Shown in pieces: positions 1 through 36,049 of a stretch of 36,049 nt of DNA; position 1 is the stretch's first letter, and each line of letters opens with the position of its first letter. The stretch spans positions 1-36,049 of the forward strand of contig JAIDPH010000281.1 of the NCBI GenBank assembly GCA_029062885.1, given 5' to 3'. The stretch is from Lachnospiraceae bacterium. Its GTDB lineage: Bacteria; Bacillota; Clostridia; Lachnospirales; Lachnospiraceae. Both the position numbers and the translations under genes were made by a program. Under the pieces are notes generated by a model. That model ran no database searches. It worked only from the letters and a program-made list of their open reading frames with translations, and was not told where the DNA came from.

Positions 1-60
1 GTTCTCTTCTTATTGAAATAATCCGTATCTGGCAGGATAACGGTCTGCATATCAGGAAGC
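1..60. repeat. 60-bp inverted copy of an internal araC segment
   Basis: The first 60 bases are the reverse complement of positions 420-479 inside the neighbouring AraC gene, with one mismatch (position 423). The match stops three bases before the stop codon of that gene. It could be a fold-back assembly artefact at a contig end or a real inverted partial duplication. The single mismatch argues weakly against a simple copy artefact. Confidence 0.85.
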
Positions 61-63
61 ACA

Positions 64-951
64 TTAAGGATTATGCTGCTTACGCTGTTGCATGCGGTAG
101 CGGCCTGGAGTTACCTTTTTCCACTTCCGGAAAGTTTTAATAAAATGACTGCAGTCGGAAAATCCGGTTTCCTGGCTGATTTCTATGAGGGAAGAATCTG
201 TAAAAAGGAGCAGTTCTTCCCCCTTTTCTATTCTCACAAGCTCTATGTAGTCTTTGCAGGAGCGGCCGTACAGCTCTTTGAAGCACTTCGCAAAATGTGA
301 ATAGCTCATATGGCACATATCTGCAAGTTCTTCCACCTTCACGGGTTCGTTGGAATGCTTATCTATGTATTCCGTAATGTTTTGAATGGAAGCTTCGGTT
401 TCGGCATAGATTGTGTAAAGCTCCCTGATATGCAGACCGTTATCCTGCCAGATACGGATTATTTCAATAAGAAGAGAACTAAGCTCGCTATGAACGCGGA
501 CATCATATCCGTAGTTTTTCGTGTTTAGTTCATGTATGCAGGTTTCAAAGCGCTCCCTGATTGGCAGATTGCACAGACTTTCCGCAGAAAAAAGGACGTC
601 TGCCTGTCCGGATTTTCTGGCATATTGCAGAATATCGGACAGCTTCGGTGTATAGATGCTGTTTATGGATAGTCTGTTGGCATCGAATTTAAGCACCAGA
701 TATTTAAGCGGGAGATGCGATGTGGCGTAAATGGCATGAACATCTCTGGCATGAAAAAGAAAAAGGTCTCCTTCGGATACATAGTATTCTGTCTGATTGC
801 TTTCTACTAAAGCGGTTCCTTCTATCATATAAATCATTTCCACGAAATAGTGCCAATGTGATCTGACAGGAAATGATTCCTGTGTGGTATCAAAAAGAAA
901 GGCTTCAAAAGGTGCATTCAGAATGTCGCTGTACTCATATAGATAGTTCAT
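64..951 (-). CDS. AraC family transcriptional regulator with N-terminal cupin domain
   Basis: This 295-residue cytoplasmic DNA-binding regulator has the usual two-part AraC layout. Residues 1-150 form a cupin-like sensing domain with HWHYFVEMIYMIEG and a later FHARDVHAIY stretch, as in sugar-responsive members. Residues 200-290 carry two helix-turn-helix motifs (VEELADMCHMSYSHFAKCF, then EISQETGFSDCSHFIKTFRK) and the typical TPGRYR ending. A purine-rich AAGGAA ribosome site precedes the ATG. The gene is divergent from the GH113-like hydrolase, with about 210 bases between the two starts, so it probably controls that gene in response to a sugar; the ligand is unknown. Its internal segment 420-479 is repeated inverted at the window edge. 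The family call is secure and the target is inferred from position. Confidence 0.92.
   Translation of the reverse strand: MNYLYEYSDILNAPFEAFLFDTTQESFPVRSHWHYFVEMIYMIEGTALVESNQTEYYVSEGDLFLFHARDVHAIYATSHLPLKYLVLKFDANRLSINSIYTPKLSDILQYARKSGQADVLFSAESLCNLPIRERFETCIHELNTKNYGYDVRVHSELSSLLIEIIRIWQDNGLHIRELYTIYAETEASIQNITEYIDKHSNEPVKVEELADMCHMSYSHFAKCFKELYGRSCKDYIELVRIEKGEELLLFTDSSLIEISQETGFSDCSHFIKTFRKWKKVTPGRYRMQQRKQHNP
420..479. repeat. Partner of the 60-bp inverted repeat at the window start
   Basis: This segment lies inside the AraC regulator gene and encodes the stretch containing IEIIRIWQDNGLHIR. It is the internal partner of the inverted copy at bases 1-60, with 59 of 60 positions identical. 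Confidence 0.85.
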
Positions 952-1161
952 ATTAATACCATTTTCCTTTTTGCTGTTATTTTATCTGGTTTTGCGTATT
1001 TATGAAGGTATAACAATTTTGATTTTTATATTTTACCAAAATTATAAGAGATTTTTACAATTTTTGTGCGTTTTCATTATAGCATGTGAAATAGATAATT
1101 GCTATAGTATTTTATGGAAAGAAATATAGTAGAAACGGAGCAGTTATCGGAGGAAAACAAC
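952..1161. promoter_or_regulatory. Divergent AraC / GH113 control region
   Basis: This AT-rich spacer separates the two divergent starts. A TATAGT at 1103-1108 is a plausible -10 box for the rightward gene and has no good -35 partner, which would suit activation by the AraC protein. A -10 box here puts the transcript start near 1115, too close to an upstream ATG at 1114 for normal initiation. It therefore supports the ATG at 1162, which has CGGAGGA just before it. Confidence 0.4.
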
Positions 1162-2094
1162 ATGGATTATATAAAGGGAATGACTTTTGCAGCTTTTGCA
1201 GGAAAGGGATGTCTGGCACATAAAGAAGCGTATCATAGTATCGATTCACTTATTGAAAGAACGGGAGCCAATTTTATTATTCTGGTTCCGAATGGTATTC
1301 AGGAAACACCTCAGTCTGAGATGATTGACTATCATACGAAGGCGACTATGGCGGATGATGAATTGATTAATATGGTCAATTATATTCATGATAAGGGTGT
1401 CAGAGTAGCTATAAAACCGACAGCCAACTGCAAGAACGGTACATGGCGCGCCCACATCAGTTTTTTTGATAAAGACGTACCTTGTGAACCCAAGTGGTGC
1501 AACTGGTTTGCCTCATATACGGACTTTCAATTACACTATGCCCGTATTGCGGAGCAGGCCGGGTGCGAGATGTTTATTGCAGGCTGTGAGATGGTCATGT
1601 CCGAGCATAGGGAAGCTGAGTGGAGAAAGCTGATTGCGGATATCAGGACTGTATATTCCGGAGCCGTATCATATAATACGGATAAATATCAGGAAGATAA
1701 TATAACATGGTGGGACTGTGTGGATGTGATTTCATCAAGCGGTTATTATCCGATTGATGACTGGAATAGTCAATTAGATAGAATTGAGAAAGTGGTAAAG
1801 AAATTCAATAAACCGTTTTTCTTCGCTGAAGCCGGCTGTATGTCAACCGAAGGGTCTGCCAAGGTGCCGAATGACTGGAGAATAGAGGGTGCAACAAACC
1901 TGCAGCAACAGGCTGACTGGTACAGTACCACGTTTGAAACTGCCGGCAAGCGTGATTTTGTACAGGGATTCTGTTTCTGGAGCTGGGCATGGAAACAGTA
2001 TTCGCTGAAGGCGGCTTTGAAAGATGGGGGATATGATATTTATGGGAAACCGGCGGAAGGAATTGTTAGACAATTCTACCAGAGCAGAATGTAA
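1162..2094 (+). CDS. Glycoside hydrolase family 113-like protein (putative beta-mannan/mannoside hydrolase)
   Basis: This is a 310-residue soluble protein without a signal peptide, so it probably acts on imported oligosaccharides in the cytoplasm. The pattern fits a TIM-barrel hydrolase of the GH113 type. It starts MDYIKGMTFAAFAGKG, has GCEM at residues 141-144 where the acid/base Glu of GH113 lies (E143), and FAEAGC at 221-226 with the probable nucleophile E223. It ends with QGFCFWSWAW, typical of the last barrel strand. I chose the ATG at 1162 because CGGAGGA (about 1149-1154) lies 7-8 bases upstream; an in-frame ATG at 1114 lacks a ribosome site. The divergent AraC regulator suggests carbohydrate-induced expression. 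GH113 members act on beta-1,4-mannans; the true substrate is not shown by the sequence. Confidence 0.78.
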   Translation: MDYIKGMTFAAFAGKGCLAHKEAYHSIDSLIERTGANFIILVPNGIQETPQSEMIDYHTKATMADDELINMVNYIHDKGVRVAIKPTANCKNGTWRAHISFFDKDVPCEPKWCNWFASYTDFQLHYARIAEQAGCEMFIAGCEMVMSEHREAEWRKLIADIRTVYSGAVSYNTDKYQEDNITWWDCVDVISSSGYYPIDDWNSQLDRIEKVVKKFNKPFFFAEAGCMSTEGSAKVPNDWRIEGATNLQQQADWYSTTFETAGKRDFVQGFCFWSWAWKQYSLKAALKDGGYDIYGKPAEGIVRQFYQSRM

Positions 2095-2127
2095 GGATAT
2101 TGAGGGGAAAATGTTTTCAAAACGGCC

Positions 2128-2283
2128 GTTGTACAATATAGACAAATCAACGCAGGCACGCTTGCGCTACGGTTCAGCCGCAGCGGTACTAAGGCTGCAA
2201 AAGACGCAGCCTAAAGTACAAGACCACTTTCAGTGGTCTACGGCTTCACAGTACCTGCTTTTGATTCGTCTATATTGTACAAC
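2128..2283. repeat. Short inverted-repeat element A, copy 1 (about 156 bp)
   Basis: A non-coding element bounded by GTTGTACAATATAGAC (2128-2143) and its exact reverse complement (2268-2283); the arms extend to 23 bp with one mismatch. The interior has GC-rich hairpins. A related copy lies at 29848-29985 in the opposite orientation, and similarity extends slightly outward on the GH113 side. It looks like a MITE-like or extragenic palindromic repeat. No protein is encoded. Confidence 0.8.
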
Positions 2284-2320
2284 TACGTATTGGAAATAGA
2301 AATTTGCAATTACCTGCAAT

Positions 2321-2629
2321 GATTCGGGGGGGGCGAAAGGTGCATTTATAAAGTGGCGTGGGCAGATTGTGCAAAATGTCCGCGAAGCTGCCTTGCGGAG
2401 GAATATGAGATTTTCTTAATATTCCGGTTCTGTACCCAGCAATTTCGGGACATGGATGTCCCGAAAAGCCCAAACTGAGCCAGGATGGCGAATGTCGGGC
2501 GGTTGCGTACGTCATTCACATCCTTACCGGAATATTTAGAAAATCCATATTCCGAAGTCAGGCGCGAGAGAACATTTTGCACAATCTGCCCTCCCAGCGC
2601 AGAGAAGGCACCTTTTGCCACCCGAATCC
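2321..2629. repeat. Long near-palindromic element B, copy 1 (about 309 bp)
   Basis: The left end (GATTCGGG at 2321) and right end (CACCTTTTGCCACCCGAATC, to 2629) are imperfect inverted repeats. The arms continue inward: GGCAGATTGTGCAAAATG on the left pairs with CATTTTGCACAATCTGCC on the right, and GGAATAT blocks follow. An internal palindrome, TTTCGGGACAT-GG-ATGTCCCGAAA, lies at 2443-2466. The whole element could fold into one long hairpin. A second copy at 29492-29796 is inverted. Reading frames through this stretch are by-products of the palindrome and are not credible genes. Confidence 0.8.
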
Positions 2630-2685
2630 AATATAAGTATATAAAGAAAGAACAAATTACAACATAGTAGAAAGGCATGATTAAT

Positions 2686-4512
2686 ATGACTACTGAAAAA
2701 TCAAAGGAAAAATATGATTACAAGCTTAGTCAGGAAAACGATCTGGATGAAACCGAGCAGCAATTGCTGGAGACATTTAAAAGGAATCAGAACCATTCGC
2801 TGATAACCCTGTTGGGGCTTTATAAAGGGCATTATCTGGAGCTTTTTTTGTCCATAGTATTTTTTGTAGTAAAGCACTCTCCCGTATGGGTTTTGCCTAT
2901 TGTAACTTCAAATATTGTGAATATTGCTACAAATCCTGACAGTGATGCAGGTAAAAAGATTTTGACTAATGTAGTCATTATGGTGGCGTTGATTGCGCAG
3001 AATGTATTGTCGAACTACTTTCATACCTTGTTTTATGCTAGGTCAATACGAAATGTAGAACGTGATTTGAGAAGTTCCCTGGTGCGGAAGCTGCAGCAAT
3101 TATCCATTACTTATCATAATGAAATGCAGTCGGGAAGATTACAGTCTAAGATTATGAGGGACGTTGAGCAGATTGAAACTTTGTCGTCTCAGATTTTTAT
3201 TACGGTTTTGAGCATTATCATGAATGTAGTAGTTGCGCTTTCAGTTGTTATAACTAAAAGCCTGACGGTTTTCATATTCTTTTTGGGGACGATTCCCGTG
3301 GCTGTATGTATCATGGTGACATTCAGAGGGAAAATCAGGCGTTATAACAAGGCGTTCAGGAAGGATATGGAGGAAACTTCGGTCCATGTAATGGAAATGA
3401 TTGAGATGATTCCGGTTACCAGGGCGCATGCGTTGGAGAAAAAAGAAACCGACAAGATGGACCATCAGCTGTATAATGTAGCAAAGTCAGGGCTGCGGCT
3501 GGATATGGTACAGTCCTATTTTTCATCGATTAGCTGGGTATCTTTCCAGATTTTCCAGGTACTATGTCTTGGATTTACAGGTTACTTGGCGAGTCAGGGG
3601 AAAATCAGCGTTGGTGAAGTGGTTATGTATCAGACCTATTTCAGCTCTATAGTAGCGCAGGTTTCAGGTGTGATAACCTTGCTTCCCACGATTACCAAAG
3701 GTTTGGAATCCGTTGACTCCATTAGTGATGTCATGCTTTGCCATGATGTTGAAGAGTATGAAAATAAGAAAAAGCTCACAGTTTTACGTGGAGAAATTAA
3801 CTTCGTGGATACAGGTTTCAAATATAAGGACGGGGATGCGCCCGTTTTTGAGCATCTGAATCTGAAAATCAAGGAAGGTGAGACGGTTGCATTCGTTGGA
3901 GAGTCCGGGGCTGGCAAAACTACTATACTGAACCTTGTTATAGGTTTCTTCCATGCTACAGAAGGAAAGGTGCTGATAGACGGACAGGATATGGAATCTC
4001 TTGATTTAAAGAGCTACCGCAAAGGGATTGCAGTAGTACCGCAGACGCCGATTCTGTTTTCGGGAACGATACGGGAGAATATTACATATGGAAAAGAAGA
4101 TATTTCTGATGAGGAGCTTAAAGAGGTAATTCGCGCGGCAAATCTTGAAGAGGTCATAAATCAGCTGCCAAATGGTGTGGATACGATGGTAATGGAGCAT
4201 GGCAGCAATCTGTCTGGAGGACAGCGCCAGAGAGTCTCGATTGCCAGGGCTTTCGTAAGAGACCCGAAGATTCTGATTCTGGATGAAGCTACATCTGCGC
4301 TCGATAGCATTTCGGAAGAGAAAATACAAGAAGCTACGGAGAATCTGGTGCATAACCGGACGACGCTGATTGTGGCGCACAGGCTTTCTACGATTAAGAA
4401 TGCAGACCATATCGCGGTGATTGGAAAAGGCGGACTGCGGGAATATGGCACATATGAGGAACTGATGGAGAAAAAAGGAGAGTTTTATCAATTAAGGCAG
4501 CTGCAAATGTAG
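2686..4512 (+). CDS. ABC transporter, fused permease and ATPase (exporter type)
   Basis: A 608-residue half-transporter of the multidrug/lipid exporter class, expected to act as a dimer in the cytoplasmic membrane. The membrane domain (about residues 45-330) has roughly six hydrophobic segments. The ATPase domain has Walker A GESGAGKTT (405-413), signature LSGGQRQRVSIARAF (from 509), Walker B ILILDEATSAL (D533, E534) and the switch stretch LIVAHRLSTI. The ATG at 2686 has GAAAGG 10 bases upstream, a better fit than the ATG at 2677, which is only one base from it. The gene follows element B directly, so any promoter lies in or near the repeat. It stands alone, so it is probably homodimeric; the cargo cannot be read from sequence. 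Confidence 0.9.
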   Translation: MTTEKSKEKYDYKLSQENDLDETEQQLLETFKRNQNHSLITLLGLYKGHYLELFLSIVFFVVKHSPVWVLPIVTSNIVNIATNPDSDAGKKILTNVVIMVALIAQNVLSNYFHTLFYARSIRNVERDLRSSLVRKLQQLSITYHNEMQSGRLQSKIMRDVEQIETLSSQIFITVLSIIMNVVVALSVVITKSLTVFIFFLGTIPVAVCIMVTFRGKIRRYNKAFRKDMEETSVHVMEMIEMIPVTRAHALEKKETDKMDHQLYNVAKSGLRLDMVQSYFSSISWVSFQIFQVLCLGFTGYLASQGKISVGEVVMYQTYFSSIVAQVSGVITLLPTITKGLESVDSISDVMLCHDVEEYENKKKLTVLRGEINFVDTGFKYKDGDAPVFEHLNLKIKEGETVAFVGESGAGKTTILNLVIGFFHATEGKVLIDGQDMESLDLKSYRKGIAVVPQTPILFSGTIRENITYGKEDISDEELKEVIRAANLEEVINQLPNGVDTMVMEHGSNLSGGQRQRVSIARAFVRDPKILILDEATSALDSISEEKIQEATENLVHNRTTLIVAHRLSTIKNADHIAVIGKGGLREYGTYEELMEKKGEFYQLRQLQM

Positions 4513-4521
4513 TGCAGCTGC
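4497..4521. terminator. Hairpin between convergent genes
   Basis: GCAGCTGCA (4497-4505) and TGCAGCTGC (4513-4521) form a 9-bp stem with a 7-nt loop that includes the exporter stop codon. It sits exactly between the convergent exporter and lipoprotein genes. The T-rich tail is weak, so terminator function is an inference. Confidence 0.35.
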
Positions 4522-5844
4522 TTATTGCTGTGGTACAAATGGATAAAATTCAATTTTTTCTAAATCAATTTCGTACTTATCACTTTTATAATCCTGCAAA
4601 TCTTCTTTCCAGTAGAATATTTCAACAACATTTTCATCGGGAAGATACTGTGTGTATACGGAAGAAATACCTATATTATCATATTCATGGTCCAGTAGCT
4701 CATCTGCATAACCGCATAATATATTTGAGCCGTCTCTATGATATATAATTGTATTTTGGGCACCGTCACCCCACATTACATTGCATATCAGCTCATTCTC
4801 CCCATCTCCGTTTATGTCTACGATATAGCTGTCATTTTCTGAACAACCCCAGTTTTCCGCAATGCAGAATGATTGTCCATCTTCTATGGCATAGAAATAT
4901 CCATAAGTGAAAAAATACGTTTCATCATAGATATAGAATCCGGAGTATCCCATGATGCTATCAAATTCTCCGACAGTGAACTTTTCTGCTGTCCGGTCCC
5001 AGATAGAAGAAAAAAAGTCTTCAAGAGTATATTGATTTTCCTCGAGGTTTACATAAACACACTGTACATTATTTAGCGAATTAATGGTATCGCAGGCTAC
5101 CAGCAGTTCCGAGTCCTGATTCCAGATCTGTACGGCTTCTTTGAAATCGGGAATCGCATCTTCTCTTAATGTTATGCTTTCTCCCTGCTCCACGCTGCGG
5201 TATACAGCGTCCAGACTGATTAAAAAGTTTGCCTGAAATTCATCAATAGATTCCTTTTCTCCGTCCTTCCAGTCAAAAACTTCCCCATAGTATGAGGCAT
5301 ATCCCATTTGCTCGTAGCAGTTGCTCTCAAACAGATAATGCTTTTCTCCATCTGTAACAATCGCCAGTTCGCCTTCTCCTACATGTGCAATGGAAAAGGT
5401 TCTGTCGTAAAGTAAATCTTTCGTCATACCATCACTTACCTGTACCTGAATCATCCTTACTTGTTGCTCAACCAGATATTCTGCTGTCTGTAGGGTATCC
5501 TGTGAATCACCTATCAGATACATACAGATATTGTCGGGAACATCATCATTTGTCAAATCAATATTGATCTCACGAAGTGGAAGCTGTACAAAACCGTCTG
5601 TATCAACCACATTAATTTGAGATGTTTCTTCTGATTCCGAGGATTCGGGTGATGAATCTGTTTCATTTGCTGCAACGGTTTCATCTGCTATAGAAGTTCC
5701 ACCTGCTATGGAGTTTTCATCTGTTACAGCGGTTTCAGAGTTGTCAATGTCTGCATTTGAATTGCTTCCCGCAGTATTGCCACATGCTGTTATCATGACT
5801 GAAAGAGCTATTAATAATATAGAAGAGATTCTTTTTGATTTCAT
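4522..5844 (-). CDS. Lipoprotein of unknown function with a DxNxDGxxE calcium-type motif
   Basis: A 440-residue predicted lipoprotein. The signal peptide MKSKRISSILLIALSVMITAC ends in a lipobox with Cys21. It is followed by about 60 residues rich in Ser, Thr, Glu, Asn and Asp, a typical flexible tether on the cell surface. The folded part is acidic and includes DINGDGENELICN, which resembles FG-GAP/VCBS calcium-binding loops and probable beta-propeller surface proteins. A good AAGGAG site lies upstream of the ATG. The gene starts 20 bases after the MATE gene stop on the same strand, so the two are probably co-transcribed. I do not recognise a family, and no enzymatic motif was seen. Confidence 0.8.
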   Translation of the reverse strand: MKSKRISSILLIALSVMITACGNTAGSNSNADIDNSETAVTDENSIAGGTSIADETVAANETDSSPESSESEETSQINVVDTDGFVQLPLREINIDLTNDDVPDNICMYLIGDSQDTLQTAEYLVEQQVRMIQVQVSDGMTKDLLYDRTFSIAHVGEGELAIVTDGEKHYLFESNCYEQMGYASYYGEVFDWKDGEKESIDEFQANFLISLDAVYRSVEQGESITLREDAIPDFKEAVQIWNQDSELLVACDTINSLNNVQCVYVNLEENQYTLEDFFSSIWDRTAEKFTVGEFDSIMGYSGFYIYDETYFFTYGYFYAIEDGQSFCIAENWGCSENDSYIVDINGDGENELICNVMWGDGAQNTIIYHRDGSNILCGYADELLDHEYDNIGISSVYTQYLPDENVVEIFYWKEDLQDYKSDKYEIDLEKIEFYPFVPQQ

Positions 5845-5864
5845 AAAATAATGTACTCCTTTGA

Positions 5865-7229
5865 TTAATTAGTCTTTTTCTTTTCATAAGTGTGTATCCA
5901 GTCGGATTTAAAGTAAAATATTGTAAAAATAATGCTGCTCAAAAACCAAGTGAGCGGATATGCCCAAAAGATAACGTTAATTACCGGAATATACCGTACG
6001 ATTATGGTAATATATGTTACCCGAATAACGCACCAGCATATAAGCATGACTATCATGGGAACCGTAGAACGGCCTGACCCCCTGAAAATACCAGCAAGGC
6101 AATGTGAGTAGGACAAAAGGCAGTAAAATAATGTAACAGTACGCGCCTGTATAACGCCGAAAGCGACAACTTCGGGCTCGCTGTTGAATGCGGAAATAAG
6201 CGTCGGTGCAAAAATGTAAATCAATATCCCAATAACTTCTGCCGTTATTACGGAGCAGAGAATACCGAAGCGCGCGCCATTCTTGGCACGGTCATACTGC
6301 CTGGCTCCAAGATTCTGACTGATAAAGGTAGTAAGCGCCATGGAAAAACAGGTTATAGGAAGAAAACCAAAACCCTCTATTTTGGAATAGGAGCCGCAGC
6401 CGGCAACAGCCATTTTACCGAAAGCATTAATATTAGACTGTACCACAATGTTTGCAAAGGCAATTACCGAATTTTGTACGCCTGTCGGAATACCATTTCT
6501 GATTATTTGCTTTAACATATAGAGGTCAAAACGGATGCTTCTTACTTTAATCCTGTATTCTGCATCAATATGAGTCAGACGGTAAAGGCATAAGGATGCA
6601 CTGATAAACTGAGAAATAATGGTAGCGGCGGCAGCAGAGCCGACACCTAGTTGAAGTACCGCTACGAAAAGCAGGTCCAATACTATGTTGGTAACTGAGG
6701 AAATAATCAGGTATATCAGAGGATGCCTGCTGTCACCTGTCGCTTGTAATATACCTACGAAGATGTTGTAAAGCACAAAAGCGAGTGAGCCGCAGAAATA
6801 AATCCTAAAGTACAGTATGGAATTGGGCAGTACATCGGCTGGCGTACCCATTAATATCAGTATCCAGGGTGTAAGCAGAACGCCTAAAACGGTCAATATT
6901 ATACCGGCAGATATACCAAATGCGACGGCAGTATGTACGGCGCGCTCTACTTTATCGGCTTCCCTCGCCCCAAAATAACGGGCAATGACAACGCCGGCGC
7001 CCACCGAGATTCCACCGAAGAATCCAACCAACAGGAAAATGACGCTGCCAGATGAGCTGACGGCTGCCAGAGCATCGGAATTGATAAAATTGCCCACAAT
7101 CAGGGAATCCGCCATATTATAAAGTTGTTGGAAAACATTTCCCAAAAAAAGAGGAAAGGCAAATGCAAGAATTTTCTTCCAGATTGTGCCCTCCGTTAAA
7201 AGAGTTTTTGATGTATTTGAATCGGACAT
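5865..7229 (-). CDS. MATE family efflux transporter
   Basis: A 454-residue, 12-segment membrane protein of the MATE family, expected to export organic compounds or drugs using a sodium or proton gradient. The start region (GTIWKKILAFAFPLFLGNVFQQLYNMADSLIVG, in the first 45 residues) is characteristic, with the usual paired N and C halves. The start MSDSNTSK at 7229 is preceded by AGAAAGG at an 8-base distance, whereas the open frame extends 22 codons further upstream without a ribosome site. Length is normal. The lipoprotein gene follows closely in the same direction. No dedicated regulator is adjacent, and the substrate is unknown. Confidence 0.93.
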   Translation of the reverse strand: MSDSNTSKTLLTEGTIWKKILAFAFPLFLGNVFQQLYNMADSLIVGNFINSDALAAVSSSGSVIFLLVGFFGGISVGAGVVIARYFGAREADKVERAVHTAVAFGISAGIILTVLGVLLTPWILILMGTPADVLPNSILYFRIYFCGSLAFVLYNIFVGILQATGDSRHPLIYLIISSVTNIVLDLLFVAVLQLGVGSAAAATIISQFISASLCLYRLTHIDAEYRIKVRSIRFDLYMLKQIIRNGIPTGVQNSVIAFANIVVQSNINAFGKMAVAGCGSYSKIEGFGFLPITCFSMALTTFISQNLGARQYDRAKNGARFGILCSVITAEVIGILIYIFAPTLISAFNSEPEVVAFGVIQARTVTLFYCLLSYSHCLAGIFRGSGRSTVPMIVMLICWCVIRVTYITIIVRYIPVINVIFWAYPLTWFLSSIIFTIFYFKSDWIHTYEKKKTN

Positions 7230-7586
7230 GATAAATGCCTTTCTGATATTTTTAACTATCATAACACTCGTTTTGGCGCTTGTAAATACATCCAATAGTT
7301 ATTATCCATTGCCGTTAGTCATTCCAGCAATTAGCTTTATTATGGAAAGAATCATATCCTGTTCTTCTTCTGAGGCTCGTTCCCATAACATTTTCACATA
7401 TTGATTCAGACATGTCAAGAGCTAGGTCCATTGAGAAAATCGTTACGGAAAAAAGTGCGGAAAAGTTTTAAATAACAGACAAGAATGCAGGGAAGTATGT
7501 AAAGAAATACTGTGTCTGATACATTTAAATGATGATTTTTGGTAGAAAATCAAGCAAAAATATCAATATTTTCAAATTTGTAGTCG
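7230..7586. other. Gene-poor spacer with a possible regulator remnant
   Basis: No complete gene is seen here. On the minus strand, positions 7302-7418 are open without a ribosome site and could encode MLWERASEEEQDMILSIIKL within a peptide of about 30-39 residues. This resembles the C-terminal tail of small XRE-type regulators and may be a remnant. The rest is AT-rich and has no clear structure. Confidence 0.3.
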
Positions 7587-7615
7587 TTGACTCTTTATGG
7601 GAAAAATGGTATAGT
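7587..7615 (+). promoter_or_regulatory. Sigma-A type promoter of the coiled-coil / metalloprotease cassette
   Basis: TTGACT (7587-7592) and TATAGT (7610-7615) are separated by 17 bases, close to the vegetative consensus. The predicted transcript begins near 7622, about 105 bases before the chosen start of the first cassette gene. No comparably good promoter was seen before the next two genes, which supports a single transcript. Confidence 0.72.
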
Positions 7616-7728
7616 GACAAAGATTATATAATGCAGTCAGCATAGTTTATACAGCCTTTATATCAGTAGCTTAATGGGCAGAAAATACATTGCCATTGAT
7701 GAGACAGCGGAGAGGAACAGATGAAAAG

Positions 7729-8676
7729 ATGGTGAATGATGAACAGCAAATATTGAGACTGAAAATTCTGCGAAAACTGTTGGAATTTCTTAAGGATCCA
7801 AATCAAAAGTATATGCTTTCAACAGCTTTGCAGTATATTCAGCAAGAGTGTGATGAAAAAGATTTTTGTCAGGAACTTCTGATTTTGGTTCAGGAGGGAT
7901 ATATTGAGATAAGCGTGATTGGCGAACCGGACGATGCAAACGGAACTGATACAGATACCGCAAAACAGTTGATTGATGGGGGCTTTTATGATAAGATATT
8001 AATTGCAATTAAAGAGCAGCAAAGCGGACTTTTATTGCGCAACTTCGTTGATGTAAATATTGACATGCTTGAGATGAAATTGCAGTTCAATAAAGTGAAG
8101 GATATCCTGGAGCAATACAATAAAGAACAACAGGATATATCAAACATCCACTCTGAGTTCCGGCAGAAATATGATGATTTTACGTCGCACATGGGTGAAT
8201 TGGACAGTAAGCAGAAAGATTTGGAGAATCAAATCGATCAGGGAAAGAAGGATTTGACAGAGCAGGCTGAGAGTGAATATAATAGTTTTGTACAGAAATT
8301 GGGAGAGAAGCAAGAGGATATAGAAAAATCCGCAGTGAATGGGGCGGAGGAAAAAGCGGTAGAAACGATTGAAGAGGAAATCAAGTCAACAGGTAGAATC
8401 GGTCAGGCGATGCAGGATGCTCAGAAAAGTATTATACAGTATTTAGCTATTTTTGTTGCAATATTTGCGTTGGTGAATATTAATGTTGTAAATGCGGCAA
8501 AATGGTCATATGAGGAGTTGTTTCGTGTGAATGTTATAATGACTACGTCTATGGCTACAATGGTTATGCTGGTGCATGCATTTACGAATAAAGAGCATAA
8601 ATGGTTCAGGTGGGTAATTGTATTATTGGCACTGCTATGGATTGTGTTGGCGGGCAGTGTTTTTATTTTTAAATAA
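7729..8676 (+). CDS. Coiled-coil protein with three C-terminal membrane segments, unknown function
   Basis: About 315 residues, no family recognised. Residues 1-65 are helical and charged and could form a small winged-helix-like or helical bundle domain. Residues 117-225 are rich in Glu, Lys and Gln in a heptad-like pattern and probably form a long coiled coil. Three hydrophobic stretches (about 234-254, 265-284, 295-315) place the C-terminus in the membrane, with the coiled coil in the cytoplasm. The ATG at 7729 has GAGAGGA upstream at a rather long 13 bases; in-frame TTG 7690 and ATG 7699 lack ribosome sites. It is first in a probable operon with a 58-codon gene and a putative metalloprotease. 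A sensor or membrane effector role is conceivable, by context only. Confidence 0.8.
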   Translation: MVNDEQQILRLKILRKLLEFLKDPNQKYMLSTALQYIQQECDEKDFCQELLILVQEGYIEISVIGEPDDANGTDTDTAKQLIDGGFYDKILIAIKEQQSGLLLRNFVDVNIDMLEMKLQFNKVKDILEQYNKEQQDISNIHSEFRQKYDDFTSHMGELDSKQKDLENQIDQGKKDLTEQAESEYNSFVQKLGEKQEDIEKSAVNGAEEKAVETIEEEIKSTGRIGQAMQDAQKSIIQYLAIFVAIFALVNINVVNAAKWSYEELFRVNVIMTTSMATMVMLVHAFTNKEHKWFRWVIVLLALLWIVLAGSVFIFK

Positions 8677-8754
8677 AATGGTTTGTTGCATGAAAACATC
8701 AGTGCTGGGGAGCATATGATAGAAAGTAAGGATATAGCGGGGAGGAAATGACAC

Positions 8755-8931
8755 GTGGAGAGAGGAATACTATTCCCAAAGGCTAATAAGACTATAAAAG
8801 AAAGTCAGAAAACTTTTTGTTTTGCGGATGTTCAGAAGAGCACCTTATGGGATGGGAAAGAGCAGAGAGAGATCAATAGCCGGCAGGCGATGGAGTTGGA
8901 TGAACTTATTCAAAAAATAATATTGCAATAG
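8755..8931 (+). CDS. Small 58-residue protein with GTG start, unknown function
   Basis: A short reading frame fills the gap between the coiled-coil and protease genes. It begins at GTG 8755, nine bases after a strong GGGGAGG site (8739-8745), and ends with TAG at 8929-8931, two bases before the next frame opens. The product starts VERGILFPKANKTIKES, contains FCFADVQKSTLWDGKEQR and ends in a helical MELDELIQKII. It has no signal peptide or membrane segment. The tight junction suggests translational coupling to the downstream gene. It could be an adaptor, antitoxin-like or regulatory partner; nothing in the sequence decides this. An ATG at 8748 in another frame gives only 12 codons. Confidence 0.6.
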   Translation: MERGILFPKANKTIKESQKTFCFADVQKSTLWDGKEQREINSRQAMELDELIQKIILQ

Positions 8932-8933
8932 AT

Positions 8934-11210
8934 TTGAAGAAATGGATACTAACAATGCAGAGAGAACAAAATAATCAGGTTGATGGTTACATCATTAAAT
9001 TATATAAAAAAATCGTTAATGTTCCCCAGCATACGTTTACTGACGATGCTTCGTTTATAACGTGGATGAATTTTGACAGTATGGATATTATATCGGTATC
9101 TGATTATCATGAATTTGATAAATCTCTCAATGCAAGTGACCTAAAAGACAGAGAAAGATATCAAAGCCGTCAAAAAATATATTTATACCCCCTGAATGAA
9201 GATCAGGGACTTGTTCTTAGTGATTCTGCACTGGAAAAGTTCCCACTTATTGCAATGACATTCTTAGACTTCAGCCGGCAATGTGGCAAACAGCCATTGT
9301 TAAACGAAAAGTTTCTGTATGAAATCTTAGATAAGTGTATTGATAATAACACAAATGTAAAAGGGCAGTTGTATGGCAGCCTGTCCGTCTATGATTATGT
9401 TCTTGTTTTGCGTGGAAAGACTTACGCGGAACTCGATCAGGTTCTGAACAACTTTCGAAGAATTATAATAGAGTCTGACATTTCCTATAATAAAACTTAT
9501 ACGATTGAAGGAGTCGATCTGAAGTATCAGGCTTTATGGGAAGAAGAGCCGGATTCTAATGTCTCGATTCGTATATCGTGTGCTTCATGCGTTACTGCTG
9601 AGAACCTTCGTGGTAATCAGGAATTGCAAGATGCTTTGCAGGATGGATATCAGATTTTTTCCTTGATGGGTAAATATGATTATGACATTACCGGAAAAAT
9701 AAAAAATACGCAAAAATTTTTAGCGCTTTTTGCACATGGCAATTTGTTTTCATCTGAGAATGAGAATATTTATAAAACAAATACCAGATTTATGAGTGTT
9801 GAAACGGATGAGTGTGATTTAGCAGAAGTAAATACGACTCAAAGCACAGATATTCAGTCTGTACAGGATGATACTAATCAGTATATCGACCAATACTTGG
9901 AATTAGAGGGTTTATGCCCAAGTATAAAGGAGTCTTTATTACGTCTGATACTTAGAATTACGCAGTCCTGTTCAAGTGTTGGTAGGAATGAAATAAAAAA
10001 GGACTTAAAAAATATATTACAGGATTTTTTGAAATTTCTAAATATCCATCAATACGAAGCAGAGAGGCAGGACGAGTTTGGAAGGATAATTAATTGTATA
10101 AATCTACTTTTGGATAACCGAATTACGGCAGGTATGTCTGACTTTGAGACTCCACATAATGTTTTACGCTATTCGGGTGCCAATTTAAAGGTACTGTTGG
10201 CATATTCTAAATTTGCAGACAAGCTTTTTAAGATTTTACAGTTGTATAAAGAACGAAACGAACAGGTGTTAAAATATGTACATCTGGTTACTACAGATAC
10301 AGGAGCGAAGATTACGGCTACAGTATATTTGAGCTACTGTGAAAGATATCGGTTTATTAATATAAATATACCGGTAGATTTGTTGTTTGATGTACAATAT
10401 GTTTTACCATGGATTACGCATGAAGTGGGGCATTTTATCAGAGTCGGATGGCAGCGGGCAGAAAGAAATGCGGCATACTTTTGGAGCGTCTCCAGAGTCA
10501 TTATGGAGATGTTGAAGGAATATGCCGGTTCTGATAAAGTTATAGGAGAAGGAAGTTTGTTGCTGGGAAAAGCAGCAAACAAGGAAGAGGGCGAGAAGTT
10601 TGATGAATATCGGGAAGATGTATGTCAGTACTATCAAAGCATTATTAATCGAGGGGTTTATGGATATAACATAAAACTTTATATTCCCTATAATTGTTCA
10701 GAGGAACTTTTATCCAAAACAAGGGATATTACGTCTATCCTCCAAAAAGTATATGAAGAGTCTATAGCTGACATTTTTATGGCGCAGGTTTTGGAAATTG
10801 ACAGTCTTACGGAATATCTTCAGATTCAATCCGCTTACTATCGGCACATTAATGTAAATGAATCAGAACTGCCGCTTATAAATATTTCAAGGATTATGGC
10901 GGTCAGTGTTGTTTTAGTAAAGCTGGATGTGAAAGATTATGATAAAATCAAGCAATATTTTAGAAGTTTTTATGACCAGTGCCAAAACGAAACGATCAAA
11001 TCCATTGCGAAACAGCTTAAAGAGTATAAGCATTATTTTATGATAGAACCTTTAGTATCTTTTTTGGGAAAACAGGTAGAAACGGAATTAAGAGAGCTTC
11101 TTCATCAGGAGGGCGTATCGGATATCTGTGGTAAACTGAGAAGGATTTATAAAAATATTAAATCCGGAGATTTCAGAGCGTTTAGGGATTTTGTGGAAGG
11201 ACTCTGCTAA
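8934..11210 (+). CDS. Large protein with HExxH and distal ExxAD motifs, putative gluzincin-type metallopeptidase
   Basis: A 758-residue predicted cytoplasmic protein with no signal peptide or membrane segment; no family recognised. The C-terminal half contains WITHEVGHFIRVGW, with HEVGH at residues 496-500. About 110 residues later comes VYEESIADIFMAQVL (E608/E609, D613), which resembles the third zinc ligand helix of gluzincin peptidases such as thermolysin. The N-terminal half has two stretches, GSLSVYDYVLVLRG (about 148) and LMGKYDYDITGK (about 246), that look alike and may be a repeated alpha/beta fold. The frame opens with TTG at 8934, two bases after the 58-codon gene, while ATG 8955 is an alternative; neither has a good ribosome site, so coupling is likely. 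The region looks more AT-rich than its neighbours. The protease reading is motif-based and the target is unknown. Confidence 0.72.
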   Translation: MKKWILTMQREQNNQVDGYIIKLYKKIVNVPQHTFTDDASFITWMNFDSMDIISVSDYHEFDKSLNASDLKDRERYQSRQKIYLYPLNEDQGLVLSDSALEKFPLIAMTFLDFSRQCGKQPLLNEKFLYEILDKCIDNNTNVKGQLYGSLSVYDYVLVLRGKTYAELDQVLNNFRRIIIESDISYNKTYTIEGVDLKYQALWEEEPDSNVSIRISCASCVTAENLRGNQELQDALQDGYQIFSLMGKYDYDITGKIKNTQKFLALFAHGNLFSSENENIYKTNTRFMSVETDECDLAEVNTTQSTDIQSVQDDTNQYIDQYLELEGLCPSIKESLLRLILRITQSCSSVGRNEIKKDLKNILQDFLKFLNIHQYEAERQDEFGRIINCINLLLDNRITAGMSDFETPHNVLRYSGANLKVLLAYSKFADKLFKILQLYKERNEQVLKYVHLVTTDTGAKITATVYLSYCERYRFININIPVDLLFDVQYVLPWITHEVGHFIRVGWQRAERNAAYFWSVSRVIMEMLKEYAGSDKVIGEGSLLLGKAANKEEGEKFDEYREDVCQYYQSIINRGVYGYNIKLYIPYNCSEELLSKTRDITSILQKVYEESIADIFMAQVLEIDSLTEYLQIQSAYYRHINVNESELPLINISRIMAVSVVLVKLDVKDYDKIKQYFRSFYDQCQNETIKSIAKQLKEYKHYFMIEPLVSFLGKQVETELRELLHQEGVSDICGKLRRIYKNIKSGDFRAFRDFVEGLC

Positions 11211-11345
11211 TTTGGGATTGTAATCTTATTATATTAAAAATGAGAATTATGATGAAAAAGAAGAAAACATCCATATATGTCAGTATACTGATTTATTTAT
11301 ATCAGGAATTAGGGATGTCCAGGGAAGCAATTCTGTGTATAAGCG
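11211..11345. other. Short spacer between the protease gene and the LURP-one gene
   Basis: AT-rich spacer between convergent genes. A 41-codon frame beginning at ATG 11240 runs into the LURP-one gene but has no ribosome site. No terminator hairpin with a clear T-tract was identified. Confidence 0.3.
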
Positions 11346-11816
11346 TTAATCATTATTACAATTAGCCGCATCAATGGCAATGACTAAGAACAGCCCGTCA
11401 AGTTCATCTGCCGGGTTCGCATAGTCGATTACGTAAGTGTCTCCCCAGTGAAGCAGCTCTTTGGATATATGAATAATTCTGCTGCCCCCGCTATAAACGT
11501 CATAGTCCCAGCCAAGAAAATTTCCCTCCACTCGCCAGCCGTTATAGTTGATTTCATATTTTGGATTAATCAATGAAAATTGCTTTTGGATCAATCCCTT
11601 TTTTCTTCCTCCGATTTCGATTTCAAAAGCAGGAAGAAAGGTTAGTATTCGCTGATGTATTATGCCTATTTCATTTTTATTATGGTCATATACGTGGAGT
11701 TGATGCCCTAATGCTATAAGCTCTGCTTTAACGAAATATCTGACATTTCCGCTTTCATCGTAAACGTCATATGAATCAGTCCAAGAAAACACTCTTTGCT
11801 TTATTAATAGTTTCAT
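11346..11816 (-). CDS. LURP-one-related family protein (tubby-like fold)
   Basis: A 156-residue protein matching the LURP-one-related family, a tubby-like beta-barrel fold found in bacteria and plants. Typical features are the opening MKLLIKQRVFSWTDSYDVYD, then an alternating strand pattern in which a short nucleotide- or lipid-like cargo signal (YFVKAEL, GHQLHVYD) repeats, and the late WGDTYVIDY and LFLVIAIDAA stretches. The family is thought to act as a membrane-tethered or scaffold-like protein, but the bacterial role is not established. GGGAGG precedes the ATG at a good distance. It is convergent with the metalloprotease gene and divergent from the MerR-methyltransferase gene, with no obvious operon partner. 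Confidence 0.85.
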   Translation of the reverse strand: MKLLIKQRVFSWTDSYDVYDESGNVRYFVKAELIALGHQLHVYDHNKNEIGIIHQRILTFLPAFEIEIGGRKKGLIQKQFSLINPKYEINYNGWRVEGNFLGWDYDVYSGGSRIIHISKELLHWGDTYVIDYANPADELDGLFLVIAIDAANCNND

Positions 11817-11925
11817 TACGCATCCTCCCTGTTAATATTAGTGTATCATAAACCACACATAATTGCTATGACTTTTCCGACTGTGTTTATTCGTTTATTA
11901 AAATTATTTTTCTTGAATTTTTTAC

Positions 11926-11956
11926 TTGACCATTACCTTACGTCACCCTGTATTAT
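11926..11956 (+). promoter_or_regulatory. MerR-type promoter with 19-bp spacer (MerR-methyltransferase gene)
   Basis: TTGACC (11926-11931) and TATTAT (11951-11956) are 19 bases apart, the elongated spacing that MerR family regulators correct by twisting DNA. The spacer begins ATTACCTTACGT, nearly the same as the start of the spacer at the second MerR gene (14661 onward). Autoregulation is therefore likely. Confidence 0.6.
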
Positions 11957-12016
11957 AGATATACAGATATCTGAAAAATGCAATATGATATTGTGCCGGT
12001 ACGGAAAGGACAATCA

Positions 12017-13213
12017 ATGAAAAAAGAATTATACACCGCAGGAGATATTGCCCGCATCGCCGGAGTCTCCCTGCGCACCATACGTTATTACGATACAAAG
12101 GGGCTGCTTCCCCCGGTATCACACTCGGAGAGCGGCTACCGCTGCTACGATAAGAGTTCAATCATTCTTCTTCAGAGAATACTGATGCTGAAGTATCTGG
12201 GCTTTTCTCTGGAACAGATTCAGCAGTTGATTACCGCTCAGAATGCAGACGCCTTGAACCAAGAGGCTATTTTGTCCCAGCAGAAGAGTCTGCTTCTGGA
12301 ACGCAAGGAGCAGTTAGAACTACTGATTTCCACTATTGAATTGGCACAACAAAGCACCGAGGAAGATAAATGGCAGGTGCTGGTGCGCTGCCTGAATCTG
12401 CTGACCAGTGAAGAAAAAGTTCTGGAACAGTACCGGAACCCCGAAAACTTAAACCGCCGGATAAATATACACAATTATTCTACCAGTCCTCAGGGGTGGA
12501 TGGAATGGGTCTATGAACGCCTGAACTTACAGCCCGGAGAGACTGTGTTAGAGCTGGGATGCGGTACGGGACTGCTTTGGATGGAGCGCACCCATCTGTT
12601 GCCGGATGGACTGCGGTTGATCCTCACCGACCGCTCGGAAGAGATGCTGGAGCAGACCCGCCAAAATCTGATGCCTTATGAGGAAGAACTGAAGGCCCGT
12701 CAAATTCAAATTGAATATCAGATAATGGATGCGAATACTTTGGAATTGCCCGTAGCTTCTTATGACCGTATCATTGCCAATCACATGCTGTATCATGTAG
12801 AGCGTCGGGACACCTGTCTGGCCGCCATAACAAGGGCGTTAAAGCCGAAAGGTACTTTCTACTGTTCCACTGTGGGGGATACCCACATGCAGGAACTTCA
12901 CCAATTGGTCATTGCTTTCGATCCCCGGATTGATATGCCTTTCAGGAACCTGACAGGTGACTTTCATCTGGAAAATGCCACGCCACAGCTGACGAGACAC
13001 TTTGCCCATGTTGAGAGGCGGGATCAGGATAACGACCTTATCGTGGATGACGCCCAGGCTATCTATGATTATATTTACTCTTTCCCCGGTAATGCTTCCC
13101 TGATTCTGGAACAGAGGGGGCAGGAACTGTTTAAAATGATACAGGATAAGTTAAGCCGCGAAGGGGCTATGTTCATACACAAGTCCACGGGAATGTTTAT
13201 TTGTAGGAAGTAG
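12017..13213 (+). CDS. MerR family regulator fused to a SAM-dependent methyltransferase
   Basis: A 398-residue fusion. Residues 1-75 are a MerR DNA-binding domain (YTAGDIARIAGVSLRTIRYY, then GLLPP and SESGYRCYD), followed by a dimerisation helix to about 130. From about residue 165 there is a class I methyltransferase fold with motif I VLELGCGTGLL, an acidic LTDRSEEMLEQ after strand 2, and a YDRIIANHMLYH segment. The ATG at 12017 has AAGGA six bases upstream; an in-frame upstream ATG at 11978 lies just after the -10 box and is unlikely. The MerR part probably autoregulates. The acceptor of the methyl group is unknown; the methyltransferase resembles small-molecule enzymes. The 3' end overlaps the convergent MATE gene by 17 bases. 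Confidence 0.88.
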   Translation: MKKELYTAGDIARIAGVSLRTIRYYDTKGLLPPVSHSESGYRCYDKSSIILLQRILMLKYLGFSLEQIQQLITAQNADALNQEAILSQQKSLLLERKEQLELLISTIELAQQSTEEDKWQVLVRCLNLLTSEEKVLEQYRNPENLNRRINIHNYSTSPQGWMEWVYERLNLQPGETVLELGCGTGLLWMERTHLLPDGLRLILTDRSEEMLEQTRQNLMPYEEELKARQIQIEYQIMDANTLELPVASYDRIIANHMLYHVERRDTCLAAITRALKPKGTFYCSTVGDTHMQELHQLVIAFDPRIDMPFRNLTGDFHLENATPQLTRHFAHVERRDQDNDLIVDDAQAIYDYIYSFPGNASLILEQRGQELFKMIQDKLSREGAMFIHKSTGMFICRK

Positions 13214-14552
13214 AACGATATTTATTTTCCCGGCTTACCACAATAAAATATATAAGATTGATTACAATCCTGAATATTGTCGCGCAGGGAGCTGCCAGAC
13301 CAATCATCGTAAGACTTGCATCCAGCTGTATGCTCATGAAATAGGACATAGGCAGACGCACGATAAAGGTCTGGGCAATTCCCTGCAGCATTACAAATAA
13401 TGTCTTTGAATGTCCGTTGTAGTAACCTATAAAGCTGAACAGGATTGCCGTTACAACTGCCTCAGGCGCGAAGCCTTTCAGGTAATCCGCCGCGCAGGCG
13501 ATAACGGCCTCATCATTTGAGAAAATTGTGGCAAGCAGGTCTCCACGCAGAAATGATAAAATTGCAATAAAAATACCGATACTGCCGCCGATAAACATAC
13601 CTGTGACCATTGATTTTCTCGCGCGTACTTCTTGCCCTGCGCCTACATTCTGGGCAACAAAGGAAGCCATGGACTGCATGAGCGCACCCGGCACCAGCAT
13701 AATGAAATTGACGATTTTATTCGCTATTCCGTAGCCCGAAGAAGCATCCAGCCCAAGTCTGTTGATAAACGCACATAATGCTAAAAAGGATAACTGTGTC
13801 ATAACCTCCTGAAACGCAATCGGGATTCCGACCCGTACAAATCTCCTGATTTCCGGATTGAACCGAATATATTCTTTTTTCATCTCAAACGGAAGTTCTC
13901 GTTTTCTGATTATGATAATGGATAATATAACGCTGACTGCCTGCGCCATCACAGTTGCAAGGGCAGCGCCCGCTACGTTCCATTTAAATACCGCAATGAA
14001 AAGTAAATCTCCAACAATATTTACAACACATGCAATCCCCACGAAGACCAGCGGCATATTAGAATCCCCGATTCCACGGAAGATACTGCTGATTACATTA
14101 TATGCAATTATAAAGAAAATCCCCCCGCCGCAAATGCGGACATATAATACGGTCAGGTCTAATGCCTCCTCCGGCGCCTGCATCAGGAGCGCAAGAGGTC
14201 TTGCAAATATCAGCATGGCTATCGCGATGATAAATGACATTGCCAGAAACAGGCAGATTGCACCGCCTACGACCTGTCCCACTTTCTCGGGTTTCTTTTC
14301 ACCTATATACTGCCCCATGACAACCGTAACACCCATGGTAAGACCGGTAATCGTAAAGGTAATCAGGTTCACGATGCCGCTTCCCGTAGATACGCCTGAA
14401 ATTCCGGCAGTCGTTCCGAAACGTCCTACCACAAGAATATCTACCGCACCATACATAGCCTGTAGGATTAATGCCCCTAAAATCGGAATCATAAATTTCA
14501 GTAGTTTGGAGACAATGCTTCCCTGCGTAAAGTCGTTCTTATTTTCTGCCAT
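13197..14552 (-). CDS. MATE family efflux transporter, second copy
   Basis: A 451-residue MATE transporter of normal length with 12 expected membrane segments. The diagnostic opening is IVSKLLKFMIPILGALILQA followed by YGAVDILVVGRFG. A GAGGAA ribosome site precedes the ATG. It differs clearly from the MATE protein at 5865-7229 and belongs to another subgroup. It is divergent from a TipA-like MerR gene (starts 160 bases apart), so that regulator may control it, a common arrangement for drug exporters. Its 3' end overlaps the MerR-methyltransferase gene on the other strand. The exported compound is unknown. Confidence 0.93.
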   Translation of the reverse strand: MAENKNDFTQGSIVSKLLKFMIPILGALILQAMYGAVDILVVGRFGTTAGISGVSTGSGIVNLITFTITGLTMGVTVVMGQYIGEKKPEKVGQVVGGAICLFLAMSFIIAIAMLIFARPLALLMQAPEEALDLTVLYVRICGGGIFFIIAYNVISSIFRGIGDSNMPLVFVGIACVVNIVGDLLFIAVFKWNVAGAALATVMAQAVSVILSIIIIRKRELPFEMKKEYIRFNPEIRRFVRVGIPIAFQEVMTQLSFLALCAFINRLGLDASSGYGIANKIVNFIMLVPGALMQSMASFVAQNVGAGQEVRARKSMVTGMFIGGSIGIFIAILSFLRGDLLATIFSNDEAVIACAADYLKGFAPEAVVTAILFSFIGYYNGHSKTLFVMLQGIAQTFIVRLPMSYFMSIQLDASLTMIGLAAPCATIFRIVINLIYFIVVSRENKYRSTSYK

Positions 14553-14654
14553 ATTTTATATTCCTCGTTCTTCTTAATGTTGCGTTATTATTATAACTGA
14601 AAAGACATTCGTATGAAAGTAAAAAAATATTTTATTATTTTCTGTATCTGCCTA

Positions 14655-14685
14655 TTGACCATTACGTAACGTAATAGTTTAAAAT
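14655..14685 (+). promoter_or_regulatory. MerR-type promoter with 19-bp spacer (TipA-like gene)
   Basis: TTGACC (14655-14660) and TAAAAT (14680-14685) are separated by 19 bases. The spacer holds ATTACGTAACGTAAT, a perfect palindrome and likely operator for the MerR protein encoded just downstream. AGGAGG before the ATG at 14712 is a strong ribosome site. Confidence 0.68.
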
Positions 14686-14711
14686 ATGTTTAACACGAGG
14701 AGGCGGAAAAT

Positions 14712-15440
14712 ATGATGACAGTAAATGAAGTAAGCAAATTGACAGGCGTGAGTATACGCACCCTGCAATATTATGACAAAATCGGTCTTTTGCATCCTGC
14801 AAAATATAGTGAGTCAGGCTACAGACTGTATGACGATACAGCGCTGGAGAAGCTGCAGCATATTTTATTGTTTCGTGAGTTGGAATTTCCGTTAAAGGAT
14901 ATCAAGGTAATTATGGATAGTCCTGATTTTGACAGAAGTAAGGCATTGGAACAGCAGATAACATTATTGACGTTGAAAAAGGAACATTTAGAAAACCTGA
15001 TATGTCTTGCTCGTGGAATAAAAATGAATGGAGTGAAAAAGATGGATTTTTCAGCATTTGATACAAGTAAGATGGATGAATACGCAGCACAGGCGAAGGC
15101 ATCATGGGGAAATACGCCTGAGTACCATGAATACGAGGAAAAGGCAAAGGGGCGCACAAAGCAGGAAGAACAGAACATCGGTAAGAATATGATGCAGATT
15201 TTCACTGAGTTTGGGACAATGCTTGATTTTCAGCCAGATTCCGAAAAAGTTCAGGCACAGGTGAAAAAATTGCAGGATTTTATTACTGAGAATTTTTATA
15301 CCTGCTCTGATGACATCTTACATTCGTTTGGGAATATGTATGCCGGCGGCGGAGATTTCACAACGAATATCGACAGAGCAGGCGGTGAAGGCACGGCGGA
15401 ATTTGTGTCTCGGGCGATAGAGATTTATTGTAGGAAATAA
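14712..15440 (+). CDS. MerR family regulator with TipAS-like drug-sensing domain
   Basis: A 242-residue transcriptional activator of the TipA type. Residues 1-70 are the MerR winged helix-turn-helix (VNEVSKLTGVSIRTLQYYDK, SESGYRLYD); residues 75-110 form the dimerisation helix. Residues 120-242 match the TipAS ligand domain, including YEEKAKGRTKQEEQNIGKN and a closing GTAEFVSRAIEIYC. TipAS domains bind macrocyclic antibiotics in relatives. Two adjacent ATGs (14712, 14715) follow AGGAGG; the first is used here. The gene is divergent from the MATE exporter and has its own palindrome in a 19-bp spacer, which suggests autoregulation and drug-responsive control of the exporter. The ligand is not known. 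Confidence 0.92.
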   Translation: MMTVNEVSKLTGVSIRTLQYYDKIGLLHPAKYSESGYRLYDDTALEKLQHILLFRELEFPLKDIKVIMDSPDFDRSKALEQQITLLTLKKEHLENLICLARGIKMNGVKKMDFSAFDTSKMDEYAAQAKASWGNTPEYHEYEEKAKGRTKQEEQNIGKNMMQIFTEFGTMLDFQPDSEKVQAQVKKLQDFITENFYTCSDDILHSFGNMYAGGGDFTTNIDRAGGEGTAEFVSRAIEIYCRK

Positions 15441-15563
15441 AATCTGAGAAGGTACTGGTTATGTCTAATAAACTGAGTGATGATGAGGCTGACTGGGGGA
15501 TTTTGTGATTAAGAAAAAATGATACGACAGAAAACACCAATTCTGTCAAAAAAGCTACATAAA

Positions 15564-15596
15564 TTGTCATGCTCTTGCGTTCGCAAAGAATATAAT
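15564..15596 (+). promoter_or_regulatory. Possible promoter and operator of the Nmad2-Nmad3 pair
   Basis: TATAAT (15591-15596) is a perfect -10 box about 40 bases before the first gene. The best -35 candidate, TTGTCA (15564-15569), is 21 bases away, too far for unaided use. Between them lies the palindrome TTGCG-TT-CGCAA (15575-15586), a plausible regulator site. Confidence 0.4.
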
Positions 15597-15638
15597 GCAT
15601 AATGGAAGAAATAGCTAAAAGGGTATAAGGGTGATGCA

Positions 15639-16250
15639 ATGGGCAGGATTATCTTTTCCTATAGGATTGCTTATGATATGGGTTTTGCACCATGTATAGA
15701 TAACAATATTTTTACTCTGGCCTGCTGTAAAGGAGGGCAGATTCGGAATGGTAAGAATATAATTACCGGTCTTAGGTATCATGTTGGACAACATTATTAC
15801 AGGAATCCTGTTGATGAAATATACCTTTTCGGTATTTATAAAAATGGTATGCTCTATTATGCAAGGATAACAGATGTTATCACGATGAATGAATATTTCT
15901 CAACGCGGGGTAAAAGCGTATATGGAGACAGAACAGATCAAATATATGATGCAGAAGCCGGTATATTAAAGCGGAATGACTTATTACCGCATATACACCC
16001 CAAAGGATCTGGCCAGAACGAACAGGACAGGAATGGCCATTATGTATTAGTTTCCCGGCAATTTACATACTTTGGGAAAAATGCTCCTGCTATTGACACT
16101 GAAATTCTGCGCATGCTTCCTAAAAACAGGGAGGTTAAAAGATATGCGGATTCTTGTTCGGAGCACGAGATTATTCACAGCTATGCGATGGGGTTAATCG
16201 GTTCTTTTCAGGGAGTAATCGGTGCGCCGCATGATTCTCTTTATGACTGA
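15639..16250 (+). CDS. Nmad2-like protein (nucleotide modification associated domain 2)
   Basis: A 203-residue cytoplasmic protein. The N-terminal pattern FSYRIAYDMGFAPCIDNN followed by FTLACCKGGQIR fits my recollection of the Nmad2 family, whose members begin with a DxGFAP motif and a TLACCKP-type motif. YFGKNAP and a helical C-terminus follow. Nmad proteins were predicted by comparative genomics to act with DNA or nucleotide modification systems; no biochemical reaction is established. AAGGG lies 7 bases before the ATG. The Nmad3-like gene starts 17 bases after this stop, so the two form an operon. No other modification enzyme is adjacent, which is unusual if this is a complete system. Confidence 0.72.
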   Translation: MGRIIFSYRIAYDMGFAPCIDNNIFTLACCKGGQIRNGKNIITGLRYHVGQHYYRNPVDEIYLFGIYKNGMLYYARITDVITMNEYFSTRGKSVYGDRTDQIYDAEAGILKRNDLLPHIHPKGSGQNEQDRNGHYVLVSRQFTYFGKNAPAIDTEILRMLPKNREVKRYADSCSEHEIIHSYAMGLIGSFQGVIGAPHDSLYD

Positions 16251-16267
16251 TTATTTAAGGAGTGGTA

Positions 16268-17059
16268 ATGAAGATTATATTATCCAGAAAGGGATTTGAT
16301 ACCACAAGCGGCGGCTGTCCCAGTCCGATTCTGCCGGATGGAACATTATTATCTTTGCCCATACCTGATGAGGAAGATCTTAAGTATAGTGATCTGCAAT
16401 ATAATGGTTTTAGCTATGACAGAATTTTGACCGGTTTAAACCCGAGAGCGGTTTACAGCGGCTGCCATCTTGATCCGGATATTCGGGAAGGCGTTCGAAT
16501 CGTGCCGGCAGATAACTGGCGGCCTGCTTTCGGTCAGACGGGAAGCGCGTTGGGGATACTGCGTAATGCGGAAGTAACAGTCGGGGATTTGTTCCTGTTT
16601 TTCGGAATCTTTCGGCAGACAGAATATGATAAAGATGGAGTTTTAAGGTTCGCATATGAAAAAGGCGCGGTTCATATGATTCATAGTTATCTGCAAATAG
16701 GGGAAATTTTGGATACGCCTGAAAAAATTAAGAAATGCAGTTGGCATCCCCATGCTGATTTTGAAAGATATCGATCAGATCGCAATGCCCTGTATCTTGC
16801 AAGTGAAAAATTAAGTTTATGTCCATCCCTTCCGGGGTGCGGCGTTCTTTCTTACAGAGAGGACCGGGTTTTAACTATGGAAGGAAAAACTCCTGCAACC
16901 TGGCGGGAATATGAATTTTTGATGCCGGATCATATTATTGGAAACAGAAAAAACAGCGCCAGATGCGGCGGGCTGTATTATCAGGGGCAGTGGCAGGAAC
17001 TGATTCTAAAACCGGATAAAGAGGCAGAGGAATGGGCGGTAAAATTATTAAGTGAATAA
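16268..17059 (+). CDS. Nmad3-like protein (nucleotide modification associated domain 3)
   Basis: A 263-residue protein whose opening MKIILSRKGFDTTSGGCPSP then ILPDGTLLSLPIPDE matches the conserved start of the Nmad3 family as I know it. Later conserved-looking parts are YSGCHLDPDI, FGQTGSALGIL, LFLFFGIFRQ, SWHPHADFE and a final LPDHIIGN-like segment (MPDHIIGNRKN). AAGGAG lies five bases before the ATG at 16268; an in-frame GTG at 16262 overlaps that ribosome site and is not used. Nmad3 is a predicted component of DNA-modification-linked conflict systems with unknown chemistry. Tandem location with Nmad2 suggests that the two work together. Confidence 0.78.
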   Translation: MKIILSRKGFDTTSGGCPSPILPDGTLLSLPIPDEEDLKYSDLQYNGFSYDRILTGLNPRAVYSGCHLDPDIREGVRIVPADNWRPAFGQTGSALGILRNAEVTVGDLFLFFGIFRQTEYDKDGVLRFAYEKGAVHMIHSYLQIGEILDTPEKIKKCSWHPHADFERYRSDRNALYLASEKLSLCPSLPGCGVLSYREDRVLTMEGKTPATWREYEFLMPDHIIGNRKNSARCGGLYYQGQWQELILKPDKEAEEWAVKLLSE

Positions 17060-17110
17060 TTATTTGACAGGGGGGCAGGGTATGAAAGAATTTCAAAAAA
17101 GGAAGATTAT

Positions 17111-17137
17111 GGAAACGCTGATTTAATCAGCGTTTCC
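17111..17137. terminator. Strong hairpin after the Nmad pair
   Basis: GGAAACGCTGAT and ATCAGCGTTTCC form a perfect 12-bp stem with a TTA loop. No T-tract follows on either strand, so it may be an RNA-stability hairpin rather than an intrinsic terminator. A 14-codon frame from ATG 17082 ends within the loop, after a G-rich ribosome-site-like run. Confidence 0.45.
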
Positions 17138-17181
17138 ATAAGTATATATAACTAAGAATATAGAAGAAACAGTACGACATG

Positions 17182-17208
17182 AACGGTCACTACATCTAAG
17201 TGACCGTT
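17182..17208 (+). terminator. Probable terminator upstream of the two-component system
   Basis: AACGGTCAC (17182-17190) pairs with GTGACCGTT (17200-17208) around a 9-nt loop and is followed by TATTG. It is a reasonable but short-tailed intrinsic terminator for the Nmad transcript. Confidence 0.5.
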
Positions 17209-17235
17209 TATTGCATCAACAAATCTAAGTTCATG

Positions 17236-17280
17236 TTTACGCCGATATATACGATATACCCAATATACCGGATATACCCG
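17236..17280 (+). promoter_or_regulatory. Tandem ATATACC-like repeats before the response regulator
   Basis: Three ATATACC blocks occur in the 45 bases before the response-regulator gene, in a GATATACCC-AATATACCGG-ATATACCCG arrangement. LytTR proteins bind spaced direct repeats, so this could be an autoregulatory site. The spacing was judged by eye only. Confidence 0.3.
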
Positions 17281-17299
17281 TTAAAGGCAGGTGACTAAA

Positions 17300-18016
17300 A
17301 TGCTTTCAATAGCAGTATGTGATGATGAAGTCATAGAATGCTGCAGTATGGCAGGGAAAATCAAAGAAATCATGGAAGAAATGAAAATACCGTGCATCAT
17401 CCGTCAGTTCCGAAGCGGCAGGGAACTGCTGCAGGCGTCTGAAAGCTTTGACATTGTTTTCCTTGATATTATTATGAGCGATTTGGATGGAATGAAGACA
17501 GCGCAGCTTTTCCGGGGGAGGGCATTTAATAAGATCCTTATATTTATGTCTTCGAGCAGGGAATTTGTTTTTGATGCCTATGATGTGGAGGCTTTTCAAT
17601 ATCTGCTGAAGCCTGTTGATGACAAAAAGCTTAAAAATGTGCTGCAAAAAGTCGTCCTGAAAACAGAAAGCCGTTCACAGGAATTTATCATTTTAAGCCG
17701 GGAAAGGCAGAAAAAGAAATTGTTTCTGGATGATATCTATTATTTTGAGATTAGAGGGAGAATGGTGGATGTTCATGGGGCAGAAGGGATTTTTACCTAT
17801 TATGAGCAGATTGGAGTATTGGAGAATAAGCTACGGGATAAAGGCTTTTTCAGGTGTCATAAAAGCTATCTCATAAATCTGAGATACGTTGATGGATATA
17901 ACAGGCAGGATGTCATTTTGGATAATGGGGAAAAAATTATGATTGCAAAAAGAAGGTATGAGGAGTTCTGCCGGGAAATACTCAAGTTCATGCGCGAAAA
18001 TGGAGGAATAGTGTAA
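17300..18016 (+). CDS. LytTR-family response regulator (AgrA-like)
   Basis: A 238-residue response regulator. The receiver domain (1-120) has the acidic pair CDDE (7-10), the phosphoacceptor D56 in VFLDIIM, and the conserved K in LLKPVDD. Residues 130-238 form a LytTR DNA-binding domain (FIILSRERQKKKLFLDDIYY, FFRCHKSYLINLRYVDG). The ATG at 17300 follows AAAGGCAGG at a suitable distance; an in-frame GTG at 17291 overlaps it. The sensor kinase starts two bases after the stop. Similar pairs control peptide signalling or bacteriocin production, but no AgrB- or AgrD-like gene is beside it. Confidence 0.93.
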   Translation: MLSIAVCDDEVIECCSMAGKIKEIMEEMKIPCIIRQFRSGRELLQASESFDIVFLDIIMSDLDGMKTAQLFRGRAFNKILIFMSSSREFVFDAYDVEAFQYLLKPVDDKKLKNVLQKVVLKTESRSQEFIILSRERQKKKLFLDDIYYFEIRGRMVDVHGAEGIFTYYEQIGVLENKLRDKGFFRCHKSYLINLRYVDGYNRQDVILDNGEKIMIAKRRYEEFCREILKFMRENGGIV

Positions 18017-18018
18017 AA

Positions 18019-19419
18019 ATGCTCTTAGATTATATAGATATTTTACTGGAGGCGCCTTGCTATTTATTATACTTATGGATGGCAGGGAAATTTTGTAAGA
18101 AATATTTAGGAGCTTCAAAGAAAAATGAGCTGTTGTTTGTAATTTGTGCTTTTTGCAGCTGGCTTCTTGTGAACATTGTGAACATGTGGTATTTCGTTCC
18201 GCATATTCTCTATGAGATATTGTCACATATACTGTTTATTGGGTTGGTGTTATTACTGTTTCCGGCAGAATGGGAGAAAAAAATACTGGCTGTATCCATG
18301 TTGATGGTAGCTTTTAGACTGGTATCAAACATCTGTGACTCTTTTTTATGCTGCCTTGCATTGTTTTTCCTACATACAGTAAAAAAGATTCCGAATCCGG
18401 TATTAAGCGATTGGAGATTTGGCGTAATCGGTGTTGTCAGTATTTGTTTGGCGGCACTGGCCGTATACCTGATGTCAAAGCATCTTAATTCTGTCTTTCG
18501 CGGGAAACCGAGGAAATGGTACGTTATGCTGGCAATTCCATTGCTTGTGATTATTGCAGTGTTCGATGTGGCGGATTGGGGCGCGTGCCATGGAATTATG
18601 GTCAGGAGCGGTGGAAATATGGGATTGTATTATGACCAGATTTTCAGCCATACTGAATTTTGTGTTCTGGCAATTTTATCTATGCTGGCAGCAGGATTTT
18701 ATGTATTTGGAATGAACAGAATTTACTTAGAACAGGAAAAAAACAGCCGGTATAATTCGCAGATTGCGGTATACAAAATGTTGACAGAGCAGTACAGGCA
18801 GTCGGAGCGGTTAAGACACGATATGAAAAATCATATCATCGCCCTATCGGGGCTGTTTCAGAATAAAGAATGGGAGAAGATGGGGGATTATCTGAAAAAT
18901 ATGGAGAGCGGCTGTTTGAGGGCCGGCGAAGATATGACAGGGAATAAGGCTGTGGATGCGCTCCTGTATCGTAAACGTGAGCAGGCAGAAAGGGAAAGCA
19001 TCAGATGGGAATGTGATGTACATATTCCGAAAGCATGTTGTATCAATGAGTTTGATTTATGCGTATTGTTTGGGAACATATTGGATAATGCGCTTGAAGC
19101 ATGTGAAAGACTTATAAGCAGTAAAATACCTTGCGAAGAGAATTGTGAAGAGAGTGGCTTTGTCAATATTCAGGCAAAAGCAGTAAAAAGCTGCTTTCTT
19201 ATTGAAGTAAAAAACAGTATGGATATAACGGAAAAGTATGCAGTCGGCACTTCTAATAAAGAGAGAGCGCAGGAGCATGGAATCGGTCTTTTAAATATCA
19301 GTGATGTGGTACAGAGGTATAATGGGGTAGTAAATACGGAGGCAGAAAACGGTATCTTTGTGATTTCGATTTTAATACCGCTTACTGACGCCGCACATGA
19401 CATAAAAGAAGCTGTTTGA
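18019..19419 (+). CDS. GHKL sensor histidine kinase (AgrC-like)
   Basis: A 466-residue membrane sensor kinase. The first 235 residues contain six or seven hydrophobic segments. The dimerisation region has RLRHDMKNHIIALSG with phosphoacceptor H267, and the GHKL ATPase domain has FGNILDNALEAC (N box) and EHGIGLLNISDVV (G box). This is the AgrC/ComD type that usually senses peptides through the membrane domain. GGAGGA (18002-18007) lies inside the end of the response-regulator gene, so translation is coupled. The signal is unknown because no pheromone precursor gene was found nearby. Confidence 0.93.
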   Translation: MLLDYIDILLEAPCYLLYLWMAGKFCKKYLGASKKNELLFVICAFCSWLLVNIVNMWYFVPHILYEILSHILFIGLVLLLFPAEWEKKILAVSMLMVAFRLVSNICDSFLCCLALFFLHTVKKIPNPVLSDWRFGVIGVVSICLAALAVYLMSKHLNSVFRGKPRKWYVMLAIPLLVIIAVFDVADWGACHGIMVRSGGNMGLYYDQIFSHTEFCVLAILSMLAAGFYVFGMNRIYLEQEKNSRYNSQIAVYKMLTEQYRQSERLRHDMKNHIIALSGLFQNKEWEKMGDYLKNMESGCLRAGEDMTGNKAVDALLYRKREQAERESIRWECDVHIPKACCINEFDLCVLFGNILDNALEACERLISSKIPCEENCEESGFVNIQAKAVKSCFLIEVKNSMDITEKYAVGTSNKERAQEHGIGLLNISDVVQRYNGVVNTEAENGIFVISILIPLTDAAHDIKEAV

Positions 19420-19510
19420 AACATTAAGTTAAAACTGCGCATTTATGCTGCCGAAACAACAGATGAGAGTTAAAAATCTACTGAAAGGCAATTATAAAGG
19501 AGGCTGCAGC

Positions 19511-20038
19511 ATGAATACAAAAACAATGGAAGGTCTTATAGGGGCAAGGGTAAATATGGAGCTGCTGAATACGCCTATGCGTGTTTATAAGGAGGCGAGA
19601 CTCAAAGGCGATACGGCAACAATGGAGAGGTCAATGGGGTATGTGGGCGAGTTTTCAGACAAGGCTGGAGAATATAAGACGGAAGCTGACAAAGGAATGA
19701 AAGAGGATATAAAGGAAGCGAGGGAAAAAGCGGAAGCAGAACGTGAAGAGGCTGTTAAAAAGCGTAGGGAAGAGCGCGAGAAGTTTGAAGAGAAGATTGA
19801 GGAAAAAAGAAATGAAGATAAAAATGTGGATAATAATGAGTATAGAAATGCAGATAAAAATTGGGGTACAAATGCAGACACCGTAGAAATCAGCGAGGAA
19901 GGAAAAGAATTATTGAAGGCTAACATAAATTTGAATGGGGCCGAGAATAATAAAGCAAAGACTAGCGAAATAAAGGCTGGTGAAATAAAGAACAGTGAAA
20001 TAAAGACCGATGATACTAAGACTGATGAAGTCAATTGA
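19511..20038 (+). CDS. Highly charged coiled-coil protein with C-terminal EIK repeats, unknown function
   Basis: A 175-residue protein very rich in Glu and Lys. Residues 1-60 (GLIGARVNMELLNTPMRVYK onward) look like a conserved helical part. Residues 62-110 are probably one long charged helix. The stretch NADTVEISEEGKELLKA resembles a short motif found in many clostridial proteins. The end is a degenerate repeat of EIK units (SEIKAGEIKNSEIK). There is no signal peptide. AAAGGAGG precedes the ATG at 19511; an in-frame ATG at 19445 lacks a site. It lies 91 bases after the kinase gene and could be part of that transcript. No function can be assigned. Confidence 0.72.
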   Translation: MNTKTMEGLIGARVNMELLNTPMRVYKEARLKGDTATMERSMGYVGEFSDKAGEYKTEADKGMKEDIKEAREKAEAEREEAVKKRREEREKFEEKIEEKRNEDKNVDNNEYRNADKNWGTNADTVEISEEGKELLKANINLNGAENNKAKTSEIKAGEIKNSEIKTDDTKTDEVN

Positions 20039-20063
20039 CAAACTTTTATGCGCAAGATATACT
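20035..20063 (+). promoter_or_regulatory. Sigma-A promoter of the Asp-box lipoprotein
   Basis: TTGACA (20035-20040) and TATACT (20058-20063) are 17 bases apart, a near-consensus promoter. The -35 box overlaps the stop codon of the charged-protein gene. The predicted transcript starts near 20070, so upstream in-frame codons before 20164 are untranslated leader. Confidence 0.78.
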
Positions 20064-20163
20064 GTTATGCAAGAATCAGTCAATTTGTATAGAGTATGAC
20101 GGCGTGTCGTTCATCGGTATTGAATGGTATAACGTTACCCGAACGTTTCAGGGGAGACAGAAA

Positions 20164-20940
20164 ATGAGAAAATCCACTATAATTCTAATATTATCACTGG
20201 CATTGACATTGTCATTGTATGGCTGCGGTAGCACAGAAGAAGTACAGAAATATAGTGATATGCGAATATTGGAACTGACCAAGTTGGACAACAATGTAGA
20301 GAGCGACGGGTTCTATACTGCCGGCTTCGGCGAGGCAGTGATAGAGGTAAGGTCATCGGAAGAAGAAGGGAATATCAAACTGGAGATTCCTGTAGAATAT
20401 GACACTACTAACCAAGTTTACATAAGTATGGTTGATGAAACTCATGGAAGTATCCTATATTGCAGTTCTCCTGCGATGGGACAAATGTATAAGATACTGT
20501 ACCGAACTGACGATGGATGGGATTCTTATGAGGAAATTGACATAAGCAGTCAACTGGATAGCTATCCAAACAGTCTTACAATGAGTTCGCAGGAGACAGG
20601 ATATATTGGAGTTGCGCTTCGGAACAGCAGCTATCTTTACCATACGGAGGATGGCGGGAAGACATGGGAGCCTTATGTGGTTGATGAGTCCGTGGACAAT
20701 TGTAATGGTTTTGCACCGGTGTTTGATAAGGAAGGGAAAGGTGCATATTTGATTTTAGACATGAAAATGAATAGCAGTGAGTATAGATTCCGGTTATATC
20801 AGTCCGCAAATGGGGGAAAAGAGTGGGATATTATAGGTGAATTTTCGCTGCCGGTGTATTTGAGTAGGTATTTTCTCAAAGAGGATGTTCTGTATGTTGT
20901 TGATACACAGGATAAGTGTTATACGATAGATTTGAAATGA
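20164..20940 (+). CDS. Lipoprotein with Asp-box (BNR-like) repeats
   Basis: A 258-residue predicted lipoprotein. The signal sequence MRKSTIILILSLALTLSLYGC ends in a lipobox with Cys21. The rest contains Asp-box type repeats: YHTEDGGKTWEPYV is a textbook example, QSANGGKEWDIIG is similar, and YRTDDGWDSYEEI is weaker. Such repeats form beta-propellers in sialidases and photosystem-assembly proteins, but no sialidase catalytic residues are evident. GGGGAGA lies 7 bases before the ATG. It has its own promoter and stands alone. The signal peptide closely resembles that of the lipoprotein at 25667, so the two may share ancestry there. Function is probably binding at the outer face of the membrane. 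Confidence 0.85.
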   Translation: MRKSTIILILSLALTLSLYGCGSTEEVQKYSDMRILELTKLDNNVESDGFYTAGFGEAVIEVRSSEEEGNIKLEIPVEYDTTNQVYISMVDETHGSILYCSSPAMGQMYKILYRTDDGWDSYEEIDISSQLDSYPNSLTMSSQETGYIGVALRNSSYLYHTEDGGKTWEPYVVDESVDNCNGFAPVFDKEGKGAYLILDMKMNSSEYRFRLYQSANGGKEWDIIGEFSLPVYLSRYFLKEDVLYVVDTQDKCYTIDLK

Positions 20941-21005
20941 TATTAACTGGATTGGTCAACAACGTTTTACGAAACGACATTGATTTCAATCCTTTTTTAT
21001 TGCCG

Positions 21006-21071
21006 CTATCGGCAAAAAATAAAGTAAATTACAAGAAAGATATGGATATTTTGCCGATAGTTTGATATACT
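21006..21071 (+). promoter_or_regulatory. Inverted-repeat operator and promoter of the Fic gene
   Basis: CTATCGGCAAAA (21006-21017) and TTTTGCCGATAG (21049-21060) are exact inverted repeats 31 bases apart. The right arm ends five bases before a TATACT -10 box (21066-21071), so a bound repressor would block it. The -35 region is weak. The left arm also forms a small palindrome TTGCCG-CTAT-CGGCAA. Confidence 0.6.
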
Positions 21072-21119
21072 ATTTATCAGATTGTAGAGAACGATTTGGT
21101 ATATTACGGAGGAAAAGAT

Positions 21120-22004
21120 ATGGGATATCTTTCTGTTGCAGAAATAGCTAAAAAGTGGAATGTTTCTGAACGCAGTGTGAGAAATTATTGTGCTAATGGC
21201 CGGGTGGAGGGTGCGTTTCTTACCGGAAAGACATGGAATATACCGGAAGAAGTTTGTAAACCTGAGCGCCTGAATAAAAAGGAAAAAGAACCGATTACAT
21301 TATTAGAAGTTTTGCAGGATGAGAAAAGACGAAAATATTCCGGTGGGATTTATCATAAAACTCAGATTGAATTGACTTATAACTCTAACCATATTGAGGG
21401 CAGTCGTCTGACACATGATCAGACCCGTTATATTTTTGAAACAAATACAATTGGTGTGGAAGCTGGCGTGTTAAGTGTAGATGATGTGATTGAAACTGTC
21501 AATCACTTTAGATGCATAGATAGGATTATCGACGACGCCAAAGTTACATTATCGGAAAAATTTATCAAGGAGCTGCATTTCATATTAAAAACCGGAACGA
21601 GTGATTCAAGGCTTGGCTGGCTTGCCGTAGGCGATTATAAGAAACGGGCAAATGAAGCAGGCGGATTACCTACTGCATTGCCGGAACAAGTGGCTGGTGA
21701 GATGAAGAGATTACTTTCTGAATATAATAGAAAAAATGATAAATCATTGGAAAATATTCTGGAATTTCATGTGCAATTTGAGAAGGTGCATCCTTTTCAG
21801 GATGGAAATGGCCGCGTCGGCAGATTGATTATGTTTAAGGAATGCTTAAAATACAATATTGTTCCGTTTATTATAGAAGACAATATAAAAATGTATTATT
21901 ATCGTGGTTTAAAAGAATGGAAGCGGGAAAGAGGATACTTAAAAGACACCTGCTTGTCAGCACAGGATAAGTATAAGGCGTATCTGGATTATTTCGGAAT
22001 TTAG
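21120..22004 (+). CDS. Fic family protein with N-terminal helix-turn-helix domain
   Basis: A 294-residue protein. Residues 1-50 form a small DNA-binding domain of the MerR/excisionase type (YLSVAEIAKKWNVSERSVRNYC). The Fic core has the active-site motif HPFQDGNGRVGR (224-235) with catalytic H224, which transfers AMP from ATP to protein hydroxyls in known Fic enzymes. An inhibitory motif SNHIEG (89-94; S89, E93) lies before the core, marking a class II, self-inhibited enzyme. GGAGG precedes the ATG at 21120; the upstream TTG at 21096 has no site. The helix-turn-helix and the inverted repeat upstream suggest autoregulation. The target protein is unknown. Confidence 0.93.
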   Translation: MGYLSVAEIAKKWNVSERSVRNYCANGRVEGAFLTGKTWNIPEEVCKPERLNKKEKEPITLLEVLQDEKRRKYSGGIYHKTQIELTYNSNHIEGSRLTHDQTRYIFETNTIGVEAGVLSVDDVIETVNHFRCIDRIIDDAKVTLSEKFIKELHFILKTGTSDSRLGWLAVGDYKKRANEAGGLPTALPEQVAGEMKRLLSEYNRKNDKSLENILEFHVQFEKVHPFQDGNGRVGRLIMFKECLKYNIVPFIIEDNIKMYYYRGLKEWKRERGYLKDTCLSAQDKYKAYLDYFGI

Positions 22005-22333
22005 ATTCTATTCCGGTCACCCCATTCGCACATTCCGTCTAAAATAGGCATCAGAGATTTTCCGCGTTCTGTCAGGCTGTACTCTACTTTGGGCGGTATC
22101 TGCGGATACTCTTCCCGATGGACAAGCTTGTCGGATTCCAGTTCTTTCAGTGTAGAACTTAAAGTTTTGTAGGAGATATCGCCGATATATTTTTTCATTT
22201 CATTAAAGCGGACAATCCCAAACTCCATTAAAGTATAAAGAATCGTCATTTTATATTTTCCGTTGATTAAAGACAAGGTATAGCTGAAACCAGTGTCATT
22301 CAAACATTCCTGTGAAATACATCGCTTTTCCAT
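22001..22333 (-). CDS. HxlR family transcriptional regulator
   Basis: A 110-residue winged helix regulator of the HxlR (DUF24) class. Typical elements are KYKMTILYTLMEFGIVRFNE, YKTLSSTLKELESDKLVHRE and PPKVEYSLTERGKSLMPIL. Two cysteines near the N-terminus (C5, C10) fit redox- or electrophile-sensing members such as YodB, where an N-terminal Cys is the sensor. It is divergent from a flavodoxin-like reductase, the usual target of such regulators. Its 3' end overlaps the convergent Fic gene by four bases. Confidence 0.92.
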   Translation of the reverse strand: MEKRCISQECLNDTGFSYTLSLINGKYKMTILYTLMEFGIVRFNEMKKYIGDISYKTLSSTLKELESDKLVHREEYPQIPPKVEYSLTERGKSLMPILDGMCEWGDRNRI

Positions 22334-22372
22334 TTTAATCCCAATGCCCCTTTCTTGGCATACTTTCCTTTA

Positions 22373-22447
22373 GGTAAGTATATAACGTTGCGGTAAGTAT
22401 CACACCTGAATGTGCGTACTTGTAATATGTTTAGTTTATGCTAATAT
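22373..22447. promoter_or_regulatory. Probable HxlR operator region
   Basis: GGTAAGTAT occurs twice, at 22373-22381 and 22392-22400, exactly 19 bases apart. An inverted partner, GTACTTGTAA, begins at 22416 and overlaps a possible rightward promoter (TTGTAA 22420-22425, TAATAT 22442-22447). The arrangement fits a repressor site between the divergent genes. Confidence 0.45.
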
Positions 22448-22519
22448 CATAGTATTAACTGCAAAACAAGTCAAGGCAGTAAAAGATAAACAATAAAAGA
22501 ATGAAGGGGAGAACATATT

Positions 22520-23065
22520 ATGAGTAAAAAAATTGTTGTTATTACAGGAAGTCCGCGCAAAAACGGAAACAGCTTTGCTATGACGGATGCGTTTATCAAA
22601 GCAGCTCAGGAGAAGGGGCATATTATTACCCGCTTTGATGCTGCTATGAAAAAGATAGGCGGCTGTCATGCATGTGAGACCTGTTATTCCACAGGAAAGG
22701 CATGTACCTTTGATGATGACTTCAATGTGATAGCGCCGGCAATCCTGGAAGCGGATGTGATTGTGTTTACCATGCCGGTTTACTGGTATTCTATACCGGC
22801 ACAGATTAAGGGTGTCATTGACCGCATTTTTTCTTTGGTTGTTGGTGGGAAAGACATCGCCGGTAAGGAATGTGCGCTGATAACCTGCTGTGAGGAAGAG
22901 GATATGTCCGTTATGGATGGAGTACGTATTCCTATCGAGCGTATGTGTGCTTTAAACAAATGGAAGATGGTGGGCGAGGTTTTGATTCCCGGTGTACTGA
23001 ATGTTGGGGATATTGAAAAGACTGACGGATGTAAGCAGGCTGCAGCATTGGCGGATAAATTCTAA
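22520..23065 (+). CDS. Flavodoxin-like NAD(P)H-dependent FMN reductase
   Basis: A 181-residue flavoprotein with the Rossmann-like flavodoxin fold. The phosphate-binding loop ITGSPRKNGNS (residues 7-17) and the MPVYWYSIPAQIKGVIDR stretch identify the NADPH-dependent FMN reductase family. The CHACETCYSTGKAC stretch gives four cysteines, as in iron-sulfur flavoprotein-like members. It is expected to reduce quinones, azo compounds or other electrophiles in the cytoplasm. A strong AGGGGAG site precedes the ATG. Divergent pairing with the HxlR gene suggests induction by thiol-reactive compounds. Confidence 0.9.
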   Translation: MSKKIVVITGSPRKNGNSFAMTDAFIKAAQEKGHIITRFDAAMKKIGGCHACETCYSTGKACTFDDDFNVIAPAILEADVIVFTMPVYWYSIPAQIKGVIDRIFSLVVGGKDIAGKECALITCCEEEDMSVMDGVRIPIERMCALNKWKMVGEVLIPGVLNVGDIEKTDGCKQAAALADKF

Positions 23066-23140
23066 GGCGCAGCGGTAGCATGGCAGATTCATTTTTTGAA
23101 ATTTTTATTCTATGCAAATAATATTTCATAAAAGATAAAA

Positions 23141-23180
23141 GGGAAGCGGATAGGATAAGAACCATGCCTATCCGCTTCCC
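23141..23180. terminator. Strong bidirectional intrinsic terminator
   Basis: GGGAAGCGGATAGG (23141-23154) pairs perfectly with CCTATCCGCTTCCC (23167-23180), a 14-bp stem with a 12-nt loop. It is preceded by an A-rich run and followed by TTGTTGCTT, so it can end the reductase transcript. Confidence 0.8.
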
Positions 23181-23252
23181 TTGTTGCTTACATGAGTATG
23201 ATTGTGGTATTCTGTTAGAGGTACAAATTAGAATTTATGGAGGAAGCAAGAC

Positions 23253-23774
23253 ATGAAACTTGTGGTAATTACCGGTACATGCGGAGCCGGTAAATCAACG
23301 ATAAAGGACGAATTAGAAAAACATCTCGACTCATGTCAATATGTTTGTATAGATACAGATGAAGTGGGAATTAACTGGTGGGATTATGCGGGAACGGATT
23401 ATGAATATAGGTATAGCGATGACTGTATAAAAGAAGCTGTACGCCGGGCTGGCGGAAGGGATCTTGTGTTTGTCGGCTGTCTGAATCCTCAGGATTATAT
23501 TGGAAAACATACGATTCCCGAAGATATTGAATCGACATACTTTATTGTACTGTGTCCGACTGACGAGAAGATTGAACAACGTCTTCGTGCCAGACCTAAA
23601 GAACGTGGATTTGATTCTGATGAGGCTATAAGGCCACAGATTGAATATAATCAATGGTTTCGGAAAAATAAGGGAAAAGTACCGCTGTTCATTGATAACA
23701 GTGATATGTCTGTTGAGGAAACGGCAGAAAGGATTATTTCTTTTATCACAGGTTTACCTAAAATCGGTCTGTAA
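23253..23774 (+). CDS. P-loop NTPase / small-molecule kinase-like protein
   Basis: A 173-residue cytoplasmic P-loop protein. Walker A is GTCGAGKST (8-16) directly after the first strand, and the lid-like RLRARPKERGFDSDE near residue 110 resembles nucleoside or shikimate-type kinases. YVCIDTDEVGINWWDY suggests a binding site for an acceptor. GGAGGAAG precedes the ATG. The APH-like gene begins 24 bases after the stop, so the two are probably one operon. The substrate cannot be inferred; the neighbouring phosphotransferase hints at antibiotic or sugar phosphorylation. Confidence 0.8.
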   Translation: MKLVVITGTCGAGKSTIKDELEKHLDSCQYVCIDTDEVGINWWDYAGTDYEYRYSDDCIKEAVRRAGGRDLVFVGCLNPQDYIGKHTIPEDIESTYFIVLCPTDEKIEQRLRARPKERGFDSDEAIRPQIEYNQWFRKNKGKVPLFIDNSDMSVEETAERIISFITGLPKIGL

Positions 23775-23797
23775 ATGGAGGAAAAAAGAGAGATATT

Positions 23798-24748
23798 ATG
23801 GAAAGCTTAACCAAAAACAGGCAGGATAAGCATACATTGGAGCAAATGACGGCGAAGTTTTTTGCACCTTATGTCATATCGGATGTTAAGGAGCTGACAG
23901 AAGGTTTTTTTAATGTGGCGTACAAAATCAGTTTGAATGATGGACGGGAAGTGATTTTAAAAGTAGCTCCCCAAAAAGAAGTGCGGATTATGACTTATGA
24001 AAAAAATATCATGAAAAGCGAAGTGGAAGCCATGAAAATGGTGGAGGATATACCTAAGATTCCGGCACCTAAAATACTTGGTTTTGACGAAAGCTGCCAA
24101 GTCTGCGAGTCGCCATATTTTTTTATGGAGATGTTGTCTGGAGAAAGCTTATACGAAGTGAAGAAAAACCTGTCGCAGGAGCAGATTCAGGATATTTATA
24201 TGGAGACAGGGAGAATCATAAGGCAGGTCAATGAGATAAACTGTCCTTGTTTTGGCTATCCTGGGCAGCTGGAATTTCAGGGAAAAGAGTGGTTTCCGGT
24301 ATTTAAAAGAATGTTAGAAACCGGAGTCAGTGATGCTGTTTCAGGACATGTGGATTTAAAGATACAAACAGAAAAGCTGTGGCCGCTTTTGGAAAAGGAC
24401 AAAGCTATATTTGAAGAAGTGACGAGACCGCAGCTTGTTCATTGGGATTGCTGGGATGGAAATATTTTTGTGAAAGACGGAAAAGTCACAGGTATTATAG
24501 ACTGGGAGCGCTGCCTTTGGGCTGACCCGCTGATGGAAGTGAACTTCCGTACTTATGATGATAATATGTGGTTTCGAAAAGGATATGGACTGGAACAATT
24601 ATCAGACAGCGAATACCGCAGAGCTTTGTGGTATGATATTTATCTGATGATTTTAATGTCTTCGGAATGCGAATACCGAAAATATGAAACGATGGATACA
24701 TATATATGGGCAACGGGAATTTTGCGGGAGCAGTTTGGGAAATTATAA
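23798..24748 (+). CDS. APH-family phosphotransferase
   Basis: A 316-residue kinase-fold enzyme of the aminoglycoside phosphotransferase / choline kinase superfamily. The N-lobe has VILKVAP with the ATP-binding lysine K55. The catalytic loop is HWDCWDGN (215-222; D217, N222), and the metal-binding IDWE follows (D235). A GGAGG site lies before the ATG. Such proteins phosphorylate antibiotics, sugars or amino alcohols; this one is not close enough to a known resistance enzyme to name. It is preceded by the small P-loop kinase in the same direction, and its end overlaps the convergent MgtC gene by six bases. Confidence 0.88.
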   Translation: MESLTKNRQDKHTLEQMTAKFFAPYVISDVKELTEGFFNVAYKISLNDGREVILKVAPQKEVRIMTYEKNIMKSEVEAMKMVEDIPKIPAPKILGFDESCQVCESPYFFMEMLSGESLYEVKKNLSQEQIQDIYMETGRIIRQVNEINCPCFGYPGQLEFQGKEWFPVFKRMLETGVSDAVSGHVDLKIQTEKLWPLLEKDKAIFEEVTRPQLVHWDCWDGNIFVKDGKVTGIIDWERCLWADPLMEVNFRTYDDNMWFRKGYGLEQLSDSEYRRALWYDIYLMILMSSECEYRKYETMDTYIWATGILREQFGKL

Positions 24749-25423
24749 TTCGTTTATTATTCCGACACCTTCCATTTCCCGTAAGGTTTGCAAATATGCA
24801 TTTTTGTTGACACCTTTCGGTATTCTGAAGGTAGTCATAATCTGAAAATATTGTCCTTTTGCCTTTGGCTTGTCCACCACAAAAGTATCGATAAAGCACT
24901 GATCTTCATTCAGCTTTTGGGTGATATGCGTAATCTCTTTGCCGCTGGTTGCTTCAATATAGAGTGTCATGTATCTTGAATGTTTATATACCTTGCTTTC
25001 GATATACGGAACAAAATGTACTCCTGCAAGCCAGAGTACGGTCAATATGAGCGCCCCGTCGATAAAGCCGATTCCTACCGCCAGACCGACACAGGCACAG
25101 GTCCAGATGCTCGCGGCAAAAGTAAGTCCCTTGATCCGGTGACCGGACACAAGGATAGAGCCGGCGCCCAAAAACCCCACGCCACTGATGGCCTGAGCGG
25201 CAATTCTGGAGATATCAAGCCGCCCCGGATAAAGCGCCTCAAGGTACTGTTCTAAAAGCATTATCATTGTAGCCCCAAGGCATACGGTAATTATGGTCCG
25301 CACACCGCCACCGCGGCGCTTTGCACCTCTGTCGATGCCGATTACCGTACCGAGCACAAGGGATACAGCCATTCGAATCATGATGCTGCTCCATGTCCAA
25401 GCTGAAAAGGAAAGAGTAAACAT
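24743..25423 (-). CDS. MgtC/SapB family membrane protein
   Basis: A 226-residue membrane protein. The conserved MgtC core is present in residues 10-125, including SLVLGTVIGIDRGAKRRGGG, and GVGFLGAGSILVSG in the third or fourth segment. A cytoplasmic C-terminal domain (about 140-226) of ACT-like appearance follows (YFQIMTTFRIPKG). The family is linked to magnesium stress and membrane ATPase regulation in enteric bacteria; the role here is not known. A GAGG site precedes the ATG. It overlaps the APH-like gene on the opposite strand by six bases. Confidence 0.92.
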   Translation of the reverse strand: MFTLSFSAWTWSSIMIRMAVSLVLGTVIGIDRGAKRRGGGVRTIITVCLGATMIMLLEQYLEALYPGRLDISRIAAQAISGVGFLGAGSILVSGHRIKGLTFAASIWTCACVGLAVGIGFIDGALILTVLWLAGVHFVPYIESKVYKHSRYMTLYIEATSGKEITHITQKLNEDQCFIDTFVVDKPKAKGQYFQIMTTFRIPKGVNKNAYLQTLREMEGVGIINEL

Positions 25424-25542
25424 ATCAAGTACCTCGCTGATTGCAACGAATTTTATGGGGTCAATTTTATTATAGGAAATTATTTTTACGTTGTAAATAT
25501 GCGGATCACATTACTTTCAGAACTGAGCAAATTTGAATTACA

Positions 25543-25571
25543 TTGACATAGAAGTCGGTTTCTTTTAGAAT
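25543..25571 (+). promoter_or_regulatory. Sigma-A promoter of the Ig-like lipoprotein
   Basis: TTGACA (25543-25548) and TAGAAT (25566-25571) are 17 bases apart. The leader to the ATG is about 90 bases. This is among the best promoters in the window. Confidence 0.75.
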
Positions 25572-25666
25572 TAGTATATAAATCATAAATACAAATGACT
25601 GTAACGGTTAATGATTCTTGGCTCATTGAGTAGCGGTCAATTCCCTGTTTCAGAAGGAGATTGAAA

Positions 25667-26692
25667 ATGAGAAAATTCACTTTAAATCTGGCAACAGTCC
25701 TGACTCTGACACTAACCCTATATGGCTGTGGAAGTCAGACAGGTTTAGGGAGTAAAGATACGAATATAAATGAAAATACGAATATAAATGAAAACGCCAA
25801 TGGTGTCATAAGTGAAAACACAGATGCTCCCACTAACGTTTCCCCAACCGACAGCAATGAACTCCAAAACGAAAATACTGTAAGCCCGTCAACCATAGAA
25901 GCAGTACAGGGAGGACCATATGGAAGGATTTCCGTATCGTTACCCGACGATTGGAGCTATGAAGCGTGTCCGATTGACAGTGAAGCTTTGATTAATGGAA
26001 TATACGGAATCCATTTATATCCTGAGGATAAGTCTGACGGTTATATTGAACTTGCCTATGTAGAGTTTTTCGGCGTATGCGGAACAGGGCTTGAAACGGA
26101 AAACGCAACCATTGCGGGAAGCCCTGCCAATATTGGAACTTATGATAATCATGAATATTGGGATTTTATTTCATTTAAGGGTGAAAATGAGGGTATAGTT
26201 GCACTGACATATTGCGTGGATGATTGGTGGAGTGAGTACGGCAATCAGACTTTGGATATTCTTGATACGCTGTCGTTTGACCAGAATATTAAAGAAGGTG
26301 GTGCATATGTTTACAGTGCCGAATCACAGATAGAAGAGATTGGTCTGTCTTTAGCTTTAAAAAATATATCTTCTACAGGTGCGACCCTTGTGTTTAACTG
26401 TTACGATGAAGCTGCTCCGACAGGCTACATTCAATTTGGGGAAGATTTCACTATTGAGATGCATAAAAATGGTAAATGGGAAGAAGCGCTGATTCCTATA
26501 GAAGGGAATTATGCGTTTCATGACGTTGCCTATGTGATTGATGGAGACAGAACAGAAATGGATATGGAATGGAAATGGATATATGGAGAACTTGAACCGG
26601 GTGAGTACAGGATAAAAAAGAGCGTTGATGACTTTAGGGCGAGTGGAGATTATGACGAATATACAGTTTATGCGCAATTTATTCTGAACTGA
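25667..26692 (+). CDS. Lipoprotein with C-terminal Ig-like domain
   Basis: A 341-residue predicted lipoprotein. The signal MRKFTLNLATVLTLTLTLYGC ends in a lipobox with Cys21 and resembles the signal at 20164. A tether of about 50 residues rich in Asn, Thr and Glu follows, with a tandem TNINENTNINEN repeat encoded by two copies of a 17-18 bp unit. The middle (SLPDDWSYEACPID onward) is a small globular domain. The C-terminal 120 residues, ending YGELEPGEYRIKKSVDDFR then YTVYAQF, fit a bacterial Ig-like domain common in clostridial lipoproteins. AAGGAGA lies six bases before the ATG at 25667; TTG 25661 is unlikely. Function is unknown; cell-surface location is likely. Confidence 0.85.
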   Translation: MRKFTLNLATVLTLTLTLYGCGSQTGLGSKDTNINENTNINENANGVISENTDAPTNVSPTDSNELQNENTVSPSTIEAVQGGPYGRISVSLPDDWSYEACPIDSEALINGIYGIHLYPEDKSDGYIELAYVEFFGVCGTGLETENATIAGSPANIGTYDNHEYWDFISFKGENEGIVALTYCVDDWWSEYGNQTLDILDTLSFDQNIKEGGAYVYSAESQIEEIGLSLALKNISSTGATLVFNCYDEAAPTGYIQFGEDFTIEMHKNGKWEEALIPIEGNYAFHDVAYVIDGDRTEMDMEWKWIYGELEPGEYRIKKSVDDFRASGDYDEYTVYAQFILN

Positions 26693-26702
26693 TTTAAGAG
26701 TT

Positions 26703-27173
26703 TTACCGCACATAACGATAATACCTAAAGCCGTCTTCTTCTCTTACATAGTGAAAGCCAACCTTTTCAAGCACATGCTGACTCCGTGTGTTTTTTGTAA
26801 TTGTGTCTGCGTTAACTGCTACCATTCCCAAAGTATCAAAAGCATACTGCAGTGCTAACCGTTCAGCGCAAGTTCCATATCCATGCCCTTTCACAGTGTC
26901 GTTTTGCATATGAATGCTTAAGGTGCATTCTTTATTTTCCCAATCTATCTGCTTTAGTTGAAGTTCCCCTATAGGTCTGTTATCTTTCATAATAGTAAAA
27001 ATAACACGAGATGGACTTTGCTTGGATTCAAAATATCTATCTACTGAGTTTTCGTCATATTGGTATACGGTAAACAGCTCCATGTCCATATATATGGCAG
27101 GGTCATTTTCCCAGCCTTGATATAATTCATGACAAAGCTCTCTGGTCATAATACATAGAGATATTTCTTTCAT
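26703..27173 (-). CDS. GNAT family N-acetyltransferase
   Basis: A 157-residue acetyltransferase of the GNAT superfamily, which transfers acetyl from acetyl-CoA to an amine. The CoA pyrophosphate loop is seen as TVKGHGYGTCAERLALQYAF, preceded by a beta bulge strand (CTLSIHMQND). The late NTRSQHVLEKVGFHYV is typical of the ribosomal-protein (RimJ/RimL-like) acetyltransferase subgroup. AAAAAGGAGG precedes the ATG at 27173; a longer frame upstream lacks a ribosome site. It is convergent with the Ig-like lipoprotein and divergent from the sugar importer operon. The substrate is unknown. Confidence 0.9.
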   Translation of the reverse strand: MKEISLCIMTRELCHELYQGWENDPAIYMDMELFTVYQYDENSVDRYFESKQSPSRVIFTIMKDNRPIGELQLKQIDWENKECTLSIHMQNDTVKGHGYGTCAERLALQYAFDTLGMVAVNADTITKNTRSQHVLEKVGFHYVREEDGFRYYRYVR

Positions 27174-27318
27174 AAACGCCTCCTTTTTTAGTTTCCTCCA
27201 CCAAATTCCTATTTTGTAGATACAATTATAACCTAATCCGGACAAGCCTACAATATTAAAGAAGAAACAAAAGGATTTTTAGCTTAACAAAGCATCCTCA
27301 ACTTACAGACATTGAATC

Positions 27319-27347
27319 TGGACAACATTTGTTTTTTTCAGTATAAT
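27319..27347 (+). promoter_or_regulatory. Sigma-A promoter of the carbohydrate importer operon
   Basis: TGGACA (27319-27324) and TATAAT (27342-27347) are 17 bases apart. The predicted start near 27354 falls inside the palindrome that follows. The leader to the ATPase gene is about 70 bases. Confidence 0.75.
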
Positions 27348-27348
27348 A

Positions 27349-27377
27349 ACAGATAATTTACTTCGTAAATTATCTGT
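27349..27377. promoter_or_regulatory. Palindromic operator over the importer transcript start
   Basis: ACAGATAATTTAC (27349-27361) and GTAAATTATCTGT (27365-27377) form a perfect 13-bp inverted repeat with a TTC centre. It begins two bases after the -10 box and so overlaps the transcript start, the classical position for a repressor site. No LacI-type gene is adjacent, so the regulator is elsewhere. As RNA it could also be a leader hairpin. Confidence 0.6.
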
Positions 27378-27425
27378 AGAAAAATAAGAAGGTAGATTGT
27401 AGCTGCGAAAGGAGCATAGTTTAGT

Positions 27426-28520
27426 ATGAAAGTCGTATTGCAGAACCTGACGAAAAAATTTCCGAACCGTGACAGGAAGAATCATGACGATGTGATTGCT
27501 GTAAATGATTTTACGTTTGAAATTCCTGATGGTAAACTGATCGGTCTGCTCGGACCCTCCGGTTGTGGTAAGAGTACGACGCTCAATCTGATAAGCGGTC
27601 TTACGAAGCCGACTGAGGGCAGGATCTTTTTCGGAGATGATGACGTAACCGACTTACCGCCGGAAAACAGGGGAATCGGTCTGGTATTCCAAAACTATGC
27701 GCTTTATCCGCATCTTAACGTTAAACAGAATATTATGTTCCCATTGCAGAACCTTAAGGGAAAAGATAAGCTTTCCAAAGCGGAAATGCTTGAGAAGGCA
27801 TATGAGGCGGCAAAGCTTGTTCAGATTGACGGACTGATGGAGCGTAAGCCCGGAGAGCTTTCCGGAGGTCAGCAGCAGCGTGTGGCTATAGCCCGTGCTC
27901 TGGTGAAAATGCCGCGAGTGCTTCTGCTGGATGAGCCGCTTTCCAATCTGGATGCACGTCTGAGGTTACAGACGAGGGAGGAAATCAGGAGAATACAACG
28001 GGAGACGAAGATCACTACCATATTCGTAACGCATGATCAGGAAGAGGCAATGAGTATTTCTGACATGATTGTCGTTATGAAGGACGGCATAGTACAGCAA
28101 ATCGGCGCACCACAGGAAGTCTATGACAATCCTGCGAATCTGTTCGTTGCCAGATTCCTTGGAACTCCTCCGATAAATGTATTTAACGGACAGATTAAAG
28201 ATAACAGATTATATATAGGCGAAGATGCTGTGCTGGATTTAAATGGCGTTTCCGATAAGGAAGTATATGTGGGTATCAGACCTGAGGGCTTTATCCTTAA
28301 TGATGACGGAGCGTTTGCCTGTGATTTAAGAGGCGTGGAAGTAATGGGGCGTGATATCAGCGTACTTTCCGCTAACGAGGCATCATTGAATCCGACTGTC
28401 CGCTCCATAATCGGTACTGAGAATAAAGTGGATACTGATAAAAACGTTGTCAAATTTGACTTAAAGCCATATAAAGTATTTATTTTTGACAAAGAAACGG
28501 AAGAAAGAATATATTTCTAA
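27426..28520 (+). CDS. Carbohydrate ABC importer ATPase (UgpC/MsmK-like)
   Basis: A 364-residue ATPase for CUT1-type sugar importers. It has Walker A GPSGCGKST (43-51), signature LSGGQQQRVAIARAL, Walker B VLLLDEPLSNLDARL and a switch TIFVTHDQEEAM. The C-terminal 110 residues form the regulatory TOBE/OB domain seen in MalK and MsmK proteins (PINVFNG, GIRPEGF). It powers uptake with the two permeases downstream; such ATPases are sometimes shared among several importers. GAAAGGAG precedes the ATG. The first permease begins 66 bases after the stop, so an operon is likely. Confidence 0.95.
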   Translation: MKVVLQNLTKKFPNRDRKNHDDVIAVNDFTFEIPDGKLIGLLGPSGCGKSTTLNLISGLTKPTEGRIFFGDDDVTDLPPENRGIGLVFQNYALYPHLNVKQNIMFPLQNLKGKDKLSKAEMLEKAYEAAKLVQIDGLMERKPGELSGGQQQRVAIARALVKMPRVLLLDEPLSNLDARLRLQTREEIRRIQRETKITTIFVTHDQEEAMSISDMIVVMKDGIVQQIGAPQEVYDNPANLFVARFLGTPPINVFNGQIKDNRLYIGEDAVLDLNGVSDKEVYVGIRPEGFILNDDGAFACDLRGVEVMGRDISVLSANEASLNPTVRSIIGTENKVDTDKNVVKFDLKPYKVFIFDKETEERIYF

Positions 28521-28586
28521 GGCATTCAGGCAGAGAGAAAGCTTTCTGTATAAATTTAAGTGTAAGGGAAGGCGTAGCTATCAATT

Positions 28587-29492
28587 ATGAAACAGAAAAA
28601 ATTTAGTTTAGGCGGCATAAAAGGCTGGCTGTATCTTTTACCGGCGATTCTTTTTCTGGGGTTCTTTATGGTATACCCGTTGATTGACGTGTTCGTTTAT
28701 TCATTTGAAGAGGGATATAATTCCGCGTCTCAGACATATTTCGGAACCGGTTTATACAATTATTCATATGTTTTGCATGACCATTACTTTTTGCAGGCTG
28801 TAAAGAACACATTTATATTAGTAGTCATTACCGTACCGCTGTCTACGGGAATTGCGCTGCTTATTTCAGTGGCTCTCAGTTCCATTAAACCTCTCAGGAA
28901 TTTGTTCCAGACAGTGTATTTTCTCCCATATGTAACCAATACACTGGCTGTCGGGCTGGTGTTTATGATTCTGTTCAAAAAGACCGCATACTCTGACGGT
29001 CTGATTAATCTTCTAATTACATGGTTCGGCGGAAAGAGCGTAGATTTTATCGATGGACCGTACTGGGCGAAAATGTTCGTACTGTGCTTCTATACAATCT
29101 GGGTAGTTATGCCGTTTAAGATTCTGATTCTGACCAGTGCGCTTTCGTCCGTGAATGAGGAGTATTATAAGGCGGCAAAGGTTGACGGCACTTCAAAGTT
29201 TAGAACTTTCGTGAGAATTACGCTTCCGATGATATCCCCGATGATTTTCTATCTGATCATCACCGGATTTATCGGCGCATTCAAAGCATACAGTGATGCA
29301 GTCGCCTTATTTGGCACTAACTTAAATGCAGCGGAAATGAATACTATCGTCGGATACGTTTATGATATGCTGTACGGCGACAGCGGCGGCTATCCGTCAT
29401 ATGCTTCGGCGGCGGCGATAATACTGTTTACCATAGTACTGACTATTACATGTATAAATTTACTGGTTAGTAAGAAGAATGTGCATTATTAG
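28587..29492 (+). CDS. Carbohydrate ABC importer permease (MalF/UgpA type)
   Basis: A 301-residue integral membrane permease with six expected segments. The opening GWLYLLPAILFLGFFMVYPLID is typical of the MalF side, and the cytoplasmic loop motif EYYKAAKVDGTSKFRTFVRI is the EAA loop that docks on the ATPase. The TAG stop at 29490-29492 coincides with the left end of element B, and the last codons (NVHY and stop) are repeated on the far side of the insert at 30019-30033. Only a distant AAGGGAAGG is seen before the ATG. It works with the second permease, which lies beyond the insert. Confidence 0.95.
   Translation: MKQKKFSLGGIKGWLYLLPAILFLGFFMVYPLIDVFVYSFEEGYNSASQTYFGTGLYNYSYVLHDHYFLQAVKNTFILVVITVPLSTGIALLISVALSSIKPLRNLFQTVYFLPYVTNTLAVGLVFMILFKKTAYSDGLINLLITWFGGKSVDFIDGPYWAKMFVLCFYTIWVVMPFKILILTSALSSVNEEYYKAAKVDGTSKFRTFVRITLPMISPMIFYLIITGFIGAFKAYSDAVALFGTNLNAAEMNTIVGYVYDMLYGDSGGYPSYASAAAIILFTIVLTITCINLLVSKKNVHY
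29478..29492. repeat. 15-bp direct repeat, left copy
   Basis: AATGTGCATTATTAG encodes NVHY and the stop of the first permease. It matches 30019-30033 (AACGTGCATTACTAG) at 13 of 15 positions, both differences being silent. The pair brackets the A+B element insert like an old target duplication. Confidence 0.7.
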
Positions 29493-29796
29493 GATTCGGG
29501 TGTCAAAAGGTGCCTTCTACGAACTGAGATGGCAGATTGCACAAAATGTTCCCTTGCGCCTGACTTCTGAATATGGATTTTCTAAATATTCCGATGGCGT
29601 AGTGGAGACGGACGCAACCGCCCGCCATTCGCCGTCCGGGCTCACTACGGGCTTTTCGGGACATCCATGTCCCGAAATTGCTGGATATAGAACGGAATAT
29701 TAAGAAAATCACATATTCCTGCGTAAGGCACTTCGCGAACATTTTGTGCAATCTGCCAGCAATACTTTATATAATCACCTTTTGACACCCGAATCC
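29492..29796. repeat. Long near-palindromic element B, copy 2 (about 305 bp)
   Basis: The ends at 29492-29512 and 29776-29796 are exact 21-bp inverted repeats beginning GGATTCGGGTGTCAAAAGG; including flanking TA on both sides gives 23. After 18 unmatched bases, a second exact pair of 20 bp lies at 29531-29550 and 29738-29757. The centre holds a further palindrome with CGGGACAT and ATGTCCCG. The element is inverted relative to copy 1 at 2321-2629. No protein is encoded. Confidence 0.85.
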
Positions 29797-29847
29797 TACG
29801 TAAGTTATCGGATAGACATTTACGAAACTGCCTATTGCCAATACGTA

Positions 29848-29985
29848 GTTGTACAATATATACAAAACATAAGCAGGTGCTCTGCCGCCGTCGGTACTTT
29901 GGCTGCGTATTTTGCAGCCTTAGTACCGCTACGAGCGGCAATGCAGCGCAAGCGTGCCAGCGTTGATTTGTATATATTGTACAAC
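29848..29985. repeat. Short inverted-repeat element A, copy 2 (about 138 bp)
   Basis: Bounded by GTTGTACAATATATACAAA (29848-29866) and its exact reverse complement (29967-29985), a 19-bp perfect terminal inverted repeat. The interior matches copy 1 (2128-2283) in inverted orientation, including a CAGCC-TTAGTACCGCT block. Together with element B it forms the same module as near 2.1-2.6 kb. Confidence 0.82.
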
Positions 29986-30018
29986 GGACGTCTTGAGAAC
30001 ACCGTTTCACAATTAATT

Positions 30019-30033
30019 AACGTGCATTACTAG
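30019..30033. repeat. 15-bp direct repeat, right copy
   Basis: AACGTGCATTACTAG matches the end of the first permease gene (29478-29492) with two silent differences. It is followed at once by AAAGGAG, the ribosome site of the second permease. This suggests that the permease end originally abutted this site. Confidence 0.7.
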
Positions 30034-30053
30034 AAAGGAGCAAGGTTATTAAT

Positions 30054-30917
30054 ATGGATTACAGTAAAATAGAAAAATCCGCTCGAACGCGTAAAACAGT
30101 AATGAACACAATCACCTACACCCTTCTGGTTCTCTGGGCTATAATAGTCCTGTTCCCCTTTTACTGGATGCTTCTTACATCAGTGAAGGGCTACGGCGAG
30201 TATAATTCAGAGCATATTCCCAAGTTTTTCACTACATCGCCGACGTTTCAGAACTACATTGACGCCTTTACTACGGTGTCGCTTGGAAGATATTTTGCGA
30301 ATACAGCGATTTTCACTATTATAACAACGGCTATAATGTTAGTAGTGATAACTCTTGCTGCATTTGCTTTTGCAAGGTTGGATTTCAGGGGGAAAAACGT
30401 CGCATTTGTTATTTTCCTTTCACTTATGATGATACCGAATGAATTAGTTGTTATTACCAACTTCGTGACTATTACGGATTTAAATCTGCGCAATACGTTT
30501 CCTGGGCTTATTCTGCCCTCCGTTACGTCTGTCTTTTATATTTATTTGTTAAAAGAGAATTTTGAGCAGATACCTGACACTTTGTATTATGCGGCGAAGG
30601 TCGATGGTACGTCGGATTTAAAATATCTTCTTAAGGTAATGATACCGATATCACGACCTACGCTCATAACCATAACCATATTGAAGGTAATCGAGTGCTG
30701 GAACTCATATGTGTGGCCCAGACTTATTACTGATGACGAGAACTATTATCTTGTTTCAAACGGAATTCAGGAGATAAGAGAGAACGGATTCGGACGCGAG
30801 AATATTCCTGCGATGATGGCGGCCGTAGTGGTAATCTCTGTTCCCCTTATCGTTCTTTTTCTGATATTCAGGGGAAAAGTCATGGAAGGAGTATCAAGAG
30901 GGGGAACCAAGGGATGA
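30054..30917 (+). CDS. Carbohydrate ABC importer permease (MalG/UgpE type)
   Basis: A 287-residue permease with six expected membrane segments. The start region LWAIIVLFPFYWMLLTSVK and the EAA loop DTLYYAAKVDGTSDLKYLLK are diagnostic for the MalG side of CUT1 importers. A strong AAAGGAG lies 13 bases upstream of the ATG. It must pair with the permease encoded at 28587, although about 560 bases with the repeat module now separate the two genes. The binding-protein gene follows after a hairpin-rich gap. Confidence 0.95.
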   Translation: MDYSKIEKSARTRKTVMNTITYTLLVLWAIIVLFPFYWMLLTSVKGYGEYNSEHIPKFFTTSPTFQNYIDAFTTVSLGRYFANTAIFTIITTAIMLVVITLAAFAFARLDFRGKNVAFVIFLSLMMIPNELVVITNFVTITDLNLRNTFPGLILPSVTSVFYIYLLKENFEQIPDTLYYAAKVDGTSDLKYLLKVMIPISRPTLITITILKVIECWNSYVWPRLITDDENYYLVSNGIQEIRENGFGRENIPAMMAAVVVISVPLIVLFLIFRGKVMEGVSRGGTKG

Positions 30918-30919
30918 TA

Positions 30920-31008
30920 GTGTGAAAAATATATTTTTCACACACATACTTGTATGTGTTATGCTTTGCATGTGTTACGCAATATTTGTGCAGGCATCAC
31001 TGATGCCT
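30920..31008 (+). promoter_or_regulatory. Three consecutive hairpins between permease and binding-protein genes
   Basis: GTGTGAAAAATATATTTTTCACAC-type palindrome at 30920-30943 (24 bases, perfect), ACACATAC-TT-GTATGTGT at 30942-30959, and AGGCATC-ACT-GATGCCT at 30992-31008. No long T-tract follows the last. Such arrays commonly act in RNA stability or partial termination; here they could set the ratio of binding protein to permeases. Confidence 0.6.
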
Positions 31009-31050
31009 TGGGCACTCAAATTTGCAGGCTGAGAAAGGAGTAAGGTTATC

Positions 31051-32685
31051 ATGCAAAAAAATATCATATCGCGCCTCGTGCTTACGATAATTACCGTAAG
31101 CATATCGTTTATGCTTACAGGATGCCACGGTTCAAAAGGTATGGATGAATTTATAATTCCGGAAGAATTCGACACTTCAAGAGAGTATGAGATTACATTC
31201 TGGGCGAAGAATGATACCAATAAGGCACAGACAGACATATACGCTAAAGCAATTGAAGATTTTGAATCATTGTATCCCAATATTAAGGTGACTCTTCGTC
31301 TGTACACGGATTATGGCAGAATATATAATGACGTAATAACGAATATTTCAACTAATACAACTCCTAATGTCTGCATAACCTATCCCGACCATATAGCTAC
31401 GTATCTGACGGGAATTAACCTTGTAGTTCCGCTTGAGGAATTGTTCGACGATGCGAAGTATGGTCTTGGCGGGAGTGAGGTTAAATTTGATTCGCCTACG
31501 TACAGCGAGATTATTCCACAGTTTCTTGAGGAATGCTCATTCGGGGGACATTACTATGCGCTTCCCTATATGCGCTCGACAGAGTGCTGCTATGTGAACA
31601 AAACTTATGTGGAGAAGCTGGGATATACTCTGCCGGATGCGCTTACATGGGATTTTGTGTGGGAGGTTTCCGAGGCAGCTATGGCGAAGGATGCAGAAGG
31701 AAATTATCTGGTAAACGGACAGAAGGTCATGATTCCTTTTATCTATAAATCGACAGATAACATGATGATTCAGATGCTTAAGCAAAAAGATGCAGGATAC
31801 TCCACATCTGACGGAGAAATTCTGCTTTTTAACGATACTACGAAGGAATTTTTGTATACGATAGCGGAGCATGCCGGTAGCGGCGCGTTCTCCACGTTTA
31901 AGATTTCCAGCTATCCAGCCAACTTCCTGAATGCAGGGCAGTGTATATTTGCAGTCGATTCTACGGCAGGCGCTACGTGGATGGGTATGAATGCGCCTCT
32001 TTTAGATATCAGTGAAGACCAGCTGGTGGAATTTGAGACAGAAGTTATGACGATACCACAGTTTGATACGGACAACCCGAAGATGATATCACAGGGACCT
32101 TCCGTCTGTGTTTTTAATAAAGACGATCCGCAGGAAGTTCTGGCTTCATGGCTTTTTACTCAATATCTGCTGACCAATGAAGTACAGATAGCGTATTCCG
32201 AAACGGAAGGTTATGTGCCTGTTACTTCAAAAGCGCGTGAGTCGGCTGAATATCAGGATTATCTGTCAAGATGCGGTGAAGATAATTCCAAATATTATGA
32301 TATCAAGCTTAAGGCTGCGGGGATTCTTCTAAACAATACCGATAATACATTTGTAACGCCGGTATTTAACGGCTCAGCGTCGCTTCGTGACGCTGCGGGG
32401 CAGCTTATTGAGGAAACCGTGAAATCAATCAGAAGAGGACAGACGGTTGATGATGCATACATGGATAATTTGTATGACAATATTACGTCATTAAAGCGTC
32501 TAGATAATATAGAGGGGCAAAACAGAATGACAGGTCAGGGTGAAGCTGACCTTGGAAAACTGCCGGGGACGGCGGTAGCGCTGTTAGTCGGATTGGCTGC
32601 GGCTTGGGTTTTGATTATTTTGTATGTTGTTGTACAGATGGTGAAAAGGAGAAATTCTATATGCAAACAGAAAATAAGGGACTAA
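31051..32685 (+). CDS. Carbohydrate-binding lipoprotein of an ABC importer with C-terminal membrane segment
   Basis: A 544-residue extracellular solute-binding protein. The signal peptide ends SISFMLTGC, a lipobox with the modified Cys. The mature part has the family pattern YEITFWAKNDTNKAQTDIY near the start, then VCITYPDHIATYL and YALPYMRSTECCYVNKTY. Unusually, residues about 505-530 form a hydrophobic span followed by KRRN and a basic tail, so the protein may be fixed at both ends in the membrane. GAGAAAGGAG precedes the ATG. The gene comes last in the importer operon rather than first. The cardiolipin synthase gene begins 25 bases before its stop. The ligand is probably an oligosaccharide, but its identity is not shown. 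Confidence 0.92.
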   Translation: MQKNIISRLVLTIITVSISFMLTGCHGSKGMDEFIIPEEFDTSREYEITFWAKNDTNKAQTDIYAKAIEDFESLYPNIKVTLRLYTDYGRIYNDVITNISTNTTPNVCITYPDHIATYLTGINLVVPLEELFDDAKYGLGGSEVKFDSPTYSEIIPQFLEECSFGGHYYALPYMRSTECCYVNKTYVEKLGYTLPDALTWDFVWEVSEAAMAKDAEGNYLVNGQKVMIPFIYKSTDNMMIQMLKQKDAGYSTSDGEILLFNDTTKEFLYTIAEHAGSGAFSTFKISSYPANFLNAGQCIFAVDSTAGATWMGMNAPLLDISEDQLVEFETEVMTIPQFDTDNPKMISQGPSVCVFNKDDPQEVLASWLFTQYLLTNEVQIAYSETEGYVPVTSKARESAEYQDYLSRCGEDNSKYYDIKLKAAGILLNNTDNTFVTPVFNGSASLRDAAGQLIEETVKSIRRGQTVDDAYMDNLYDNITSLKRLDNIEGQNRMTGQGEADLGKLPGTAVALLVGLAAAWVLIILYVVVQMVKRRNSICKQKIRD

Positions 32686-34232
32686 ATCTGTTAAAAAAAG
32701 GGCAAAAAGGAATATTGCACGCGGTTTTCAGTCGATTTGGACTATTGCTGCTTTTATTGGTAGTGCAGTTTCTTATTCTTTTTGGTATTTTTCTGCGGTT
32801 TAAGGAATTTCTGCCGCATATCTATGGCGGAACAGCTTTGTTTTCCCTTATTATGGTCGTCTATCTTTTAAACAGCAAAATTAATTCAACGGCAAAAATC
32901 ACATGGCTGATTGTCATTATGCTGCTTCCGGTGTTCGGACTGCTTTTATTCTTATATACGCAAAGCGATATCGGACATCGGGCGCTGAAAAAACGCATGA
33001 ATCAGATTATTACCGATACAAAAGAAAAAATTCCACAGTCGCCGGAGGTTATGGACAAGCTTACACAAGAAAATCCGGGAGTGGCGACATTGGCGCACTA
33101 TATTCATAGAAGTGGCTGTCATCCGGTATATGAGAAGAACGCAGTGACCTTTTTCCCGCTTGGAGAGAATAAATTTGAAGAAATGTTAAATCAGCTTAAG
33201 CAGGCGAAGCATTTTATTTTCATGGAATATTTTATTGTGGATGAAGGTCTGATGTGGGGCAAAATCCTGGAAATACTTTCGAAAAAAGCAGCGGAGGGCG
33301 TGGACGTGAGAGTTATGTATGACGGTACTTGCGAGTTTGCGCTTTTGCCGCATGACTACCCGAAACGTTTAAAAAAGCTGGGAATCCAATGTAAAGTTTT
33401 TTCCCCGGTATCACCCTTTGTTTCCACGCATTATAATTTCCGCGACCATAGGAAAATTTTAGTTATCGACGGACATACGGCTTTTAACGGAGGCGTAAAT
33501 CTTGCGGACGAATATATTAATCAAACAGTCAAATTCGGGCATTGGAAAGATACGGCCGTTATGATAAAAGGCGAAGCTGTAAGAAGCTTTACGCTGATGT
33601 TTTTACAGATGTGGGGTATTAATGAAAAGGAGACTGACTATGACCGTTTTCTTTCTTACCCGGCTTATCCGTCTGAAAAAGCAACCGGTTATGTCATTCC
33701 TTACGGCGACTGCCCGTTAGATGATGATAAACTGGGCGAAAGAGTGTATATGGATATTTTGAACCGTTCGCTTAAGTATGTGCACGTCATGACGCCTTAT
33801 CTGATTCTGGACGGGGAACTGGAAGCTGCTTTAAAATTTGCGGCGGAGAGAGGCGTAGAAGTAGCGTTAATACTGCCGGGGATTCCTGACAAGAGGATAC
33901 CTTATGCTTTGGCGAAGACACATTATGCGTCGCTTTTAGCGTCAGGTGTCAAAATATATGAATATACGCCGGGCTTTGTCCATGCAAAATTATGTATAAG
34001 TGATACGAGGGAAGCGGTAGTCGGAACCATCAATATGGATTATCGCAGTTTGTACCACCACTTTGAATGCGCTACATATATGTATAATACGGATTGTATT
34101 CCTGAGATGGAGACTGATTTCCAGGCTACGCTGGCAAAATGCAGGCAGGTTTCAATAGAATCATTGCGAAAGGAAAGCCTGTCATTGAAGTTGACGGGGT
34201 ATTTGATGAAAGTTGTGGCGCCGTTGTTGTAG
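32661..34232 (+). CDS. cls: Cardiolipin synthase (phospholipase D family)
   Basis: A 523-residue membrane enzyme that joins two phosphatidylglycerol molecules to cardiolipin and glycerol. Two N-terminal hydrophobic segments (about 20-80) are followed by two HxKxxxxD motifs: DHRKILVIDG (H263, K265, D270) and VHAKLCISD (H441, K443, D448). Length is normal for bacterial Cls. The ATG at 32661 follows AAAAGGAG at nine bases and lies inside the end of the binding-protein gene, so translation is coupled; a longer open frame from 32604 lacks a site. Membership in a sugar importer operon may be accidental read-through or shared regulation. Confidence 0.93.
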   Translation: MQTENKGLNLLKKGQKGILHAVFSRFGLLLLLLVVQFLILFGIFLRFKEFLPHIYGGTALFSLIMVVYLLNSKINSTAKITWLIVIMLLPVFGLLLFLYTQSDIGHRALKKRMNQIITDTKEKIPQSPEVMDKLTQENPGVATLAHYIHRSGCHPVYEKNAVTFFPLGENKFEEMLNQLKQAKHFIFMEYFIVDEGLMWGKILEILSKKAAEGVDVRVMYDGTCEFALLPHDYPKRLKKLGIQCKVFSPVSPFVSTHYNFRDHRKILVIDGHTAFNGGVNLADEYINQTVKFGHWKDTAVMIKGEAVRSFTLMFLQMWGINEKETDYDRFLSYPAYPSEKATGYVIPYGDCPLDDDKLGERVYMDILNRSLKYVHVMTPYLILDGELEAALKFAAERGVEVALILPGIPDKRIPYALAKTHYASLLASGVKIYEYTPGFVHAKLCISDTREAVVGTINMDYRSLYHHFECATYMYNTDCIPEMETDFQATLAKCRQVSIESLRKESLSLKLTGYLMKVVAPLL

Positions 34233-34289
34233 GATAAGGAAAGTATGGGAGTCACAAGCCCATCATTGAGAATGAAAAATGACATTGAT

Positions 34290-35129
34290 TTAAGAAATTT
34301 TCTTCGCCAAGACCACAAGCCTGCCATCATCTACATGGTAGGCACAGGTTGAAAGCATGAGAAAAGTATCTCCAAATTCTGCCGTGACTTCTGTTTCGTA
34401 AAGAGACATGTCTTTTACGGCATTGTAAAAAGAAAGAAACTCATCCTCTGTATCAGCCTGATAAAATTCATAATATTTAAAAACATCATCATCACTCTCA
34501 TAAACCCGTGACAAAAACACTGCAATAACTTCATAAGTCTGTTCTTCATAAAGGGTATCAAAATAAATAAGCGGATGTTCACGGCAAAATGATTCATCTT
34601 TATATTCATCCAATTCCCCAAACATAGAACCGTCTTTCATATTATGACCATAAATAATAAAGTTTGTACCGGGGGTATTTACATCTACGAAACCTTTTAC
34701 GAACAGACAGCCGTATTTATCTTCTTCACCGTAAAAATTATGATGTAAATAATATTCATTATCCTCATTTTGCATAACCGGATAATCAATTGTGGTTTCT
34801 GGAATGGAAAGCCAGCCAATCAATTCATTATTTTCGGCATAAAGGCTCTTAAACTTCTCCATTATTTCCGGCTCCTGCTCTAAAATATCAGTTGTTATTT
34901 CAGATGATAAAGCATCTGAAATGGTTTCGGCTTTGTATTCCTGTCCGTTTAATTCTCCCCATTTTACAGCACTTTCTGCTGTTCTGAGAATATTCCTTAA
35001 GTTTGCCAGCTCTTTTTCATGTTTTACTGATAAATAGTATGTCTGTCCCATTTTAAACAGACATACTATCACAATTAAAAGAAGTGCAGTTCTAATAAAC
35101 AAAAGTATTAATCTTCTTTTATTTTTCAT
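34290..35129 (-). CDS. srtB: Class B sortase
   Basis: A 279-residue membrane-anchored transpeptidase that attaches surface proteins to the cell wall. An N-terminal membrane segment (about 7-25) is followed by the sortase fold. The catalytic residues are H162 in IIYGHNM, C262 in LMLSTCAYH and R270 in DDGRLVV. The class B signature is TNFIIYGHNMKDGSMF. GGAAAG precedes the ATG. Its start overlaps the end of the upstream surface-protein gene by 11 bases, so the pair is translationally coupled and that protein is its probable substrate. Confidence 0.95.
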   Translation of the reverse strand: MKNKRRLILLFIRTALLLIVIVCLFKMGQTYYLSVKHEKELANLRNILRTAESAVKWGELNGQEYKAETISDALSSEITTDILEQEPEIMEKFKSLYAENNELIGWLSIPETTIDYPVMQNEDNEYYLHHNFYGEEDKYGCLFVKGFVDVNTPGTNFIIYGHNMKDGSMFGELDEYKDESFCREHPLIYFDTLYEEQTYEVIAVFLSRVYESDDDVFKYYEFYQADTEDEFLSFYNAVKDMSLYETEVTAEFGDTFLMLSTCAYHVDDGRLVVLAKKIS

Positions 35130-36049
35130 ATACCGCTTTCCATTCTTTTGCTGTGCGTTTACCGATGCTGTGGTAATAAACTAAAACCAAAAAGATAACT
35201 GCTAATGCCGTATACTTCCTCAGACGTTTTCCTTTTTTCGCCCATTTTACCAATGCAGACACAATTTCTTTCTTTTCTTCCTCCGTCATTCCGTTCTTTC
35301 CGTCTGCAAAATAGAGAAGCAGATAAGAGAGCCCCGCAATCATGGCGATGGTTGCATAGGTTTCTATGTGGGAAGTATCACTTGTCTTTGGCTCGCTGTC
35401 TTTGGGAGCCGGGGAGGTAGTGCTGATGCTGATAGTATCGGTATTGCTGGTGACATTTGTGTCAGAAATATTAACAGGAGCAATGTCATTGTTAGTATTA
35501 TTGCTGCTGGAATTATCAGAGCCGTTGTTGTTATCGGTATTATTGCCACCGGAACCATCAGGGACGTTGTTATCGCCGGTATCATTGTCATCGGTGTTAT
35601 CAGGGCTGTTGTTATCACCAGTACTGGTGGGTTCAAAATATGCCGCCAGTGTGTGGTTGTCAGTCACATTCCCGAAAACATAGTATTTTGTGTTGCTTCC
35701 TGCTTTTGTATTTCCTGCTTCTGAATAATATATTGCTTGTTCGAGGTTTAATACTTCATTCCCATCTGCTAAAATCGAAGAAATCCGATATCCGTCTTCG
35801 GGCGTAATGGTAAATTGCTGGCTGTCGCCGGATTTTACTTTGACTGCGCCGCTTGGGGTGATGCTGCCTCCGGTGCCTGCCGATGCCGTGATGGTAAAAG
35901 TTTCTTCCGGAAGCTTCCAGCCATACCAATAGCCGTTGCCGACATTGTCTCCACTTAAAGCATTATAAAAATTCAGGGCCTCTTCATATGTTGGAGTAGT
36001 TTATTTACTCAGCACTGTTGTTCCATCTTTTGTCATGAACGTTAGGGCG
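35119..36049 (-). pseudogene. C-terminal part of a sortase-anchored surface protein, frame interrupted by a stop
   Basis: The minus strand is open from 36000 down to the TAA at 35119, and the same frame continues to the window edge beyond a TAA at 36003-36001. The reading ALTFMTKDGTTVLSK, stop, TTPTYEEALNFYNALSGDN looks like one continuous protein with a nonsense change. Downstream there is a repeat domain of the bacterial surface type (FTITPEDGYRISSILADGN to FGNVTDNHTLAAYF), a long Asn/Asp/Gly/Thr-rich linker, a sorting-type motif EPKTSD (35377-35394) and a hydrophobic span. Another 60 residues follow with a second hydrophobic span (TALAVIFLVLVYY), unusual for sortase substrates. Internal initiation at GTG 35667 would give only 182 residues. 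The gene is incomplete at the window edge. A sequencing error at the stop is possible. Confidence 0.65.

Follow-up and report, generated by a model that had tools for sequence, protein, structure and literature searches.

The cassette lies in a 36,049-nt stretch of the Lachnospiraceae bacterium contig JAIDPH010000281.1 (hereafter the window), from a draft genome with an estimated contamination of 6.7%, and comprises three co-directional frames (ORFs 7690-8676, 8755-8931 and 8934-11210), just as the original prediction had read them (Table 1). Their junctions had been described as tight or coupled, which is true of genes 2 and 3, separated by 2 nt if gene 3 begins at its TTG and by 23 nt if it begins at its ATG, and untrue of genes 1 and 2; the cassette has a single tight junction, since 78 nt separate the latter pair. 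The gene 1 ORF encodes 328 aa when read from its opening TTG at 7690 and 315 aa from ATG 7729, and gene 3 encodes 758 aa from TTG 8934 or 751 aa from ATG 8955, which we favor as the likely start because it better fits the N-terminus of a relative. The near-consensus promoter reported ahead of gene 1 exists, matching at 10 of 12 positions, and shuffled sequence has comparable numbers of sites like it (21 observed in 7250-11400 vs. 17.6 ± 4.3 in shuffles); the sole 12/12 site in this interval falls inside gene 1, and on its match to the consensus could be a candidate promoter for genes 2 and 3. The segment is AT-rich as claimed, if only mildly, because GC is 0.352-0.379 in the five 1-kb steps of 7001-12000 vs. 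0.370-0.492 in the remaining 31 steps. Upstream in the window are a MATE efflux gene, on the opposite strand, and an ABC transporter gene.

Table 1. Features of the three-gene cassette, in window coordinates.
Feature	Position	Strand	Basis
Promoter-like site TTGACT-17-TATAGT, TG before second hexamer	7587..7615	+	10/12 matches
Gene 1, coiled-coil/membrane protein, 315 aa from ATG 7729	7729..8676	+	ORF, hydrophobicity, likeness to L028/L033 gene
Perfect promoter-like match TTGACA-18-TATAAT, inside gene 1	8254..8283	+	Consensus match only
Gene 2, 58-aa ORF, GTG start, GGGGAGGA upstream	8755..8931	+	ORF; place kept across loci, sequence poorly conserved
Gene 3, 751-aa core protein; ORF opens at TTG 8934	8955..11210	+	ORF, relatives, motifs
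Gene 3 N-terminal conserved half, residues 11-285	8985..9809	+	Low-confidence models; predicted alternating strands and helices
HEVGH, residues 489-493 (ATG-8955 protein), predicted zinc ligands and catalytic Glu	10419..10433	+	HExxH in 6/6 members, aligned
ESIAD, residues 602-606 (ATG-8955 protein), predicted third zinc ligand of gluzincin	10758..10772	+	[E/D]xxAD in 5/5 members reaching it

Gene 3 carries both the HEVGH and the distal ESIAD noticed earlier, an HExxH followed 113 residues on by ExxAD, which we take to be a gluzincin zinc-site motif. This succession of motifs recalls M48-type and other gluzincins, from which gene 3 differs in having no Pfam peptidase match, no membrane segment noted and a large extra N-terminal half. 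Searches of gene 3 against Pfam, NCBIfam and PDB sequences matched no known peptidase model, nor did a two-row profile find a peptidase among PDB sequences. HExxH is present in all six core proteins, window and relatives together, and occupies one column of a five-row alignment, with the HExxH of L050 aligning with that of L041; [E/D]xxAD is found in the five complete members (Glu in four, Asp in L033), L050 ending before the motif. Because HExxH occurs in all six and [E/D]xxAD in the five complete proteins, we regard these as a conserved gluzincin-like family, and the C-terminal part of gene 3 as a putative gluzincin-type zinc metalloprotease domain with predicted protease activity. The view that the families are undescribed holds up, as neither Pfam nor NCBIfam matches the gene 3 protein above cut-off, PADLOC gives nothing convincing for it, and neither large protein of the cassette clearly matches a known housekeeping family.

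Profile searches recover five distant relatives of gene 3, all within the same taxonomic order, and every one keeps HExxH. In single BLASTP comparisons, the window core matches L033 with 24% identity over 837 columns (E 3e-33), L041 at 6e-8, L050 at 4e-7, L042 at 3e-5 and L048 at 7e-4; 4 of the 15 core-protein pairs have no BLASTP match at 0.01 (L041-L042, L041-L048, L042-L048 and L042-L050), and these are joined via the window protein and the profile. Matches to the profile are G1408 (1.9e-8), G1457 (4.3e-8) and G184 (2.5e-4 and 3.4e-4, colinear), while G470 scores 7e-5 by single sequence and 3e-81 once the profile included its near relative L041. The single-sequence search gave 21 of 392 genomes at E <= 1, its own included, of which only G264 and, later, G470 were accepted; re-scoring of fourteen borderline genomes with the five-row profile matched G470 and failed the other 13, with G199 (L043) and G144 dropped at this point. 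Borderline genomes of the single-sequence search outside the re-scoring were G505, G220, G297, G305, G317, G333, G361, G435, G441 and G487, and the G317 match was dropped, its translation reading like a GGDEF/EAL protein.

The three-gene cassette is rare and its presence patchy, also among close genomes: searches of two genomes of the same genus, G060 and G1426, did not recover the gene 3 core, and it occurs in G264 alone among 7 genomes of that family and in G1408 alone among 3 of that genus. Single-sequence scans of genome contigs and viral contigs return no relative, a later genome-contig scan returns L033 only, and neither the core nor gene 1 has a relative in the viral contigs searched. 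By tblastn, neither plasmids nor phages contain a match for the gene 3 protein, for its L033 counterpart or for residues 1-872 of L041, and plasmids contain none for L042. Absence is weak evidence here, because the single-sequence search apparently missed G184.

The gene 1 product consists of an N-terminal helical region, which as a guess might be a winged helix, a long coiled coil and three C-terminal hydrophobic segments; of the three membrane spans proposed originally, two correspond to strong segments and the third to a weaker one. A gene in the same place and orientation at the L028/L033 locus of a Defluviitaleaceae MAG resembles gene 1 (BLASTP 1e-8), with the likeness in the coiled coil and membrane region. 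Coiled coils inflate similarity scores, and the membrane region of this pair scores above all of 1000 shuffles and above 1999 of 2000 local shuffles. Compared alone, the two N-terminal regions show no similarity (585 of 1000 shuffles score as high). Residues 126-320 of gene 1, in the coiled coil and membrane part, also match LeoBC (PADLOC PDLC03841) at 1.7e-6, but gene 1 has no GTPase model match and its L028 counterpart no PADLOC match, and the likeness is likely due to coiled-coil bias. We suggest that the membrane protein may be an effector rather than a sensor.

Homologues of genes 1 and 3 thus adjoin in L028/L033 in the same order and orientation, and that locus reads, as in the window, coiled-coil/membrane gene, 60-codon ORF, peptidase. 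It is not a tight operon, because 155 nt separate the membrane gene and the small ORF. In the four other relatives no gene 1-type membrane gene is seen ahead of the core, with 756-1158 nt of upstream sequence available in three of them, so such a gene is an optional component.

Other partners stand beside the core elsewhere. In L041 an FRG domain is fused at the C-terminus of the core (PF08867, 1.5e-20), and in L042 the start of an FRG gene (2.6e-15) overlaps the end of the core gene by 23 nt; both match the PADLOC candidate PDC-S15 (2.7e-35 and 3.9e-22, respectively). Frg has been described as a putative effector against viruses, perhaps with NADase activity (PMC9503650). In L048, a gene 12 nt downstream of the core matches SIR2_2 (1.1e-16) and ThsA (2e-15), while in L050, the fifth relative, the locus is interrupted by a contig end. 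NADase-type partners are found at three loci, none seen with a membrane gene, and no such gene adjoins the window cassette. The cassette differs from known FRG proteins in that the core part lies outside the FRG and PDC-S15 matches and in that the three window genes have no FRG domain. Likewise, the L048 arrangement resembles Thoeris in its ThsA-like gene, but there is no TIR among the five L048 genes scanned, the upstream gene in L048 is metalloprotease-like, and the window proteins scanned have no SIR2 or TIR match.

These FRG and SIR2 partners, together with the adjacency in L028/L033, lend support to the conflict-system layout suggested originally. The three genes could instead be unrelated, ordinary neighbors, with gene 3 engaged in household proteolysis, as the few homologues found and the ordinary flanks (MATE, LOR-like and MerR-methyltransferase) might suggest; we consider this very improbable in view of the identical three-part order in L028, the immune-type partner genes in three other loci and the patchy presence of the core. 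The arrangement is more than chance because HExxH falls in one alignment column and a distant genome has the genes in matching order. A PADLOC scan of 10 window flank ORFs gives two matches and shows no defence island, and the relatives' neighbors were scanned in part.

In all six loci, an ORF of 51-81 codons on the coding strand directly precedes the core gene, and at none of them is there one on the other strand; the sequences of these ORFs are mostly unalignable. The product of shuffle frequencies for this position is 8.7e-7 in a test chosen after the fact. The small ORFs of L041 and L050 resemble each other (none of 2000 shuffles scores as high) and form the only significant pair; 34 of 2000 shuffles reach the score of window vs. 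L041, and no similarity is seen in the remaining 13 of 15 pairs. Among the four small proteins for which charge was computed, those of L028 (+8), L041 (+9) and L042 (+8) are basic and that of the window is +1. Proposed originally as an adaptor, the small protein may be a substrate or an inhibitor of the gene 3 protease.

In one alternative, the small protein might be cut to release a peptide signal or toxin, with the membrane protein as target or immunity partner and the NADase-type neighbors as downstream responders. The kept position and little-conserved sequence of the small ORF would suit such peptide processing, as would the efflux and ABC transporter genes upstream in the window and the precedent, linked to conflict systems, of a zincin-like metallopeptidase with a small, rapidly diverging precursor (PMC7159879). 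We nonetheless think this peptide-processing reading unlikely, as the six small ORFs compared by eye share no C-terminal motif (FxSxx, RxD or acidic), the proteins scanned include no radical-SAM match, and the MATE gene is on the opposite strand. The likeness of the cassette to those FxSxx-COOH-type systems concerns the zincin motif, the place and size of a small fast-evolving protein, and the link to conflict genes; they are described as tied to actinobacterial VMAP- and FtsH-ternary systems (PMC7159879), and their precursor motif is not seen by eye in the cassette small ORFs.

In another alternative, the cassette might behave as a toxin-antitoxin-like unit in which the small protein silences a toxin, be it the large protein itself or the effector fused to it or encoded beside it. 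The immediate upstream position in all six loci, the basic character of three of the four proteins computed and the FRG fusion in L041 are compatible with this, but toxins of 750-1200 residues are unusual in toxin-antitoxin pairs, and the N-terminal half is large, conserved and regulatory in appearance, making this reading quite unlikely.

That N-terminal half has an invariant Asp at residues 41, 147 and 242, and in low-confidence models is perhaps a pair of tandem ferredoxin-like domains. AlphaFold gives models of low confidence, with mean pLDDT 49 and, for the one bearing on a zincin fold, 35; fold searches give no significant match, nor has this half a Pfam match of note or a PDB sequence match. 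It could be a palm-like nucleotide-making or -binding unit controlling the membrane protein, as in Panoptes, in which mCpol is paired with a membrane effector (PMC12657218); a membrane effector gene likewise adjoins here, D105 follows a predicted strand, and the GGxD turns of L041 (GGQD) and L050 (GGND) recall palm domains. The window protein, however, has GSLSVYD rather than GGDD or GGDEF, and L042 and L048 have Asn at the D105-aligned position; together with the lack of Pfam and PDB matches, this leaves the comparison very improbable. For an mCpol palm domain there is no model match, and the fold search drew on a poor model.

We propose instead, giving it about an even chance of being right, that the cassette is a rare modular conflict system, most likely anti-phage, in which a sensor-metalloprotease core is combined with exchangeable effectors. 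At rest, the effector would be silent. An infection signal would act on the alpha+beta N-terminal half of the core, which probably senses it, and the gluzincin-type domain would then cleave the small, fast-evolving upstream protein or the effector itself. In turn, the effector would damage the membrane in the window cassette, or deplete NAD+ in the forms of the relatives, and the infected cell would stop. The exchangeable effectors would be the coiled-coil membrane protein in the window and one relative, and FRG (ADP-ribosyltransferase-like) or SIR2 (ThsA-like) proteins elsewhere.

A more specific claim, possible though doubtful, is that this is an undescribed Clostridia immune class in which a sensor-gluzincin, upon infection, cuts a dedicated, fast-evolving small partner and thereby sets free exchangeable killing effectors (membrane, FRG or SIR2 NADase). 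By analogy, and just as tentatively, such a class might parallel, with a metalloprotease, the bacterial immune systems gated by caspases or trypsins. The Hachiman and AVAST nuclease-protease pairs are similar in that a protease switches on an effector and modules are exchanged between systems, and differ in that the pairs described combine a trypsin- or caspase-type protease with a nuclease (PMC12799240), whereas here a gluzincin-like protein stands with NADase-type or membrane partners. If this is correct, metalloproteases would be added to the protease types that control cell death in bacterial immunity, and one core would swap a membrane effector for NAD-consuming ones. A family that has no model in the libraries searched would also gain a testable function, with either the effector or the small protein encoded upstream as its predicted substrate.

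We find that the cassette is real and that its interest exceeds what the window alone suggests. All three predicted ORFs are present as reported, in a stretch that is AT-rich as claimed, if modestly, and the assertion that they belong to no known family holds up, with 0 of 3 proteins reaching a Pfam or NCBIfam cut-off. A PDB sequence search gives no noteworthy match, and matches to PHROGs are weak only, of the coiled-coil type for gene 1, the coiled-coil membrane protein. Against PADLOC, gene 1 matches LeoBC (1.7e-6) over its coiled coil and membrane part and gene 3, the core gene, matches Csx19 (0.0034); neither match recurs for the counterparts in L028/L033, a locus of a Defluviitaleaceae MAG. 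Gene 3 probably starts at ATG 8955 instead of TTG 8934, because its relative L033 starts near the conserved GYII; ATG 7729 is the likely start of gene 1, and the junctions are 78 nt (genes 1 and 2) and 2 or 23 nt (genes 2 and 3). The predicted promoter is found at its position, but sites of this kind are not unusual here, and gene 1 itself contains a match to the full consensus (8254-8283). The draft window genome comprises 404 contigs, with tool estimates of 96.7% completeness and 6.7% contamination.

Searched with the single sequence, 200 family genomes yield only the window's own, and 392 genomes of the order yield G264 at 3.2e-16; this match is L033, on WRBA01000029.1 of the Defluviitaleaceae MAG (NCBI taxonomy Clostridia, Lachnospirales). 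Among 391 class genomes a two-row profile returns only the window's own (E <= 0.001); it gives three weak, unconfirmed matches in 378 phylum genomes (0.05), and genomes G1408 and G184 among 397 family genomes, where two further matches failed to hold up. A four-row profile matches G1457 among 15 relatives of G184, and a five-row profile confirms G470 among 14 borderline genomes. The genome draws overlap, and therefore the 2000 genomes counted comprise fewer than 2000 different ones. Of the five core relatives, four belong to the window's family and the fifth to another part of the order, and the two same-genus genomes searched yield no core match. The window core protein matches every relative by BLASTP (E 3e-33 to 7e-4), 4 of 15 pairs of core members show no mutual match at 0.01, and pairwise identity in the N-terminal half is 12% to 39%. 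On sequence comparison, the core family is rare, patchy and fast-evolving, and none of the libraries searched has a model for it. G000:C387:20-367 weakly matches gene 3 residues 634-750 (0.045); its frame contains three stops, and the match may be fortuitous or mark a decayed copy.

HExxH occupies one aligned position across a five-row alignment, the copy in L050 aligning with that in L041 (both loci of core relatives), and [E/D]xxAD likewise aligns in all five members reaching that region; start-to-start spacing ranges from 113 residues (window) to 319 (relative L042). We take the residues of both motifs to be ligands of a gluzincin-type zinc peptidase. K18, D41, Y78, K112, D147, G239 and D242 of the N-terminal half are invariant in a six-row alignment. 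A low-confidence model of this half, best at residues 111-170 (ten-residue means 59-78), alternates strands with helices and weakly resembles ferredoxin-like and dimeric alpha/beta-barrel proteins, tentatively suggesting tandem ferredoxin-like sensor domains.

The three-part arrangement recurs on one strand and in the window's order in L028/L033, which supports the adjacency implied by the original prediction: a 354-aa protein that combines a coiled coil with two C-terminal membrane segments and an extra hydrophobic stretch (152-170) is followed by a 60-codon ORF and the core gene. The 354-aa protein resembles gene 1 in its membrane region (score reached by 0/1000 shuffles) and coiled coil (1/1000), and the N-terminal regions alone show no similarity (585/1000). 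FRG and SIR2 types, which occur in prokaryotic immune systems, accompany other relatives: the L041 core carries an FRG domain fused at its C-terminus, the start of an FRG gene overlaps the end of the L042 core gene, and a SIR2 gene matching ThsA lies 12 nt past the core gene of a further relative, L048. The downstream side of L050 is missing at a contig end. PADLOC classes the core-linked FRG proteins as candidate PDC-S15, and an FRG gene on one Klebsiella plasmid, near AbiH- and CBASS-annotated genes, shares 28.7% identity with that of L042 over 159 residues. The partners of the core relatives point to a putative role in immunity; passages of PMC9503650 describe Frg as a potential antiviral effector and possible NADase. 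Near the core/SIR2 pair, L048 6080-7252 is a gene whose product has a coiled coil and hydrophobic segments at its N-terminus, with no Pfam family above cut-off and no similarity to gene 1.

Directly upstream of the core gene, on the coding strand, lies an ORF of 51-81 codons in 6/6 loci (at least 51 codons in every locus within the 400 nt tested), and the opposite strand of the same 400 nt holds no ORF of at least 50 codons at any locus (0/6). Depending on the locus, 4.6% to 18.4% of dinucleotide shuffles contain an ORF of at least 50 codons; these frequencies multiply to 8.7e-7, in a test chosen after the ORFs were seen. The L041 and L050 small ORFs share NSFYDVF and are significantly similar (0/2000 shuffles), those of the window and L041 weakly resemble each other (34/2000; 11/1000 in an earlier run), and the other 13 of 15 pairs show no similarity. 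We conclude that a small gene is probably a genuine component, one that evolves fast.

Four features together fit a protease-gated conflict system: a core that is conserved and protease-like, an N-terminal half that looks regulatory, a small partner that evolves fast, and interchangeable effectors of immune type. In the window, the membrane protein would be the effector. There are precedents: PMC7159879 describes conflict systems in which a zincin cuts a small, diverging protein, and PMC12799240 describes effectors of Hachiman and AVAST switched on by proteases. Sensor, protease and effector form a known kind of system; within the open-licence papers searched, the core family seems novel, as does a metalloprotease paired with NADase-type effectors.

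Two adjacent genes for nucleotide-modification-associated domains lie ~4 kb downstream of the cassette, among other window genes collected in the table. The first 49 residues of the MerR-TipAS regulator match PADLOC mad1 (4.3e-13), which probably reflects the MerR helix-turn-helix only.

Other genes in the window
Feature	Coordinates	Strand	Evidence
LURP-one/Tubby-like gene, downstream of cassette	11346-11816	-	2.5e-5, slightly short of Pfam cut-off
MerR-methyltransferase fusion	11978-13213		
MerR regulator with TipAS antibiotic-recognition domain	14712-15440		domain match
Nmad2 and Nmad3 genes	15639-17059		1e-20 (Nmad2), 8.4e-56 (Nmad3)
542-aa ORF	32604-34232		DrmC models of PADLOC, best 1.5e-15

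On L042, ARAGORN calls tRNA-Cys and tRNA-Glu at 3262-3418 and leaves uncalled a stretch upstream of 9789 (-), toward the contig end, that resembles the 3' portion of an Asn tRNA and may be an integration scar.
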